From positions 1,349,001 through 1,413,000 of the forward strand of contig NZ_AP022829.1 of the NCBI RefSeq assembly GCF_011405655.1: 64,000 nucleotides of DNA, given 5' to 3'. The translations under genes were made by a program, and so were the position numbers. A model generated the notes under the pieces. The model had not been told where the DNA came from. It was given only the letters and a program-made list of their open reading frames with translations, and made no database searches. This document shows positions 1 through 64,000 of this stretch, one piece after another (position 1 is the stretch's first letter; each line of letters opens with the position of its first letter). Origin of the DNA: Adlercreutzia hattorii (lineage in GTDB: Bacteria; Actinomycetota; Coriobacteriia; Coriobacteriales; Eggerthellaceae).

Positions 1-3000
1 GCGGCCGGCGATGCCGCGGCTACCGACGACACCCTGGCCATGGCGTCCTACCGCCTGCCCGAGCCGAACCTGCCCGAGGGCCACGTGCTCACGGTGTTCC
101 ACAACGGCGACAAGAGCTCCTCGCCGGTGTGGGCCACCAACGCCGACTCGGATGCCAAGCGCGACATCCACCGCTCGGCCATGGTGGACGGCTACGACAC
201 GGCCATCGTGACGAGCTACCCGCAGTTCGCCGCTACCGACAAGAACGGCGCCATCACCGGCGCCGATGGCAAGCCTGTGGAGCAGGACGACAAGGGCCTG
301 GCCGAGAAGACTGGCTTCATCGTGACCGCCAACTCCTCCACGCCGGCCGCCAACACCCCCTACACCTTCTCTATGGAAGGCGTGGCCTACGACGTGGCCA
401 ACCAGGTGTTCAAGCGCGAGCACGTGAACACGGGTCTCTTCAAGGCGCCTACCTCCCAGATCACCGGCATCGTGTGGGACGACACCGAATCCGACGACAA
501 CACGGCTCCCGATGGCGTCCGCGCCGATGACGAGCAAGGGCTTGTCGGCGAAACGGTGCTTGCCACCCAGTGGCACTACGTGCCCAAGGGCGCCGCGGCC
601 TTCGCCCAGATCAAGACCGGCGATGACGCTGGTCTCGTGGAATGGGTCGCCGCTGACGGCACCAAGTCCACCGACGATACGGCCAAGGCGTCTGCCGTGG
701 GTGCCTGGGTGCAGAACATCGGCTTCGGTTCCGACTGGGTGACCACCAAGGCCACCATCGTCAAGGATCCGACCGACATCACCGACCAGGGCAAGGTCGT
801 CTGCATCCCGGTTGTGAGCAACGGCGAGAACCGTGCCGATGCCCGCAACAAGATGGGCGTGGTGGCCGTGAAGACCTATGCGGCCGGAGGTGACCAGAAG
901 GTCGTGGCCGACGCGAAGGAGGCCGCCGGCTACAAGCTGGTGGACGTGGTCGACGGCGAGTACGTCTTCGACAACCTGCCCACGGCCGTGGTGGTGCTCG
1001 ACGCCAACAGCGGCATCGACGAGTACTTCCTTGCCGCCTACCGCGTGGAGCTGGCGGCCCCCAAGAACTACCTGAAGAGCGGCTACGTGAAGGGCGAGCG
1101 GGACCCCTGGCACATCACCACGCCGCATCAACCCGTAAGCTTCGCCGACGCTGACGCGACCGCCAAAGGGCTCGCCGTCGACTCCGACGTGCCCGGCACC
1201 AAGGCGGGCGTGGCCGGCAACGCCGATGAGCTCGACATCACCGATGGCGCCATCAAGGCCCTGTACCAGAGCTGGCCCATCCAGCACCGCTACGCGGCAG
1301 ACGGCTCGGTGCGCGCCAACGACGGCCAGGTCATCCTGGCCGAGGTGAACAACGGCAAGACTGATGGCATCCAGGCCAGCTTCGCCGACATCCCGGTATC
1401 CAACGCCATGGACACCGCCGATGCGGCCACCTACCAGTGGACGCATCCGGTAGTGACCGAGGTGGCCGGCGACGTGGGCGAGATCGCTCCGGCCTACCGC
1501 GCCATCGGCGGCTACGTGTGGAAGGACAACGACTACAAGGACGGCATCTACAACCTTATTCCCGGCACTTACGAGGATATGGTCAACACTGGCATGACCA
1601 TCGAGCTGAAGAACCCCGAGAAGCAGCCGGTGCCCGATCGCCCGACGAGGCTGTACCTGCGCCAGTGGTACTACGATCCCGACCGCACCAACGGCGGCAA
1701 CGCGAACCCCGAGGCGGACGCCCCGGCCGACCACTGGTTCCCGGTGCCCCAGGGCGCGTTCACGGAGTACGGCAACGATCGCGACTGGAGCCCGACCGAG
1801 ACGACCAAGGCGCCCTTCTACTACAAGACGGTGACCACCCGCAACAAGAGCGTTACCGGCAAGGAAGCGGACAGCTACTACCAGTTCGACGACCTGCCCG
1901 TGCGCGTGTTCACCAACGGCAAGGAGTACCTGGCCGGCTACACCGTGGCCATCCGCGGCAACGCCGACTTCAAGCCGGGCAACTACGAGGTGCAGACCTC
2001 CGACTACCCGGTGAAGAACAAACTTGCTGCCCCGAACTACCTGGTTGATCAGTGGAGCTCCAAGGGCAAGGCCAACGTGCGCGGCACCTCGTCGTTTGCC
2101 TACCGCTACGGCCCCGAGACCTTCCCGCTCGTCCGCAGCCAGAAGTTCAGCTCCAACGGCGACATCCATACCATGGACTCCGTCATCGTGCTGGCCGGCT
2201 CCACCACCGCCGATGCCAAGGGCGCCCGCACGGGCAGCACGCCGTATGTGGTGAACTCCGCCGAAAAGAACGGCGACGCGCCGCTGGCCTCGTTCGATCT
2301 GGCCTTCGGCAAGAACGAGACCCGCATGAACGGCGGCTACATCGTGCCGCCCTCCGCTCCCATTGAGGGCTACATCTGGGAGGATGCCAACTACGACGGC
2401 ATCCGCCAGGAGGATGTCTACGATAAGGACGGCAACCTCGTCTCCGAGGGCGAGCGCGGCATCGGCGGCGTGCGCATCCGCCTGACCAAGTACTACCTGG
2501 ACGACACGGACAAGACCGGCGGCCCGGACGGCACGTGGAAGCGCACCTACAGCCTCGACGAGGACGGCAACCGTGTGCTCGACCCGTACTATCCCTTCAC
2601 CACCTCCTACGGCACCGACCCTGAGGAGGATCTGGAGCTGGGCCAGTACCGCACCGACCTTGTGCCCACGAGCTTCAAGAAGCCCGATGCCCAGAAGCTG
2701 GGCGAGGCGAGCGACCGCGAGTATCTGTGCGGCTACACCGTAGCCGTGGCCGACACCAACCCGGCCGACCTCTACCAGCAGGTGCCTAACGAGGCCATCG
2801 CCGGCTACACCCTGACCCGTCCGCACGTCGCGGGCGACCTGGACGACGTGGTGGCGGCGGGTGACGCCGAGGGCATGCGCACCGAGTCCGATGCCTTCCG
2901 CTACTACACCTCCGAGGGCCTGGACGCCCTCGACAGCACCACCAAGGCCTTCGGCCTGGTGAACCGCTTCATCGATATGCAGGACTCCGTGCCGGCGATG

Positions 3001-6000
3001 GGCGATACCGACACGAACGCGGCCTTCAAGAACCGCGTGCCGGCCGGCCGCGCCGACGGCATGGTCATCGTAGCCCACGAGGCGGTGGAAAGCTCCACCA
3101 ACAGTAGGACCCGGAAGAAGTACAAGGGCGTCACCTACGACACCGACGAGAACGTTCAGGTGCAGCAGGGCGGCGACGGCGGCTTCATAAAGATTCCCGA
3201 GACCTCCGTCACCGATGTGGTGTGGGACGACTCCTACAGCGACCAGTGGGCCGCCAGCAACCCGGCGCTCGACCGCGCCGAGCGCGAGCGCTCCTACGAC
3301 GGCATCTACCAGCCTGCCTTCGAGAACGGCCTGCCCGGTCGCACCGTGGCGCTGACCCAGTGGCACTACGTGACCCACGACCTGTGGAAGAGCTTCGCGT
3401 TGCGCCATGCCCATCTGGTCTACAACCTGCTGACCAAGGAGGATCTTGAGAAGCTGGGCATCGACAAGATGGATCCCATCGAGGCCATGAAGACCATCGA
3501 CAAGTCCACCGACGCGACGCTCGAGCTCGCGTGGCAGCTGCTGTACGACCGCGCCGAGCAGGGCGCGGCGGGCGATGTGCGCGCGGCTCGCGGCGACGAG
3601 GGTTCCCTGGGCTTCTGGGTGCGCACCCGCGCCTTTGGCGGCGATGTCACCTGGAAGAACAACGGCACCGCCGAGAATCCCGATTGGGAGCGCGTGGTCA
3701 CCTACAATCCGACTAAGACCGAAACAGTACGCGACGGGAAAGTCCAGTATGTCATCAACGGCGACGGCGACCGCACGGTGACTACCGGTCCTCTGGGCCT
3801 CGACTACCTGGGCAATGTGGTAGACGACCTGGATCCGGGCACCTACGCCTTCTACAACCTGCCCACCAGCTGGGTGGGCTGCGGCGACGAGGTTCACAAG
3901 GAGATCGAGCTCGCGCCGCGCTACGTCGGCAAGGCGGACGCCGCGGATGCCGGCACCACGCTGGTGAACGCCGATAAGGCCACCGACTACCCGGCCGGCT
4001 CGGCCCCGATGTACGGCGATACCTATTCGCTGGCCAGCTACGAGGTGGAAGTGGACGGCCTGGCCCACGACGGCTCCGACGTCGAGGCCAACGGCACCAG
4101 CTGGATGCTCACCCGCTACCACGCCGGCAAGGCCGATGAGGTGGAGTCCGACGTGGCCTCTACCGACCGCTTCGGCGTGGTGAACTTCGCAAAATACGAG
4201 GGCGACGGCAAGACCGTGCGCCTGGGCCGCACCGTTACCGACCGCACCGTCATTGCGGCCGAGGGCGGCCTTGAGATCGCTGGCACGCGCACCTCGGTGG
4301 GCGATGTGGACGGAGAGGAGCACGGCGGACGCATCGTGGTGGCCAGCGAGGGCGTGACCGAGGGAGAGAATAAGACAAAGCTTGCTCACGCGAGCGACTT
4401 TGCCCGCGTGAGCACCGAGCAGCTGGTTCGTCCGGACGCGCCGCTGTACGGCGTGGCGGCCTACGACTGGCTCACGGTGGACATGGAAACGGTCGTGGTG
4501 GATTCCATTCCCGACGGCAACGGCGGCGCGTGGGAGCATAAGGTGCCGCTGCCCAAGGTTGTCCAGGGCGGCGACATGGGCATGGTGCACCCCACCCTGC
4601 AGTCCATCTCCGGCGTGCTGTGGAACGATGAGAACAACAACGGCATCCAGGACGTGACCTTCGACGAGAACGGCAACGTCGTCGAGGAGGAAGAGGCTCT
4701 CGACGGCTACGAGGTCACGCTCGAGCGCTACTACTTCGATGGCGCGAACTGGGTGCCCGACACCACGAAGTGGGCCGCCGGCAACACGGCGTCCGCGGCC
4801 GTGACCACGACCGATCGCGTGCTCATCGAGCGCGATACCGACAAGGCGAAGCCCACCGAGCTCGGCGAGGACATCGACGGCGCGCTGACCGGCACGCCCG
4901 ATCTGTACCGTTCCGGCACCTACCGCTTCGACAACCTCGAGACGGCTGGGCTGCGCAACGTGAACGGCGCCGACACGTGGGTCGTCTACGGCTACAAGGT
5001 GCGCGTGAGCGATCCGCGCGTCGCGGAAAACGAGCTGTTCCGCGCGAAGTACCACCTGACCGGTGCCGGCTATCGCGAGAACTCCGACCTCACCGGCGAC
5101 AACAAGCTGGTGGAGCCCGACGAGTTCATCATCCTTCTGGAGACGGTGGCCGACGACGGCACCACGCCCAACGGCCTGGCGTCCCACGAGTCCAACATCG
5201 TTTACGCGCCGGTATCGAACAACGACGACCAGACGCCGAATTTGGTGCTGGACGAGAACGGCAACCCGGAGCTTGACGCTGACGGCAAGGTGCAGGTGAA
5301 GGATCCGATGACCGCCACCGTCGGCGGCAAGACGCTCGTGGCCTACGACCTCATGATGGGCGCGAGCCGCGATCATAACGACGGCGGCCTCATTAAGCCT
5401 CCCGCCTACGCCATCGACGGCTACGTCTGGGAGGACGCCGACTACGACGGCCTGTACAACTACAACACCGAGACGCGCGTGACCACCGAGAAGGACGGCA
5501 CCAAGACCGAGGCCGACTACCTGGAGTACGGTTACAACGGCAAGCAGGTCATCCTGAAGCAGTACGTGCTCGGCGCCGATGGCACCTGGAAGCCCAACCC
5601 GCACTTCGGCAACGACGGCAACGTCATGGCCGAGAAGATGGCCGGCGGCGTGACCGAGGCGAAGACCGACACGCTGAACCCGACTTCCGGCACCTACAAG
5701 GTGCGCAACGAGGCGGGCCAGATGGTGGACGCCTCCCCGGCCGACCGCCTCACCTTCACCGTGCCGAACTCCACCTACCTGGGCGGCGGCAAGGTGGCCG
5801 TGCTGACCGGCGACAACGAGAACCTGAAGGCGCTCGCCAAGGACGGCACAACCGAGCTGCACGACGTGTCCGGCTACTACCTGTTCGACGAGCTGCCCAC
5901 GGCCGTGCGCACGTGGAACCCGACGACGGGCAAATACGAGTACGCGCTGGCCTCCTACACCGTGGAGGTGAACGGCGAGAAGGGCGACGACGGCATGAGC

Positions 6001-9000
6001 TCGCTGCTCGTGACCACCTTCGAGGCCGAGACCACCGCCCATGACGTGGTGAACTCCCGCGTCCAGCCCATGGTGACGGCCGAGGAGCAGGATCCCGGCA
6101 CCAACAGCGACGGCATGGTCGATGTGTGGAGCCGCTACGAGACCAACAACTACCCGGTGTTCCTCGACGAGCAGAACATCCAGACTGCCGACGAGGTACA
6201 CTCCGACGGTTCGTGCACGATCAAGGAATGCGAGACCGTCGAGGGCGAGATCTCGAAGAACAACGCTGCCTGGCGCATCGTGCTGGCCGGCTTGGCCGAT
6301 GGCGCCAGCTGGGCGAACCAGCGCACCGCCTACGGCTGGTCCGAGAAGCACGAGGCTGTCGACGCCAACGGCCGTCCGACGACGGAGACGGTGACCGGCA
6401 CCTTCGATTACGACTTCGCCATCGGCCAGAACCAGAACGCCATGAATGCCGGCTTCGTGCCGCCCGACCGCTCGAGTCTGGTGGGCCAGGCCTGGTACGA
6501 CGAGGACTACGACGGCAAGAACGATTCCGACACCTCCGACGACCGTATCGACACCGACGACCGCGACAAGACCGAGCAGGGCGTCGAGGGCCTGCGCGTC
6601 ATTCTGACCCAGTACTACTTCGTGCCCACCTACGACAACCACGGCAACCAGCTGCTGGAAGACGAGGACAACAACGTCTTCTACCTGGATACCGAGCATG
6701 CCACCGACGACTATCCCAACGGCGTGCTGCGCTTGGTGGAGAACCGCGGCAAGAACGTCGTCGAGGGCGACGGCGGCAAGGTGTACCTGGTCCGCTCCGG
6801 CCGCACCTACGATTACGACGCCTTGTACAAGGCCGGCGTGCGCGAGCTGAAGGACTCCGGCTACTGGGTTGAGAACACCAATTTCAACGGCGGCCGCCAG
6901 TACAAGGATGGCGAGGATGTCGAGGCCCCCGAGGTGCCGACGACGCCGACCGATCCGGAGAACCCGGGCGAGACGACTGATCCGGAGAACCCGAACCCCG
7001 AGAACCCGGGCGAGACGACCGATCCTGAGAACCCGGGCACCGGCGAGGGCGGCGACACCGGTGGCGACACCGGCGAGGATGCCGGCACTCGTGCCGTTTC
7101 CGAGCCGGCTATGAGCGGATTCGCCCTGGCCCGCTTCGCGGTACGCGCCGCTGCCGAGGGCGCCGAGGGCTTCGCCGACGGCGAGAGCACCGAGGTGACC
7201 GATCCGGGCGATGCCGAGTGCACCCACGAGAACAAGACCTACACCGGCAACGGCGACGGTACCCACAACTGGACCTGCGACGGCGAGGACTGCACCGGCT
7301 CTGCCACCAACGAGCCCTGCTCCGATGGCGATGGCGACGGCAAGTGCGATGGCTGCGGCGACTGCCTGCACCTGCACGACCGCACCTGCACCTACAAGGA
7401 TGCCGACGCCCACACCGTCACCTGCGCCGACTGCAACGCGGTGCTGGGCGAGGAGCCCCACGCCGATGCCAACGGCAACGGCCTGTGCGACGGCTGCAAC
7501 GCCGACATCTGCCAGCACGCCGAGCTTGAATGGAAGGACAACTTCGACAACACCCATACCTCTACCTGCAAGATCTGCGGCAAGAAGACGAGCACGGCGG
7601 CCCATGTGGACGTCAAGCACAACGAGGCCGCGGCTCCCGGCGCCACGACGCCGGAGGGCCCGGACGGGCGCTGCGACATCTGCGGCGGGCTGGTCATCGA
7701 GGATCACCAGCTATGGACCTACACCGACGCCGAGGGCATCTACGACTTCGACAACCTGCCGGGCTACGTGCTCGTGAGCAGCGAGGTCGATCATCCGGCC
7801 GCTCCGGGCGAGGACATCAGCAAGGTGTACCAGCCCTACGGTGTGGCCAACGCCAACGGAACGGCGCTTTCCACCTCCGATCTGGTGGCCCTGCAGAAGC
7901 GCCCCGTGTCGGTCGGTATGATTCGCCAGCTCACGGCCTCCGAGATCGTCTCGCTGTCCGCCAGCCAGGTGGAGGCCATCAAGGCCGATGCCGACATGAT
8001 GGCCGCCTTCGAGGCGCGCCAGACCGAGCTTGAGGTCGCCGACCCGGCCTTCACGTCGGCCACTCCGTACCTGACCGGCTACGCCATCAAGGTGGTGGAC
8101 GACTCCGGCGAGTACGTGGCCAGCCGCTTCCACGTGGAAGGCGCCGGTACCGGCGACAACTCCGACCTCACCTCCTTCGAGTCCTCGCTGACCGACAACG
8201 TCAACGCCGAGAACGAGAAGATCAACGAGGTCTACGCCGTTGTGGCCGAGAAGATCGCCGACGACGCCGATCTGAACGGCGGCATCCTGTCGAGCGCCTA
8301 CGCGGTCCGCTACCTGAAGACCAACTACGACCTGGCCAACCGCATGTACTACAAGCGCGCCTTCGACGCCGGCCTCACCAAGCAGCTGCCGGTGCTCATC
8401 GACGGCAACGTCTGGAACGATGTGAACTCCGACGGCCTCATGGACGAGGAAGAGGATCGCATCGAGGGCGCCGTCGTGCGACTCGTGCGCTATTGGTACG
8501 ACGAGACCGGCATCGGCTACTGGGAGAAGGTGCCCGGCCAGACCCCCGGCGGCGACGGCAGCTTCGAGAACTCCGGGCTCACCCGCGAGGAGTACGACGA
8601 GATCGTGGCCATGGCCGACCCGTTCAAGCTGGATGAGGGCCAGACCATGACCTCCGAGGAGCAGAAGGCCGCGGCCGACGCCATGGTGGCCTACATCAGC
8701 GAGCTGTACGCGTCCGTGGCGGCCATGCCCGAGGGCGCCGAGCGCGCCGAGGCGGCCACGAAGAACCTCATGAAGCTGAACGTGCTGTACCACAACCACA
8801 CCGAGTTCCTCACCAGCTACATGGAGGTCGTGCCCGGCGAGGATACCGACGATACCGATAACACCGACAATACCGGCAATACCGACAACACCGGCAATGG
8901 CGGCGAGCCGACGACTCAGGCCGACGACGATGCCGCTGGCGGCGGCACTGGCAACGGCGACGAGCCGGCCGGCGTCGAGGAGCTGGTCATCTACAGCGCT

Positions 9001-11682
9001 TGGACCAACGCCGAGCGCGACCTGACCATCCTCGTGGGCGCCGAGACGCCGGAGGACGAGAAGGGCGTGTGGCGCCGCGACTGGACCTTCACTCAGGATA
9101 TGCTGGAGGATCTGACCGGCCGCCACGACCTGTCCAAGGACGGCCTGGGCACGAACTACCCGTATCTGCCGCTGACTGCCACTCAGGCGCTGGACGTGGC
9201 CGATGACGACGAGAAGTTCTTCGATCAGAACGGCTACGAGTACGTGCCCGGCGCCGGCTTCGACGTGACCGACGAGAACGGCCACTGGCAGTTCCTGGCC
9301 TATGGCACCGGCCTGCACCAGGCCTCGTCCGATTCCGCCGCCTTCAAGGTGCTGTTCTCCTACCGCGCCGAAATCGTGAGCTACCCGGATGAGGACGTGT
9401 GGGCGCCCACGCTGCAGCACATCGGCACCGAGGACAACGACTGGGTCAACTCCGACTTCGACGACGAGACCCAGGCCCTGGCGCCGAACGTGGAAGATTC
9501 CGCCGGCCACGACGGCGACTACACCTTGCCGGCCACGGACAACCTGAACACGGCTCTGGCGAAGGCCGGCGACCTCATCGTGCTGACCCGTTTGGCCGAT
9601 GGCTCCGAGTCCTCCACGACCTCCGGCGCCTACGCCACCTACGCCTCCCAGCCGGGCGGCGACGAGGACGTGAGCTGCGACCACGTGGACGAGGATACCG
9701 TCGCCGCGGCGGCAGACGGCCTGTGCGATAAGTGCGGTCTGTGCCTGCACGAGAAGGACGAGAACGGCCTGTGCACGGTGGAGGATTGCAGCCATGTCGG
9801 CATGGAGTGCTGCGGCACCGCCACCGGCCCGGCCGACTCCGACGAGGGCGACAAGCCCGTCATCGACGTCACCAAGCCCGAGGGCGGCGACACCACCCAG
9901 CCGGGCGAGGGCGACGGCGGCGAGTCCGAGACCTTCACCACTCGCGTCATGACCGCCAGCGCCTCGGGTGCCCGGGCCGACGCCGGTGCCAGCGATGGCA
10001 GCAGCAACGGCAGCTACAGCGACGACTACGTGACCGAGATGCTCGCCTGGATCGCCACGGCCACCCAGGAGGATCTGGAGAAGATGGATCAGCAGCGCCA
10101 CGACGCCATCTTCGGCAAGCACCAGACCGACAAGAACGGCAAGCTGCTGTACCTGGATACCGTGATCGAGGACGGCAAGGAGGTTGAGAAGGTCAGCACC
10201 AACGCGACCAACTCCGTCACCGGCGAACCGAACCTGCCCTACTACGACAACACCGGTAGCCAGCGTCTCTACGAGGCCTACCAGGCCCGCATGGCGTCGC
10301 TCGTCGGCGACAACCAGTGGTTCGACCTGAACTGGTTCAGCTCCCTGGCCCACGGCTACGGCCTGTTCCGCATCGCCCAGGCGCACATCGCCGGTGTGGT
10401 GTGGCAGGACGAAAACTACAACGGCATCCAGGATGCCGGCGAGAACGTGCGCATCCCGAATGTGCCGGTGAGCCTGAAGCGCTACTGGTTCGGCACCGAC
10501 GCGACCGGCACCGGCTGGCATCTGGACGAGACGTTCAACCAGACTACTACCTCCGATGGCCAGGGCCACTGGATCTTCGACAACCTGGACGTCGCCGGCA
10601 AGCGCATGGTGAACGGCAAGGAGACCACGGTGCTCTACGGCTTCGAGGTGACGGTGGACGACCTGCCGAAGGGTTACGGCGTCACCCATATGAACCGCGG
10701 AACCGCCACCACCGACTCCGACCTGAACGAGGACACCAAGCTCATCGAGCCGGGCGATCCGCAGGGCGGCCTCATCGTGCTGGCCCAGCCCTCCGACCGT
10801 CGCGATCTGGTGGGCAACGGCGCCGCCTACATCCTGGGGCCGAATGGCACCGTGTGGGTGATCTCGCTGTCCGAGGATTCCGACTACAACGACACGGGCC
10901 TGGTGCCCTACGCGCTCGCGGCCATCGCCGGCGTGGTCTTCGACGATCCCGAGGCCGACGGCCTGCAGGGCGAGACGGCCGTGGCGGTGCCCGGGCAGAA
11001 GGTCTACCTCGACCGCATGGTCATCGACGTGGACGCCGTCGGCTTCAACGGCGCCTCCTACGCCCCGACGGCCCTTGCGGCCATAGAGGGCCAGAAGGTG
11101 CGCTCCGAGGACGGCTGGGCCGAGGTGGCCTCCATGGAGACCGACGTCGACGGCGCCTACCGCTTCGACGGCCTGCCCATGGTGGACGGCAACGACAAGC
11201 CCTACCTGTACCGGGTGCGCTCCTACATGCCCGACGGCAAGGAGTGGGTGGCCATCAACGTCGGCTCCGACGAGAACAACGACTCCGACTGGGGCGAGGC
11301 GGCCAACTCCGTGGTCGGCGCCGGCGGCCGGGTCGGCATCACGCCGGCCATGTCGGTGCTCGGCGCGTTCCAAACGGTGCGCACGACGCCCAACGCCTAC
11401 GGCCAGAAGTTCAACCTGCTGGTTCCCTACAACTGGGTGCCGGAGGACGGACGGTCGGTCGACCTCGGCATGACCGGCGACGCCGACGCGTGGCGCACCC
11501 TCGTGTTCACGACGCCGTGGGGCACCCGCCTGTTCTACGTGAAGCTCCCGCAGACCGGCGACGAGCTCCTGCCGTGGATGGTGGGGCTGGCCCTGGTCGC
11601 GGCCCTCGGCCTCGTTCTCGCCGTGGCCGCCCGCCGGCGCGACGATGACGACGAGGAGGAAGAAGAGACCCCTGAGGAGTAG
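1..11682 (+). CDS. Giant LPxTG-anchored SdrD/Cna-B repeat surface adhesin (5' end outside window)
   Basis: The frame is open from base 1, so the N-terminus and signal peptide lie to the left; about 3,893 codons are visible. At least ten SdrD/Cna-B-type modules open with a G-x-V/I-W-x-D core followed by Asp/Asn-rich loops of the D-x-N-x-D-G type, likely calcium-binding. They begin near bases 461, 1504, 2362, 3211, 4606, 5412, 6478, 8398, 10387 and 10924. A Pro/Glu/Thr-rich linker of PENPGETTDPENP repeats covers about 6930-7035. Cys-rich CxxC modules lie at about 7215-7720 and 9670-9820. The C-terminus has the sortase motif LPQTG (11545-11559), a hydrophobic helix and RRR, then an unusual acidic tail. 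The family builds stalk-like cell-wall adhesins. Ligand and exact fold are unknown; the surface location is well supported. Confidence 0.93.
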   Translation, partial: AAGDAAATDDTLAMASYRLPEPNLPEGHVLTVFHNGDKSSSPVWATNADSDAKRDIHRSAMVDGYDTAIVTSYPQFAATDKNGAITGADGKPVEQDDKGLAEKTGFIVTANSSTPAANTPYTFSMEGVAYDVANQVFKREHVNTGLFKAPTSQITGIVWDDTESDDNTAPDGVRADDEQGLVGETVLATQWHYVPKGAAAFAQIKTGDDAGLVEWVAADGTKSTDDTAKASAVGAWVQNIGFGSDWVTTKATIVKDPTDITDQGKVVCIPVVSNGENRADARNKMGVVAVKTYAAGGDQKVVADAKEAAGYKLVDVVDGEYVFDNLPTAVVVLDANSGIDEYFLAAYRVELAAPKNYLKSGYVKGERDPWHITTPHQPVSFADADATAKGLAVDSDVPGTKAGVAGNADELDITDGAIKALYQSWPIQHRYAADGSVRANDGQVILAEVNNGKTDGIQASFADIPVSNAMDTADAATYQWTHPVVTEVAGDVGEIAPAYRAIGGYVWKDNDYKDGIYNLIPGTYEDMVNTGMTIELKNPEKQPVPDRPTRLYLRQWYYDPDRTNGGNANPEADAPADHWFPVPQGAFTEYGNDRDWSPTETTKAPFYYKTVTTRNKSVTGKEADSYYQFDDLPVRVFTNGKEYLAGYTVAIRGNADFKPGNYEVQTSDYPVKNKLAAPNYLVDQWSSKGKANVRGTSSFAYRYGPETFPLVRSQKFSSNGDIHTMDSVIVLAGSTTADAKGARTGSTPYVVNSAEKNGDAPLASFDLAFGKNETRMNGGYIVPPSAPIEGYIWEDANYDGIRQEDVYDKDGNLVSEGERGIGGVRIRLTKYYLDDTDKTGGPDGTWKRTYSLDEDGNRVLDPYYPFTTSYGTDPEEDLELGQYRTDLVPTSFKKPDAQKLGEASDREYLCGYTVAVADTNPADLYQQVPNEAIAGYTLTRPHVAGDLDDVVAAGDAEGMRTESDAFRYYTSEGLDALDSTTKAFGLVNRFIDMQDSVPAMGDTDTNAAFKNRVPAGRADGMVIVAHEAVESSTNSRTRKKYKGVTYDTDENVQVQQGGDGGFIKIPETSVTDVVWDDSYSDQWAASNPALDRAERERSYDGIYQPAFENGLPGRTVALTQWHYVTHDLWKSFALRHAHLVYNLLTKEDLEKLGIDKMDPIEAMKTIDKSTDATLELAWQLLYDRAEQGAAGDVRAARGDEGSLGFWVRTRAFGGDVTWKNNGTAENPDWERVVTYNPTKTETVRDGKVQYVINGDGDRTVTTGPLGLDYLGNVVDDLDPGTYAFYNLPTSWVGCGDEVHKEIELAPRYVGKADAADAGTTLVNADKATDYPAGSAPMYGDTYSLASYEVEVDGLAHDGSDVEANGTSWMLTRYHAGKADEVESDVASTDRFGVVNFAKYEGDGKTVRLGRTVTDRTVIAAEGGLEIAGTRTSVGDVDGEEHGGRIVVASEGVTEGENKTKLAHASDFARVSTEQLVRPDAPLYGVAAYDWLTVDMETVVVDSIPDGNGGAWEHKVPLPKVVQGGDMGMVHPTLQSISGVLWNDENNNGIQDVTFDENGNVVEEEEALDGYEVTLERYYFDGANWVPDTTKWAAGNTASAAVTTTDRVLIERDTDKAKPTELGEDIDGALTGTPDLYRSGTYRFDNLETAGLRNVNGADTWVVYGYKVRVSDPRVAENELFRAKYHLTGAGYRENSDLTGDNKLVEPDEFIILLETVADDGTTPNGLASHESNIVYAPVSNNDDQTPNLVLDENGNPELDADGKVQVKDPMTATVGGKTLVAYDLMMGASRDHNDGGLIKPPAYAIDGYVWEDADYDGLYNYNTETRVTTEKDGTKTEADYLEYGYNGKQVILKQYVLGADGTWKPNPHFGNDGNVMAEKMAGGVTEAKTDTLNPTSGTYKVRNEAGQMVDASPADRLTFTVPNSTYLGGGKVAVLTGDNENLKALAKDGTTELHDVSGYYLFDELPTAVRTWNPTTGKYEYALASYTVEVNGEKGDDGMSSLLVTTFEAETTAHDVVNSRVQPMVTAEEQDPGTNSDGMVDVWSRYETNNYPVFLDEQNIQTADEVHSDGSCTIKECETVEGEISKNNAAWRIVLAGLADGASWANQRTAYGWSEKHEAVDANGRPTTETVTGTFDYDFAIGQNQNAMNAGFVPPDRSSLVGQAWYDEDYDGKNDSDTSDDRIDTDDRDKTEQGVEGLRVILTQYYFVPTYDNHGNQLLEDEDNNVFYLDTEHATDDYPNGVLRLVENRGKNVVEGDGGKVYLVRSGRTYDYDALYKAGVRELKDSGYWVENTNFNGGRQYKDGEDVEAPEVPTTPTDPENPGETTDPENPNPENPGETTDPENPGTGEGGDTGGDTGEDAGTRAVSEPAMSGFALARFAVRAAAEGAEGFADGESTEVTDPGDAECTHENKTYTGNGDGTHNWTCDGEDCTGSATNEPCSDGDGDGKCDGCGDCLHLHDRTCTYKDADAHTVTCADCNAVLGEEPHADANGNGLCDGCNADICQHAELEWKDNFDNTHTSTCKICGKKTSTAAHVDVKHNEAAAPGATTPEGPDGRCDICGGLVIEDHQLWTYTDAEGIYDFDNLPGYVLVSSEVDHPAAPGEDISKVYQPYGVANANGTALSTSDLVALQKRPVSVGMIRQLTASEIVSLSASQVEAIKADADMMAAFEARQTELEVADPAFTSATPYLTGYAIKVVDDSGEYVASRFHVEGAGTGDNSDLTSFESSLTDNVNAENEKINEVYAVVAEKIADDADLNGGILSSAYAVRYLKTNYDLANRMYYKRAFDAGLTKQLPVLIDGNVWNDVNSDGLMDEEEDRIEGAVVRLVRYWYDETGIGYWEKVPGQTPGGDGSFENSGLTREEYDEIVAMADPFKLDEGQTMTSEEQKAAADAMVAYISELYASVAAMPEGAERAEAATKNLMKLNVLYHNHTEFLTSYMEVVPGEDTDDTDNTDNTGNTDNTGNGGEPTTQADDDAAGGGTGNGDEPAGVEELVIYSAWTNAERDLTILVGAETPEDEKGVWRRDWTFTQDMLEDLTGRHDLSKDGLGTNYPYLPLTATQALDVADDDEKFFDQNGYEYVPGAGFDVTDENGHWQFLAYGTGLHQASSDSAAFKVLFSYRAEIVSYPDEDVWAPTLQHIGTEDNDWVNSDFDDETQALAPNVEDSAGHDGDYTLPATDNLNTALAKAGDLIVLTRLADGSESSTTSGAYATYASQPGGDEDVSCDHVDEDTVAAAADGLCDKCGLCLHEKDENGLCTVEDCSHVGMECCGTATGPADSDEGDKPVIDVTKPEGGDTTQPGEGDGGESETFTTRVMTASASGARADAGASDGSSNGSYSDDYVTEMLAWIATATQEDLEKMDQQRHDAIFGKHQTDKNGKLLYLDTVIEDGKEVEKVSTNATNSVTGEPNLPYYDNTGSQRLYEAYQARMASLVGDNQWFDLNWFSSLAHGYGLFRIAQAHIAGVVWQDENYNGIQDAGENVRIPNVPVSLKRYWFGTDATGTGWHLDETFNQTTTSDGQGHWIFDNLDVAGKRMVNGKETTVLYGFEVTVDDLPKGYGVTHMNRGTATTDSDLNEDTKLIEPGDPQGGLIVLAQPSDRRDLVGNGAAYILGPNGTVWVISLSEDSDYNDTGLVPYALAAIAGVVFDDPEADGLQGETAVAVPGQKVYLDRMVIDVDAVGFNGASYAPTALAAIEGQKVRSEDGWAEVASMETDVDGAYRFDGLPMVDGNDKPYLYRVRSYMPDGKEWVAINVGSDENNDSDWGEAANSVVGAGGRVGITPAMSVLGAFQTVRTTPNAYGQKFNLLVPYNWVPEDGRSVDLGMTGDADAWRTLVFTTPWGTRLFYVKLPQTGDELLPWMVGLALVAALGLVLAVAARRRDDDDEEEEETPEE
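6930..7035 (+). repeat. Pro/Glu/Thr linker repeats in the giant adhesin
   Basis: Imperfect tandem repeats encode PENPGETTDPENP-type units. The string looks like a flexible or extended cell-wall linker placed just before the Cys-rich modules. Confidence 0.8.
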
Positions 11683-11690
11683 GGGAGACC

Positions 11691-11722
11691 GCCGGGGCGG
11701 ACGGAGCGCCCTCCGCCCCGGC
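11691..11722 (+). terminator. Hairpin after the giant adhesin gene
   Basis: A perfect 11-bp inverted repeat (GCCGGGGCGGA at 11691-11701 and TCCGCCCCGGC at 11712-11722) with a 10-nt loop starts 8 bases after the stop codon. There is no clear T-tract, so it may act as an RNA 3'-end or stability hairpin rather than a classical intrinsic terminator. Confidence 0.5.
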
Positions 11723-11743
11723 ACCTGAGACCTTTCCGAGTAG

Positions 11744-11787
11744 GCAGACTGCTTCGCGGAACCCTGATTACCCGCGAAGTCACCTGC
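11744..11787. repeat. 44-nt hairpin element, copy 1
   Basis: The stem is CTTCGCGG (11752-11759) with CCGCGAAG (11772-11779) around the 12-nt loop AACCCTGATTAC. Outer GCAG and CTGC ends can also pair. The second copy at 11860-11903 has the same length, loop and ends but a different stem. Confidence 0.75.
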
Positions 11788-11795
11788 CGAAGCCC

Positions 11796-11833
11796 GCCGG
11801 CTGCCGCCGCTTATGCGCGCGGCGGCAGCCGGC
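11796..11833. repeat. 15-bp perfect hairpin between the two 44-nt elements
   Basis: GCCGGCTGCCGCCGC (11796-11810) pairs perfectly with 11819-11833 around an 8-nt loop. There is no T-tract on either side. It is probably part of the same structured intergenic transcript, or a factor-dependent end point. Confidence 0.6.
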
Positions 11834-11859
11834 ACATCATATATGCCATCTCCGATGAA

Positions 11860-11903
11860 GCAGACGGCCCCGCGGAATCCTGATTACCCGCGGGGCCACC
11901 TGC
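11860..11903. repeat. 44-nt hairpin element, copy 2
   Basis: The stem is GGCCCCGCGG (11866-11875) with CCGCGGGGCC (11888-11897) around the loop AATCCTGATTAC. Compared with copy 1, both arms of the stem have changed together while the loop is kept. It lies 67 bases before azlC. Confidence 0.75.
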
Positions 11904-11957
11904 TATTTAGGGGTTGTGAAATCGGGGGAAGGGTCTTTCAAAAATCTGCGAGTCGAT

Positions 11958-11963
11958 TATCAT
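11958..11963 (+). promoter_or_regulatory. -10 element of azlC (possible leaderless start)
   Basis: TATCAT is followed by 7 nt and then the azlC ATG. No convincing Shine-Dalgarno sequence lies between, which suggests transcription starts at or next to the start codon. Confidence 0.5.
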
Positions 11964-11970
11964 AGGCGTC

Positions 11971-12759
11971 ATGTTTTCTCGCGAGCACATACTTTCGGCG
12001 TTCTCCGCCGCCGTTCCCATCATGCTGGGCTATGTGGCCATTGGCCTTCCCTGCGGCATTTTGGGGAACACCATCGGGCTGAATCCCTTGCAGGTGGCGC
12101 TTCTGTCCATCCTTCTGTACTCGGGCGCCGGCCAGTTCATGATTCCCAACATGTTCCTCGCCGGCTCTTCGGTGGCGGCCATCACGGCGTCGGTGTCCCT
12201 CGTGAACACGCGCCAGATGCTCTACGCCGCCTCCTTCGCGCCCCAGTGCGCTGCAAGCCCCCGTTGGCTTGCGGCCCTGTTCGCCGCATCGGTGACTGAC
12301 GAGTCCTACGGCGTGAACACGGCGCGCTTCGCCGAGGGCAACTGGTCGGTGGATCGGGCGCTCATGGTGAACCTGTTCTCCCAAAGCTCCTGGACGATCT
12401 CGAACATCGTGGGCTGCGCGGTGGGGGCGGCCGTCGACATCCCCGTGCCCATCGCCGCCTTCGCCATGACGGCCATCTTCATCTGCCTGCTCGTCACCCA
12501 GAAGTTCACCTCCGCCAATATCGTCGCCATGATTGTGGCGATGCTCGGCGTGTACCTGTGCAAGGCGCTCGGGCTTACCGGGCCGGCCATTCTCATCGGC
12601 GCTGTTGCCGGTGTCGTGTGCGCCCTGGCGTTCTCGGCGCTGTTCCCGCGCCGTCCCGTCACGGCAAGCGCTCCCGGTACTGATCCCGTAGGGGGCGACC
12701 TTGGTCGCCCCTCCTCGAGTGGGGACTCCTCGCCTGATGAGGGCGGTGAGCGCCGATGA
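11971..12759 (+). CDS. azlC: AzlC family branched-chain amino acid permease, large subunit
   Basis: This 262-residue membrane protein has the AzlC pattern: an N-terminal AVPIMLGYVAIGLPCG segment, a GQFMIPNMFLAGSS segment and several hydrophobic helices. AzlC works with the small AzlD protein to export branched-chain amino acids or analogues; azlD follows with a 4-base overlap. The ATG at 11971 sits 7 nt after a TATCAT hexamer and has no ribosome site. The last roughly 26 residues are hydrophilic and are encoded by a dispersed palindromic repeat (12684-12714), so the tail was probably gained by repeat insertion. Substrate specificity cannot be read from sequence. Confidence 0.88.
   Translation: MFSREHILSAFSAAVPIMLGYVAIGLPCGILGNTIGLNPLQVALLSILLYSGAGQFMIPNMFLAGSSVAAITASVSLVNTRQMLYAASFAPQCAASPRWLAALFAASVTDESYGVNTARFAEGNWSVDRALMVNLFSQSSWTISNIVGCAVGAAVDIPVPIAAFAMTAIFICLLVTQKFTSANIVAMIVAMLGVYLCKALGLTGPAILIGAVAGVVCALAFSALFPRRPVTASAPGTDPVGGDLGRPSSSGDSSPDEGGERR
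12684..12714 (+). repeat. Single copy of the GTAGGGG palindromic repeat inside azlC
   Basis: CCGTAGGGGGCGACC is followed by its inverted partner GGTCGCCCC. The same sequence family occurs in intergenic pairs at 16847, 34703, 36549, 50582 and 51174. Here it is translated as the C-terminal tail of AzlC. Confidence 0.85.
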
Positions 12760-13085
12760 GCTGGGAGCAGTTCTGGTTCGTTCTCATCGGGTGCGTGCTG
12801 GCCATGTGGGCCTGTCGCGTCATCCCGCTGTTTCTGCTGAAGGGCCGCGAGCTGCCCCCGCGCCTCGCCCAGGCCCTCGGCTTCATCCCGCCCGCGGCGT
12901 TCGCGGCGCTTGTGGCCAACGACCTTCTGAACCCCGGCATGTTCGACGCGGGCGTGTGGCCGGCGGCCATCCCGCTCGTGGCCGCTGTGGCATCGGCGCT
13001 CGTGGCCGTGAAGACCAAGTCGCTTCTGTGGACCGCCGTGGCTGGCGTGGCCGTTTACGCGGCGCTCGCCTTCTTCGCTGTGTAG
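12756..13085 (+). CDS. azlD: AzlD family small subunit of branched-chain amino acid exporter
   Basis: This 109-residue protein has three to four hydrophobic helices and the AzlD feature CRVIPLFLL near the N-terminus, then a PRLAQALGFIPPAAFAAL segment. Its ATG overlaps the azlC stop by four bases (ATGA), which points to translational coupling and one-to-one production with AzlC. The pair would form the exporter in the cytoplasmic membrane. The stop is followed at once by the ribosome site of the ABC exporter gene, so the four genes probably share a transcript. Confidence 0.88.
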   Translation: MSWEQFWFVLIGCVLAMWACRVIPLFLLKGRELPPRLAQALGFIPPAAFAALVANDLLNPGMFDAGVWPAAIPLVAAVASALVAVKTKSLLWTAVAGVAVYAALAFFAV

Positions 13086-13098
13086 GGGAGGGGCAGCC

Positions 13099-14910
13099 TT
13101 GGGCGTGATCCGGTTTCTCGGGCAGCACAAGGGGGCGGTGGCGCTCGTTATGCTGCTTCTGCTCCTGAAGGCCGGCTGCGAGCTGGCCATCCCGGTGCTC
13201 ACCTCGCAGATCGTCGATGTGGGCATCGCCCAGTCGGGCGTGGAGGATCTCGACGTTCTTGCGGGCTACAAGGCGGCCGGCGTCGATCTGTTCCCCATTC
13301 AGATGGCCTATCTCCTGCGCATCGGCGGCCTCATGCTGCTCGCCGCCGCCGGCTCCATGGTGCTCGATGTGGCCGCCGGCTTCGTGTCGGCCCGCACCGG
13401 CGCCAAGATCGGCCGCGACTTGCGCCGGCGCCTGTTCGCGCGGGTGGTGGCCTTCTCCGATGCCGAGATCAACCAGTTCTCGGCGGCCTCGCTCATCACG
13501 CGCGGCACCAACGATGTCACCCTCATCCAGAACGTGTGCACCATGGTGATGCGCATGGTGCTCTACGCCCCCATCCTCGCCATCGGCGGCGTGGTCATGG
13601 TCATGGTCACCAACCCCCAGTTGGGGTGGATCGTCGTGCTCGCCGTGGCCATGGTCTTCGCGGTCATCGCCGTTCTGTTCCGCTTCACGCTGCCGCGGTT
13701 CAAAATCATGCAGACGCTCATCGATCGCGTGAACCTCGTGGCCCGCGAGATGCTGAACGGCCTGTCGGTGGTGCGCGCCTTCAACCGCGAGGGCTTCGAG
13801 GAGAACCGCTTCGACGCCGCCTCGCGCAAGCTGCGTGATACCCAGCTGTTCACCAACCGCGCCATGGCCTTCATGATGCCCACCATGATGCTTGTGATGA
13901 ACCTCACCTCGGTGGCCATCGTGTGGTTCGGCGCTCAGGGCGTGGCCGCGGGCACCATGCAGACCGGCGATCTCATCGCGTTCATCACCTACGCCATGGT
14001 CATCATCATGGGCTGCCTCATCATGGGGATGGTGTCCATCATGCTGCCCCGCGCCGACGTGGCCGCCCAGCGCCTGAGCGAGGTGCTCGCGACCGAGCCC
14101 ACCGTCCGCGATCCCGAGGCGCCGACTCGCGTGCGATCCGATGCCGCAGCGGGCGTGCGCATCACTTTCGACGACGTCTCCTTCCGCTACACCGACGACG
14201 GCGATCCGGCGCTCTCCCATGTGTCGTTCACGGCCGAGCCCGGCACCACGCTGGCCATCGTAGGCCCCACCGGTTCGGGCAAATCCACCATCGTGAAGCT
14301 CATCGAGCGCTTCTACGACCCGACGGAGGGCTCCGTCACCCTCGACGGCGCCGATCTGCGCGCGCTTTCCCAGGCCGACCTGCGGGCGTGCTTCGGCTAT
14401 GTGCCCCAGAAGGCCTTCCTGTTCGAGGGCACGGTGGAAAGCAACATCGCCTACGGAGACGAGAGCGCCGACGAGGCGGCCATCCGCGGCGCCCTTGAGG
14501 TGGCCTGCGCCCTGGATTTCGTGGAAGCGCGCGAGGGAGGCCTTTCCGCTCCCATTGCCCAGGGAGGCGACAACGTCTCCGGCGGCCAGCGCCAGCGGCT
14601 TTCCATGGCCCGCGCCCTCGTGCGGCGGCCGCGCGCCTACCTGTTCGACGACTGCTTCTCGGCGCTCGACTACGCCACGGACGCCCGCGTGCGCGCCGCG
14701 CTGCCCGCCTGGGCCGCCGGTTCCACCGTGATCCTCGTGGCCCAGCGCATCTCCACGGTGCTTGCGGCCGATCGCATCGTGGTGCTCGACGAGGGGCGCG
14801 TCGCCGGCGTGGGCACCCATGCCGAGCTTATGGAGAGTTGCCCCGAGTACCGCGAAATCGCCCTGTCGCAGCTTTCCGAGGAAGAACTTGCCGAAGGGGG
14901 TGCGCGATGA
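13099..14910 (+). CDS. ABC exporter half-transporter with degenerate ATP site (BmrC/LmrC-like)
   Basis: This 603-residue protein has an N-terminal six-helix type IV exporter domain and a C-terminal nucleotide-binding domain. Walker A is GPTGSGKST, the signature is VSGGQRQR and Walker B is YLFDDCFSALD. In Walker B the usual catalytic Glu is Asp, as in the inactive half of heterodimeric multidrug exporters such as BmrCD and TM287/288. The start is TTG at 13099, chosen because AGGGGAGGGG lies 5 nt upstream; a GTG at 13105 is possible. The gene overlaps the next one by four bases. Expected role: export of hydrophobic drugs, lipids or peptides as a heterodimer with its neighbour. The substrate is unknown. 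Confidence 0.88.
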   Translation: MGVIRFLGQHKGAVALVMLLLLLKAGCELAIPVLTSQIVDVGIAQSGVEDLDVLAGYKAAGVDLFPIQMAYLLRIGGLMLLAAAGSMVLDVAAGFVSARTGAKIGRDLRRRLFARVVAFSDAEINQFSAASLITRGTNDVTLIQNVCTMVMRMVLYAPILAIGGVVMVMVTNPQLGWIVVLAVAMVFAVIAVLFRFTLPRFKIMQTLIDRVNLVAREMLNGLSVVRAFNREGFEENRFDAASRKLRDTQLFTNRAMAFMMPTMMLVMNLTSVAIVWFGAQGVAAGTMQTGDLIAFITYAMVIIMGCLIMGMVSIMLPRADVAAQRLSEVLATEPTVRDPEAPTRVRSDAAAGVRITFDDVSFRYTDDGDPALSHVSFTAEPGTTLAIVGPTGSGKSTIVKLIERFYDPTEGSVTLDGADLRALSQADLRACFGYVPQKAFLFEGTVESNIAYGDESADEAAIRGALEVACALDFVEAREGGLSAPIAQGGDNVSGGQRQRLSMARALVRRPRAYLFDDCFSALDYATDARVRAALPAWAAGSTVILVAQRISTVLAADRIVVLDEGRVAGVGTHAELMESCPEYREIALSQLSEEELAEGGAR

Positions 14911-16814
14911 GCGGGCATCCCTCCTTCATTCCCAAGGCCGGCAGCGGCTCTCGGCGGAGCCCCGGCGGCCACGGCCACGGGCACGGCCCCGGCGGCCATG
15001 GCCCGGCGGCCCGCATGATGGGCGGCGAGAAGGCGCTGGCCTTCGGCCCCACCATGAAGCGGATGCTCGCCTTCATGGGGCAGTTCAAGGGCCGGCTTCT
15101 GCTCGTGCTCCTGTTCGCCATCGCTTCCACTGCGTTTTCCATCGTGGGGCCCAAGGTGCTCTCCGAGGCCACCACGGTGCTCTTCGACGGCGCTGTGGCC
15201 TCCGCAGCCGGCACCGGCTCGATCGATTTCGACGCCATCGGCCGCATCCTTCTGGCGACGCTGGCCCTGTACCTGCTGTCGGCGGCGTGCTCGTGGGTGC
15301 AGTCCTGGGTCATGAGCTACATCTCGCAGCAGACGTGCTACCGGCTGCGCGACGCCATTGCGAAAAAGATCGACCGCGTGCCCTTCGGGTATTTCGAGAA
15401 GACCTCCACGGGCGACACCCTCTCGCGCATCACCAACGACGTGGACACGCTGGGCCAGAGCCTCAACCAAGGCATCACCCAGGCCATCACCTCGGCGGTC
15501 ACGGTGGTGGGCGTGCTTGTCATGATGCTCTCCATCAACTGGATCATGACGCTCGTGGCCCTGGTCATGGTGCCGGTCTCCATGGCGCTCGTGGCGGTGG
15601 TGGTGAGGCTCTCCCAGAAGCACTTCGTGGCCCAGCAGCGCCTGCTCGGCGCGCTGAACGGCCGCGTGGAGGAGACGTTCTCGGGCCATGCCGTCGTGCG
15701 CGCCTTCGGGCGGGAGGACGAGACCGTGCGCGCCTACGAGGCCGACAACGAGGCGCTGTACAACGCCGGCTGGAAGGCGCAGTTCCTCTCGGGCCTCATG
15801 ATGCCGGTGCTCGGGTTCGTGGGGAATCTGGGGTACGTGGCCGTCGCCGTCACCGGGGCGTTCTTCGCCGTGGCAGGCACCATCACCGTGGGCGACATCC
15901 AGGCCTTCGTCCAGTACGTGAAGAACTTCACGCAGCCCATCACCCAGCTGGCCCAGATCTCCAACGTGCTGCAGTCCCTGGCCGCGGCGGCCGAGCGCAT
16001 CTTCGCCTTCCTCGATCTGCCCGAGGTGCCGAAAGAGGCCTCCGCCGTGGATCCTGCGGCGCTTTCCACCGACGTGGAATTCGACGGCGTGCGCTTCGGC
16101 TACACGCCCGATGTGCCCGTCATCCGCAACTTCTCCGCTCGCGTGGCTGCCGGGCAAACCGTGGCCATCGTCGGCCCCACGGGCGCCGGCAAGACCACCA
16201 TGGTGAAGCTGCTCATGCGCTTCTACGACGTGGACGCGGGCGCCATCCGCATCGGCGGCGCCGACATCCGCGAGCTTTCCCGCCCCGATGTGCGGAATCT
16301 GTTCGCCATGGTGCTGCAGGATACGTGGCTGTTCTCCGGCACCGTGCGCGAGAACATCCGCTACGGGCGGCTTAATGCCACCGATGGGGACGTGGAAGCG
16401 GCCGCGCGCGAGGCCTGCGCCGACCATTTCATCCGCATGCTGCCCGGTGGCTACGACTTCGAGATCAACGAGGACGCGAGCAACTTGAGCCAGGGCCAAC
16501 GCCAGCTCATCACCATCGCCCGGGCCCTTCTGGCCGACCGCCGCATGCTCATTCTGGACGAGGCCACCTCTTCGGTGGACACGCGCACCGAGCTGCGCAT
16601 CCAAGAGGCCATGGACCGGCTCATGGCGGGGCGCACGTCCTTCGTCATCGCCCATCGGCTCTCCACCATCCGTGCGGCCGACCTCATCTTGGTCATGCGC
16701 GACGGTGACATCGTGGAGCAGGGCAGCCACGAGGAGCTGCTCGCTGCGGGCGGTTTCTACGCCGAGCTGTACAACTCCCAGTTCGCCTCCTGCAACGACC
16801 GCTTCGAGGAGTAG
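14907..16814 (+). CDS. ABC exporter half-transporter with intact ATP site (BmrD/LmrD-like)
   Basis: This 635-residue partner of the preceding gene starts at an ATG overlapping the upstream stop (ATGA). After a Gly/His-rich N-terminal stretch (GGHGHGHGPGGHG) come a six-helix exporter domain and a nucleotide-binding domain. Walker A is GPTGAGKTT, the signature is LSQGQRQL and Walker B is LILDEATSSVD with the catalytic Glu present. One half with D and the other with E in Walker B is the known pattern of asymmetric heterodimeric exporters. The same frame is open back to 14838, but that segment overlaps the upstream gene and lacks a ribosome site. The His-rich N-terminus might bind metal; that is speculative. 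Confidence 0.9.
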   Translation: MSGHPSFIPKAGSGSRRSPGGHGHGHGPGGHGPAARMMGGEKALAFGPTMKRMLAFMGQFKGRLLLVLLFAIASTAFSIVGPKVLSEATTVLFDGAVASAAGTGSIDFDAIGRILLATLALYLLSAACSWVQSWVMSYISQQTCYRLRDAIAKKIDRVPFGYFEKTSTGDTLSRITNDVDTLGQSLNQGITQAITSAVTVVGVLVMMLSINWIMTLVALVMVPVSMALVAVVVRLSQKHFVAQQRLLGALNGRVEETFSGHAVVRAFGREDETVRAYEADNEALYNAGWKAQFLSGLMMPVLGFVGNLGYVAVAVTGAFFAVAGTITVGDIQAFVQYVKNFTQPITQLAQISNVLQSLAAAAERIFAFLDLPEVPKEASAVDPAALSTDVEFDGVRFGYTPDVPVIRNFSARVAAGQTVAIVGPTGAGKTTMVKLLMRFYDVDAGAIRIGGADIRELSRPDVRNLFAMVLQDTWLFSGTVRENIRYGRLNATDGDVEAAAREACADHFIRMLPGGYDFEINEDASNLSQGQRQLITIARALLADRRMLILDEATSSVDTRTELRIQEAMDRLMAGRTSFVIAHRLSTIRAADLILVMRDGDIVEQGSHEELLAAGGFYAELYNSQFASCNDRFEE

Positions 16815-16846
16815 TGCGCATTCCGCGCTTTTCTCGCAAACCCCAT

Positions 16847-16927
16847 CCGTAGGGGCAGACCTTGGTCTGCCCTCCGCAAACGAGGCCACCGCACCTGAAC
16901 AGGGACGATCATGGTCGCCCTTTGCGG
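16847..16927. repeat. Composite GTAGGGG palindromic repeat pair
   Basis: A forward copy (16847-16873, CCGTAGGGGCAGACC then GGTCTGCCC) is followed after about 27 nt by a weaker inverted copy (16901-16927). It lies in the 274-bp gap between the ABC exporter and the HAD gene, which holds no gene. Confidence 0.75.
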
Positions 16928-17032
16928 GAACAGGCGCGAAGCCGTTTTTCGGTGAGGCGACTCCATTCCTTCAATTCCGTAAAAGTTTCCTGCAGAAACG
17001 TCGCAGGACAGGCGGGGTCGTGCCGGGTCGGC

Positions 17033-17038
17033 TATCAT
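17033..17038 (+). promoter_or_regulatory. -10 element upstream of the HAD phosphatase gene
   Basis: GGCTATCATAGGCG matches the -10 context of azlC. Initiation near 17045 would leave a leader of about 45 nt before the GTG at 17089. No good -35 box is visible. Confidence 0.45.
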
Positions 17039-17088
17039 AGGCGAGGCAAATTTTGACGAACCTGACCGCACAGCTGGAGGACGAGCGA

Positions 17089-17910
17089 GTGATTATGCCC
17101 CAGGCGAGCACCTATGTGAGAATTCCCGACGACGCGGCTTTTCGCGGCGAGGCCGGGCCGCTTCCCGCCGGGGTGCGCCGCGTGACCCCCGACGCCTTGG
17201 GCGCCGTCCGACTCATGGACGGCCCGATTGCGCGCAACGCCGAGGGGAAAGTCCAGGTGGCGGCCTTCGATTTCGATGGCACGTGCATCCAGGGCAACTC
17301 GCCGGTCATGCTCGTGCGCTATCTGGTGCGCCGGCGCATGCTGTCGCCCTCGGTGGTGGCCCGCATTCTCAGCTGGGCCTTCGCCTACAAGACGCGCCTG
17401 CCCCAGAACGAGGCCTGGGTGCGGGGGCTGGTGTTCCGCGCGTTCGCGGGGCGGCCGGTCGCGGAGGTGAACGGGTTTCTGCGCGACTTCTACGACCAGG
17501 TCATCGACCGGCGTTTTCGCGCCGATGCCGAGGCTGAGATGGCGGCCCACGAGGAGGCGGGGCATGCCGTGGTGTGCGTGTCGGCCACCTTCGAGCCCAT
17601 CATCGCCGCGGCCATGGAGCGCCGCCCCATCCAGTACGCCATCGCCACGCGCATGAGGGTCGACTTCCAGGGCAACTACACCGACGAGGTGGAGGGCGAG
17701 CCCATCGAGGGCCCCGAGAAGGTGGTGGTGCTCCGTCGCCTGTGCGACGAGCTGTTCGGCGCGGACGGCTGGGAGCTCGCCTGGGCCTACGGCGATCATC
17801 ATTCCGATAGGGCCATGCTGGCCGCTGCAAAGAGCGCCTACGCGGTCACGCCGGATCGGCCCCTTACGCGCACGGCCAACGCCCAGGGCTACGATATCTT
17901 GGAATGGTAG
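17089..17910 (+). CDS. HAD superfamily phosphatase, SerB-like subfamily IB
   Basis: This 273-residue protein carries the HAD nucleophile motif FDFDGT (Asp61 and Asp63), a helical cap region and a late GDHHSD motif. The layout matches the HAD-IB group, which includes phosphoserine phosphatases and lipid or nucleotide phosphatases. The start is GTG at 17089, placed 8 nt after GGAGG. A TTG at 17053 would lengthen the protein by 12 residues but has no ribosome site and lies only about 8 nt from the predicted transcription start. It is a single-gene unit with its own promoter. The substrate cannot be assigned. Confidence 0.8.
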   Translation: MIMPQASTYVRIPDDAAFRGEAGPLPAGVRRVTPDALGAVRLMDGPIARNAEGKVQVAAFDFDGTCIQGNSPVMLVRYLVRRRMLSPSVVARILSWAFAYKTRLPQNEAWVRGLVFRAFAGRPVAEVNGFLRDFYDQVIDRRFRADAEAEMAAHEEAGHAVVCVSATFEPIIAAAMERRPIQYAIATRMRVDFQGNYTDEVEGEPIEGPEKVVVLRRLCDELFGADGWELAWAYGDHHSDRAMLAAAKSAYAVTPDRPLTRTANAQGYDILEW

Positions 17911-18041
17911 GGCGCGCGAGGATAGTTGCGAAGCGGCGATGGCAGCGGTCGCGCGGCGGCAGCGGCGGTGGTGCGCGGTAGCGGGGCGCAATGGTGGCGC
18001 GGCGGCCGATAAATTTTCTCCCGCGAAATACGAAAATACTC

Positions 18042-18070
18042 TTGGCAATCGTACTTATGTACGATAAAAT
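18042..18070 (+). promoter_or_regulatory. Promoter with -35 TTGGCA and -10 TAAAAT
   Basis: TTGGCA (18042-18047) and TAAAAT (18065-18070) are separated by exactly 17 bp, the best-formed promoter read in the window. Initiation near 18077 gives a leader of about 50 nt before the ATG at 18127. Confidence 0.7.
18048..18065. promoter_or_regulatory. Operator-like palindrome inside the promoter spacer
   Basis: ATCGTAC-TTAT-GTACGAT is a perfect 7-bp inverted repeat that fills the spacer between the -35 and -10 boxes. A bound repressor would block RNA polymerase. The 5+4+5 form CGTAC-N4-GTACG has the same geometry as Gram-positive LexA boxes (CGAAC-N4-GTTCG) but differs at the third base of each half. 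Confidence 0.6.
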
Positions 18071-18126
18071 GGCGGCAGAACACGATCGGGGCCCTGAAAG
18101 CCCCCAGCATTTGAGAGGTAACGGCC

Positions 18127-19557
18127 ATGTTAGAGAATATCAACACATCCCCTAACTCCCGCGACGACGGCGCGGGCACTCCGGAAAACTACCTGTCCCG
18201 CGCGGTGGCCGCCTGCGAGGCCGGCGACGCGCGCCTCGGACTCCATCTGTACCTGGCCGCCTTCGAGCAGGCCGCCGAGCAAAGTGACGCCCCCTCCGAG
18301 GACGCTATCATGGGTCTCAAGCAGGCATGGCGCGTGGCCTGCTCCACCAAGGAGCGCGCTCTGGCCGAGTACATTTTCGAGCGGCTCGAGCCCTACCTGT
18401 CCGACGACGAGGTGCAGGCTTGTGTTGAGCAGCTACAGGTGCTCGCCATGGAGCGTCTCGAGGGCATCGGTCTTTCCGGCGACGATCTCATGGAAATGAC
18501 GGAGGCCCTTTCCGGCGACTTCATGGAAATGGTGGGGCCGATGATGGCCGCCGCCGTTCACGGCGAGGACGCGGCCATGGCCCAGGCCGAGGCGCTGGCG
18601 GCGCCGTCGGGGGCCGCTCCGGCGGGGGAGGAGGCCTCCCAGCCCGTCGATATCTTCTCCTACGACAGCATCTCCGGCTACGGCGCCGCCGTGGCGCGCA
18701 TGCGCTCTCTGGGCGTGGGCCTGGCCGGCACTCCCGAGTTCGACGATTTCGTCGCTATGCTGAACTCCCGCCACGGGCTGGACGCCATGCCGGTCGTCGA
18801 CAGCCTCCTGTTCTGCTCGCCGGCCCGGGAGGATGCGAGCCGCTTCATGCTGGCCACGGTGGGGGAGCTGGGACTACCGGCCATCCGCATGCGCATGGAG
18901 GAGACCTTCCAAGGCGTACCCATGCTCTGCGTCAGCGCCCAGGCCACCGATGCCGAGAAGCTCGCTAGCCTGCGCCACGGCTTTGCGGGCCCGGGCATCC
19001 TGGTGCTGGAGGATCTCGATCTGTGGGGAGCGCCGGTCATCGATGCCGCCGACGATATGGCGGGCTTCTTCATGGCCGCCATGTCCCGGGGCGCACGGGA
19101 GGCGGTGAGCCTCATCCGCCAGGCGGTGGAGAACCCCGACGTCTACGTGCTGGCCTCCGCCTCGTCGCTCGAGGCCATCGATCCGTTCTTCACGGAGCTT
19201 TTGTTCCCCCTCACCTGCGTCGATATCGACTATCCCACCGCTGAGGAGCGCGCCGACATTTGGATGGATATCGCTCGCGACCATCCCTCCATCCGATCGG
19301 TGAGCCGCGACGAGCTGGTGCGCCTTTCGGCGAACCTGCCGCGCTACGACATCTACATGGCGGCCCGCGAGGCCATCGAGGAAGCCTACAAGCAGGGCCT
19401 TGTGGAGCGCCGCTACATTCCGGTGTCCCGGGAGAACCTCTTCGACAAGCTCGCCGCCTACCAGCCGCTCGATTCCGCCGAGTACGCCGAGCTCGAGCGC
19501 CTCGTCGTCTCCGACTTCTCCGCCTCCTTGGGCGATTTGAACGACTTGGTGGGATAG
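18127..19557 (+). CDS. AAA-like protein with no recognisable P-loop; function unknown
   Basis: This protein has 476 residues. The N-terminal 100 residues are helical and TPR-like. A low-complexity Ala/Pro/Glu linker covers about 145-172. The second half resembles an AAA+ ATPase domain: ILVLEDLD at 291-298 looks like a Walker B strand, followed by an Arg-containing helix region and a small helical lid (residues 370-440). Where Walker A should be (about 226-236) the sequence is DSLLFCSPARE, which lacks GxxxxGK[S/T]. It may therefore be a non-hydrolysing AAA-like scaffold. GAGAGG lies 8 nt before the ATG. The gene has its own promoter with an embedded operator and a terminator behind it, so it is a regulated single-gene unit. 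Confidence 0.75.
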   Translation: MLENINTSPNSRDDGAGTPENYLSRAVAACEAGDARLGLHLYLAAFEQAAEQSDAPSEDAIMGLKQAWRVACSTKERALAEYIFERLEPYLSDDEVQACVEQLQVLAMERLEGIGLSGDDLMEMTEALSGDFMEMVGPMMAAAVHGEDAAMAQAEALAAPSGAAPAGEEASQPVDIFSYDSISGYGAAVARMRSLGVGLAGTPEFDDFVAMLNSRHGLDAMPVVDSLLFCSPAREDASRFMLATVGELGLPAIRMRMEETFQGVPMLCVSAQATDAEKLASLRHGFAGPGILVLEDLDLWGAPVIDAADDMAGFFMAAMSRGAREAVSLIRQAVENPDVYVLASASSLEAIDPFFTELLFPLTCVDIDYPTAEERADIWMDIARDHPSIRSVSRDELVRLSANLPRYDIYMAAREAIEEAYKQGLVERRYIPVSRENLFDKLAAYQPLDSAEYAELERLVVSDFSASLGDLNDLVG

Positions 19558-19579
19558 CCGGTGGTTGTTTGCCGAATTG

Positions 19580-19609
19580 AACGGGCGGGCGCGGACCCGC
19601 CCGTTTTCT
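19580..19609 (+). terminator. Intrinsic terminator of the AAA-like gene
   Basis: AACGGGCGGG (19580-19589) pairs perfectly with CCCGCCCGTT (19596-19605) and is followed by TTCT. It lies 22 bases after the stop codon. Confidence 0.85.
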
Positions 19610-19661
19610 GTCGGGAGCTCTGCTTCCGTGTGAAGACGACCGATGAAGGAGGACGGGATCT

Positions 19662-20555
19662 GTGGTTCGCCGTAAGAATGCAGAACCGATAGATTGGCCC
19701 TGCGAGGGGCCGGCCCTCGATGACTTTGTGACCTCGATGCTCGCCAGGGGAGACGAGCTGTACCGCGATCTGCCTTGGCGCCATGTGGACGACCCCTATG
19801 CGGTGCTCGTCTCGGAGATCATGCTTCAGCAGACCCAGGTGGCGCGCGTCGGACGCTTCTGGGAGCGGTTCCTGTCGGCGTTTCCCACGGTGGATGCCCT
19901 GGCGGCCGCCGCTGTGCCCGATGTGCTCGAGCTGTGGCAGGGCCTCGGCTACAACCGCCGCGCCCTGGCGCTCAAGCGCACGGCCGACAGGTGCGCCGCC
20001 GAGGGGGCCGGTCGGCTTCCGGAAACCTACGAGGGGCTGCTGGCGCTGCCCGGCATCGGTCCGGCTACGGCGGCGGGGGTGGTGGCCTTCGCCTATCAGC
20101 GGCCGGCCGTCTATCTGGAGACCAACGTGCGCTCGGTGTTTTTGCACGAGCTCTTTCCCGAAGAGGAGGCCGTAAGCGACAAGGTGCTTTTGCCCCTGGT
20201 CGAGGCCGCCGCTTTCCACCCGGCCGCGGCAGCCGATCCGCGCCGCTGGTACTACGGCCTGCTCGACTACGGCGCGCATCTGAAGGCCACGGTGCCGAAT
20301 CCCTCCCGGCGCAGCGCCGGTCACAGCCGCCAGTCGGCTTTCGAGGGCTCCCGCCGCCAGAAGCGGGCCTGGATCACCCGCCGCGTGCTCGCCGCTCCCG
20401 AGGGCGTCTCCCGCGCGGCCGTGCTCGCCGACCTGAACACGGCCGAGGCCGCTGCCGGTCGTCCCGAGGTGGAGCCTCCGCTCTTCGATTCCATCGTCGC
20501 CGACCTCCTCGCCGAGGGCTTCTTCCGCGAGGAAAACGATACGTTGACCCCCTGA
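19662..20555 (+). CDS. MutY-like HhH-GPD DNA glycosylase without Fe-S cluster
   Basis: This 297-residue protein has LPWR, SEIMLQQTQV with the conserved Glu52, and the helix-hairpin-helix LPGIGPATAAGV at about 129-140. These are marks of adenine glycosylases that remove A mispaired with 8-oxoG. Two features differ from classical MutY. The catalytic Asp of the LDGNV motif is replaced (LETNV, Glu153), and the C-terminal four-Cys cluster and the 8-oxoG-recognising Nudix-like domain are absent. It may belong to a divergent subfamily with another base specificity. The GTG start is 9 nt after AAGGAGG. mntP follows 18 bases downstream. Confidence 0.8.
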   Translation: MVRRKNAEPIDWPCEGPALDDFVTSMLARGDELYRDLPWRHVDDPYAVLVSEIMLQQTQVARVGRFWERFLSAFPTVDALAAAAVPDVLELWQGLGYNRRALALKRTADRCAAEGAGRLPETYEGLLALPGIGPATAAGVVAFAYQRPAVYLETNVRSVFLHELFPEEEAVSDKVLLPLVEAAAFHPAAAADPRRWYYGLLDYGAHLKATVPNPSRRSAGHSRQSAFEGSRRQKRAWITRRVLAAPEGVSRAAVLADLNTAEAAAGRPEVEPPLFDSIVADLLAEGFFREENDTLTP

Positions 20556-20573
20556 GGGAAGAAAGGGTTCGCT

Positions 20574-21215
20574 GTGGGTTTCATCGAGTTGTTCCTGACG
20601 GGCGTCGGGCTTTCCATGGACGCGTTCGCCGTGGCCATCTGCAAAGGCCTCGGCATGCGGAAGATACGTTGGCGCGATGCGCTGGTGATCGCCCTGTTCT
20701 TCGGGGGCTTTCAGGCGCTCATGCCGCTTATCGGTTGGGCCGCAGGCTCGCTGTTCGCCAGCACCATCACCGCCGTCGATCACTGGATTGCTTTCGGGCT
20801 TCTCGCCTTCATCGGCGGCAAGATGCTCTGGGACGCCTTCCACGAGGAGGACTCCCCGTGCGTGTGCGGGCGCGATTGCGCGACGTGCCAACGCCGCGGA
20901 GGCGCCGATTGCGACGATCCCGAGGCGGCGCGGCAGGCGCCGATCGCCCCGCCCCTCGATTATCGCGAGCTTGTCATGCTCGCCATCGCCACGAGCATCG
21001 ATGCCTTGGCTGTGGGCATCACGTTTGCCTTCCTCGGAGTGAACATTTGGGTCGCCATCACGATCATCGGTGTCACCACTTTCGTGCTGTCGCTTGTCGG
21101 CGTAGTGGTCGGCAACCAGTTCGGCTCGCGTTTCGAGAAGCCCGCCACCATCGCCGGCGGCATCGTCCTCATCCTCATCGGCCTGAAAATCCTCATCGAG
21201 CACCTCGCCGGCTAA
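20574..21215 (+). CDS. mntP: MntP-type manganese efflux pump
   Basis: This 213-residue membrane protein consists of two three-helix repeats. Each carries the conserved Asp-containing helix of the family: LSMDAFAVAICKG (Asp16) and TSIDALAVG. MntP exports Mn2+ and protects against manganese stress. The loop joining the repeats is unusually Cys-rich, with C96, C98, C102, C105 and C113, and might bind metal. The start is GTG at 20574 with AAGAAAGGG upstream. It follows the glycosylase gene by 18 bases, so the two may be cotranscribed. Confidence 0.88.
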   Translation: MGFIELFLTGVGLSMDAFAVAICKGLGMRKIRWRDALVIALFFGGFQALMPLIGWAAGSLFASTITAVDHWIAFGLLAFIGGKMLWDAFHEEDSPCVCGRDCATCQRRGGADCDDPEAARQAPIAPPLDYRELVMLAIATSIDALAVGITFAFLGVNIWVAITIIGVTTFVLSLVGVVVGNQFGSRFEKPATIAGGIVLILIGLKILIEHLAG

Positions 21216-21341
21216 CGCGTTCCTGCGCGCCGCGCCCCTAGCCGATCGGTGCGCTCTCGCAGCCGTCCGATCCCCGCAGTCGCCCAATCGCCCTCACCAG
21301 CCGACGCGTCCGATCCTGCACTTTTTAAAATCCGCAGGTGA

Positions 21342-21463
21342 ATGCCGCTTCGACTCCGAAATGGTCGACTTGCTGAGGGGAAATCCCTCGAAAATGCCAC
21401 TTTAACCTAGAAATGGCCAGAAAGATAGGAGGGGGATGAGCCATTTCGGGGTCGAAGTGGCAT
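21342..21463. repeat. 122-bp three-module element, locus A
   Basis: Three copies of a 25-nt module beginning ATGCCACTTCGACC and ending GAAATGGYC lie at 21342-21366 (+), 21394-21418 (+) and 21439-21463 (-), with gaps of 27 and 20 nt. The outer copies form an imperfect 25-bp inverted repeat. The surrounding 330-bp gap (21216-21545) holds no gene. Confidence 0.85.
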
Positions 21464-21545
21464 CTACCTGCCATGTTTCCGATACGTACCCGCTTGCATT
21501 CGTTCTCGGCGATTGACGCGATGCATACTTGTCGAATTCCGAAAC

Positions 21546-22526
21546 TTACCTCCAGAACTCCGCAATCGAATCGGGTGCAAGAAGCAACCTGCGAAGCTGC
21601 ATTCGGCTATCTCGGCAATGCGCCGTCTCCGGACGGCTTCGCACGCCAAGTTCACGGCGGACGTTATCTGCGAATTGGGAAAACAGTGCGGCGGAAGAAA
21701 CGATGGAACGATTGGCGATCATGACGCGATAGCCGATGGACTCGAGATCGTTACGCCTCCGGGCGTCATGCTCTGTCTTTTTCGGCGTGCTGTGGTGCTT
21801 GAAGCTGTCGTATTCGACGATGAGCTGCTTGTCGGGCCAGAATAAATCCGGGTAGAAATTGTGCTGGGCGACAAGGTGCGCTTCGCGGGACTTGGGCGCG
21901 ATCGGTTGGTTGGCAACGGGCTTGGGGAGGCCGTAGCCTCCAAGCTTGCGGGGCAGGCAGAGAAACAGGTAGAGAATGGTCTCATAGGGGGAGCCTAGGT
22001 GGTCGATGGCGAGATCGATGGCCCTGAGCGCCTTCGATGCTCCACGAATTTGTTGATGAGCGTGAAGGAACGCACGCATCTCTCGCAACGATGTGAGCGG
22101 TACTGCCGAGGTGACAACGTCTTCGGGTTTGGAGGCGAAGCGGTAGTTGCCGCTCAGGGCGCATGCGAGCTCAGTGAGTTGCGCGAGAGGCAGCTCGCCG
22201 GCGAACTGCGCCAGGCACATTGCCGGTGAAACTGTGGCAAGCTTAGGGGCAATTCCCCATACCGTGCCTTTGTTGCCGAGTTGGCGATCGATGTGGGAAA
22301 CGCAGCGCAAGACGCGGCAGCGCTCGGATGGAGACCCGACGGCAATGTGAAGCGGTTCGGTGAAGAAGCTTCCTCGATTCAGCCAGAAATCAACGTCCTT
22401 CGCCGCAACGCCGACGGCGCCCTTCTTGGACTTGAGCGTCCGGTCGTAGCATGTGGGCGCAGCATTGGTTTCGGCCATATGTGACCATAGTTCAAGGGAG
22501 CTTTTATGTGCTAGCGTGCATTCCAT
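21546..22526 (-). CDS. DUF559/PD-(D/E)XK-like predicted nuclease-fold protein, paralogue 1
   Basis: This 326-residue protein is not assigned to a named system. The C-terminal half looks like a Vsr/DUF559 endonuclease fold: Glu182, Asp227 in PDLFWPD, VEYDS with Glu238 and Asp240, His244, then D-x2-RR-x3-L and G-x-R-V. The N-terminal half resembles the sensor-like part of AbiEi-type proteins (VSPAMCLAQFAGELP). A paralogue lies at 43111-44067 and shares GG-x-GLPKP-x2-N and EYDS. The ATG at 22526 is 6 nt after a -10 box with a matching -35 and no ribosome site, so the mRNA may be leaderless; the paralogue aligns from this start. It stands alone, with no partner gene. Confidence 0.72.
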   Translation of the reverse strand: MECTLAHKSSLELWSHMAETNAAPTCYDRTLKSKKGAVGVAAKDVDFWLNRGSFFTEPLHIAVGSPSERCRVLRCVSHIDRQLGNKGTVWGIAPKLATVSPAMCLAQFAGELPLAQLTELACALSGNYRFASKPEDVVTSAVPLTSLREMRAFLHAHQQIRGASKALRAIDLAIDHLGSPYETILYLFLCLPRKLGGYGLPKPVANQPIAPKSREAHLVAQHNFYPDLFWPDKQLIVEYDSFKHHSTPKKTEHDARRRNDLESIGYRVMIANRSIVSSAALFSQFADNVRRELGVRSRPETAHCRDSRMQLRRLLLAPDSIAEFWR

Positions 22527-22979
22527 GAGCCCACGATACCAGGTCTCAATTCCGTGTCAATACGATTTGAAATAATGTGCAAAACTCTTGGTAAATCGGG
22601 AATTTAACGAGACATCAATGCGGTTTCAACGCGAATTTGGCGAGAATGAGAGTAGACGAGATGACGAAAGAGTGGAAAGTCGTTTCGAGATGGTGGATAA
22701 CGTACCCTGAAGGATGCTTTGCCGGAAAAGCATCCCGGAAACGCTTTGTTGATGCTGTCGTGTTCGCCCAAGGCTCAGCAACCGAAGAGCACGTGAAAGA
22801 GATCGGAACGGGGCTGTTTCAAAGCCGTTCGGGCGCCGACGCGCTATGATGATCGCAGACAACACGCGACGTCGCGTTCTGGCATGCAGCATCGCGAGCG
22901 ACGTGCGACGCGGCTCGCGATTAGTGGCGCAGTGATTGGCGCGCGACATCGCAAATGACGCACAACAGATTGGTTTAAC
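22527..22979. other. 453-bp intergenic region upstream of pheA
   Basis: The region holds the minus-strand promoter of the DUF559-like gene, a hairpin at 22712-22735 (GGATGCTTT with AAAGCATCC), a TATGAT -10 box at 22845-22850 and a second hairpin at 22891-22921 (ATCGCGAGC with GCTCGCGAT). The roughly 130-nt leader of pheA after the -10 box could be regulatory. No leader peptide is evident. A 70-codon open frame here is not convincing. Confidence 0.5.
22533..22560 (-). promoter_or_regulatory. Promoter of DUF559-like paralogue 1
   Basis: On the minus strand TTGACA (22560-22555) is followed after 16 bp by TATCGT (22538-22533). Six bases then lead to the ATG, which would place the transcription start at the start codon. 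Confidence 0.7.
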
Positions 22980-23828
22980 ATGAGCTACGAGAACTCCATC
23001 GCTTTTTTGGGTCCTGCCGGAACGTACTGCAACGAAGCGGCTTTGCGTTTCGCCGCCCGTCTCGGCATCGACGACCCCGATCTGGTGGAGTGCGCTTCTT
23101 TCGACGAGGTTTTCGATTGCGTCGACGATGGGACGGTGCGCTTCGGCGTCGTCGGCAAGGAGAATTCGCTGGAAGGTCCCGTCACGGCGACGCTCGACAA
23201 CTTCGCCTTCCGCACCGACTCGGTTATCCTGGCCGAGGAGGTGATCGATGTGCGCCATTGTCTGGCGATGCATCCCGAGGCCGCTCGATCCGACATTCGC
23301 AGGATCGCCTCCCATCCGCAGGGCATCGCGCAGTGCCGCCGCTTTCTGGCGGAGCATTTTAAGGGCGTTTCAACGCTTTCCGTGGCCTCAACGGCCGAAA
23401 GCGCGCGGATGGCGGCCGGCGATCCTGCCACGGCGGGTATCTGCAACCCCCTTGCCGCTCGGTTGCACGGCGCGCGCGTGGTCGCGGAGTCGATACAGGA
23501 CAACCCCGAGAACCAGACCGCTTTCGCATTGGTGGGTCGCCTGGTCGATGCCGAGCTTTTGCGGGGTTCGCGCTACAAGACGTCGCTGGCGCTCTTTTTG
23601 CGCGCGGACAAGCCCGGTGCCCTACAGATGATTCTTTCCGAATTCGCCTACGCGGGCATCAACCTGACGATGCTGCAGTCGCGTCCGACAAAAAAGCAGC
23701 TGGGAGATTACATGTTCTTCGTTGAGCTTGACGGGTCAATGCATGATATCGACGTTCAGACTGCCCTCGATTGCCTGCGGCTGAAGTTGCGTGAGGTTAA
23801 GGTGTTCGGTAGCTATCCGGTGGAGTAG
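22980..23828 (+). CDS. pheA: Prephenate dehydratase
   Basis: This 282-residue monofunctional enzyme converts prephenate to phenylpyruvate in phenylalanine synthesis. The N-terminal catalytic domain has AFLGPAGTYCNEAA, ENSLEG and a late ENQTAF motif. A C-terminal ACT domain (about 202-265, SLALFLRADKPGAL) would bind phenylalanine for feedback control. In the usual catalytic TRF motif the Thr (Thr180) and Phe are kept but Arg is replaced by Ala181. The VVPIENS motif is also altered to VVGKENS. No good ribosome site precedes the ATG. The enzyme assignment is firm; activity and feedback strength should not be assumed. Confidence 0.88.
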   Translation: MSYENSIAFLGPAGTYCNEAALRFAARLGIDDPDLVECASFDEVFDCVDDGTVRFGVVGKENSLEGPVTATLDNFAFRTDSVILAEEVIDVRHCLAMHPEAARSDIRRIASHPQGIAQCRRFLAEHFKGVSTLSVASTAESARMAAGDPATAGICNPLAARLHGARVVAESIQDNPENQTAFALVGRLVDAELLRGSRYKTSLALFLRADKPGALQMILSEFAYAGINLTMLQSRPTKKQLGDYMFFVELDGSMHDIDVQTALDCLRLKLREVKVFGSYPVE

Positions 23829-24382
23829 CGGCCGTTCCCTGCTCTCTGTTTCGAGCAAGTGGTCGGTAGATGCCACTTCGACCCCGAAATGGACGGGAGC
23901 CCACCTTCCTTTTTGGCCATTTCTAGGTCGAAGTGGCATTTTCGCGTGCTTTTTCTTTGGCCCGTCGACCATTTCTGGGTCGAAGTGGCATCTACGCGGC
24001 AAATACCGAAGACGAGAGAGCGGGCGACCCGCGATTCTTTCGTGCGGCAAAGCGGAGTTGCGGCTGAGGGCGCTATCGCAAGCGGCATGTGTTGGTCGCG
24101 CAGTCGTCTGCCGCCGCTGGCGAATTCGGGCATGCAAGGGGATTGCGGCCGACAGCTCGCCAGGGCCGCGCGAGCAGGGCCTTCCCGCCGACGGCGCAAA
24201 TCGGGCGCGAACGGCGCGGCGCCGAAAATGCCTTGTTACCAGCAGGGGAGCGCGTAACATTTTCTCGCCGCTGGTAGATGATTTGACCGTTTGTGACCCA
24301 TTGTGCAGCTTTTGTGGCGATCGAACGGATAATCTAACCCCTGCATGTAAGAGAGACGAGACACCTATAAGGAGGTGTACGC
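23829..24382. other. 554-bp intergenic region before the hydrogenase operon
   Basis: Besides the three-module element, the region contains an inverted repeat TACCAGC/GCTGGTA around 24237-24277 and a possible -10 box GATAAT at 24328-24333 that could drive the hydrogenase operon. AAGGAGG lies just before the ATG at 24383. Nothing here looks like a gene. Confidence 0.45.
23870..23991. repeat. 122-bp three-module element, locus B
   Basis: The 25-nt modules lie at 23870-23894 (+), 23915-23939 (-) and 23967-23991 (-), with gaps of 20 and 27 nt. Read on the minus strand, this is the same order, spacing and total length as locus A. It starts 42 bases after pheA. Confidence 0.85.
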
Positions 24383-25660
24383 ATGGAAAATCAGGCAACG
24401 ATGTCAGACTTTGACAGCATCCTTGCCTCGCGTGGCGTTACCCGTCGCAGCTTCATGAAGCTGTGCGCCGGCATCGCCGCCGCAGCCGGGCTCTCCCAGC
24501 TCGCGGTTCCGCGCGTGGCGCAAGCTCTGGAAGAGTCTGTTATCGGCGCGACGTCCGGCAACCTGTATCCGGTCATCTGGATCGAGGGTGCTTCCTGCAC
24601 CGGTTGCACGGAGTCCTTCGCCCAGGTGGAGACTCCCGATGTCGCATCGGTCGTGCTCGACATGATCTCCCTGAACTACTCGGAGACCCTGTCGGCCGCC
24701 GCTGGCCACTCCATGGAGGAGGCCAAGGCCCAGACCATCGCGGCAGGCAACTACATTCTCATCTACGAGGGCGCCGTGCTCGAGGCCTTCGACGGCAACG
24801 CTCTGCGCGTGGCCGGCGAGACCGGCATCACGGCCCTTGTGGAGGCTGCCGAGTCGGCCAACGCCGTTGTGGCGGTCGGCTCCTGCGCCGTGAACGGCGG
24901 CTGGATGGCCGCTGCCCCCAACCCGGCCCAGGCCCTTGGCGTCCAGCAGTACCTGAAGAAGGTCGGCGTCGCCACGCCGGTCGTCAACGTTCCGGGCTGC
25001 CCCGTGAACCCCGAGTGGGTCATGTCCGTGCTCGTGGACGTCGTGGTCATGAAGGACATGGACCTGCTGGTGAACCGTCTGAACGAGTTCAACATGCCGG
25101 GCGATCTGTTCAACCAGACCATCCATGACAACTGCGAGCGTCGCGGCCACTTCGAGAATGGCGAGTTCGTCTACGAATTCGGCTCGAAGGAAGAGGAGAT
25201 GGGCTACTGCCTGTATCCCGTCGGCTGCAAGGGCCCGCAGACCCGTGCCCTGTGCGGCGTCACGCTGTGGAACAACCGCCGCAGCTGGTGCGTGCAGTCC
25301 GGCGCCCCCTGCATCGGCTGCTGCGAGGCCAACCCGAACAACCCGGGCGACAACTGGGCCGAGGTGAACACCCCGTTCTACAAGCGCATGCGCGACCTGC
25401 GCATCGGTCCTCTGAGCCTGCAGCCCACCACCATCGCCGTGACCATCACCGGCATCGTGGCGGCGGCGCTCGTGGTGCACGGCTTCGGCATGAAGCTCTC
25501 CGGCCGCATGGACGGCGGCGCTCCGTTCGAGAAGATCCGCAAGTGGGATGCCAAGCATCCCGACCAGGAGATCGGCACCTACGCCGACCCGGTCGCCGGC
25601 GGCCCGGTTCTCGACGACGAGCTGCTGCAGAAGAACGCCGAACCCCGTAACAACGATTAA
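24383..25660 (+). CDS. hyaA: [NiFe] hydrogenase small subunit, Tat-exported
   Basis: This 425-residue Fe-S subunit of a group 1 membrane-bound uptake hydrogenase relays electrons from the NiFe site to the membrane. A Tat signal, TRRSFMK with Arg21-Arg22 and a following hydrophobic stretch, ends near AQA at residue 49. Cluster ligands are visible in EGASCTGCTES, GSCAVNGG, NVPGCPVNPEW, HDNCERRGHF, GYCLYPVGCKGP and CIGCCEANP. A C-terminal helix near residues 350-375 anchors the protein. AAGGAGG precedes the ATG. The gene begins a three-gene operon with the large and cytochrome subunits; the enzyme would oxidise H2 on the outer face of the membrane. Confidence 0.93.
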   Translation: MENQATMSDFDSILASRGVTRRSFMKLCAGIAAAAGLSQLAVPRVAQALEESVIGATSGNLYPVIWIEGASCTGCTESFAQVETPDVASVVLDMISLNYSETLSAAAGHSMEEAKAQTIAAGNYILIYEGAVLEAFDGNALRVAGETGITALVEAAESANAVVAVGSCAVNGGWMAAAPNPAQALGVQQYLKKVGVATPVVNVPGCPVNPEWVMSVLVDVVVMKDMDLLVNRLNEFNMPGDLFNQTIHDNCERRGHFENGEFVYEFGSKEEEMGYCLYPVGCKGPQTRALCGVTLWNNRRSWCVQSGAPCIGCCEANPNNPGDNWAEVNTPFYKRMRDLRIGPLSLQPTTIAVTITGIVAAALVVHGFGMKLSGRMDGGAPFEKIRKWDAKHPDQEIGTYADPVAGGPVLDDELLQKNAEPRNND

Positions 25661-25677
25661 GAAGGAGGTGAGCTGAC

Positions 25678-27351
25678 TTGACACGTTCTGTTATTGATCC
25701 CATTACCCGTATCGAGGGCCATCTCCGCGTCGAGATGGAGGTCGAGAACGGCGTGGTCGCCGACGCCTGGGTGTCCGGCGGCTGCTTCCGCGGCATGGAG
25801 CTCGTCGTGCAGAACCGCACCCCCGAGGATGCGGCCCAAATCGTCGAGCGTATCTGCGGCGTGTGCCCCGTTTCGCACGCGCATGCCTCCTCGATCGCCG
25901 GTGACAAGGCCTACGGCATCACCATTTCGAACAACGCCCGTATCGTGCGTAACCTGCTGGAGGGCGCTCAGTTCCTGCACAGCCATATCCTGTGGCTGTA
26001 CAACCTGGCGGCTCTCGATTACGTGAACCCGCTGAATGCGCTTCAGGCCAACGTCGACGACGCCTACGCTGTGGCCCTGGAGAACGGCCTGGCGCTGCAC
26101 TCCGACCTCAACCAGCTCTACGAGAAGCTGGCGGCCTTTGCCGACAACGGCCAGCTGTCCATCTTCTCGGGCAACTGGTTCGATGCCGACGGCGGCGAGG
26201 CCTACGTCGACAACCCTGAGGCGAACCTGATCCTCACCTCCCATTACCTGGAGGCCCTGAAGATGCAGGCCCGCTCCTCCGAGATGGCGGCGCTGCTCGG
26301 CGGCAAGATGCCCCACGTCATGACCTCCATTCCCGGCGGCAACATGTGGGTGCCCACCGAGAGCAAGCTCGACGATCTGCTCGCCATGGCCACCGAGGTC
26401 CGCGACTGGGTCAACGACACCGTTCTCGCCGACACCGTGATGCTCGCCAAGCTCTATCCCGAGGTGCTCACCTTCGGCAAGGGCTGCGGCCGCTACATCG
26501 CCTGGGGCGTCTTCGAAGGCCCCGACTGGCCCTACGGCGACAACTACACCGAGCAGATGCTCAACCGCTACCTGCCCATGGCCGTCCTGGACGAGCAGTT
26601 CCAGGCGTCGGACGTGCAGGAGAACCTCATCACCGAGTACATGGGCCGCTCCTGGTACAAGGGCAGCGAGACCTACACCTCGCCGTACTTCGTCACCGAT
26701 CCGGACTTCACCGAGTACAACGTCGACGACCGCTACAGCTGGGTGAAGGCCCCCGCCTACGACGGCAAGCCCATGGAGGCCGGCTCCATGGCCCGCATCT
26801 TCGCGGCCTACGTGCGCGGCGTGCCCTTCATCAAGGAGCAGGTCGACGCCGTTCTCGGCATCCTCGGCGCCAAGCCGGGCGACCTGGCCGCTTTCCAGTC
26901 CACCTTGGGACGCACCGCCATCCGCCAGATCGAGACCATCTACATCGCCAACCTCATGGTGGAATGGGTCAACGAGCTCGCCGAGGCCATCAAGGGCGGC
27001 GACTCCGAGTACTTCCGCGAGCCTGCCCGCCTCACCGGCGAGGGCACGGGCTTCTGGGAGGCCCCCCGCGGCGCGCTCTACCACTCCGAGAAGGTGGTCG
27101 ACGGCAAGATCGAGGGCTACCAGATCATCATCCCGTCCACGTGGAACCTGGCGCCCATCAACGGCGACGGCGAGCACGGCCCGCTCGAGCAGGCGCTCAT
27201 CGGCGTTCCGGTGGCCGACATCGAGAAGCCCATCAACGCCCTGCGCACGGTTCACTCCTTCGACCCCTGCACCGCTTGCGCCGTGCACGTCACGGAGCGC
27301 GGTACCGGCAAGCACTTCGAGACCGTCACCAGCCCTTGGGGGGTGAAGTAA
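25678..27351 (+). CDS. hyaB: [NiFe] hydrogenase large (catalytic) subunit
   Basis: This 557-residue protein holds the NiFe(CN)2CO centre. The L1 motif RICGVCPVSHAHA provides Cys60 and Cys63, and the C-terminal motif DPCTACAVH provides Cys531 and Cys534. After His537 come 20 residues that an M52 endopeptidase would remove after nickel insertion; a matching protease gene lies at 34155. The start is TTG at 25678, chosen because GAAGGAGGTGA is directly upstream and the next residues (TRSVIDPITRIEGH) are the conserved family N-terminus. It follows the small-subunit gene by 17 bases and has no signal peptide, so it should be carried out by the Tat signal of its partner. Confidence 0.93.
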   Translation: MTRSVIDPITRIEGHLRVEMEVENGVVADAWVSGGCFRGMELVVQNRTPEDAAQIVERICGVCPVSHAHASSIAGDKAYGITISNNARIVRNLLEGAQFLHSHILWLYNLAALDYVNPLNALQANVDDAYAVALENGLALHSDLNQLYEKLAAFADNGQLSIFSGNWFDADGGEAYVDNPEANLILTSHYLEALKMQARSSEMAALLGGKMPHVMTSIPGGNMWVPTESKLDDLLAMATEVRDWVNDTVLADTVMLAKLYPEVLTFGKGCGRYIAWGVFEGPDWPYGDNYTEQMLNRYLPMAVLDEQFQASDVQENLITEYMGRSWYKGSETYTSPYFVTDPDFTEYNVDDRYSWVKAPAYDGKPMEAGSMARIFAAYVRGVPFIKEQVDAVLGILGAKPGDLAAFQSTLGRTAIRQIETIYIANLMVEWVNELAEAIKGGDSEYFREPARLTGEGTGFWEAPRGALYHSEKVVDGKIEGYQIIIPSTWNLAPINGDGEHGPLEQALIGVPVADIEKPINALRTVHSFDPCTACAVHVTERGTGKHFETVTSPWGVK

Positions 27352-27352
27352 G

Positions 27353-28039
27353 ATGGCCCATCTCGCTCACTACAAAGAGGCCCATCCTCTTATCTTCGTG
27401 GTGACCCACTGGATCAACCTGATCGCCATGATCATGCTCATCCTGTCGGGCATCATCATCCACTTCCCGGTGCTGCCGTTCCTCACGGGCATCGCCCGCG
27501 GCTGCCATCTCTTCTTCGGTTTCGTGCTGTTCATCAACTGCGTGGCCCGCGTCATCATGGCCTTCTTCGTGAAGACCGCGCCGACCGGCGGCACGCGCCA
27601 GCAGGTGACCGACTTCAAGACCTGGCTGCCCCAGAAGGACAACCGTCATCAGGCCCTGGAGTGGATCAAGTACTACCTGTTCCTGAAGAAGGATCATCCC
27701 CTGGGCGCCAAGCTTGGCGTGCCGCAGAAGATCAGCTACTTGCTGATCCCGATCCTCATCGTGCTGATGTTCTGGACGGGACTCTGCCTGTGGGGCGTGA
27801 CCATGAACGTGCCCGTGTTCGCCGCGACGACGAACCTCGTGGGCGGTCTCATGTCCATGCGCATCATCCACTACTTCGGCATGTACGTGTTCATCATCTT
27901 CATGTTCATCCATATCTACCTAGCCAATGTCGAGGGCTTCGCCCCCACCAAGCTCATGTTCATCCACAAGGAGCATGGCGGCCTGGTGTACGACCCCGAT
28001 CTGCACAACATCGTCGGGGAGGACGCCGACCTCCACTAA
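27353..28039 (+). CDS. Hydrogenase cytochrome b subunit (HyaC-like)
   Basis: This 228-residue protein has four membrane helices with conserved His residues, including THWINL and the late HYFGMYVFIIFMFIHIYL segment. These are typical haem b ligand regions of the Ni/Fe-hydrogenase cytochrome b family. It would pass electrons from the small subunit to the menaquinone pool. The ATG is one base after the large-subunit stop, with GGGGGTGA upstream, so translation is coupled. The operon ends here with a strong terminator. Maturation genes other than a distant protease are not in the window. Confidence 0.88.
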   Translation: MAHLAHYKEAHPLIFVVTHWINLIAMIMLILSGIIIHFPVLPFLTGIARGCHLFFGFVLFINCVARVIMAFFVKTAPTGGTRQQVTDFKTWLPQKDNRHQALEWIKYYLFLKKDHPLGAKLGVPQKISYLLIPILIVLMFWTGLCLWGVTMNVPVFAATTNLVGGLMSMRIIHYFGMYVFIIFMFIHIYLANVEGFAPTKLMFIHKEHGGLVYDPDLHNIVGEDADLH

Positions 28040-28060
28040 GGGTCGCGCACGTCGAAGTCG

Positions 28061-28094
28061 AAAGGGGCGGTCTCGCAAGGGGCCGCCCCTTTTT
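28061..28094 (+). terminator. Intrinsic terminator of the hydrogenase operon
   Basis: AAAGGGGCGG (28061-28070) pairs with CCGCCCCTTT (28083-28092), followed by more T residues. It lies 21 bases after the stop codon. Confidence 0.9.
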
Positions 28095-28415
28095 GTTGCG
28101 CGTCTCCCGTTGACGGGCCACGGGGTAATGCTCAGTCGCTCAGACAGTCCTCACTTTGGAGAACAGGACATTGAGTCCTGTTCTCGTCGCTGCGGAACTC
28201 GCTTGGTGAGCACCACCCCGTGTCCCTTCGCGAGTTATACACAATTGAGTGCAAGTTAAGAGGAGACGTCGGGTGTTCTGACCGAGCGAGTTCCGCAGAT
28301 GGTATCGAAGGCGAGGCAGGAACGGGATAGGGCAATCTCATCGCCTTCGATACCAGCGAGGACTGTTTGAGCGAATCAGAATACCCGACGGCTCCTCTCC
28401 GGAGGAGACGCAGCC
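28095..28415. repeat. 321-bp palindromic complex of four related modules with two variable hairpins
   Basis: Modules lie at 28095-28154 (-), about 28190-28240 (+), about 28245-28298 (-) and 28353-28415 (+). The outer two share the head GAGGACTGTYTGAGCGA; the inner two share CTGCGGAACTCGCTYGG. Each left-right pair flanks a perfect hairpin: AGAACAGGAC at 28160-28184, and TGGTATCGAAGGCGA at 28300-28355. Long arms can pair in competing ways: 28136-28152 with 28358-28374, and 28260-28281 with 28376-28397. No protein is encoded. The complex begins directly at the terminator of the hydrogenase operon. Confidence 0.85.
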
Positions 28416-28537
28416 AAGATAGTTGCTTGACTGATCGCTTCAGTCCGTCAACAAGGGGAAGCAAATTTGCCGGGGTTGCGCTATGATTATCGGCAACTCT
28501 GTTCGCTTACCGACTGCAGGCGGAAAGGATCCGTTTC

Positions 28538-31189
28538 GTGCGGAATGTTCTGAAGATACTTAAGCGCGATCTTCTGCGTCTTTTGAAAACGCCGCAGGCG
28601 CTCGTGGTCGTGTTCGCCCTCATGGTGATTCCCTCGCTGTACACCTGGTACAACGTCATCGGGTTCTGGAACCCCTACGACAACACCGGCAACCTCACGG
28701 TCTGCGTGGTGAACCAGGATGCGGGCGGTTCCTCCGAGCTCACCGGCGAGCTGAACGTGGGGGAGCGCATCGTGGACCAGCTGCATGAGAACGACCAGTT
28801 GCACTGGGAATTCACCGACTACGACGCGGCCATGAACGAGCTGAAGAGCGGACGCGCCTATGCGGCCTATGTCATCCCCGAGCATTTCACCGCCGATCTG
28901 CTCACGCTGACCACCGGCGATTTCACGCAGCCCAAGATCGAGTACTACGTGAACGAGAAGTCGGGGCCGGTCGCCCCCAAGATCACCGACACGGGCGCCA
29001 CCACGCTGGACGAGACCATCAACTCCACTTTCGTCGCCACGGTAAGCGACGTGGTGGTCAAGACCATCGACGAGAAGGTGAACGAGGGTCGCGAGAACAC
29101 CAAGGAGATGCAGTCGAAGGCCGCGCAGAAGATATCGGAGGCCGTCGCCGCCACCGGCGAGGTGCGCCGCGTGCTCGCCGATTTGGGGGATGCGTCGAAG
29201 GCGGCCAAGGACAAGGCGGCCTCGGCCAAAGAGACGCTCTCCAAAGCGAGTGCCGGCATCGACGCGGCCGATGAGTCCTTAGGCCAGATGGGGGAGACCG
29301 CGACGGCCATGCAGAAGACCTTGAGCGACTTCTCCGCCTTCGCGCTGCCGGCCGTCACCGCCGGTCTCGACGACATCACCCAGGCGTCGAACGACGCCAC
29401 CTCGGCCGCCGCGCGCCTCACTGCCGCCTTCGGCGAGGCCCAGGGAGGCATTCAGGCGGCGCTGGCCCAGGGAAGCGCCGCCGTGCAGGAGAGCGGCCAG
29501 CTGGCGTCCTCCGTGCGCGCGGCGGCGGGCTCCCTTCCCGCCGGCAGCAGCGAGCGCGCCGCCCTGGAGGCTCTGGCCGACTCCCTGGACGAGCGGACCC
29601 GGGCGGCCTCGACGGCCCTGGACGCGCTGACGGCTGCCAACGACCGCGCGCAGTCCTCGGCGGCCGCGCTCTCGGATGCGACATCGGCCCTCGATGGCGC
29701 GGTGCGCCAGGCGACCAGCGGCGCGTCAGCCTATTCCACGACGTTGTTCGGCACCACGCTGCCCGCCGTGAACGATGCGCTGGACGCGCTGGCCGAAACT
29801 TCGTCGGCCCTTTCCGGGGCCCTTGAGACCCAGCGGCTCCTCGTGGCCCAGACCGGGCTCGTCATCGACCAGCTGGACGCCACCATGGACACGGCCGCCT
29901 CAACGGTGGCCGAGACCGACCGGCTCTTCGCCGGCCTGGAAAGCGAGCTGGGCATCGTCTGCAACGACGTGCTCGCCTTCGGCACCTCCGACGCGCTTTC
30001 CCGGCTCGTGGGCGAGGGCGGTCTTGACGCCGACAAGATCGCGGCGTTCATGGCGTCGCCCACCGAGGTGGTCACCGAGCAGCTCTATCCGCTGAACGCC
30101 TACGGCAGCGCCATGGCACCTTTGTTCATGAACCTCACGTTCTGGATCGGCGCCTTCATGCTGCTCGTCATCATGCGCCAGGAGGCGGACGGCGAGGGCA
30201 TCCCCGGCCTGACGTTGGCCCAGCGCTACTGGGGTCGGTATTTGTTCCTTGCGGCCATCGCCGTGATGCAGGCGGTCATCTGCTGTGTCGGGGTGCTCGC
30301 GCTCGGCGTGCAAACCGTCTCGGCGCCGGCGCTCATCTTCGCCGCGGCGCTGGCGTCGCTTGCCTACCTCTCCATCATCTACGCCTTCTCCGTCACGCTG
30401 CAGCATATCGGCAAGGGCATCTGCGTCATCCTCGTGTTCGCCCAGATCCCCGGCGCCACGGGCCTCTATCCGATTGAGATGACCTCGCCGTTCTTCCAAT
30501 CCATCTACCCGCTGTTCCCCTTCACCTACGGCATCGGGGCCATGCGCGAGGCCATCTGCGGCTTCTACGGCGGCCAGTACGTCTCCGACCTGCTCGTGCT
30601 CGCGCTGTTCCTCGTGCTGTTCATGGCGCTCGGGCTCCTCATCCGCCCGCTCATGGCGAACGTGAACCGCATGGTGGCCCGCCAGGTGCGCGACGGCGGC
30701 CTGTTCAACGGCGAGGACGTCGACATTCCCGTGCGCCCCTACCGCATCTCCCAGATCATGCGTGCGCTCTCCGACAAGGACACCTACGCCACGGCCCTGC
30801 AGCAGCGCTATGCGACGTTCAACCGCTGGTACCCGCGGCTCATGAAGGGCGCGCTCGTTTTGGGCGTGGCGGTGCCGGTGGTCCTTGCGGTCATCTTCGC
30901 CCTGACGCCGACCGAGAAGGTGTGGCTGCTCACGGGCTGGCTCATTTGGATCATCGTCATTTTCGTGGCGCTCGTGGTCATCGAGAGCCTGCGCTTCAGC
31001 TTCGAGCGGCAGCTGAAGCTAGAGAGCCTCTCCGACGCGAGCCTGATCGACCTGTACGGCGCCACGGCGGACGTGGAGCGGGCCGCCTGCATGGATGCGC
31101 GCGATGCGGGCTTCGGCGGTCGAGAGCACGAGAGTGACCGCGATGGCGCGCGCGATGGTGCGGAAGGGGAGGAGGCTCGTCATGAATAA
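28538..31189 (+). CDS. YhgE/Pip family membrane protein, first of a pair
   Basis: This 883-residue protein has an N-terminal membrane helix (ALVVVFALMVIPSLYTWYN) and the conserved extracytoplasmic start NTGNLTVCVVNQDAGG. A long Ala-rich region predicted to be coiled coil (about 180-480) follows, then a C-terminal block of ABC2-type helices. YhgE/Pip proteins include the phage infection protein of lactococci and resemble ABC-2 permeases without an ATPase; their function is unsettled. After the last typical helix it has one more helix pair and a charged tail. The start is GTG at 28538 with GGAAAGGA 8 nt upstream. It overlaps the second YhgE gene by 8 bases. Confidence 0.85.
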   Translation: MRNVLKILKRDLLRLLKTPQALVVVFALMVIPSLYTWYNVIGFWNPYDNTGNLTVCVVNQDAGGSSELTGELNVGERIVDQLHENDQLHWEFTDYDAAMNELKSGRAYAAYVIPEHFTADLLTLTTGDFTQPKIEYYVNEKSGPVAPKITDTGATTLDETINSTFVATVSDVVVKTIDEKVNEGRENTKEMQSKAAQKISEAVAATGEVRRVLADLGDASKAAKDKAASAKETLSKASAGIDAADESLGQMGETATAMQKTLSDFSAFALPAVTAGLDDITQASNDATSAAARLTAAFGEAQGGIQAALAQGSAAVQESGQLASSVRAAAGSLPAGSSERAALEALADSLDERTRAASTALDALTAANDRAQSSAAALSDATSALDGAVRQATSGASAYSTTLFGTTLPAVNDALDALAETSSALSGALETQRLLVAQTGLVIDQLDATMDTAASTVAETDRLFAGLESELGIVCNDVLAFGTSDALSRLVGEGGLDADKIAAFMASPTEVVTEQLYPLNAYGSAMAPLFMNLTFWIGAFMLLVIMRQEADGEGIPGLTLAQRYWGRYLFLAAIAVMQAVICCVGVLALGVQTVSAPALIFAAALASLAYLSIIYAFSVTLQHIGKGICVILVFAQIPGATGLYPIEMTSPFFQSIYPLFPFTYGIGAMREAICGFYGGQYVSDLLVLALFLVLFMALGLLIRPLMANVNRMVARQVRDGGLFNGEDVDIPVRPYRISQIMRALSDKDTYATALQQRYATFNRWYPRLMKGALVLGVAVPVVLAVIFALTPTEKVWLLTGWLIWIIVIFVALVVIESLRFSFERQLKLESLSDASLIDLYGATADVERAACMDARDAGFGGREHESDRDGARDGAEGEEARHE

Positions 31190-33374
31190 CGTCTGGCGCC
31201 TGTTCCGCTTCGATTTGGGCCGCTTGAAGGCCAACGTCATGTCCATCATCATCACGCTGGGCCTCGTTCTCGTGCCCTCGCTGTTCGCCTGGTACAACAT
31301 CATCGCCTGCTGGAACGTCTTCGACAACACGGGCAACCTCACGGTGGCCGTGGCCAACACCGACGAGGGCTACCAGAGCGACCTCATCCCGCTGCGCATC
31401 AACATCGGCGACCAGGTGGTCTCCGCCCTGCGGGCCAACGACCAGATCGATTGGCACATCACCGACGAGGAGGACGCCATCGACGGCGCGAAGTCGGGGC
31501 GCTACTACGCCGCCGTGGTGATCCCGAAGAGCTTCAGCCGCGACATGCTCACCTTCTACACGGGCGACGCGGGCCACGCCGATATCGTCTACTACGCCAA
31601 CGAGAAGAAGAGCGCCATCGCGCCGAAGATCACCGATCAGGGAGCCGACACGGTGTCCTACCAGGTGAATGCCGTGTTCGCCCAGACGCTCTCCGAGGTG
31701 TCGCTCTCGCTGGCCGAATCGCTTTCCAGCTTCGCCGACGAGGACGACTGGGACGGCCGCATCGCGGTGGTGGCCGATCATGTGCGCGAGATGGCCGATG
31801 CCTTCGACGACGCGTCCGGGGTGCTTTCGCTCTACGGCTCGCTCGCTCGCTCCTGCGAGGATCTCTCGCGCCATTCGGCCGACCTGGCCACCCAGGCCTC
31901 CACGGCTCTGGACGAGACGCTGTCCGCCGCGACGGGGCGGGCCGACGCGGTGCCGGCCACGGTGGACGCTCTGAAGAGCTCGGCGGATACGCTCAAGAGC
32001 TCGCTGGCTGACAGCGCCGCCGCCTTCGGGGCGGTATCCGATTCCGTCGACGCGCTGTTCGATGCGGCTTCCGGGGACAGTCAGGGCATTGCCAAGGATC
32101 TGCGCGCCCAGGCCGATGCGCTTGCGTCCCATGCGACGGTGTACCGCCAGGTGGCCGACAGCTTGGAAGGCGCCGCCCCGTCGCTGCCCGAGAGCCTCCG
32201 GCCCCAAGTGACCGCCCTGGCCGGCCGTGCGAGAGCGGTGGCGTCCCAGGCGGATTCCATGGCCGCGAGCCTGCGGACGGCCGCCGATAAGCTGGAGGCG
32301 GGCGACACCGATCTTTCCGCCGAGCGCGATGCCGCGAAGGCCAAGGCGGCCGAGGCCGCCGCCTCCATCAATTCCATCAAGGACGATTACGAGGCGAATG
32401 TGGCGCCGGGGCTCGCCTCGCTGGCAGAGCAGGCCGCCTCCATGGCCGATGCGCTCTCCGGCGTTTCCGACGACCTGAAGGGCGTCGGCGGCGAGCTGTC
32501 CGCCTCGGCCACCTCGGCGGCCGATGTCATGGCCGGCACCGCCGACAAGATAGCCGAGACCACCGAGAAGCTCAAGGGCGTCTCCTCGGGGCTGCGGGAG
32601 ATGGCCTCCGATATCGACGGCGCCATCGCCTCGGGCGACCGCGACGCCCTGCGCGCCGTGCTCGGCTCCGATGTTTCGGCCCTTTCGAAGGCGCTGGCGA
32701 GCCCGGTGGGCGTCGAGCGCATCGCGGTGTTCCCGGTGGAGAACTTCGGCAGCGCCATGGCGCCGCTCTACACGACGCTGGCCCTCTTCATCGGGTCGCT
32801 GCTCATTCTCGTGGTGTTCAAGCCGAAGGCGGGCCTCCGCATCCAGAAGGAGGCGGGGCTTGTGAATCCGAAGCCGCGGCAGCTGTTCTTCGGTCGCTTC
32901 GCCGTCATGGCCGTGGTCTCGCTGGCCCAGTCGACGGTCATGGCGCTGGGCAACCTGTTCTTCCTCGATGTGCAGGTGACCTCGCCATGGCTGTTCATGG
33001 TGTGTTTCTGGGGCGCGGGACTTGTGTTCACCTTCATCATCTACGCGCTGGTGGTGTCCTTCGCCAACCTCGGCAAGGCCATCGCCGTGCTTCTGCTCAT
33101 CGTGCAGGTGACCGGCTGCGGCGGCTCGTTCCCGCTGCAGATCATGCCCGATTTCGTGCAGGCTCTCTCGCCGTGGCTTCCCGCCACCCACGTGGTGAAC
33201 GCCATGCGAAGCGCCATGATGGGCACCTACGGCAACGACTTCTGGGTGCAGATGGGCACGCTCGCCCTGTTCCTCATCCCGGCGGCGCTTTTGGGCCTGG
33301 TGCTTCGCAAGCCCCTGGAGAAGTTCATGGAATGGTACGTGGAAAAGGTGGAGAGCTCGAAGCTCATCAGCTAG
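31182..33374 (+). CDS. YhgE/Pip family membrane protein, second of a pair
   Basis: This 730-residue paralogue of the preceding gene has the same plan: an N-terminal helix with LVPSLFAWYN, the segment NTGNLTVAVANTDEGY, a long Ala/Ser/Asp-rich coiled-coil region (about 190-500) and C-terminal ABC2-type helices. The ATG at 31182 lies inside the end of the upstream gene and has GGGGAGGAGG just before it, so the two are translationally coupled. A longer frame from 31095 would lie within the upstream gene and has no ribosome site. Two different but matched YhgE proteins suggest a heteromeric membrane complex; the cargo is unknown. Confidence 0.85.
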   Translation: MNNVWRLFRFDLGRLKANVMSIIITLGLVLVPSLFAWYNIIACWNVFDNTGNLTVAVANTDEGYQSDLIPLRINIGDQVVSALRANDQIDWHITDEEDAIDGAKSGRYYAAVVIPKSFSRDMLTFYTGDAGHADIVYYANEKKSAIAPKITDQGADTVSYQVNAVFAQTLSEVSLSLAESLSSFADEDDWDGRIAVVADHVREMADAFDDASGVLSLYGSLARSCEDLSRHSADLATQASTALDETLSAATGRADAVPATVDALKSSADTLKSSLADSAAAFGAVSDSVDALFDAASGDSQGIAKDLRAQADALASHATVYRQVADSLEGAAPSLPESLRPQVTALAGRARAVASQADSMAASLRTAADKLEAGDTDLSAERDAAKAKAAEAAASINSIKDDYEANVAPGLASLAEQAASMADALSGVSDDLKGVGGELSASATSAADVMAGTADKIAETTEKLKGVSSGLREMASDIDGAIASGDRDALRAVLGSDVSALSKALASPVGVERIAVFPVENFGSAMAPLYTTLALFIGSLLILVVFKPKAGLRIQKEAGLVNPKPRQLFFGRFAVMAVVSLAQSTVMALGNLFFLDVQVTSPWLFMVCFWGAGLVFTFIIYALVVSFANLGKAIAVLLLIVQVTGCGGSFPLQIMPDFVQALSPWLPATHVVNAMRSAMMGTYGNDFWVQMGTLALFLIPAALLGLVLRKPLEKFMEWYVEKVESSKLIS

Positions 33375-33432
33375 CGCGCGCTGCGCGACCGTATCCGACC
33401 CCCATCCCCCATGCTTCCCTTTTTGGCAGTGA

Positions 33433-33543
33433 ATGCCACTTTGACCCCGAAATGGCAAGCCAAATGCCAGTTGAAGGGCGAAATGGTCGAAAAAACTCTG
33501 GTATGTTGCCGAAAAATCGACCATTTCGGGGTTGAAGTGGCAT
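33433..33543. repeat. Three-module element, locus C (111 bp)
   Basis: Modules related to those of loci A and B lie at 33433-33457 (+), 33464-33488 (+, degenerate) and 33519-33543 (-), with gaps of 6 and 30 nt. It sits in the 333-bp gap after the YhgE pair; the rest of the gap shows no gene. Confidence 0.8.
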
Positions 33544-33707
33544 TTATCCCCGAAAATTGGAAAACGAGAATTGAGATGGTCTTGTTGAATGAAACTGGGA
33601 CCTGGATGGGACGTCCTGCCAATGATAGGGCGGGGTTGGAAATAACGGCGAGCACACGAAGGGGCCACCCGACGTGCCGCCGATCAAAGAGAGGAAAGAT
33701 AGGCGAC

Positions 33708-34145
33708 ATGGGCGAGCCATTGACCGATGAACAGATTGTCGAAGAGGAGAAGTTTCTCGCGGGTTTGCCGCGGGTGAACCTGGGGGCACTGTTTTTGGCA
33801 CCCGTGTGGGGGCCCGCCCATGGGATGTGGGCGGCGTTCCTCTTCTTCGTCGCGTGGCTGTTCGCGGACAACGTGATTTACGCGGCTACGGTGGAGCCGA
33901 CAGCGATGAACGTGGTGCTGGCCATTCTCATGGCCGCGGGGCTGGTGGGCGCAACCGTGGTGTTCGCCATCGTGGCGCAGCCTTTCGCGGCGCATCGGGC
34001 CGAGAACATGGGGGTGAGTCGCGAGACCTACCTGCGGCGGCAGCGCATCTGGGCCGTTGTTGGCGCGATCATCGCCGTGGCCATCGTGGCGTTTGCCACC
34101 TGGTACAACTTGGATCTGCGCCCGACGCTGGATACCTGGGCCTAA
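33708..34145 (+). CDS. Small membrane protein of unknown function next to hydrogenase protease
   Basis: This 145-residue protein begins with an acidic segment (MGEPLTDEQIVEEEKFLAGL), followed by NLGALFLAPVWGPAHGMW and three hydrophobic helices near residues 30-55, 58-85 and 112-132. The ATG at 33708 is preceded by GAGGAAAG. An upstream extension of the frame runs through the repeat element and is not coding. The maturation protease gene follows 9 bases downstream, so the two are likely cotranscribed. A role in hydrogenase assembly is possible by context only. No named family is recognised with certainty. Confidence 0.65.
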   Translation: MGEPLTDEQIVEEEKFLAGLPRVNLGALFLAPVWGPAHGMWAAFLFFVAWLFADNVIYAATVEPTAMNVVLAILMAAGLVGATVVFAIVAQPFAAHRAENMGVSRETYLRRQRIWAVVGAIIAVAIVAFATWYNLDLRPTLDTWA

Positions 34146-34154
34146 GGAGAAGGC

Positions 34155-34655
34155 ATGGAAGCGAGCGAGCGCACGGCGGCGGTGTTCTTCGTCGGGAACC
34201 GACTCATGCTGGACGATGGCGTGGGGCCGGCGGCCTACGACGAGATACTTGCCGGCTATGACATCCCCGAGAACGTGACGCTGGTGGACGTCGGCTGCAT
34301 GTCGCTGGACATGCTGCCCTACGTGGAACGCTACGATGTCATCCTCACGGTGGACGCCGTGGACGGCACGGGCGACGCGCCGGGCACCGTGTACCGGTTC
34401 GAGCCGGATGCCATGGCGCGCCATTCCGGCCCCGAGGCGTCGCTGCACGATTTGAAGCTCGTCGACCTGTTCGACGCCGCATCGCTCATGGGCTACGAGG
34501 CCGAGGGCTTCTGCCTGGGTATGCAGGTGGGCAACCCCTCCCCGGAGCAGTTTGTCGTGGGCCTCACCCCCGAATGCTCCGCCGCGCTGCCTTTGCTGGT
34601 TGAAACCGTCGTGGCCGAGCTGCACCGCCGCGGGTTCCCTCTGCGAAAGAAATAA
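34155..34655 (+). CDS. Hydrogenase maturation endopeptidase (HyaD/HybD-like, M52)
   Basis: This 166-residue protein has the M52 signature GNRLMLDDGVGP near the N-terminus, VDAVDGTGDAPGTVYRF in the centre and a conserved His in SLHDLKLVDLF. In E. coli HybD the nickel-binding residues are Glu16, Asp62 and His93; the first is Asp here. The enzyme cleaves the C-terminal peptide of the hydrogenase large subunit after nickel insertion, and a 20-residue peptide is present in the gene at 25678. The separation from that operon by two YhgE genes is unusual. The start follows the preceding stop with AAGGAGAAGG upstream. Confidence 0.85.
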   Translation: MEASERTAAVFFVGNRLMLDDGVGPAAYDEILAGYDIPENVTLVDVGCMSLDMLPYVERYDVILTVDAVDGTGDAPGTVYRFEPDAMARHSGPEASLHDLKLVDLFDAASLMGYEAEGFCLGMQVGNPSPEQFVVGLTPECSAALPLLVETVVAELHRRGFPLRKK

Positions 34656-34702
34656 GAAGAAGCGACCGAAGTCGCTTTCTGCGAAGGAGCTCTCGCCGGA
34701 AG

Positions 34703-34789
34703 ATCCCGTAGGGGCTGGCCTTGGCCAGCCCTTCCAACCGGAATGAAGCCTCCTGCTGCGAAGGGGCGACCGAGGTCGCCCCCTACGGG
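34703..34789. repeat. Composite GTAGGGG palindromic repeat pair
   Basis: A forward copy (CCCGTAGGGGCTGGCC then GGCCAGCCC) and an inverted copy (GGGGCGACC then GGTCGCCCCCTACGGG) are separated by about 28 nt containing CCAACCGGAATGA. The element fills the convergent gap between the protease gene and the anti-sigma-like gene. Confidence 0.85.
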
Positions 34790-34827
34790 TTCGATACTGA
34801 GTGGTTCCCGCCCTCTGCGCGTCGCTT

Positions 34828-35826
34828 TTACTGACGCATATCCACGTAGCCCAGGGCCAGGTCGGATTCGTCGAAGCTGGCATAGGTGCCATCTCCGGAC
34901 AGGTTCAGCAGCAGCTTGTCCAGCTCATCGGCGGGCACGATCCAGGCGAGCTGCACCGTGGCTGCCTCGCCGGGCGTGGCGCCCACGGCGTGCAGGGCGC
35001 TCATCTCTTCAGCGCTGGCATCAAGCTTGAACTCTGCAGTCTCGGTCTCCTCGCTGGCGCCCCTCGCCCGGGCGATCTCCTCGGACCAGGCGCGGAGGGT
35101 CCCGTCGCTGCCGGGGGTGACCTCGGTGCCCGTGGGAGTAAGGCGCGCGGCCTCGGCGATGCGGGTCAGCTCGTCGGAGGTGAGCGAGTCGGTCCACAGC
35201 CACAGGACGCGCTGCTCGTCGGGGAAGACGAGGTACATGTCTAGGGTATGATCACCCTGGACGATGCCCGGCTTCTCGAAGACGACGCCCTCGGCACCGT
35301 TCACAGACACCGGGGTCGCTCCGGTCGTGAACGACACGGGCAGAGGCTCGCTGGAATCCAGGTAAAACAGGAAGGCGGAGAACCCCTTCTCGTGGTCGGC
35401 CCAGTCGTATTTGGCGAGGTGGTCGTCGCGGTCGAAGGCGGCCGCCCCCTCGGGCAGGTTCGCGAACTCCAGGCGGTAGTCGGCCACGGGACCCGTCGCC
35501 GGTGCGGCGACCTCGCCGGCATCCACGGCCATCAAAGTCTGGTAGTCGCCGGACTGCTGCAGGCTGATGAGCCCCAGGACGTCGGCGGCGTAGGCGGTGC
35601 CGCCCACGCCCAGGCACACGGCGCAGGCCACGGCGGCCGCCCGGGCCCAGCGCGGCACGAGCACCGGCGCCAGGCGATGGCGGCTCGTAGAGGGCGCGGC
35701 ACTGCGGGCGGCGGCCTCCTGGGCGATGGCGGCGAAGGCTTCATCCATGGCCGCCTCGGCCTCAGGGGTCGGGCGTGCATTGTCCATGATGGCGCGGATG
35801 CGGCGCTCCAGGTTGTCGTTGTTCAT
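34828..35826 (-). CDS. Anti-sigma-like membrane protein with large extracytoplasmic domain
   Basis: This 332-residue protein has about 48 cytoplasmic residues (MNNDNLERRIRAIMDN...), one membrane helix near 49-72 (AAAVACAVCLGVGGTAYAADVLGLI) and a secreted domain reminiscent of DUF4367-type sensors. The ATG at 35826 has GAGGAG upstream. It lies 190 bp after a gene for a protein with sigma region 4, in the order sigma then anti-sigma that is usual for ECF pairs. The pairing is inferred from layout and topology; no zinc-containing anti-sigma motif is seen. Confidence 0.65.
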   Translation of the reverse strand: MNNDNLERRIRAIMDNARPTPEAEAAMDEAFAAIAQEAAARSAAPSTSRHRLAPVLVPRWARAAAVACAVCLGVGGTAYAADVLGLISLQQSGDYQTLMAVDAGEVAAPATGPVADYRLEFANLPEGAAAFDRDDHLAKYDWADHEKGFSAFLFYLDSSEPLPVSFTTGATPVSVNGAEGVVFEKPGIVQGDHTLDMYLVFPDEQRVLWLWTDSLTSDELTRIAEAARLTPTGTEVTPGSDGTLRAWSEEIARARGASEETETAEFKLDASAEEMSALHAVGATPGEAATVQLAWIVPADELDKLLLNLSGDGTYASFDESDLALGYVDMRQ

Positions 35827-36016
35827 GGCGGCTCCTCTCATCGTGCCACGAATTCGGAAGGCGTGTGTAGCGCCCGCGCAGCAGGTAGGCGGCCGCGAAG
35901 CTGCTTCGCTTTCGCACGGTGGCATCGAAGGGTCGTAGGTGAAAAGGGATTGCGGTTCGGAGGAGGCGTCCTCGTCGGCTTCCGGGGTGATGGATCGCGA
36001 GAAGGGCCCTCCGCGC

Positions 36017-36421
36017 TCAGGCGGGGTTGGCGGCCTGCATGAGGGGCGCGTCGGTCTCGGCGAGAGCCCTCGGACGGTAGCCCCGCTCGGATATTCGCCG
36101 CGGGCCGTCCGGCTCTTCATCCGCTGCGACGCCGCGAGGGTCGCAGCCCAAGGCGCGCGCGATGCGCTTGCGGCCGCGGGAGAGCCGCTGGCGCACGTTC
36201 TCGGCGGTCGTGTCCAAAAGCTCGGCGATCTCGGCGGTGCTGTAGCCCTCCCCGTAGTACAGGGTGATGGCCAGCGCGCAGCCCTCGCCGGCAGCGGCGA
36301 CAAGGGCGCGGAAGGAGGCGTCGGCGTCGCTTGCGGCTGCAGCTCGGGTGGTCTCGTCGCTGCTCCCCGCCTGGCGCACGAGACGCGCCAGCGTAGCACG
36401 GTGCAAGGTTTCAGGGGTCAT
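36017..36421 (-). CDS. Sigma-70 region 4-like protein, truncated ECF sigma factor
   Basis: This 134-residue protein carries a helix-turn-helix like ECF sigma region 4 at about 50-92 (YYGEGYSTAEIAELLDTTAE then VRQRLSRGRKR). Region 2, which binds RNA polymerase and melts the -10 element, is missing. Upstream in the same frame there are only 16 codons before a stop, and they do not resemble region 2. It may be a decayed ECF sigma factor or a stand-alone regulator acting with the downstream anti-sigma-like protein. The ribosome site before the ATG is weak. Confidence 0.6.
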   Translation of the reverse strand: MTPETLHRATLARLVRQAGSSDETTRAAAASDADASFRALVAAAGEGCALAITLYYGEGYSTAEIAELLDTTAENVRQRLSRGRKRIARALGCDPRGVAADEEPDGPRRISERGYRPRALAETDAPLMQAANPA

Positions 36422-36548
36422 GGGTGCTCGCTTTCTCTGCTCAGGAAAACAAGATATCCTGTTCGCCCTTTAGATGCGAGCGCCCCCGCCCAATGTGACA
36501 GACCTTACGGAAACTTAAGAGCCCTCATCCCCATTGGATCGACTGCGT

Positions 36549-36633
36549 CCCGTAGGGGCTGACCAAGGTCGGCCCTCTCGACCGGAACGACGTTCCCAGT
36601 TGGGAGGGGCGACCAAGGCCGCCCCCCTACGGG
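36549..36633. repeat. Composite GTAGGGG palindromic repeat pair
   Basis: A forward copy (CCCGTAGGGGCTGACC) and an inverted copy (GGGGCGACC then GGCCGCCCCCCTACGGG) flank a spacer with CTCGACCGGAACGACG. The element lies in the 252-bp gap between nth and the sigma-like gene. Confidence 0.85.
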
Positions 36634-36673
36634 GGTGAGACGGCGACTATCCGCTATGGAAGCGGGAAGGGTC

Positions 36674-37336
36674 CTATCCCCAAAGCCCGCGGGTGGGGCA
36701 CAGATCGCCGACGATGCAGTCGGCGCAGCGCGGGCTGCGGGCGCGGCAAAACTCGCGGCCGAAGTGCACCCACTGGTGGTTGATGAACAGCCACTGCTCG
36801 CGCGGGTACACTTTCAAGAGGATGTCCTCAACCTTCTGCGGCGTGTCCGCCGAGGGGCCGGCCAGTTTCAGCCGGTGCGCGATGCGGAAGACGTGGGTGT
36901 CCACGGCGATGCCCTGCGGATCCTTGAAGGCCTCGCACATGACGCAGTTGGCGGTCTTGCGGCCCACGCCGGGCAGCTTTTGCAGCAGATCCACGTCGGC
37001 GGGCACCTCGCCGCCGAAATCCGCCGTCACCATTTGGGCGAGCGCCACGAGGTTCTTCGCCTTGCTCCGGAAGAACCCCAGCGAGTGGATGATCTCCGCC
37101 ACTTCGTCGGGCGAGGCGGCCGCCATGGCCGCCGGGGTGGGGAAGGCCGCGAACAGGCGTGGTGTTACCTTGTTCACGGCGGCGTCGGTGCACTGGGCCG
37201 ACAGCACCACGGCCACGGTGAGCTCGAAGGGCGTGCGATAGTCGAGCGACGCCTTCCCAGGGCCGTAATGCTCGAACATGCGCTCCTCGATGGCCGCCGC
37301 CCGCTCCCGCTTGCTCGCCAGGGATTCCCGTGCCAT
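36674..37336 (-). CDS. nth: Endonuclease III
   Basis: This 220-residue bifunctional DNA glycosylase/AP lyase removes oxidised pyrimidines. It has the helix-hairpin-helix LPGVGRKTANCV with the catalytic Lys, the catalytic Asp in VDTHVFRI, and a C-terminal cluster C-x6-C-x2-C-x5-C (CRARSPRCADCIVGDLC) for a [4Fe-4S] centre. Length is normal. AAGGAGG lies upstream of the ATG. It is divergent from mfd, with 250 bp between the two starts. Its intact Asp and cluster contrast with the MutY-like protein at 19662. Confidence 0.95.
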   Translation of the reverse strand: MARESLASKRERAAAIEERMFEHYGPGKASLDYRTPFELTVAVVLSAQCTDAAVNKVTPRLFAAFPTPAAMAAASPDEVAEIIHSLGFFRSKAKNLVALAQMVTADFGGEVPADVDLLQKLPGVGRKTANCVMCEAFKDPQGIAVDTHVFRIAHRLKLAGPSADTPQKVEDILLKVYPREQWLFINHQWVHFGREFCRARSPRCADCIVGDLCPTRGLWG

Positions 37337-37586
37337 GCTGCCTCCTTACCTTTTGCGCCGGCCTGCGTCGGCGCTGCGTTGTTTTTGCTATTGTCGCACA
37401 GCGCGGGCTCCTTCTCGGGGAATACTTAGGGGAATCGCGGCGGGACGGTTTACTTCTTTGCTACTATTGGGGCCCTCCTGCGTCGCTACACGCCCCAGTG
37501 CGCTACACTGTGCGAGGCGCTCATCCCGGGCGCCGACCGCCCGCTCGGGCGGCTTTTGCCGTTTGCCTTGCAGAAAAGAGACCGCT

Positions 37587-40500
37587 GTGCTCATCGATTC
37601 GCTCGCCTTCACCTTGGAGAAGTCTGGCTGCTTGGATACGTTCTGGGGAAAGCTCGACGCCGGCGAAGACGCCACCTTGGGCGTGGCCGCCTCGGCGCGG
37701 CCCTTCCTCGTGGCGGCCCGCTTCGCCGCCTCGCCCCAGCCCACGCTCGTCGTCGTGGCCGGCGAGGACGCCGCCGTCGCTTTCGCTCGCAACGTGGCCG
37801 CCTATGTGGGGGAGGAGCGCGTGCTGCGCTTCCCGGAGCGTGCCGATGTCCCCTTCGACCCGAAGCCGGCCGACCGTCGCGTCATCGCCCAGCGCATGGA
37901 GGCCGCTTGGGCGCTCAAGAGCGGCCGCGAAGTCGTGGTGGTGGCGAGCGCTCGGGCGCTTCTGCGTCTGTTGCCGCCGGTGGAAGCGAACGCCGCGCGG
38001 CCGATCGCGCTTACGGCTGGCGAGGAGCTTGAGGATATGGGCGTCGAGGGCGTCGAGGAGCTGGGAGACCTGCCCCGCGCCCTGGAAGCCGCCGGCTACG
38101 CCAACACCGGCGAGCTGGACGGCCCGGGCACCTTCGCCGTGCGCGGCGGCACCGTGGACGTGTTCCCCGGCAACCTGTCCTATCCGGTGCGCCTCGACTT
38201 CTTCGGCGACGAGCTGGACGAGATCCGCCGCATCGTGCCAGCCACGGGCCAGACCATCTCCTCGCTGCCCTCTGTGGAGATCTACCCCGTCTCGGAATTT
38301 CCCACCTCCGCCCGTGCGCTGGCCGACGCGCGCCGCGCCCTGGAGAAGCCGGCGCTCACCAACCCGGCTCTGCGCGACGTGCTGGAGAAGCTCGAAGGGG
38401 GGCTTCGCTTCGACGGCGCCGATGTGGTGCTGCCGTTTCTGTACAAGAAACCGGTGACGCTGGGCGCCTATGCGGGGCCGGGCACGTGCGCGGCCCTCAT
38501 CGAGCCGCGCTCGCTCTTCGATGACGCGGCCCATGCCGCGGAGGACATCGCCGAGCGCGCCCGGGGTACCAACATCGCGCTCGCGGGCCTGTTCGCCGAG
38601 CCGGCGGCGTTGGACTTCGGGGGCGAGGTGCGGGCCACTTATGTCTCCATCATGCGGGTCGGCGGCGCGCTGGACGACGAGCTGCCGGTGAAGCGCGTCG
38701 ATGTGGCCGGGATGCCCGACAAAATATTCGGCAAGCTGAAGAGCCTCGCCGCCGACCGCTACACCATCGTCTTCTCGGCTCCGAACTTGCGCGCCCGCGA
38801 GACCATGCGCCACGCCTTCGTCGATCACGGTATTCCCATCCAGATTGTGCAACCGGAAAATTTGGACGATGGCGAGTCGCAACCCGAAAGCACAGAGGCC
38901 GACACCCCGGCCCAGGCCAAACGCCGCCTGCGGCGGGGGGTCGTCAACATCGTGGACAACGACATCCCGCTCGGCATGATTATCCCGAAGGCGCATCTCG
39001 CGCTGGTGTCGGCCGCCGACACCCAGGGTTCGCGCGCCGCCAGCCGCCGCGTGCGCTCCCGCGTGGATGCCACCGAGGTCACCTTTCCGTTCAAGCCCGG
39101 CGACTACGTGGTGCACGCGGCCCACGGCATCGCTTTTTTCCGCGATCTGGTGCGCCGCGAGGTGGACGGCACCGAGCGCGACTACCTGCAGCTGGAATAC
39201 GCCGAGGGCGACAAGCTGTTCGTCCCCGTGGAGCAGCTCGACCGCGTGACCCGTTACGTGGGGCCGGAAGGCGGCAGCCCCCGTCTTACCCGCCTGAACA
39301 CGAGCGACTGGGCTCGGGCCATGAACCGCGCCCGCAAGGCCACCAAGAAGCTCGCCTTCGACCTCGTGGACGTGTACGCCCGCCGCGCCGCCACCCAGGG
39401 CTTCCGCTTCTCGCCGGACACCCCCTGGCAGCGCGAGATGGAGGAGGCCTTCCCCTACACCGAGACCCGCGACCAGCTCGCCGCCATCGCCGATGTGAAG
39501 CACGACATGGAATCGCCGCGACCGATGGACCGTCTCATCTGCGGAGACGTCGGCTTCGGCAAGACCGAGGTGGCCCTGCGCGCCGCCTTCAAGGCCACTC
39601 AGGACGGCAAGCAGGTGATGGTGCTCTGTCCGACCACCATTCTGGCCCAGCAGCACTACACCTCCTTCAAAGACCGCTTCGACCCCTTCGACGTCACCGT
39701 GGAAGTGCTCTCGCGCTTCCGCACGCCCGAGCAGCAGAAAGCAGCGCTGGAGGGCTTCGCCAAAGGCGACGTGCAGGTGCTCGTGGGCACGCACCGGCTG
39801 CTCTCGCGCGATGTGAACCCGCACGATCTGGGACTGGTCATCATCGACGAGGAGCAGCGCTTTGGCGTGCAGCACAAAGAGCAGCTGAAGAACTTGCGCG
39901 AGTCCATCGACGTGCTGACGTTGTCGGCCACCCCCATCCCGCGCACCATGCAGATGTCGCTGTCGGGGGTGCGCGATATGTCGCTCATCCTAACGCCGCC
40001 CGACGAGCGGCGCCCCGTAGAGGTGCACGTGGGGGAGTGGGATCCCGACGTCGTATCGGCCGCCATCCGCTACGAGTTGGCGCGGGGCGGCCAGGTGTAC
40101 TACGTGTCCAACCGCGTGCGCTCCATCGACGAGGCCGTGGACCGCGTGCATGCCGCCGCCGGGGAGGCGCGGGTCGGCGTGGCCCACGGGCAGATGACCA
40201 AGGAGGAGCTGGAGCAGGTGATGGAGGAGTTCGCCGCCGGCGAGCTGGACGTGCTCGTGGCCACCACCATCATCGAGAGCGGCATCGACAACCCCCACAC
40301 CAACACGCTCATCATCGAGGACGCCCAGCGTCTGGGCCTCGCCCAGATGTACCAGCTGAAGGGCCGCGTGGGCCGCTCGTCCACCCAGGCCTACGCCTAC
40401 TTCATGTTCCCCGAGAACGTGCCTTTGACCGAGGAGGCCGCCGCGCGCCTCACCGCCATCAACGAGCACCAGGATCTGGGCAGCGGCATGCGCATCGCCA

Positions 40501-41462
40501 TGCGCGATCTGGAGATCCGCGGCGCCGGTTCTATGCTGGGCGCCGAGCAGTCCGGCAATATGTCAGCCGTGGGCTTCGACCTGTTCGCCCAGATGCTCAA
40601 CCAGGCCGTGAACGAGACCCGCGAGGGCGTGGGCGCCTCAGGCGAGCTGCCGCCGGCGCTTTCCGACATCACCGTGAACATCCCCGGTCACGCCTACCTG
40701 CCCGAGGAGTACATTCCCGACGCCGACGCCCGGGTGCTGTGGTACCGCAAGCTGGCTTCGGCCTCCACGGTGGAGGAGGTGGCCGCCCTCCGCGAGGATA
40801 TGCTCGCGGAGGCCCCCGAGATGCCCGAGGCGGCGGCCAACCTCTTCGAGCGCGCATGGCTGAAGGCCTTCGCCAACGAGCACGGGGTCAAGCTCATCTC
40901 CGTGGCGGCGGGCAAGCTCATCGTGGAGCCCATCGACATCCCCGCTGCTGCCATGAAGCCCCTGCGCCGCGCGGCCGGCCGCTACCAGACGGACAAGCGC
41001 AAACTGACGCTGCCTTTGCGCTACTTCTCGGAGGAGGAACGCGACAACCTGCTTCCGGCTATCGTGCACTTCCTGGAGAAACTCTTCGGCGAGACCGACG
41101 CCGAAGAGGGGGCTCCTTTCGCGGAGATGGAGGGCGGCGCTTCCGGCTCTGCCTCCGATCCTGCCTCTTCTGTCCCCCGGGGTATCGCAACAGATCCCGC
41201 TGCGGGCGTTTCCAAAAATGCTCGGACAGGCTCTGCTAAGGCTGTTTCGCAAAATGCCCCGACCGATTCCCGCAGGGGCGGACCGAGGTCCGCCCTGGGC
41301 CAGGACCCGGCCAAGGGCTCAGCGTCAGCCGCTCCCGCTCCCACTCGCCCCACGGGGCGCAGCGAACGGCGCGCCAACAACCTCGCCAAGGGCGATGCCG
41401 CCCGCGAGCGTTTGGCCGCCAAGCGCGCCGCCCGTGCCGCCAAGCGCGAAGAGGGGCGATAG
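37587..41462 (+). CDS. mfd: Transcription-repair coupling factor Mfd
   Basis: This 1,291-residue translocase removes stalled RNA polymerase and recruits UvrA. The UvrB-like N-terminal part is followed by a CarD-like RNA polymerase-binding domain (about 500-600, FKPGDYVVHAAHGIAFF). RecG-like motor motifs follow: GDVGFGKTE, DEEQRFG, LSATPIPRTM and QLKGRVGRS. A C-terminal TRCF domain completes the core. The last roughly 110 residues are a low-complexity extension unusual for the family; part of it is encoded by a dispersed palindromic repeat (41266-41296). GTG at 37587 is used as start; the upstream ribosome site is weak (AGAAAAGAG). A TACACT box at 37504-37509 may be the -10. Confidence 0.93.
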   Translation: MLIDSLAFTLEKSGCLDTFWGKLDAGEDATLGVAASARPFLVAARFAASPQPTLVVVAGEDAAVAFARNVAAYVGEERVLRFPERADVPFDPKPADRRVIAQRMEAAWALKSGREVVVVASARALLRLLPPVEANAARPIALTAGEELEDMGVEGVEELGDLPRALEAAGYANTGELDGPGTFAVRGGTVDVFPGNLSYPVRLDFFGDELDEIRRIVPATGQTISSLPSVEIYPVSEFPTSARALADARRALEKPALTNPALRDVLEKLEGGLRFDGADVVLPFLYKKPVTLGAYAGPGTCAALIEPRSLFDDAAHAAEDIAERARGTNIALAGLFAEPAALDFGGEVRATYVSIMRVGGALDDELPVKRVDVAGMPDKIFGKLKSLAADRYTIVFSAPNLRARETMRHAFVDHGIPIQIVQPENLDDGESQPESTEADTPAQAKRRLRRGVVNIVDNDIPLGMIIPKAHLALVSAADTQGSRAASRRVRSRVDATEVTFPFKPGDYVVHAAHGIAFFRDLVRREVDGTERDYLQLEYAEGDKLFVPVEQLDRVTRYVGPEGGSPRLTRLNTSDWARAMNRARKATKKLAFDLVDVYARRAATQGFRFSPDTPWQREMEEAFPYTETRDQLAAIADVKHDMESPRPMDRLICGDVGFGKTEVALRAAFKATQDGKQVMVLCPTTILAQQHYTSFKDRFDPFDVTVEVLSRFRTPEQQKAALEGFAKGDVQVLVGTHRLLSRDVNPHDLGLVIIDEEQRFGVQHKEQLKNLRESIDVLTLSATPIPRTMQMSLSGVRDMSLILTPPDERRPVEVHVGEWDPDVVSAAIRYELARGGQVYYVSNRVRSIDEAVDRVHAAAGEARVGVAHGQMTKEELEQVMEEFAAGELDVLVATTIIESGIDNPHTNTLIIEDAQRLGLAQMYQLKGRVGRSSTQAYAYFMFPENVPLTEEAAARLTAINEHQDLGSGMRIAMRDLEIRGAGSMLGAEQSGNMSAVGFDLFAQMLNQAVNETREGVGASGELPPALSDITVNIPGHAYLPEEYIPDADARVLWYRKLASASTVEEVAALREDMLAEAPEMPEAAANLFERAWLKAFANEHGVKLISVAAGKLIVEPIDIPAAAMKPLRRAAGRYQTDKRKLTLPLRYFSEEERDNLLPAIVHFLEKLFGETDAEEGAPFAEMEGGASGSASDPASSVPRGIATDPAAGVSKNARTGSAKAVSQNAPTDSRRGGPRSALGQDPAKGSASAAPAPTRPTGRSERRANNLAKGDAARERLAAKRAARAAKREEGR
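41266..41296 (+). repeat. Single GTAGGGG-family palindrome inside the mfd 3' end
   Basis: CCCGCAGGGGCGGACC with the inverted GGTCCGCCC is translated as part of the SRRGGPRSALGQD tail of Mfd. It is a diverged single copy of the dispersed family. Confidence 0.75.
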
Positions 41463-41496
41463 CCGCGCCGCCCGCGCCGCCAAGTGCCGAGGGCGG
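41425..41496 (+). repeat. Tandem duplication across the mfd stop codon
   Basis: CGCGCCGCCCGTGCCGCCAA (from 41425) is repeated as CGCGCCGCCCGCGCCGCCAA (from 41464), each followed by a similar GAGGGGCG-type end. The first copy encodes the last residues of Mfd; the second is untranslated. Confidence 0.7.
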
Positions 41497-41621
41497 CAGT
41501 AGGGAGGTCGCTTTGCCCGCAGCGGTCGAAGGTGCGTCCTCTCTGGCTCCTTGTGCATGGGATGGTGTATGCTGCCTCTGCGGCAACGGATTTCGATGGA
41601 TTGCACGGAGGTGAGACGGCG

Positions 41622-42731
41622 GTGAACGCTTCTAAGGTCTTCTGGCGAGGGGTGGTATGTGCCCTGGCGGGTGCGACGCTGTGGGGATTCTCAGGAGCCT
41701 GTATCCAGTTTCTCGCGGAGAGTTACGGGGTAAGCTCCGCCTTCATCTCCGCCGTACGTGCCGGCGTGGCGGCCCTGCTGTTCGCCGTCTTCGTATTCGT
41801 TACGCGTCGCGAGGCTCTGCTCTCGCTGCTGGGGAGCCCCGCCGCCCGTCCGACGCTCGTTCTGTTCGGCGTGGGGCTGTACCTCTCGCAGATCACCTAT
41901 GCGGTGTCGGTGGCCCTCACCAACGCCGGCACGGCCACGGTGCTCCAGGCCACCTGCACGGTGTTCGTCATGCTTATCACCTGCGCCCGAGCGCGCCGTC
42001 TGCCGCGCGTCGCCGACTTTGTCGGGCTGATGTGCGCGATGGCCGCCGCGACGCTCATCGCCACCCAGGGAGACTGGGGCGTCATCGTGCTGCCAGTGGC
42101 GGGCTTGGCTTGGGGCATTGCCAACGCCTTGTCCGAGACGCTCTACATCATGGCACCCCAACGGCTCTATGGCCGGTGGGATCGCCCCACCATCATCGCC
42201 TGCGGCATGGTCATCGGCGGTATTGTCGCCGTTCTCGTGTGGCTTATCGGCGAGGCGGTCGTTTCGCTGCTCGCTCCGTCGGTCGGCCTCGGGCCTGCTT
42301 TCGCTTCTCCAGGGTCTGATACCGCTCTTTCGACCACCATCCAGGCCTCTTCTGGCTCCGGCGCAGGAGTGTCGTTTGCCGACAGCGCCCCCGGCGCCCC
42401 AAGTTCCGTGCTCGCCGACATCTTCGGCATCGGCGGCAGCCTCGTTCCCGTCATGGACGCTGCGGGTTGGCTCGCCCTGGTCGGCGGCGTGGGCGTGCTC
42501 GGCACGTTCGCCGCCTTTGGGCTGTTCCTCTACGGCGTGTCGCTCGTGGGCTCGGTGAGGGGGAGCCTTCTGGGCGTGGCCGAGCCGGCCGGCGCCATGA
42601 TCATCGCCGCGATGTGGCTGCACACCCCGTTTTCCGCCGCCGATTGGGCCGGCCTCGTCCTCATGGCTGCCATGATCGTCCTCGTGTCTCTCTCGGGCCG
42701 ATCCGTCGACCGCCGCACCGACACCCCTTAG
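41622..42731 (+). CDS. EamA/DMT family transporter
   Basis: This 369-residue membrane protein has ten hydrophobic segments in two EamA repeats. The first begins GATLWGFSGACIQFLAES and the second ends with SLLGVAEPAGAMIIA. Members export amino acids or other metabolites; the substrate is unknown. About 60 residues of Ser/Gly/Ala-rich loop (around 220-280) are inserted between helices. The GTG at 41622 is preceded by GGAGGTGA at 7 nt. A longer frame from 41484 lacks such a site. The stop codon lies within the first unit of a tandem repeat. Confidence 0.82.
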   Translation: MNASKVFWRGVVCALAGATLWGFSGACIQFLAESYGVSSAFISAVRAGVAALLFAVFVFVTRREALLSLLGSPAARPTLVLFGVGLYLSQITYAVSVALTNAGTATVLQATCTVFVMLITCARARRLPRVADFVGLMCAMAAATLIATQGDWGVIVLPVAGLAWGIANALSETLYIMAPQRLYGRWDRPTIIACGMVIGGIVAVLVWLIGEAVVSLLAPSVGLGPAFASPGSDTALSTTIQASSGSGAGVSFADSAPGAPSSVLADIFGIGGSLVPVMDAAGWLALVGGVGVLGTFAAFGLFLYGVSLVGSVRGSLLGVAEPAGAMIIAAMWLHTPFSAADWAGLVLMAAMIVLVSLSGRSVDRRTDTP

Positions 42732-42790
42732 CCCGCCGCACCGACACCCCCTTAGCCTGCTGCGCTGATGCCCCTTAGCCCGCCGCGCTG
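42711..42790 (+). repeat. Tandem 23-24-bp repeat over the EamA gene stop
   Basis: Units of the type CGCCGCACCGACACCCCTTA start at 42711, 42734 and 42758, with a partial unit at 42781. The first unit holds the stop codon. Confidence 0.85.
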
Positions 42791-43110
42791 CTTCGGGTTG
42801 CCGCGCCTGCTAATCGCGCCTCAATCGCGCTGCCGCCGGTTGCGCTCGCGGCCGCACGACACTTTTTCTCCGAACTTTTGACAAAAACCCAAGAAATGAG
42901 TCCTCCTTGCGCGGGAATTCGCTTTTGTCCCTAGGGACTGCAGCAAACACGATACGTTAGTTTATGAAAAACGCAATAGAAAATACGTATTGCTACTCAA
43001 CAAATTTAATAATAGCAACACGTCCTCCAAAAGACTCATTTCTCGGCTTTTTGGCAAATAAAGAGAAAAATCGTGTCGCAGGGGGGTTCCTGGCCTACTC
43101 AAAGACTGCC
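42732..43110. other. 379-bp AT-rich intergenic region with long inverted repeat
   Basis: After the tandem repeat come two imperfect inverted arms, 42863-42902 and 43033-43070. Each, read inward, contains TTTTTCTC, CAAAAA, CC and AGAAATGAGTC. They enclose about 130 bp that is far richer in A+T than the rest of the window. No gene is convincing; the open frame starting at 42964 is the shadow of the minus-strand gene. Confidence 0.7.
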
Positions 43111-44067
43111 CTACCTCCCGAGGCGCAGAAGCTCCTTATGAAGTGCCGCCTGCTTGAGTCGGAAGCCCCGCGCGCGGCAGCGTTGGTATTTGCCCATGCC
43201 GCGATAGATGGCCTTGACGACTTTGTCCAGCTCGCTGATACGGCGAAACTGATCATTGGTAACGACAATGACCTCGCACCCCGCGGCCTGAAGAAGCGTT
43301 CGCCGTCGCGCATCCTGGGCCAGTTTCTCCGGGTTGCTGTGGAACTCGTCGCTGTCGTACTCGACGCCGATGTTCAGTCCTGGCCAGCCTATATCGGTCC
43401 AACGCAAGTCCTCCCTCCAGGCGACGCCCGTCAACTTGCTCACGTCGATCGATTTGTTCAGTATCGGCTTCGGAAGTCCTGCTCCGCCGCGACTCATCGG
43501 AAGGGAGAGGTACAAGGCAAGCGCGGTCTCCCTGATAGAATTGGAGTGCTCGCAGACGAAGTCAAGGTTGCGAAGGGCGCGGGCGGCGTGGCGCTCGTGC
43601 TGGCATCGCCTCAGGTAGCTCCTGATCTTGACGACGCTGGAAACGGGCGGAATCCCGTAGATAACGTGCTCGTCGCTTACGCGAATGTAGGTTCCGCAAA
43701 GTTCGAAGCCCACGGCGATGGCCTCGATGTCAGATGCGGAGTGGTGGATTTGGAGGAAGACGGCCTCGGGCGAGGAAACGCACAGCTCGGCATCGTGGTG
43801 GAAGAACGAGCCTCGGGCAAGCGCGGACGATTTGACGTGGCAGATGACATCGGGGTGCTTGCGTCGATCCTCGCGACGGGAAACGATGCAGTGCACCGGC
43901 TGGTTGCGGCATCCCAGCAGCTTTTGCGCGGCATCGATTTGGCTGACGGTGGGAGGGGAGAACCGGTTCGGCATTGCCCGTAGGTTTGTTCGGGGCGGAA
44001 ATGCCCGCTGAGAGCGTTCGTTGCGGATGTGTCTGAGGGCGCTGCGCCCAGATATGAGCATTGCCAT
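43111..44067 (-). CDS. DUF559/PD-(D/E)XK-like predicted nuclease-fold protein, paralogue 2
   Basis: This 318-residue protein shares with the gene at 21546-22526 the block GG-x-GLPKP-x2-N, the W-x-D-x2-WP motif (Asp225), EYDS (Glu236, Asp238), His243 and D-x-RRR-x2-L. Glu180 matches Glu182 of the paralogue. The N-terminal half again resembles AbiEi-like sensor domains (VSSPEAVFLQIHHS). ATG at 44067 is chosen because AGGAGG lies 5 nt upstream; longer readings begin in unrelated sequence. It is next to an AT-rich island with inverted repeats, which fits transfer. Function is unknown; nuclease activity is suggested by fold motifs only. Confidence 0.75.
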   Translation of the reverse strand: MAMLISGRSALRHIRNERSQRAFPPRTNLRAMPNRFSPPTVSQIDAAQKLLGCRNQPVHCIVSRREDRRKHPDVICHVKSSALARGSFFHHDAELCVSSPEAVFLQIHHSASDIEAIAVGFELCGTYIRVSDEHVIYGIPPVSSVVKIRSYLRRCQHERHAARALRNLDFVCEHSNSIRETALALYLSLPMSRGGAGLPKPILNKSIDVSKLTGVAWREDLRWTDIGWPGLNIGVEYDSDEFHSNPEKLAQDARRRTLLQAAGCEVIVVTNDQFRRISELDKVVKAIYRGMGKYQRCRARGFRLKQAALHKELLRLGR

Positions 44068-44350
44068 GGTGTCCTCCTCGGTCTGTGGGGCGGACTGTAC
44101 CAATGAGGTGTCGCAAAAAAGTCGCAGCAAAGTCGCGTTTCTTAAGAATGAGCATATTCGACCTGGGCTTTTGTGCAGCGTCGTCGCAAAATGAACATAA
44201 AAGCGCTTCTTTGCGCCAGGGAAACAGAATCTTCGCATGAGCCGCGAGGTGGCCAGGCGGTGCCATAATGAAGGGGCCGCAGAAGCGGAAAGCGAAAAGC
44301 AAAGCACGGAAAGCAAAAGCGAAATGTCGAATGAATCGGAGGAGCGAACA

Positions 44351-44797
44351 ATGGAGAAATTGCCTCCCGTGGAAAAGGTGTACGAGGCGTGGACGGCGTT
44401 GGCCGACGATCGTTACGATTTGAGTCCGGAGGCGCTTGTCGTGCGGTCGTCGGACGGATCGAAGGAGTATCGGGTGACGTGGGACGACGGGGGTCGATAT
44501 CGCTCCAACGACAACGCGACGTTCTGGCAGGGCTACGCGGGATACCCTGTCATCATGGCGCTCATGCTGCAAGGGCGCGTGCCTTTCAACGGGGAGGTGG
44601 CGGCCTGGTTCAAGGGCATTCCGTGGAAGGCGCTCAACGACGCCCATAAGCGCGACTATGCTGCCGCGCTGACCGAGGCCTTCGAGCGCGCGGGCCTCGA
44701 CATGCCCCGGCAGCTACAGGCCGAGGAGGCTGCCGCCGAGGCGATGGAGGCCCTGCGGGAGCTGCCTGTTAGCGTGGGGAGGCCGGCGAGGAAATAG
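44351..44797 (+). CDS. Conserved hypothetical protein, 148 residues
   Basis: The protein starts MEKLPPVEKVYEAWTALADD and is soluble, with a mixed alpha/beta pattern and no signal peptide or helix for the membrane. A segment EYRVTWDDGGRYRSNDNATF in the first half and an Ala/Glu-rich helix at the end are the main features. No family is recognised. The ATG at 44351 has GGAGGAG upstream. An in-frame extension to 44237 is A-rich and charged and probably untranslated leader; CATAAT at 44264-44269 may be the -10. Confidence 0.7.
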   Translation: MEKLPPVEKVYEAWTALADDRYDLSPEALVVRSSDGSKEYRVTWDDGGRYRSNDNATFWQGYAGYPVIMALMLQGRVPFNGEVAAWFKGIPWKALNDAHKRDYAAALTEAFERAGLDMPRQLQAEEAAAEAMEALRELPVSVGRPARK

Positions 44798-45007
44798 CAG
44801 ACAGGGCGGTGGCCGCTCGAAGAGGCGCTTTCGTCCGGCGCAGCGCCGGCGCTAGGGGACGCCTCCGTCGGACGCTGGCGCCATGGGGCGCCTTCAGCCG
44901 GCGCCTGTGCTGGGAGGCGCTTGCGCCGCATATGGACGGCGCCTCCGACGCGCGCTCCCAGGAAAGGAGGGTCACGACGATGGCGGTTCCGTGCGAGCGA
45001 GGCCGGG
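44798..45007. other. GC-rich palindromic convergent intergenic stretch
   Basis: Many overlapping GGCGCC-type palindromes occur here, for example CCGGCGCAGCGCCGG and repeated GGCGCCTTC/GGCGCCTCC. The stretch lies between the 3' ends of two convergent genes and could serve as a bidirectional 3'-end structure. Confidence 0.45.
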
Positions 45008-47296
45008 CTATTTCGTCCGGGAGCGCTTCACGCGGGCGCGGGCGAGGGCTGCGGCGCCGCCTGAGACGATGGCCAGGGCCCCCACGGCCAATAGCGCATC
45101 GGTGGCCGCGTCGCCGGTCTGCGGAACGCCGCGGTAGGCGGTCGAGCTACGGTGGTAACCATGCGTGCCGGACGTCGTGCTGGGTTTGGCTGTCGGCTTC
45201 GAGGCGTCATCTTTGCCTGAGTCCTTCGTCCCGTTGTCGTCGGTCTGGTCGTCGGCTGCGGTGCTGCCATCCGCCTTGCCCCCAGCATTCGCGTCGGCGC
45301 TTCCGCTCAGCTGCCCATTGTCTCCCGTTCCCGTCTGTCCGCCACCCGGGTTGCCCTCGCCGCCCTCGTTGCCCGATGGCGTGCTCGGGGCGTTCAGCTC
45401 CTCCACGGTGGCGCCGGGAGCGGCCATTGCTGCCGCCCGGGCTGCGTCGGCATCGCCGTAGTAGACGGTCTTGGCCCCATCGTGCACGGCCGCGCGGGCG
45501 TCGTGCTTGGCCGTTGAGGCAGGCACGACGGAGAAGGGGGTCGTCGTGCGAGTGTCGGCGGGGACGAACTCGGCGTAGGAATCGGCCACATAGGGCGCAA
45601 CGTCCTGGTTGTAGCTGCCGCCCTTAAGCGCGAGCGACCCCGTGCCGCTCACGGTGGCCAAAGGCTCGGGTTTGCCGTCGGCTCCCTCGGCGGTCGCCAC
45701 GTCGCCCTGTCCGGTTACCGTCAGGGCTCCATCCTGAAGGGACAGACCGCCGTCCGTGGCGAAGAAGAGGTTGAAGCTGGTCAGATCCAGCGTGAGCTCG
45801 CGCCCGTCGGAAACGGAGAGGGTTGGCTGGTCGCTCACGCTGCTGACGAGCTTGATGGTGCTGTGGTCAGGGGCCGTTTCGAAGGCGCCTTCCAGCGTGG
45901 CATAGCGCGTCGCTCCGGCCTGGGCCACCCAGGCGCTCCCGTTGTCGCGCACGGTGAAATCGCTCGGCGTGTTGTTGTAGGCGTAGGGACCCTTCAGGGG
46001 AGCCGTGATGGCATTGAGCGGGGTGGTGCTCACGTTGTTCTCCACGAGGATGCCCTCGGGCACGGTGGAGGGCAGCGACGAGATGTCGGCGTTCTGCAGG
46101 TTGCCCACGATGCCCCCGGCGAAGTTCGAGCTGGCGATGGACGCGGCCGTATTGGCATTCCCGCTTACAGTGCCCGCGTTGTAGAACGTGCCGACGATGC
46201 CGCCGGCGCAGCTGCCGCCTTGCACGGAGGCGCTGTTGGCGCAGCCGGTTACCGTGATGGGCGCGCTGGCGGCGTAGGCGGGCGCGGCACCGTCGTAGCG
46301 GGCCCATCCCACGATGCCCCCAATGCCGTAGGCACCGGCGTTGCTTGTGGAAACCGCCCCGGAATTGGTGCAACCGCTCACGGCGCCGTAATTCTTCTGC
46401 TCGCCGACGATGCCGCCGACGGAGTAGCTCGTGCCGTTAATGGCGCCGCTGTTCTCGCAATTCGACACGAAGGCTGCGCTGAGGCCGGCGATACCGCCGA
46501 TGCAGTCGGTGCCGGAAATGCTTCCGCTGTTGCGGCATCCGGTGATGGCCATGCGGCCGGTGGGGGTGGTGTAGTAGGCGGCGCCTACGATCCCGCCGGC
46601 GTTGCCCACGCCATCCGCGGCGGCGACCGAAGCGCTGTTCTCGCAGTTCTCGATGGTTCCGGACAGTGTCATGCGCCCCGCGATGCCGCCCACGCCCGCC
46701 TTGCCTGCAACGGATCCGGAGACGCTTACGCCGGATGCGGTGGCATCGTTCGCCATCATGCCGCAGAGGATGCCCGCCAGCTCGCTTTGGGGCACGGTGA
46801 CTTCCGCATCGGCCACGGTGAGGTTCTTCACGGTGGCCCCGTCCAGAATGCCGAAGAGGCCGATGGCGAAGTCGGCGCCCTGGGTTGAAGCGATCTTCAG
46901 ACCGCTGATGACGTGGCCCGCGCCGTCGAAGGTGCCGGCGAAAGGCGTGCTGCCCTCGGCGATACCGCTGCTCTTGCGCGTGCCGACGCCGATGGGCGTC
47001 CGTTCGGCGCTCTCAAGATCTATGTCGGCGCCGAGGGCCACGTATTTGCCGTCGTAGTCGTCGCCTGCGTTCACGGCATCGCGGAAGGCCGCTAGCTGGC
47101 TCGCATTCGCGATAAGGTAGGGGTCGGCCTCGGTGCCCGCGCCCGAGGCGAAGACAGCGCTGTCCGCGGCCCAGGCCGGGGACGCCCAGCAGAGGGCGGC
47201 GAGAAGGGCGAACGCGGCAACGGCCCAGCGGAGGGACACCGACGAGTGCGGAAAGAAGCGGGCGGTGAAGGCGTGTACGGAACGGTGCGGGGCCAT
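45008..47296 (-). CDS. Sortase-anchored surface protein with GLUG-like beta-helix repeats
   Basis: This 762-residue protein has a signal peptide ending near ASPAWAADS and then many repeats of about 20-30 residues with VGGIVG/IENCENSASV patterns. These are like GLUG or right-handed beta-helix repeats. The middle region is followed by a Gly/Asn/Asp/Thr-rich wall-spanning linker. The C-terminus has the sorting signal VPQTGD (45113-45127 on the minus strand), a hydrophobic helix and a basic tail. ATG at 47296 follows AGAGGAAA. It is a second sortase substrate besides the giant adhesin; the ligand is unknown. Confidence 0.85.
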   Translation of the reverse strand: MAPHRSVHAFTARFFPHSSVSLRWAVAAFALLAALCWASPAWAADSAVFASGAGTEADPYLIANASQLAAFRDAVNAGDDYDGKYVALGADIDLESAERTPIGVGTRKSSGIAEGSTPFAGTFDGAGHVISGLKIASTQGADFAIGLFGILDGATVKNLTVADAEVTVPQSELAGILCGMMANDATASGVSVSGSVAGKAGVGGIAGRMTLSGTIENCENSASVAAADGVGNAGGIVGAAYYTTPTGRMAITGCRNSGSISGTDCIGGIAGLSAAFVSNCENSGAINGTSYSVGGIVGEQKNYGAVSGCTNSGAVSTSNAGAYGIGGIVGWARYDGAAPAYAASAPITVTGCANSASVQGGSCAGGIVGTFYNAGTVSGNANTAASIASSNFAGGIVGNLQNADISSLPSTVPEGILVENNVSTTPLNAITAPLKGPYAYNNTPSDFTVRDNGSAWVAQAGATRYATLEGAFETAPDHSTIKLVSSVSDQPTLSVSDGRELTLDLTSFNLFFATDGGLSLQDGALTVTGQGDVATAEGADGKPEPLATVSGTGSLALKGGSYNQDVAPYVADSYAEFVPADTRTTTPFSVVPASTAKHDARAAVHDGAKTVYYGDADAARAAAMAAPGATVEELNAPSTPSGNEGGEGNPGGGQTGTGDNGQLSGSADANAGGKADGSTAADDQTDDNGTKDSGKDDASKPTAKPSTTSGTHGYHRSSTAYRGVPQTGDAATDALLAVGALAIVSGGAAALARARVKRSRTK

Positions 47297-47612
47297 GGTG
47301 GTTTCCTCTCTTACGGCGTCGTGCGGGCATGCGAAAAGGGACATGGCAGGCGCATCCCTCGAGGATGGCCGTGCGAAGCCCCTGCAGCGACGCTTTCAGT
47401 CTAGGCGCGCCCCGGCCTCGCCTTCGGGTTGCCGTCCAACCGATACGGCTCCACCGCCGAACTGTCACGGAGCGTCACGGCACCGTTGCGCTGCGGACAC
47501 GAGCCCTGCACCGAACCGTCGCCGAGCCGGATGTGGTCAATGAATGATGGGTCTGCCCCCGTGCTATACTGGCGCTATTACCTGAAACGACCCCGAGGAC
47601 TGAAGGAAACCC
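47297..47612. other. 316-bp divergent region with gltX promoter
   Basis: A -10 box TATACT lies at 47565-47570 in the context GTGCTATACTGGCG, leaving a leader of about 35 nt to gltX. No strong -35 is seen. The rest of the gap is upstream sequence of the minus-strand surface protein; nothing else is recognised. Confidence 0.5.
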
Positions 47613-49235
47613 ATGACCACGACCAAGCCCGTGCGCGTCCGCTTCGCGCCTTCTCCCACCGGCAAGCTGCACATCGGCGGCGCCCGCACCGCCATCTACA
47701 ACTGGGCCTTCGCCCGTGCTACCGGCGGCACCTTCGTCCTGCGCATCGAGGACACCGACCCGGAGCGCTCCACCGAGGAGAACACCCAGATCATCCTGCG
47801 GGCCCTCCGCTGGATGGGACTCGATTGGGACGAGGGCCCCGAGGTGGGCGGCCCCTGCGGCCCCTACTTCCAAACCCAGCGCACCGCCACCTACGAGGCG
47901 GCGCTGCAGAAGCTCATCGACGCCGGCGCCGCCTACCCGTGCTTCTGCACCAAGGAGGAGCTGGACGCCAAGCGCGAGGCCGCCGAGAAGGCCGAGGGAG
48001 GTTACGCGGGCTACGATCGCACCTGTCGCGCCATTCCAGCCGACGAGGCCGCCGCGCGCGTCGCGGCCGGCGAGCCCCATGTCTGGCGCCTGAAAGTGCC
48101 CGACGACCACGGTCCGGTCACGTTCAAGGATGCCGTCTACGGCGACATGAGCTTCCCCATCGATGTGATGGACGACATGATCCTGCGCCGCACCGACGGC
48201 ACGTTCACCTACAACTTCGCCGTGGTCTGCGACGACGTGAACATGGCCATCACCCACGTCATCCGCGGCGACGACCACCTCTCTAACACTCCGCGCCAGG
48301 TGCTCATCTACGAGGCGCTGGGCGCCGAGGTGCCGCTGTTCGCGCACCTGTCCATGATCCTCGGCGCCGACGGCAAGAAGCTCTCGAAGCGCCACGGCGC
48401 CACCAATGTGGAGGAGTACCGCGACCGCGGGTATCTGCCCGACGCGCTCGTGAACTTCCTCGCGCTCCTTGGCTGGTCGCTCGACGGCGAGACCACCATC
48501 ATCCCGCCGGCCGAGCTCTGCCGCACCTTCTCGCTCGACCGCATCACGAAGAAGCACTCCGTCTTCGACGAGAAGAAGCTCGACTGGATGAACGGCGTCT
48601 ATATCCGCGAGATGGGCGCTGCCGCCTGGGTCGACGCCGCCAAGCCCTGGCTCGCCCAGACCAACTTGGACGGCTCGAACGTGCCCGACGGCATCACTAT
48701 CGCGCCCACGCCCACCAAGGAGGAGGCGGAGGCGGCCGCCCGCGAGTTACGCCTTCCCGGAGCCGACGTGGACGCCGACACCTGGGAGGCGTGCCTGGCC
48801 GACGTGGACGACGATCGCGAGTTCTACGAGGCCATGTACCCGCTCGTGGCCGAGCGGCTGGCGCATTTGGACGAGATCCCCGCCAAGCTGGCGTTTCTGT
48901 TCTGGGGCGACTCGGTGGTGCTCGACGAGAAGAGCGTCCAGAAGGTGCTGCTGAAGGAGGGCGCGCGGGCCGACGAGGCGCTCGCCATTTGTCGGGCCAT
49001 CCTCGCCGACGACGACAACCCGTGGGACGCCGAGGCGCTCGAGGAGCTCTGCCGCGCCGCCGGTGAGGAGGCCGGGCTCAAGCCGAAGCTTCTGTTCCAG
49101 CCCTTGCGCGTGGCCGTGTGCGGCAACATGGTGTCGCCGCCTTTGTTCGAGGCCATGATGCTGATGGATCCCGCCGACATCGTCGCCCGCATCGACGGCG
49201 TCACCGAAACCGTGTTCAGCGAGCGCGCCAACTAG
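47613..49235 (+). CDS. gltX: Glutamyl-tRNA synthetase
   Basis: This 540-residue class I synthetase charges tRNA with glutamate. The HIGH-type motif is in FAPSPTGKLHIGGAR and the KMSKS-type motif is KKLSKRHGAT. A CFC...Y...C set at about 111-140 resembles the zinc-binding part of some bacterial enzymes. Length is slightly above the usual 470-500. ATG at 47613 follows GAAGGA. Whether it also mischarges tRNA-Gln (with GatCAB repair) cannot be decided here, since no glnS or gat genes are in the window. Confidence 0.95.
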   Translation: MTTTKPVRVRFAPSPTGKLHIGGARTAIYNWAFARATGGTFVLRIEDTDPERSTEENTQIILRALRWMGLDWDEGPEVGGPCGPYFQTQRTATYEAALQKLIDAGAAYPCFCTKEELDAKREAAEKAEGGYAGYDRTCRAIPADEAAARVAAGEPHVWRLKVPDDHGPVTFKDAVYGDMSFPIDVMDDMILRRTDGTFTYNFAVVCDDVNMAITHVIRGDDHLSNTPRQVLIYEALGAEVPLFAHLSMILGADGKKLSKRHGATNVEEYRDRGYLPDALVNFLALLGWSLDGETTIIPPAELCRTFSLDRITKKHSVFDEKKLDWMNGVYIREMGAAAWVDAAKPWLAQTNLDGSNVPDGITIAPTPTKEEAEAAARELRLPGADVDADTWEACLADVDDDREFYEAMYPLVAERLAHLDEIPAKLAFLFWGDSVVLDEKSVQKVLLKEGARADEALAICRAILADDDNPWDAEALEELCRAAGEEAGLKPKLLFQPLRVAVCGNMVSPPLFEAMMLMDPADIVARIDGVTETVFSERAN

Positions 49236-49265
49236 CGGCCGCGTCAACCAGAAAGGTCGAAGACC

Positions 49266-50549
49266 ATGGACGAGAACAGCAACATCCCAAGCGCTTCCGG
49301 CGCGGAGCCTCAGCAGCCGGCGCCGGAGCCGGCGCCAAGCGCCGTGCCCGAGAACCCCTTCGCTGCCTTCGGAGCGCCCGGTCCCGGCTCTCAGCCTGCG
49401 CCCGCGGCGCCCTCCGATGCTGTGCAGCCGGCGCCTGCCGCAGCCGCTCCGGCTCCTGAAATAGCGCAACACGCGCCCACGGCGCCGACGCAGCCCTACT
49501 ACGACGCCACGGCGGCACAGGCCGCCCAGCAGCCCTACGCCCCCTACGGACAGTCCGCCGGCGCTGGGCAGTCGTATGCCTACACTCAAGCTACGGCCCA
49601 GCAGCCGACCTACGCGCCCTATGACGGCGCCGGCTACGGCTCCTACGGCGCGGGCAGCCAGCCGCCGGTGCCCCCGGCGCCCGCACAGAACATCTATCCG
49701 GGCTACGAGCCGCCCAACCCCAACCAGAAGCGGCGCTGGCCGTGGTTTCTGCTGGGCCTGGCCGTGGGACTCGTCGTCGGCATGGGCGGTTGCGCCAGCT
49801 GCGTGGGGATCATGGCCCTGGCCGACTACGATAGCAGCTACGACAGCTACAACAGCTACGATGACGGCTACGACTACAACTACGATTACGACTTCGGCGA
49901 CACCGATATGTGGGCTCCGGAGGACAGCTACGGCACCGACGAGGACGCCTCGCCCTACGGCACCTTCACCTTGGACGAGATCGCCTCGGTGTTCGAGGCC
50001 GACGGCATCTCCCAGGGCGAACCGGGGGAGGGTGACGTCTGCACCAAGGGCTTTTACACCGTAGGGCCCGCCGGCCAGATTCCCGCCGGCCTGTATTACT
50101 TGGAAGGTTCCAACGAGAAGCTCTCCCACTACTACGTGTTCGACGGGGACGACGGCCGCTATTCCGTTGATGACTCGGTGCAGTACTTCGGCAACTACTT
50201 CGTCGATTTGGACGAGGGCGATCTCATCGTGTTCGATCCCGGCGACGAGGCGACCATGTATCCGGCCCCCTCTACCTCCACGGATCCGACGGCGCCCTAC
50301 ACCAACGGCTGCTACCGCGTGGGCATCGACATTCCCGCCGGCAGCTACACCATCACTGCGGCTACCGTGGGCGAGGGCGAGACCGACGAGGACTCGGCGG
50401 CCTTCGTCATGAAGAACCTCGACTTCGACGACGACTCCATTGTGGACACCAAGTACGTCATTCCCGGCGGCGAGCAGACGGTCACGGTCAGCAACGGCCA
50501 GTACTTGGAACTCTTCGCCGCCACCGCCACCCCCGTCGCTCAGGGGTAA
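49266..50549 (+). CDS. Pro/Ala/Gln-rich single-pass membrane protein with duplicated outer module
   Basis: This 427-residue protein has a cytoplasmic N-terminal 155 residues rich in Pro, Ala, Gln and Tyr. One helix follows near 158-185 (WFLLGLAVGLVVGMGG then CASCVG), then a Tyr/Asp-rich stretch (YDSSYDSYNSYDDGYDYNYD). The outer part holds two similar modules, CTKGFYTVGPAGQIPAGLYYL and YTNGCYRVGIDIPAGSYTI, so an internal duplication is likely. No named function is recognised. ATG is 30 bases after gltX with AAAGGTCGA upstream. Confidence 0.72.
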   Translation: MDENSNIPSASGAEPQQPAPEPAPSAVPENPFAAFGAPGPGSQPAPAAPSDAVQPAPAAAAPAPEIAQHAPTAPTQPYYDATAAQAAQQPYAPYGQSAGAGQSYAYTQATAQQPTYAPYDGAGYGSYGAGSQPPVPPAPAQNIYPGYEPPNPNQKRRWPWFLLGLAVGLVVGMGGCASCVGIMALADYDSSYDSYNSYDDGYDYNYDYDFGDTDMWAPEDSYGTDEDASPYGTFTLDEIASVFEADGISQGEPGEGDVCTKGFYTVGPAGQIPAGLYYLEGSNEKLSHYYVFDGDDGRYSVDDSVQYFGNYFVDLDEGDLIVFDPGDEATMYPAPSTSTDPTAPYTNGCYRVGIDIPAGSYTITAATVGEGETDEDSAAFVMKNLDFDDDSIVDTKYVIPGGEQTVTVSNGQYLELFAATATPVAQG

Positions 50550-50581
50550 GGGCAACCACCTGCGTGGACGCCAGTGCATTA

Positions 50582-50667
50582 GATCCGTAGGGGGCGACCT
50601 TGGTCGCCCCTTCCAACCAGAGAGATTTTTCTTGCTGATGAGGGGCGACCGAGGTCGCCCCCTACGA
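50582..50667. repeat. Composite GTAGGGG palindromic repeat pair
   Basis: A forward copy (TCCGTAGGGGGCGACC) and an inverted copy (GGGGCGACCGAGGTCGCCCC then CTACG) are separated by about 28 nt. The element lies between the membrane protein gene and the thioesterase gene. Confidence 0.85.
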
Positions 50668-50693
50668 AGGTTGACCGGAAGGAAAGGATTCCT

Positions 50694-51110
50694 ATGGCGA
50701 AGCAGCTAAGCGATCACCCCACGTTGGAAGAGCTGAACGACTTCTTCGGTCACGACCGGTTCGCCGAGCACGCGGGCTGCCGCATCGTGGAAGGATCGCG
50801 CGATCACGCCGTGTGCGAGCTGGACATCCAGGACCACCACCGCAACGCGCTGGGCAACGTCATGGGCGGCGCCATCTTCACCTTGGCCGATTTCGCCTTG
50901 GCCATTGCCAGCAATACCGGCGGGAACCCGAGCGTGTCGGTATCGAGCACCATCGAATATCTCAGCGCCTCGAAGGGCACCTGCCTCATTGCGACGTGCA
51001 ACGCGGACAAGTCCGGCCGCCGCCTCGGCTTCTACACCACCGATGTCACCGACGACACAGGGCGCCGCATAGCGCGCGTCACCACCACCGTCTATCGCGA
51101 AAGCGAGTGA
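50694..51110 (+). CDS. PaaI family hotdog-fold thioesterase
   Basis: This 138-residue protein has the hotdog pattern HHRNALGNVMGGAIFTLADFALA with the conserved Gly-Gly and catalytic Asp region, and a terminal strand RIARVTTTVYRE. Members hydrolyse acyl-CoA, often aromatic or short-chain. The substrate is not readable. The ATG has GGAAGGAAAGG upstream and a strong terminator follows the stop, so it is a single-gene unit. Confidence 0.82.
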   Translation: MAKQLSDHPTLEELNDFFGHDRFAEHAGCRIVEGSRDHAVCELDIQDHHRNALGNVMGGAIFTLADFALAIASNTGGNPSVSVSSTIEYLSASKGTCLIATCNADKSGRRLGFYTTDVTDDTGRRIARVTTTVYRESE

Positions 51111-51118
51111 GGACAGCA

Positions 51119-51142
51119 AAAGGGCCCCAACCGGGGCCCTTT
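51119..51142 (+). terminator. Intrinsic terminator of the thioesterase gene
   Basis: AAAGGGCCCC (51119-51128) pairs with GGGGCCCTTT (51133-51142) around AACC. It starts 9 bases after the stop codon. Confidence 0.88.
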
Positions 51143-51173
51143 CACTTATGAAAGATGGGGTTTTGCTGGACGA

Positions 51174-51257
51174 CCCGTAGGGGCTGACCTTGGTCAGCCC
51201 TCTCGAGCGGAATGACGTTCCCGGGTTGGGAGGGGCGACCAAGGTCGCCCCCTACCG
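51174..51257. repeat. Composite GTAGGGG palindromic repeat pair
   Basis: A forward copy (CCCGTAGGGGCTGACC then GGTCAGCCC) and an inverted copy (GGGGCGACC then GGTCGCCCCCTACCG) flank a spacer with CTCGAGCGGAATGACG. It lies between the thioesterase terminator and the 63-nt repeat behind metK. Confidence 0.85.
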
Positions 51258-51266
51258 AAGGAGCGG

Positions 51267-51329
51267 CCAGCGAGGACTGTCTGAGCGAATCAGAATGCCG
51301 CGCGTCTCCCCGTCGGGAGAGCCGCAGCC
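51267..51329 (-). repeat. 63-nt repeat with hairpin, downstream of metK
   Basis: The unit has the same length as 28353-28415, shares nearly all of its first 30 bases (CCAGCGAGGACTGT...GAGCGAATCAGAAT) and ends CGCAGCC. The internal hairpin differs: TCTCCC with GGGAGA here, CTCCTC with GAGGAG there. On the minus strand the hairpin comes first, just after the metK stop, and may be its terminator. Confidence 0.8.
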
Positions 51330-51332
51330 AGG

Positions 51333-52601
51333 TTACTCGACCCCGCAGGCCGCCCGCAGGGCGTCGGCGCGGTCGGTCTTCTCCCAGGTGAACTCGGGCA
51401 GCTCGCGGCCGAAGTGGCCATAGGCGGCCGTTTTCTGGTAGATGGGCCGGCGCAAGTCCAGCTCGTCGATGATGGCGCCGGGGCGCAGGTCGAACACCTC
51501 GGACACGGCGCGCTCGATATCCTCTTCCGGCACATGGTTCGTGCCGAAGGTCTCCACCATGACCGACACGGGCTTCGCCACGCCGATGGCGTAGGCGATC
51601 TGCACCTCGCACCGGTCGGCCAGTCCCGCGGCCACGACGTTTTTGGCCACCCAGCGCGCCGCGTAGGCCGCCGAGCGATCCACCTTGGTGCAGTCCTTGC
51701 CGGAGAACGCCCCGCCGCCGTGGCGTCCCATGCCGCCGTAGGTGTCCACGATGATCTTGCGGCCGGTAAGACCGGCGTCGCCCATGGGGCCGCCGATGAC
51801 GAAGCGGCCCGTGGGATTCACGTAGATCTCGCAGTCGTCGGCGAGCGCCACCCCCTCGGCCTCGAAGACCGGGCGGATGACCGTCTCGATGACGGCCTCG
51901 CGCAGCGCGTCCTGTTCGATGTCCTCGGAATGCTGGGTGGACACGACCACCTTCTCAACCGCCGTGGGCGCCCCGTCGATATAGCGCACGGACACCTGGG
52001 TCTTGCCGTCGGGGCGCAGAAACTCAAGCGTGCCGTTCTTGCGTACCTCGGTCAGGCGCTCGGAGAGGCGATGGGCCAGGTAAATGGGCATGGGCATGAG
52101 CGTGCTCGTCTCGTTGCAGGCATAGCCGAACATCATGCCCTGGTCGCCCGCGCCAATCGTCTCGTAGGGGTCGGCCGCGGCCGCCTCGTCGCGCTGGGCC
52201 TCGAAGGATGAGTCCACGCCCTGGGCGATGTCGGAGGACTGCTCGTGGATGGAGCTCATGACGGCGCAGGTGTTGCCGTCGAAGCCGTACTTCGCGCGGT
52301 CGTAGCCGATGGAGCACACCACGTCGCGCGCGATGGACTGCACGTCCACGTAGGCCTGGGTGCGAATCTCGCCGGTGACGAAGACGGTGCCCGTGGTGAC
52401 GAGCGTCTCGCAGGCGCAGCGCATCTTCGCCGGGTCGGCCGGGTTGCCGTCGGGCGCGATGTAGCCCTCTGCAGCCAGGGCGATCTCCTTGGCGAGAATG
52501 GCGTCCAGAATGGCGTCGGAAATCTGGTCGCAGATCTTGTCCGGATGTCCCTCCGTGACGGATTCGGACGTGAACAGGTACGATGAGTGCTTTTCAGCCA
52601 T
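51333..52601 (-). CDS. metK: S-adenosylmethionine synthetase
   Basis: This 422-residue enzyme makes SAM from methionine and ATP. It has the start [18 protein letters not shown], the ATP-binding [12 protein letters not shown] and the P-loop-like GGGAFSGKD. Length is slightly above the family norm. The ATG at 52601 is preceded by AGAGGA, which directly follows the 3' strand of a SAM riboswitch stem. Feedback by SAM on translation or elongation is therefore likely. Its 3' end is marked by the 63-nt repeat. Confidence 0.95.
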
Positions 52602-52610
52602 AAGAGTCCT

Positions 52611-52713
52611 CTCTTATCGGTGTTGGCCGGACCACCTTGGCGCTCAGGTGAGGGACGCGTCAGGTTGGTGTCGGGATCATCGAGCCAACTCTCTACCCCG
52701 ACTCTGGATAATG
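52611..52713 (-). promoter_or_regulatory. SAM riboswitch (SAM-I clan) in the metK leader
   Basis: The minus-strand leader shows TTATCCAGAG at the 5' end and GATAAGAG at the 3' end (stem P1), GGCTCGATGATCCCG with a following CCAACC, and CAAGGTGGTCCGGC. These match SAM-I clan landmarks (GGCNCGATGA, CAACC, GGTG...TCC-GC), in a shortened form that could also be SAM-IV-like. The 3' P1 strand abuts the metK ribosome site. The place in front of metK supports the call. Confidence 0.8.
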
Positions 52714-52715
52714 CA

Positions 52716-52744
52716 GATCGCGCGTCCGATGCGGGCGCGCGATC
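52716..52744. terminator. 9-bp hairpin between the radical SAM gene and the metK riboswitch
   Basis: GATCGCGCG (52716-52724) pairs with CGCGCGATC (52736-52744). No T-tract follows. It overlaps the region where the metK transcript starts. Confidence 0.35.
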
Positions 52745-52748
52745 AAAT

Positions 52749-52777
52749 ATGCTAACGGTTCGAAGGAGCGGGCGCAA
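52749..52777 (-). promoter_or_regulatory. Candidate metK promoter
   Basis: On the minus strand TTGCGC (52777-52772) and TAGCAT (52754-52749) are 17 bp apart. Initiation would fall just upstream of the riboswitch. Confidence 0.5.
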
Positions 52778-52791
52778 GGGGAGGAGTCGGC

Positions 52792-54393
52792 CTACGCGGT
52801 AACTTCATCGGCGGCCTTCTCGGCCCTCTCGGCGGCGCCACCTGCGGCCTGCTCCGTCACGGCGGCGTCGGCCTGAGAGAGCAGGGCTCCCTCGTCTAGG
52901 GCACATCTCAGCTCATCGGCCAGCGCCGGCTCCAGTGCCATCTCGTCCACGGGGCGGTCCGGATCAAAGGCCCCGTGCATGGTGCGGCCGAGCCGCGCAA
53001 ACTTCGCCTTGTCGGTTTCGGCCATGCCGCAGAACTGGCGTGCTCGGTAGGGTGCGCGCTTGTCGGCGCCGTTCGTCCACAGGCGCTCGGCCTCGGGCGC
53101 CCATGCCCGGGCCGCCGGGCGGCATTTCTCGGCCAGATCGTGGGCGCTTTCCGTTTCTACGAGGTCGGTGCCGCGGGCGCCGCTCTTCTCGACCATCTCC
53201 TCCAGGCGGTCGGGATTCTCGAGCATCGGACAGGGCCGCAGCAAGTTGTCGTTGAAGGGCTGCCCCTCGTAGTAGGCCATGAACAGCGGGCTCTTCAGGC
53301 ATTCCAGCAGCGGTTGCTCGCGGATGTTGGCATTGGAGTAGTGGATGAACACGCAGGGCTCCACATCGCCTGCCGCGTTGATGTGCAGATAGCGGCGGCC
53401 TCCGGCGATGCAGCCGCCGACGAACTCGCCGTCGTGTTGGAAGTCGAGCGTCAGGATGGGCTTCTCCGCCCGCACGCGGCGGTTGAAATGGTAGAGCAGT
53501 TTGCGGTCGTCCGGCGTGGGCATGAGCTCGGTCGGCGCGCCCTTGCCCACGGGCATGTAGGTGAAGATCCAGGCGAAGAGCGCCCCTTTGTCGATGAGCC
53601 AGTCGAAGTACGCGTCGGAGGCCACGGAGTGCGCGTTGTCGTGGGTGTAGCAGATGGACACGCCGAAGGGCAGCCCGTGGCTCGCGAGAAGATCCATGGC
53701 CGCGTCCACCTTGGCGTAGGTGCCCGCGCCGCGCCGCCCGTCGGTGGCCGCTTCGTCGCCCTCGGCGGAGATGGCCGGCACGAAGTTCTTCACGCGGATC
53801 ATCTCCTGGCAGAACTCCTCGTCGATGAGCGTGGAGTTCGTGAAGCACAGAAACGCGCAGTCCGGATGGGCCTCGCACAGCCGAATGAGATCGCGCTTGC
53901 GCACGAGGGGCTCGCCGCCAGTATAGATGTACACGTGCACGCCGAGTTCCTTGCCCTGGCGGATGATGGAGTCGATCTCGTCGTAGGCGAGGTTCAGGGC
54001 GTGCCCGTACTCGGCGGCCCAGCAGCCGGTGCAGTGGAGGTTGCAGGCGCTCGTCGGATCCAGCAGGATGGCCCAGGGGATGTTGCACTGATGGCGCTCG
54101 CGCATCTTCTCTTGCTTGCCCCAGGCGAGGAAGTTCGCGTCCATGACGAAGGTCTTCAGCAGATCGGCCCGCACCTCGGGGTTCAAGTCCATGACGCGCA
54201 TGATGAGCTGGTACATATTCGTCTTGTTCTTGATGGCGTCCGAGAAGGCGGCGCGCTGCTCGGCGAACAGGCTGGCCGGAGCGAGGGCGTCGATTTTGCC
54301 CATGATGTTCGCCATGTTGTTCTCGGGGTCGTCGCACAGATAATCGACGAGCTTGTAGGCCAGCGCTTGCTTCGCTCTCTCGGTGGGTTTCAT
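52792..54393 (-). CDS. Radical SAM protein with CxxxCxxC and extended C-terminus
   Basis: This 533-residue protein contains DPTSACNLHCTGCWA, the C-x3-C-x2-C motif that binds a [4Fe-4S] cluster and SAM. Further radical SAM features are YTGGEPLVRK and a later GGCIAGGRRYLHINAAGDVE segment that looks like a SPASM/HpnH-type auxiliary region. An N-terminal helical part of about 120 residues precedes the core. The reaction is unknown. ATG at 54393 is used because AAGGAG lies 6 nt upstream; the frame extends 19 codons further without a ribosome site. metK lies next downstream on the same strand. Confidence 0.85.
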   Translation of the reverse strand: MKPTERAKQALAYKLVDYLCDDPENNMANIMGKIDALAPASLFAEQRAAFSDAIKNKTNMYQLIMRVMDLNPEVRADLLKTFVMDANFLAWGKQEKMRERHQCNIPWAILLDPTSACNLHCTGCWAAEYGHALNLAYDEIDSIIRQGKELGVHVYIYTGGEPLVRKRDLIRLCEAHPDCAFLCFTNSTLIDEEFCQEMIRVKNFVPAISAEGDEAATDGRRGAGTYAKVDAAMDLLASHGLPFGVSICYTHDNAHSVASDAYFDWLIDKGALFAWIFTYMPVGKGAPTELMPTPDDRKLLYHFNRRVRAEKPILTLDFQHDGEFVGGCIAGGRRYLHINAAGDVEPCVFIHYSNANIREQPLLECLKSPLFMAYYEGQPFNDNLLRPCPMLENPDRLEEMVEKSGARGTDLVETESAHDLAEKCRPAARAWAPEAERLWTNGADKRAPYRARQFCGMAETDKAKFARLGRTMHGAFDPDRPVDEMALEPALADELRCALDEGALLSQADAAVTEQAAGGAAERAEKAADEVTA

Positions 54394-54638
54394 GGGCTTC
54401 TCCTTTGCACGGGCTTCCTTTGGCATAGCGTCATTGTGGCAAAATTGCATTCCGTGAGCGTTCGAGTCATGATTGCTGTCACGGCCTTGATCGCTTGCCG
54501 TTTCTAAGTTGTCGCTTGCATGTCATCTAACGCTGTGGCTTCAAGCTTCGAGGTCACGCGGGCCCATCCTGTGCGGGCGTTGCGCGCTGCCAGCCAACGG
54601 CTTTACAACGCGTTGCCCGCGCTTCGCGGCGGTCGTGC

Positions 54639-54644
54639 TACACT
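54639..54644 (+). promoter_or_regulatory. -10 element of the ATP-grasp gene
   Basis: TACACT is followed by 7 nt and an ATG at 54652 with no ribosome site. This is the same spacing as at azlC and priA. Confidence 0.45.
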
Positions 54645-54651
54645 TATCCAA

Positions 54652-56073
54652 ATGCACAAAAGCCCAAGGGACGGAGCCCTCATGCCAAGCAATGCCGATT
54701 ACACCCGCGAGTACTTCCAGATCATCGACGAGCTGGACGGCGACATCGAGAGTCGCCGCGCCGCGTTCAACTACATGCAGGACTCCACGGCCATCGTGCA
54801 CCACCAGGTGGTGGCCTCCTCCTTCGTGCCGCGCCTGTTCAACCGCAAAACCTACGAGGTCATGAAGCGCACGGCCGAGACGAGCCACCGCATCCTCTGC
54901 AAGGTGATCGAGCGCTACCGGGCCGACGAGGAGTACCGCAAGCTGTTCGATTTCGACGAGCGCCTCGTGGAGCTCATACTGCTGCCCCGCGATTACGATT
55001 CGGTGCTGCCCTTCGCCCGCGTGGACACCTTCCTCAACGAGGACGACTACCGCATCCACTTCTGCGAGTTCAACGGCGACGGCAGTGCGGGCATGAACGA
55101 GAACCGCGAGATCACGAACTCCATCGTGGGCTCCGACACCTTCCGCACCTTCGCCGAGAACCACGCCGTCCAGGGCTGCGACTTGTTCATGCCCTGGGTG
55201 CGCGCCTTCATGGACATCTACGGCACCTATCGCTTCAAAGTGGAGAACCCCCGGGTGGCCATCTGCGATTACTTGGAGAACGGCGTGGTGGACGAGTTCC
55301 ACATCTTCGCCGAGAAGTTCCGCGAGGCCGGCGTGGAATGCGTCGTGGCCGACGTGCGCGAGCTAACCTTTAACGGCGAGGTGCTGACGACGCCCGACGG
55401 GCTGCCCGTGAACGCCATCTGGCGGCGCTCGGTCACCAACGACGTGCTTGAGTTCTGGGACGACTCGCAAGACCTCATCAACGCCGTGCGGGCGCGGAAG
55501 GTGGCGCTCATCGGGGCGTTCTCTGGGCACATCGTCCATGACAAGCAGCTGTTCGAGGTGCTCTTTGCGCCGGAGACCCAGGCCTTCCTCACCGAAGAGG
55601 AGATCGCGTTTGTGGAGGAGACCGTGCCCATGACGGCCTTCCTCAACGACGATCAGGTGAACATCGACCAGATCCGCGCCAACCGCGAGGAGTGGATCAT
55701 CAAGCCCACCGACCACTACGGCGCCGACAACGTGTACGCCGGCTGCGAGGTGAGTCAGGAGGAGTGGGAGCGCGTCATCGACGAGTTCGCCAACGAGCGC
55801 GCCGGCTACCCCTTCATTGCGCAGCGCTACATCCGCCCCTTCAAGACCGACACGCTGCCGCCGGACCGCGGCATCAACGAGGCGCCCGACGGTGCCGTGG
55901 AAAGCGAGCCGGTACCTTACAACAATCTGAACGGGCTGTACCTGTACAACGGCCACTTCCAGGGCGTCTTCAGCCGGCTGGGGCCGCACCCCACGATTTC
56001 GAAGACCAACGACGGCATGACCGCAGCCACTATCTGGGTCGATTGCGACGTGCCCGATGGGCTGGAGCTGTAA
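54652..56073 (+). CDS. Glutathionylspermidine synthase-like ATP-grasp protein
   Basis: This protein of 473 residues (463 from the second start) resembles the pre-ATP-grasp/ATP-grasp layout of the glutathionylspermidine synthase group. Visible blocks are FCEFNGDGSAGMNENREI near the centre, an IIKPTDHYGADNVYAG strand for nucleotide binding and IAQRYIRPF. Such enzymes join a carboxylate to an amine using ATP; the substrate pair is unknown. Two starts compete: ATG 54652, 7 nt after a TACACT box (leaderless), and ATG 54682, with GGACGGAG upstream. The next gene starts directly after its stop codon. Confidence 0.72.
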   Translation: MHKSPRDGALMPSNADYTREYFQIIDELDGDIESRRAAFNYMQDSTAIVHHQVVASSFVPRLFNRKTYEVMKRTAETSHRILCKVIERYRADEEYRKLFDFDERLVELILLPRDYDSVLPFARVDTFLNEDDYRIHFCEFNGDGSAGMNENREITNSIVGSDTFRTFAENHAVQGCDLFMPWVRAFMDIYGTYRFKVENPRVAICDYLENGVVDEFHIFAEKFREAGVECVVADVRELTFNGEVLTTPDGLPVNAIWRRSVTNDVLEFWDDSQDLINAVRARKVALIGAFSGHIVHDKQLFEVLFAPETQAFLTEEEIAFVEETVPMTAFLNDDQVNIDQIRANREEWIIKPTDHYGADNVYAGCEVSQEEWERVIDEFANERAGYPFIAQRYIRPFKTDTLPPDRGINEAPDGAVESEPVPYNNLNGLYLYNGHFQGVFSRLGPHPTISKTNDGMTAATIWVDCDVPDGLEL

Positions 56074-56961
56074 ATGGGATCCGATAGCATTCTCGCCGGC
56101 ATCGGCGCCACGGTGCTCGCTGTCACCCTGCTCGTGTGCGGGTTCGCCGCATGCTGCTTGCCGGTGACCACCGCCTCGCTTGCCGGCGCCGTGAGCACGG
56201 GGGCGGATTCGCCCTACACCCACGAGCAGCTGGTCGAGCTGGCGCAGGAGACCCGCGCGTTCACCGTGGACGCCCACTCGAGCATGGAAGAGGCCCGCGA
56301 GTCTTTGGCCGCCGACGTGGTGGCGGCGGCGCGGGAGGCCTCGGCCGAGGGGGCTCCCAAGTACTCCCAGTGGACGCAGAAGGCCAAGCAAGTTCTCGGC
56401 GATGTGGAAGGGGAGGGCGGCACGGCGGTTGCGACCATGGACGCGCTGGCGAAGGTGTCCGACCGCTACGCCCTGGACGCCGCCGCGGTGAGCCACTTGG
56501 AGGACTGCAACGGACTCATCACGGGCTTGAGCTCCTATCTGGGCATGATCGGCGTGGCAGCGCTCATCATCGCGCTGGTGCTCGGTTTCCGCAAGCAGTT
56601 CGCAGCTTTGGCCTTCATGCTGCGCATGGGTCCGGCGCTGCTTCTGGCGGTGCTCGTCATCCTGGGACTGTGGGGCGTCATCGACTTCAACGGCCTGTTC
56701 GCCGCCTTCCACTCGCTGTTCTTCTTGGAAGGCACCTGGACGTTCAATTACGACTCGCTGCTCATCTCCATGTACCCGATCGACTTCTGGATGGGCATGG
56801 GGGCGGTCTGGGTCGGCTCGGCCATCGGCGTCGGGCTGCTCTGCTTCGCCGCCGGCTGCCTGTTCGCGTGGAAGGCCCAGGTGCAGCACCGCGAGCTGGA
56901 GGAGGCCGCCGCAGCCGAGGCCGCCCGCTCCAAGAAGCGCCGCAAGAAGGGGCGCCGCTGA
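56074..56961 (+). CDS. DUF1461 (TIGR01906-like) integral membrane protein
   Basis: This 295-residue protein has an N-terminal helix, an outer region of about 120 residues and three or four C-terminal helices. The segment FHSLFFLEGTWTFNYDSLLI followed by YPIDFWMG is the hallmark of this family of unknown function. The C-terminus is a strongly basic cytoplasmic tail (RSKKRRKKGRR). The ATG directly follows the upstream stop, and the stop overlaps the start of ybaK by one base, so the cluster is tightly coupled. Confidence 0.8.
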   Translation: MGSDSILAGIGATVLAVTLLVCGFAACCLPVTTASLAGAVSTGADSPYTHEQLVELAQETRAFTVDAHSSMEEARESLAADVVAAAREASAEGAPKYSQWTQKAKQVLGDVEGEGGTAVATMDALAKVSDRYALDAAAVSHLEDCNGLITGLSSYLGMIGVAALIIALVLGFRKQFAALAFMLRMGPALLLAVLVILGLWGVIDFNGLFAAFHSLFFLEGTWTFNYDSLLISMYPIDFWMGMGAVWVGSAIGVGLLCFAAGCLFAWKAQVQHRELEEAAAAEAARSKKRRKKGRR

Positions 56962-57446
56962 TGGCGCGCCCCCCCAAGGACCACAAGACCAACGCCCTGC
57001 GCGAGCTGGACGCGGCGGCCATTCCCCACGAGGAGCTGTTCTTCGACGCCGTGGCCACCATGACCGGCGAGGAGATCGCCCGGGCCCAGGGGGAGGATCC
57101 CGACGCCGTCTTCAAGACGCTCGTGACCCAGGGCAAGTCCGGCGGCTACTACGTGTTCCTCGTGCCCGTGGCCGCCGAGCTCGACCTGAAGAAGGCCGCC
57201 GCGGCGGCCGGCGAGAAGGCCATCGCCATGATCAAGGCCCGCGAGCTTCTGCCGCTCACCGGCTACGTGCACGGCGGCTGCTCGCCCATCGGCATGAAGA
57301 AGCGCTTTCCCACCTTCGTGGACGAGACGGCCCAGCTCTTCGATACGATCCATTTCTCCGGCGGCAAGGTGGGCTGCCAAATCCGCATGAACCCCGACGA
57401 CCTCGCCCGTCTCGTTCCCTTCCAATACGCCGACCTCACGGTGTAG
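56961..57446 (+). CDS. ybaK: Cys-tRNA(Pro) deacylase, YbaK/EbsC family
   Basis: This 161-residue trans-editing enzyme hydrolyses Cys-tRNA(Pro) and related misacylated tRNAs. Family features are KTNALRELD, the strand with DAVFKTLV, the Lys-containing AELDLKKAAAA helix and GYVHGGCSPIGMKK. ATG at 56961 uses the A of the preceding TGA (TGATG), so translation is coupled to the DUF1461 gene. A longer reading of this frame through the upstream gene is not coding. Confidence 0.92.
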   Translation: MARPPKDHKTNALRELDAAAIPHEELFFDAVATMTGEEIARAQGEDPDAVFKTLVTQGKSGGYYVFLVPVAAELDLKKAAAAAGEKAIAMIKARELLPLTGYVHGGCSPIGMKKRFPTFVDETAQLFDTIHFSGGKVGCQIRMNPDDLARLVPFQYADLTV

Positions 57447-57454
57447 GCTTGCGG

Positions 57455-57460
57455 TATACT
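57455..57460 (+). promoter_or_regulatory. -10 element of priA (possible leaderless start)
   Basis: TATACT is followed by 7 nt (GGCGGGC) and the priA ATG. No Shine-Dalgarno sequence fits in between. Confidence 0.55.
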
Positions 57461-57467
57461 GGCGGGC

Positions 57468-59834
57468 ATGAATATTGCCTCGGTCATAGTCGACATTCCT
57501 ACCCAAGCTCTCGACACCCCCTATTCCTACGCGGTTCCCGACGAGATGCTCGTCGGGGAAGGGGGGCGTCCGGCCGCGGTGGGCTGCGCCGTGCTCGTGA
57601 CGCTCGGCGGCCGCAAGGCCGTGGGCTACATCGTGGGCCTGGAAGAGGTCGTTCCCTCCCCGGATGAGGGCACCGACCTGTGGGGGACGCCCCAGTCGGC
57701 GGCCGACCTCAAGCAGGTGGAAGCGGTGCTCTCGGCGCCGTTTTTCGACGAGGAGGGGGCGGCCTGCGCGCTCTGGCTCGCTGACCGCTACGCCGCGCCG
57801 CTGGCTGAGTGCGTGCGTCTGTTCACGCCGCCGCGGGCCGTGCCGCGCATCGTGCGGGGCCGCGACGGGCGCTGGCGCATCGAGGAGCCGGCCATCGGCG
57901 AGGTCGACGATCGCTGGGTCACGCGCGGGCCGGCCTTCGACGCGTTCGTCCCCCGCAAGAACGCCGTGAAGCAGCAGGAGGTGCTGGCCGCGGTGGACGC
58001 CGGCGACGTGCGCGTGGCCGAGCTGTCGCGGGAGTTCGGCGCCGTGGGTTCCACGTTGAAGGCGCTGGCCGCCAAGGGGGCTGTGGTGGTGGAACGCCGA
58101 CGGCGCATGCGGGGCATGGAAGACGGGGCCTCGCGCGCGGGCGCGCCGGCCGGCGGGGCAGCTGCTCCGGCCCCCTCTGCGGCCCCGCAGCTCACCGAGG
58201 GCCAAAAGGCTGCCGTCGCCGCCATCGAGGCCGCCCGGGCCGCGAGCGACGGGCGTGTGGTGCTCGTGGACGGCGTCACCGGTTCCGGCAAGACCGAGGT
58301 GTACCTGCAGGCCATCGAGCGCACGCTCGCCGAGGGGCGCCGCGCCATCGTGCTCGTGCCGGAAATCTCGCTTACCCCTCAGACCGTCGCTCGTTTCCGC
58401 GGCCGCTTCGGCGACGCCGTGGCCGTCATGCACTCCCGTATGAGCGACGGCGAGCGCTACGACCAGTGGGACTTCATCAAAAGCGGCGCGGCCAAAGTCG
58501 TCGTGGGCGCACGCAGCGCGCTGTTCACGCCCGCGGCCAACGTGGGACTCATCGTCATCGACGAGGAGCACGAGGGCTCCTACAAGCAGGATTCCTCGCC
58601 GCGCTACCACGCGCGCGACGTGGCCGAATGGATGATGGCCCGGGCCGGCGGTGCGCTGGTGCTCGGCTCGGCCACCCCTTCCATCGAGTCCCTCTACCAA
58701 GTGAACAAGAACCCGCGCTGGACGACGGCGGCGCTGCCCGAGCGCGCCAACGGGCGACCCATGCCCGCCATCGAGGTGGTGGACATGGCCGCCGAGTTCG
58801 CCTCCGGTTCCCGGGCCATGTTCTCCGGACGCCTCGCCCGGGCGCTGGGCGAGGAGCTCGCACAGGGCCGCAAGGCGGTGCTTCTGCTGAACCAGCGCGG
58901 CTTCGCGAAGTTCCTTCTGTGTCGCGACTGCGGTTTCGTGCCCGAGTGTCCGCACTGCTCCACCTCGCTCACCTACCACGAGCAGGGCGCCAAGCTCATC
59001 TGCCACCACTGCGGCTACACCGTGGGCGCCCCTCCCGTGTGTCCGGAATGCGGCAGCCCCTACCTGAAGAAGTTCGGCGCCGGCACCCAGCGGGTGGAAA
59101 CCGAGCTGCGCCAGCTCTTGGACGGGCTGCCTGGCGTGGGGCCAACCGTTCCCATCATCCGCATGGACGCCGACACCACCCAGGCCAAGGGTGCGCATCA
59201 GGCCCTTCTCGAGGAATTCGCCGCCGCCGATGCCGCGGTGCTGCTCGGCACCCAGATGATCGCCAAGGGACTCGATTTCGACGACGTCACGCTGGTGGGC
59301 GTCATCAACGCCGACACCCAGCTGCATCTGCCCGACTACCGCGCCGGCGAGCGCACCTTCCAGCTCATCGAGCAGGTGGCGGGCCGCGCCGGCCGCGCCG
59401 AGCTGGACGGGCGCGTCATGGTGCAGACCTACGAGGCCGACGACGTGGCCATCCGCGCCGCCGCCACCTACAACCGCGGGATGTTCCTGCGCGCCGAGCT
59501 GCCCAAGCGCAAGCTTTTGGGCTACCCGCCCTACGTGCGAATGGCCAACGTGCTTCTGTGGGGCGCCGACGAGCACGCCGTGGCCACCGAGGCCGAGCTC
59601 CTGCACGCCCAGCTGGCCGAGCTTGTCCGCAACGAGGTGGGGGAGCGCTGGCAGGTGCTGCCGGCAGTGCCCTGCGTGCTGGCGAAGCTGCGCAACACCT
59701 ACCGCTACCACATCGTGGTGAAGGCGCCTTTGGACGACGATATCTCGGCGCCGCTGGTGCGCCTGTTCCGCACGCGTAAGGTAACCCCCGCCGTCAACGC
59801 CGCCGTCGACATCGACCCTGTGGACTTGCTGTAG
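57468..59834 (+). CDS. priA: Primosomal protein N' (replication restart helicase)
   Basis: This 788-residue helicase reloads the replisome at collapsed forks. It has the N-terminal DNA-binding domain, Walker A VTGSGKTEVYLQ, DEEH in VIDEEHEGSYKQ, and two zinc-binding groups with paired CxxC motifs (CRDCGFVPECPHC, CHHCGYTVGAPPVCPEC) within the helicase. Conserved late motifs GTQMIAKGLDFDDV and QVAGRAGRAE follow. The ATG at 57468 lies 7 nt from a TATACT box, so the mRNA may be leaderless. Confidence 0.95.
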   Translation: MNIASVIVDIPTQALDTPYSYAVPDEMLVGEGGRPAAVGCAVLVTLGGRKAVGYIVGLEEVVPSPDEGTDLWGTPQSAADLKQVEAVLSAPFFDEEGAACALWLADRYAAPLAECVRLFTPPRAVPRIVRGRDGRWRIEEPAIGEVDDRWVTRGPAFDAFVPRKNAVKQQEVLAAVDAGDVRVAELSREFGAVGSTLKALAAKGAVVVERRRRMRGMEDGASRAGAPAGGAAAPAPSAAPQLTEGQKAAVAAIEAARAASDGRVVLVDGVTGSGKTEVYLQAIERTLAEGRRAIVLVPEISLTPQTVARFRGRFGDAVAVMHSRMSDGERYDQWDFIKSGAAKVVVGARSALFTPAANVGLIVIDEEHEGSYKQDSSPRYHARDVAEWMMARAGGALVLGSATPSIESLYQVNKNPRWTTAALPERANGRPMPAIEVVDMAAEFASGSRAMFSGRLARALGEELAQGRKAVLLLNQRGFAKFLLCRDCGFVPECPHCSTSLTYHEQGAKLICHHCGYTVGAPPVCPECGSPYLKKFGAGTQRVETELRQLLDGLPGVGPTVPIIRMDADTTQAKGAHQALLEEFAAADAAVLLGTQMIAKGLDFDDVTLVGVINADTQLHLPDYRAGERTFQLIEQVAGRAGRAELDGRVMVQTYEADDVAIRAAATYNRGMFLRAELPKRKLLGYPPYVRMANVLLWGADEHAVATEAELLHAQLAELVRNEVGERWQVLPAVPCVLAKLRNTYRYHIVVKAPLDDDISAPLVRLFRTRKVTPAVNAAVDIDPVDLL

Positions 59835-59877
59835 GGCCGAACCCGACAGTGCTGAAGCCTCCTTCAATGACGCGTGC

Positions 59878-59932
59878 TATACTGAGCTTCACCACACTGT
59901 GTCATCGTCCTGGTTCTTCATATAAGACCAGG
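59878..59932 (+). promoter_or_regulatory. -10 element and leader hairpin before the kinase locus
   Basis: TATACT (59878-59883) would start a transcript with a leader of about 65 nt. A hairpin at 59909-59932 (CCTGG-TTCTT with AAGA-CCAGG, one bulge) lies within it. Confidence 0.45.
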
Positions 59933-59957
59933 TCTTAGGCGAAAAGGAGCGCGAACG

Positions 59958-61145
59958 GTGGAACTGTCCCTTCATCGCTGGCCCTATGCGGGGCGCGCTT
60001 TCCGGCGCGCGTCCGCTCCTCCTCTGCTGGGCGGCCTCCTCACTTTCTCCCTCGCCCTTATGACGGTGGGCGTCGTCGTGTATGCCGGTGCCGTTCCATC
60101 TCTGGCGGAACAGAGTCCTCTTGTGCGACAGTGGGCGGCCTCCGATCACGCGCGGGCGCTCGGTCCCGATGCGCCGCTTATGAGCGCGCATGGCCTTTCC
60201 GGCACCGGCGGCGGCTCTTCTGGAGCCGGAGGCGCGAATGGCCCGGGGGCAACGAGCGCCACATCGAACGGTACGGCTCCGGCAACTGATGCGGGCGCGC
60301 TGTCCGACCCTGCGGATCTTCTGCTGTTGGGAGGGCGGAGCGCGTCGGTGCTTGGCGGTTCCGGCTTCGTTGCTCCGACGGATAGGGGCGCGAGCGCTGA
60401 GCGCGGATCCTCGAACTCGGCACGCGTCGAGGCGCCGGCGTCCTCGGGTAATCCGAATACTTCAGGCTCGAACGCGACCGGCTCTGGTTCCGCGAACGGA
60501 GGCGGCGGCGCTTTTTCGGGGAATTCCTCGGGCGGCGGTTCGGCCTCCGGTGAACCTTCGGGTGGCGGCTCGTCTTCAGGCGGCTCGTCGGGCGGCAATG
60601 CTGTTGCGCCGACACCGAGCGAACCGGAACCCGACCCGGAGCCGACTATCCCCGTTGAGGCCGGAGGCCCGGTTCCCGAGGATATGGAGCGGCGCATATG
60701 CAGCACCTTGCGCAGCGAACACGACGTGCTCAAGGCGGAGGCCGCGAAGGTGTACCAATGCGCCGACGATTACGAGCGCCTTTGCATGACGCGCCCGCAG
60801 CAGCCGCGCATCGAAGCGGCCCGGACGGTTTCGAGCCTGCTGCGAGAAGTGCAGTTGGCAGATTCCAACATGATGATGGAAGTGAGCTACGCGTGCAATC
60901 GCGACGACGGAACCATGTACGGCGCCTCGCGCTATAGCGGAAACTTCTCGCAGATGCATCAGTCTTACGGCGACCTGATCAACTTACTGTACGAGTTGGA
61001 CAATGCCTGGTCGGGGAATTGCTATTTCGAAGATCCCGCCGCGAATGCCGATTATTGGTCGGGCCGTGTGACAAGAAGCGCAGCGACGGGGCGCATGGCG
61101 TATCTGGAGGCCTACGAGGCCCATGTGGGCGGAGCGCGTCCGTGA
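59958..61145 (+). CDS. Membrane-anchored Ser/Gly-rich secreted protein, first gene of kinase locus
   Basis: This 395-residue protein has a short basic cytoplasmic segment, one helix near 24-45 (LLGGLLTFSLALMTVGVVVY), then about 180 residues of Ser/Gly/Ala/Asn/Thr-rich linker (GSGSANGGGGAFSGNSS type) and a PEPDPEPTIP stretch. The C-terminal roughly 160 residues form a compact helical domain with four Cys residues (ICSTLRSEHD, YQCADDY, RLCMTRP, YACNRDD), possibly two disulphides. No family is recognised. The GTG at 59958 follows AAAAGGAGCG. It overlaps the kinase gene by four bases, so it is probably a partner or target of that kinase. Confidence 0.72.
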   Translation: MELSLHRWPYAGRAFRRASAPPLLGGLLTFSLALMTVGVVVYAGAVPSLAEQSPLVRQWAASDHARALGPDAPLMSAHGLSGTGGGSSGAGGANGPGATSATSNGTAPATDAGALSDPADLLLLGGRSASVLGGSGFVAPTDRGASAERGSSNSARVEAPASSGNPNTSGSNATGSGSANGGGGAFSGNSSGGGSASGEPSGGGSSSGGSSGGNAVAPTPSEPEPDPEPTIPVEAGGPVPEDMERRICSTLRSEHDVLKAEAAKVYQCADDYERLCMTRPQQPRIEAARTVSSLLREVQLADSNMMMEVSYACNRDDGTMYGASRYSGNFSQMHQSYGDLINLLYELDNAWSGNCYFEDPAANADYWSGRVTRSAATGRMAYLEAYEAHVGGARP

Positions 61146-62998
61146 CGGCGGTGCTAGAGGCGCGCCCCGTTGGCGGTGCGCTGGCCGATGACGCCTGCGG
61201 CGGTTCCGTGCGACTTGTTCGGGTCGAGGCGTTCGAGCCTGCGGTCTATGTCGCCCCCGAGCATCGCGACGCCTACGAGCGACGCTTCGTCACGCTGCTG
61301 GTGGACGAGGCCTCGCGCCGCCGAGGCGGTGTAGGGGAGGTGCTTCATGCCCGCAATCCCCGTGGCGAGCGGTTCGCGCTCAAGCGTTTGCGGCGGTCCG
61401 ATGGCGAAGGAGGGGACGATGAACTCGCCGAGGCCCGTCGAGCCGCATTCGATGCCGAATACGACGCCCATCGCGCCTTGTCCCCGTTGCGCGGCTTCCC
61501 CCGCCTCTACGGACGCGGCCGCGTCGGTGAGGATTCGGTCATCGTGATGGAATGGGTGGAGGGGGTCACGCTCGAAGAGGCGGCTCGCGCTCTGGCCGTG
61601 GACGACGAGGGGCGGCTCTCGCCGCTTACGGTGGCCCGCATCGGACGCGACCTGTTCGATCTTCTGGCTCGTATGGCCTATGTTGAGGGCGGCCTGGCCC
61701 ATCGTGATGTGGCCCCGCGCAATATCATGATCGATACGGGACAGCTTTCCGCGGCCGATCAGGTGGAGGAGGGCGCCTTCCAGCTCGTTCTCATCGATTT
61801 CGGATCGGCTGTTCCGCTGGAAAGCGCGGATTCCTCGCTGACGGCGCGATGGGGGGCGCCCTTGGGAGCGACGGCCGATTTCGCCGCCCCCGAGATGCTG
61901 ACCGACGACGTATCGGGTGCGGTAGCTCGGCGCCGATCGCCCGCCGTCGATGTGTACGCGGCCGCCGGCGTGCTGTATCAGTTGATGGAGGGGCATCCGC
62001 CCTATGACCTCAGCTTTGCCGGCCGCAGCCAGCGCGAAGGCCGGTCTGCCTACCGCATCAAGACGGAGTTCTCGCCCGAGACGCCCGCCGGTGCCCATGG
62101 GAGCGCCGCGGACGTTCGCGCAGTGCTTGCTTCGGAGCCTGAGGTAGCCGTAGCAGTGGGGCGCGCCGCGGCAGAGTTGGATGGCGCGCCGGCGCCGCAT
62201 CGCGTTCGAGCGGCCTTGTCTGCGGTGGACGACCAGCTCGCAGAAGTGCTCGTGGCCTGCCTCGTTCCTGAGCAGAGTCGGCGCCCCCGGGCGAGGGAGG
62301 TGCGGGAGGCGCTCGCCCTGTTCTGCTCCCAGTACGCCGACAATGTGGCCCGCTCTCTGCGCGGCGAGCCCTTGGCAGCGTGCCCCTTGGGCGAGGCGGC
62401 GGCAACGGCGGTCCGGCGTCGTCGGCGTTTGCGTCGGGCAGCCCGCGTGGCCGCCGACGCACTCTCAGCGGCCGTTGCCGTCGGCGGAGCCGTGGCCGTA
62501 GGGCTTCTCACTCAGGACATGGCGGTGTCTTTTCCAGCGGGCCATGCAGTGTGGTCGGGGTTGATGCCGGGATCTGCGGTCTCTGCAGCGCTTCTGCTGC
62601 CCCTTGCGGGCGCCCTTATCGCCCGCGGCCGCGAGAGAGACACCGGCTTCGGTTTCGCGCGAGGGCTTCTCGGGTCGCTTCTGGGCGGCACGGTGGCGGG
62701 TCTTCTGGCCTCGCTCACGGCATGGCCGAGCGAGTCGGTCTCGGACGCTCTCTATGCGGTGCTGTTCCTCGCCGTCGTCGCTCCTTTACCGGGATTGGTC
62801 GCCGATTGGGCCTTGGCGCTGCCTCCGTTGTCGTCTGCGTCCTCCACCGCCCCGTTGGCGCGGCCCGTCTTGCCCTGGGGTGCGGTGCCTTCCGAGGATC
62901 GTGCCATCTCGACTGCGAGCCGCGAGGCCTTGGCGTTAGAGACAACGTCCGAGGCAATTTACGAATTGGCTGATGAGACCAATGAGGAGGGCGTATGA
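61142..62998 (+). CDS. Transmembrane Ser/Thr protein kinase (Hanks type)
   Basis: This 618-residue protein has an N-terminal kinase domain: ATP-binding Lys81 in FALKRL, VIVMEWVEGV as hinge, catalytic HRD (187-189) with Asn194, DFG (219-221) and APE (249-251). The Gly-rich loop is weak (GGVGEV). After about residue 440, four membrane helices follow. This differs from PknB, which has one helix and outer PASTA domains; here the kinase is N-terminal and the protein ends with a multi-helix membrane part. The GTG at 61142 overlaps the upstream stop (GTGA), with GGAG 8 nt before it. The FHA gene overlaps its end (ATGA). Confidence 0.85.
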   Translation: MTAVLEARPVGGALADDACGGSVRLVRVEAFEPAVYVAPEHRDAYERRFVTLLVDEASRRRGGVGEVLHARNPRGERFALKRLRRSDGEGGDDELAEARRAAFDAEYDAHRALSPLRGFPRLYGRGRVGEDSVIVMEWVEGVTLEEAARALAVDDEGRLSPLTVARIGRDLFDLLARMAYVEGGLAHRDVAPRNIMIDTGQLSAADQVEEGAFQLVLIDFGSAVPLESADSSLTARWGAPLGATADFAAPEMLTDDVSGAVARRRSPAVDVYAAAGVLYQLMEGHPPYDLSFAGRSQREGRSAYRIKTEFSPETPAGAHGSAADVRAVLASEPEVAVAVGRAAAELDGAPAPHRVRAALSAVDDQLAEVLVACLVPEQSRRPRAREVREALALFCSQYADNVARSLRGEPLAACPLGEAAATAVRRRRRLRRAARVAADALSAAVAVGGAVAVGLLTQDMAVSFPAGHAVWSGLMPGSAVSAALLLPLAGALIARGRERDTGFGFARGLLGSLLGGTVAGLLASLTAWPSESVSDALYAVLFLAVVAPLPGLVADWALALPPLSSASSTAPLARPVLPWGAVPSEDRAISTASREALALETTSEAIYELADETNEEGV

Positions 62999-63975
62999 CC
63001 CCCATCGATGCCACACCCACTTCCGTGCTGTTCGATTTGGCGAAGCGCCATTGCGGCGTGAGCCACAAGGAGCTGGCGGGCTTGCTGCTGTCGGGCCGCC
63101 CGCTCTCCGACGGGCGCAGCCCCCAGAGCCGCCTGGGCGATCGTACCTGGGTGTCGCGGTTCATCGTGCACGCGCCGGCTGGAACGCTCTCAGATAGCTA
63201 CTTCTGCGACTACGCCGTCGGCGCGCTCCGGTTCGCGGCGCGCATGAAATCGCTCAGCAAGCGCGCGCTCACGGGTGAGGCCATTCTCGATATCGTCTGC
63301 GGAGAGGCCGGCCGGGCCATGGACGACGCCCTGAAGGCATGCGGCCAGAGTCCCACGCTGTACCGCAACATGATGGAACGCATCGCCTGCGAGGGATCGC
63401 TGACGGCCGACGAGCGCGCCGAGGTGGCCCTGGTGCTGTTGGTGACCGCCGCTTGCACGGCCGATGTGCGACGCGCCGTGGCCGAGGCGCGCACTTTCTC
63501 CGAGAAGATGCACGGAGGCGGTCTTGCTACACCGCCCTTGGCGCCGATGCCTCAGGGCGCTGGGCGCACGGCGGCCCTAACCGGCGCCGACGATCGCCCG
63601 CGCTGGTTGGGGCTTCTGCGCATCGTCGACGGCGTCGTTGCCGGCGCGCCCCAGTGGGTGGAACCCACAGCGACGGGTGCCGAGGTGGGGGCGCTCGCGC
63701 TAACGGAAGGGGCCGTAAGCGAAGTCGGCCCCGATGTGTCCGCCCGCCATGCGCGCCTCTGGCGCGACGATGCGGGCGCGTGGTGGGTAGAAGGATGCGA
63801 TTCCCGTCACGGCACGATGCTCGTGAACGGTCTTACCGGCGAGGAGACGGTGGTGGAGCCGCCCCGCGGCCAGCGCGATGGCTGGCAAGCCTCTCCCGTG
63901 CCCGTGGCACCGGGAGACCAGCTCTGCCTCGCCGCCTCCACCACCTTCCTCCTCATAGAAGGCTACCCGGGGTAA
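62995..63975 (+). CDS. FHA-domain protein with unknown N-terminal domain
   Basis: This 326-residue protein ends in an FHA phosphothreonine-binding domain at about 235-320: SEVGPDVSARHARLW contains the S-x-x-H core and DSRHGTMLVNG the following NG turn. The first 170 residues are helical and begin LFDLAKRHCGVSHKELAGLL, which resembles a helix-turn-helix or death-fold-like start, but no family is recognised. The ATG overlaps the kinase stop. The natural reading is that FHA binds a phosphothreonine made by the adjacent kinase. The locus may continue beyond the window. Confidence 0.82.
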   Translation: MTPIDATPTSVLFDLAKRHCGVSHKELAGLLLSGRPLSDGRSPQSRLGDRTWVSRFIVHAPAGTLSDSYFCDYAVGALRFAARMKSLSKRALTGEAILDIVCGEAGRAMDDALKACGQSPTLYRNMMERIACEGSLTADERAEVALVLLVTAACTADVRRAVAEARTFSEKMHGGGLATPPLAPMPQGAGRTAALTGADDRPRWLGLLRIVDGVVAGAPQWVEPTATGAEVGALALTEGAVSEVGPDVSARHARLWRDDAGAWWVEGCDSRHGTMLVNGLTGEETVVEPPRGQRDGWQASPVPVAPGDQLCLAASTTFLLIEGYPG

Positions 63976-64000
63976 GTAACGAGTGCGATCGCACCGTATT

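Follow-up and report, generated by a model that had tools for sequence, protein, structure and literature searches.

A candidate two-piece receptor kinase with an FHA-fold partner in Adlercreutzia hattorii and related Coriobacteriales

Three overlapping genes of Adlercreutzia hattorii encode an anchored protein, a membrane kinase and a protein with an FHA fold. Do they form a signalling system separate from the PknB-PASTA kinases, and if so, what does each protein contribute? The genes lie at the right end of the window, the stretch of 64,000 nucleotides that was analysed (contig NZ_AP022829.1, positions 1,349,001 to 1,413,000, forward strand), in a genome of 2.9 Mb on a single contig. The gene priA is located upstream of the operon. 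The genes and the short sites around them are given below in window numbering.

59878-59904, + strand: -10-like TATACT (59878-59883) with ACCACACTGTGTCA (59891-59904), read from the sequence; putative promoter
59923-59937, + strand: palindrome TAAGACC-A-GGTCTTA, between the promoter-like site and the start; candidate operator
59958-61145, + strand: gene 1, single-pass anchored protein, 395 aa, GTG start (ORF call; relatives lie 5' of the kinase)
61142-62998, + strand: gene 2, Hanks-type kinase with four C-terminal membrane helices, 618 aa, GTG start (ORF call, Pfam, hydropathy)
62995-63975, + strand: gene 3, all-helical domain and FHA fold, 326 aa (ORF call, Pfam, structure model)
63983-63994, strand not assigned: palindrome GTGCGATCGCAC, found by eye between gene 3 and the convergent gene; candidate terminator

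As the original prediction had claimed, genes 1 and 2 and genes 2 and 3 overlap by four bases each, at GTGA and ATGA, respectively. Among 32 loci, the four-base overlap recurred between genes 1 and 2 in 18 and between genes 2 and 3 in 11. The claim that the right edge of the window cuts the locus had to be abandoned. Gene 3 is followed by a convergent gene on the other strand, whose stop lies at 64004. The window therefore holds the whole operon, and a fourth operon gene past the edge was ruled out. The short promoter-like site of gene 1 occurred once in the window, against 0.26 occurrences expected. Two loci of the same genus (L059 and L067) likewise have a -10-like box with ACCACACTG 5' of gene 1, but a third (L064) does not. 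The A. mucosicola DSM 19490 record encodes a kinase 65% identical to the product of gene 2.

Relatives of the kinase and of gene 3 were searched for in 296 genomes of Coriobacteriia. Co-occurrence was counted within 4 kb between matches scoring roughly 80 bits or higher, with second kinase pieces in three genomes (G276, G153 and G273) left out. Fifty kinase matches, spread over 49 genomes, scored 230 bits or more, and all 50 had a gene 3 relative within 4 kb, which was downstream on the same strand in 48 cases and on the opposite strand in two. Among the weaker kinase matches (57, at 86-197 bits), 47 also had a gene 3 relative within 4 kb, 39 times upstream, 7 times downstream and once on the opposite strand, and the other 10 had none of at least 80 bits within that distance. 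Such a kinase was missing within 4 kb of 14 of the 112 gene 3 matches (at least 80 bits). The kinase was found in 79 genomes, gene 3 in 80, and both in 77.

Forty loci of relatives were hand-picked from the matches, and their genes were called by a home-made script. Profiles were built from 30 of 37 gene 3 proteins, the window included (A3), and from 24 of 34 upstream proteins (A5, gene 1). In 31 split-type loci, which have the outer part on a separate protein, blastp clustering of five genes on either side (L082 omitted) found the kinase in 31, gene 3 in 31 and gene 1 in 25, and no other neighbour family in more than 7. Leave-one-out profiles, whose training sets retain near relatives, were run on 31 upstream proteins (L008, L009 and L082 omitted) and recovered 28 of them at E <0.001. 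Those of L072, L076 and L084 were missed, which indicates that some loci carry another outer part. The co-occurrence of the three genes, which the original prediction had made a test of its claim, was thus borne out in the search of Coriobacteriia. As these counts show, the association survives changed gene order, strand and flanks. Chance or an inherited neighbourhood was dropped as its cause, since the surroundings of the loci vary and no further family is widely shared.

The module was found in one order. A profile of the whole of gene 3, run against 296 genomes across the phylum, gave full-length matches in 10 genomes, all Coriobacteriales; elsewhere in the phylum, among the matches listed, the profile matches start at position 160 or later. 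The genomes listed with a gene 3 match in the class search were also all Coriobacteriales, and when the kinase alone was used to scan the GTDB genome collection, five loci came back, namely three Coriobacteriales and two distant kinases. The distribution is patchy. In the family, 19 of 95 genomes had a kinase match at or above 230 bits. In the genus, 4 of 7 genomes had kinase matches; the frame of G001 was broken by a stop, and G002 had no kinase or gene 3 match, its priA region being without the trio. Gene 3 had no match in phage records. The kinase matched 38 plasmid records, none of which covered 80% of it, the best match (39%) being a DUF6273 protein of Collinsella aerofaciens. Mobile cargo was therefore dropped as a description of the module.

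A patchy distribution would also fit a role in defence or conflict, as in modules with MAD6 or PD-T4-6 kinases, and the best PADLOC match of the kinase was indeed mad6 (2.5e-28), MAD6 of the methylation-associated defence system (MADS) being the closest PADLOC kinase model to gene 2. However, the kinase scored 43.2 bits with the NCBIfam MAD6 model, whose cut-off is 460, and genes 1 and 3 had no PADLOC match at E <=0.01. The PADLOC scan covered the trio only; in the neighbourhoods, the limit of 7 in 31 loci for any further family shows no other widely recurrent component, and the lack of phage matches for gene 3 also speaks against such a role. We regard a defence function as very unlikely. Named defence and lanthipeptide kinases were ruled out, as all scored far below their NCBIfam cut-offs. 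No NCBIfam model reached its cut-off for any of the gene set, in agreement with the expectation that the kinase does not belong to a known named system.

Gene 2 was then read domain by domain, with the following features.

61322-62302, + strand: kinase domain, residues 61-387 (Pfam match)
61700-61723, + strand: catalytic loop HRDVAPRN, residues 187-194, with Ala replacing the usual Lys (alignment counts)
62453-62803, + strand: four membrane helices, residues ~438-554, with short loops between them (hydropathy)

The Pfam Pkinase match (8.6e-17) was above the cut-off, and K81, HRD (187-189), DFG (219-221) and APE (249-251) are all present. In residue counts over 40 kinase sequences, the window's own protein included, the equivalents of the Hanks set K72, E91, HRD Asp, Asn and DFG Asp (here K81, the C-helix Glu, the HRD Asp, the Asn and the DFG Asp) were kept in 40 of 40, and the HRD Arg in 38 of 40. 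These counts omit L008, the kinase alignment omits L007, L009 and L064, and the near-copies L082 and L083 were both kept. The kinase had been described as intact, which holds for the motifs named but not for the catalytic loop. Two residues after the HRD Asp, where Lys is usual, 39 of the 40 sequences have Ser and the window protein has Ala191. Other kinases were read at 15 loci (13 in genomes of the family and 2 in other phyla); 12 had HRDxKP, one had HGDLH, and two gave no read.

The catalytic residues kept in every sequence, together with activation-loop Thr234 kept in 27 of 31, suggest that the kinase is active. The family-wide absence of the catalytic-loop Lys could instead indicate a weak or dead kinase. 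In the extreme case, gene 2 would encode a pseudokinase scaffold without phosphotransfer, and the module would work through binding alone, a reading that the replaced Lys favours together with the loss of an Arg from the FHA partner described below. Tyrosine kinases are typically also without this Lys (HRDLAARN), and the retention of the five other catalytic residues in all 40 sequences argues against a scaffold. Passages of PMC1821047 state that families of the kinase-like fold kept function after losing single key residues, and that, of ten key residues, only one is kept throughout the kinase-like families; the lysine discussed there is K72, so it bears on the catalytic-loop Ser by analogy only. 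A pseudokinase scaffold is in our judgement distinctly unlikely.

The four membrane helices predicted after the kinase domain were recovered by hydropathy as hydrophobic segments near residues 438, 475, 509 and 536. In a crude hydropathy scan, exactly four kinase segments were counted in 21 of 32 split-type loci and 2-6 in the rest. Only short loops separate the segments of gene 2, which leaves the kinase without an outer domain of its own.

In the same genome, locus L111 encodes PknB (HRDIKPQN, 3 PASTA stretches), FhaA (IGR) and FhaB (VGR). A phosphatase-like gene at L111 was recognised by eye only. The PknB-PASTA system with FhaA/FhaB and PstP resembles the three-gene module in that a membrane Hanks kinase stands beside FHA proteins in Actinomycetota. 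The module differs from it in having no PASTA domains, four membrane helices and an outer domain on a separate protein, as well as Ser or Ala for the catalytic-loop Lys, an FHA protein without the Arg, and no FhaA_N match in gene 3. Gene 2 had no PASTA match at E <=1 and scored 44.6 bits with the NCBIfam PknB/Stk1 PASTA model, against a cut-off of 450. With a separate PknB locus in the genome, the claimed difference from PknB-PASTA systems was supported.

The product of gene 3 consists of two domains joined by a loose linker.

63016-63513, + strand: all-helical N-terminal domain, residues 8-173 (model; no recurring Pfam family)
63604-63963, + strand: FHA fold without the phosphate-binding Arg, residues 204-323 (model, structural alignment, residue counts)

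The model, made with a four-row alignment, had a mean pLDDT of 79.8 and supported the predicted layout of a helical N-terminus and a C-terminal FHA domain. The Pfam FHA match (7.3e-5) was above the cut-off and extended over residues 245-279 only. The best Foldseek match was an FHA domain at E 6.4e-3, with none at E <=0.001, and a second structural aligner gave Z 11.9 with an rmsd of 2.3 over 101 aligned residues. The hits of this aligner all went to the FHA portion, and a known fold for the helical domain was dropped. Among 30 gene 3 relatives, Pfam FHA was found in 30 at E <=0.1 and Yop-YscD_cpl in 11, and no other Pfam family recurred. FhaA_N did not match gene 3.

The binding residues of the FHA fold did not all stand. 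The window protein has Ala233 for the FHA Arg and His272 for the FHA Asn. Among 38 FHA sequences, again with the window's own protein (L008 and L009 are omitted from these counts and L007 from the alignment), the Gly, Ser and His were kept in 38 and the Asn in 35, but the phosphate-binding Arg of the Gly-Arg pair was absent from all 38, so that the Gly-Arg/Ser/His/Asn set for phosphothreonine binding is incomplete in every one. Of 32 split-type proteins, 31 also lack the Arg that directly follows the FHA Ser, an Arg that the six from fused-type loci retain. Gly, Arg, Ser, His and Asn are named as the five most conserved FHA residues in passages of PMC4238996, and the Arg and Ser are expected to touch the phosphate according to passages of PMC6468809. 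The missing Arg makes an ordinary reading of phosphothreonine doubtful. PknB, FhaA and FhaB of the same genome are canonical, so the loss of residues is specific to the three-gene module.

In an ordinary phospho-relay, the kinase would phosphorylate Thr on itself or on the gene 1 product, and the FHA domain of gene 3 would bind the phosphothreonine. The structural match to FHA domains, the conserved phosphate-side Ser, structural His and Asn, and the conserved Thr234 are consistent with this, and there is a precedent in passages of PMC4238996, in which PknQ and MupFHA of Mycobacterium ulcerans, a neighbouring pair, bind via the FHA domain. In the same passages, however, changing the Arg (to Ala) or the Ser severely disrupted the binding of MupFHA to PknQ, and precisely this Arg, as well as the Arg after the Ser in the split-type proteins, is gone from the module, while the FHA proteins beside PknB keep IGR and VGR. 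We consider an ordinary relay unlikely. The description of the locus as an undescribed phospho-signalling system therefore stands in part: the co-occurrence and the separation from PknB-PASTA support it, but the phosphothreonine-FHA relay is weakened.

PknQ resembles gene 2 in that a membrane kinase with an outer domain is encoded in synteny with a kinase-binding FHA protein, so a kinase-FHA gene pair as such is already known (PMC4238996, passages). Unlike gene 2, PknQ has a FepB-like outer domain fused to it, and unlike gene 3, MupFHA keeps the Gly, Arg, Ser, His and Asn and needs the Arg for binding; a separate outer protein is not named in the passages of that paper. What is new is the combination of a split outer part, a four-helix kinase, a Ser catalytic loop and an FHA partner without Arg. 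Among the open-licence papers listed, no title or abstract opening described the gene set.

If the kinase has no outer domain, the outer part could be supplied by gene 1, which has three recognisable parts.

60024-60080, + strand: membrane helix, residues 23-41 (hydropathy)
60186-60662, + strand: Ser/Gly-rich linker, residues ~77-235 (sequence)
60663-61142, + strand: helical domain, residues 236-395, with a putative outer location (AlphaFold2, leave-one-out profile)

After a basic N-terminus come a single hydrophobic helix, a stalk rich in Ser and Gly, and a C-terminal domain of 160 residues. Modelled separately with AlphaFold2 (four-row alignment), the C-terminal domain formed a bundle of long helices with a pLDDT of 92.4 and a pTM of 0.87. 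The predicted anchored Ser/Gly-rich protein with a helical domain was thus recovered; the cysteines that had been pointed out are real but are not conserved among relatives. Gene 1 had no Pfam, NCBIfam or PADLOC match at the limits used (PADLOC E <=0.01), and its outer domain had no Foldseek match at E <=0.001. The second structural aligner gave a best Z of 11.4, below the 13 noted for bundles, and chemoreceptor sensor domains appeared at Z ~9-10, amid designed proteins and allergens. A known fold family for the domain was dropped, since the structural matches are generic helical bundles.

The outer domain of gene 1 was present in 126 of 296 genomes. Twenty loci away from these kinases were hand-picked from the matches, and in 19 of them one open frame carried CxxC..CxxC, then a membrane helix and then the outer domain. 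Pfam identified two of the CxxC..CxxC frames as zinc ribbons. The motif was found in none of 34 kinase-linked gene 1 frames (L008, L009 and L082 included).

The domain architecture was examined in nine of the 57 weaker kinases, and in each, about one membrane helix was followed by a further domain. The fused domains were WG repeats in L092, L093 and L095, DUF6273-like domains in L094 and L096-L098, and unnamed domains in L077 and L078. Pfam, run on three of these kinases, found WG in L093, DUF6273 in L097 and nothing named in the fused part of L077; the assignments beyond L093 and L097 were made by eye. One fused sister kinase appears in a plasmid-collection record as 'DUF6273 domain-containing protein'. 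These fused Coriobacteriales kinases are like gene 2 in falling on the same branch, in lacking the catalytic-loop Lys, which is Ser in them, and mostly in having a gene 3 relative nearby. They are unlike it in having about one membrane helix and then a WG, DUF6273 or other domain, and their loci differ from the window in that the FHA gene usually comes first.

In a tree built from 30 split kinases, 9 fused ones and 10 others (L008, L064 and L082 omitted), the split and fused kinases lay together on one side of a branch with support of 100/99, and the fused group with L076 lay on one side of another branch with support of 96/97. The tree carried a long-branch warning. With long outgroup branches and one very long outgroup row, rooting was dropped, and the tree is read without a direction of change between split and fused kinases.

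It therefore seems that outer domains are parts held in common, carried on zinc-ribbon anchors or on separate partners of kinases, with other such domains fused to kinases. The proposal that the first gene could supply the outer part gained support from both the fused-domain sister kinases and the reuse of the outer domain on other anchors. Gene 1 might instead be an effector or a substrate. In that case, the kinase would phosphorylate its short basic inner tail or govern its placement, tuning an envelope function, and the signal would arrive through the four helices. The association data fit this as well, and the outer domain on zinc-ribbon anchors away from kinases points to a job without them. 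However, no strongly conserved Ser or Thr was seen by eye in the inner tail, and sister kinases that carry a domain fused beyond the membrane helix fit sensing by gene 1 better. We consider an effector or substrate role unlikely.

Our preferred reading is that genes 1 and 2 form a two-piece receptor kinase and that gene 3 encodes its FHA-fold adaptor, and we hold it with about as much confidence as doubt. Gene 1 would place an outer helical domain for sensing or binding on a flexible stalk with a one-helix anchor. Because the loops of gene 2 are short, the signal would come from gene 1 inside the membrane, where the four helices may take it up through contact with gene 1. Gene 2 would then act as the signal-transducing kinase. 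As a dedicated adaptor on the inner side, gene 3 may dock on the kinase or its product and pass on the output, using an FHA fold that is unlikely to recognise phosphothreonine in the ordinary manner. More generally, and with rather more doubt than confidence, we propose that Coriobacteriales possess receptor kinases with interchangeable sensors, either separate or fused and drawn from a pool that also serves zinc-ribbon anchors, together with an FHA adaptor without phosphothreonine gating.

If this is true, gut Actinomycetota would have a second transmembrane kinase pathway beside PknB, seemingly limited to one order, and its sensor would lie on a separate gene that is open to swapping or fusion. 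If the FHA partner binds without phosphothreonine, the annotation rule that a kinase with an FHA protein means a phospho-relay would fail for this group. The system is small, with three proteins, and the fused sister kinases offer a natural comparison.

Just past the end of the window, in the genome that carries it (G000), a conserved intergenic element was identified:

G000:C1:1414796-1415002 (L006:9798-10003), minus strand: conserved intergenic element, about 150-210 nt, just past the window.

The element is closed by a long stem and is preceded by a -10-like TACAAT, and the folding of one copy far exceeded that of shuffled sequences (z -5.6). Rfam gave no match to it in the stretches searched. 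The element may be an RNA gene or a dispersed repeat. A model was built from five copies, all found by looking near the kinase at distances of 1.6-6.6 kb, and it matched 21 of the 95 Eggerthellaceae genomes searched. Only one new copy fell below E 1e-30; it lies in G002, which has no trio, at the priA site. A single genome held 16 weaker copies. Any tie between element and kinase is tentative, because the model copies came from looking near the kinase.

The 5' region of the operon contains ACCACACTGTGTC (window 59891-59903), which is also found in the 5' arm of the element, the 3' arm being the complement of this 5' arm. Of 34 loci, 3 carry this short site upstream of gene 1, and these 3 belong to one genus. 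Its occurrence in both places could reflect chance, a common promoter or RNA pairing.

In G001, of the same genus, a stop interrupts the kinase, which was called as two frames (L064), and genes 1 and 3 look open; this trio is apparently a decaying copy. Some 7 kb downstream of its module, G218, a genome from the same order, carries an FHA-only relative of 104 aa (L113:3336-3650), which may be a duplicate. Short FHA-only matches resembling it were present in further genomes.

At the left edge, the reading frame at window 1-11682 is already running at the window start; it spans 3893 codons or more and probably encodes a giant surface protein.

Single-pass zinc-ribbon membrane proteins were numerous in Coriobacteriales, and their outer domains varied (L118, L121-L134, L098:11267-12403). 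The outer part of the protein at L098:11267-12403 consists of PASTA and C-type lectin domains, and the outer helical domain of the gene 1 type is one of the outer parts found on such proteins.
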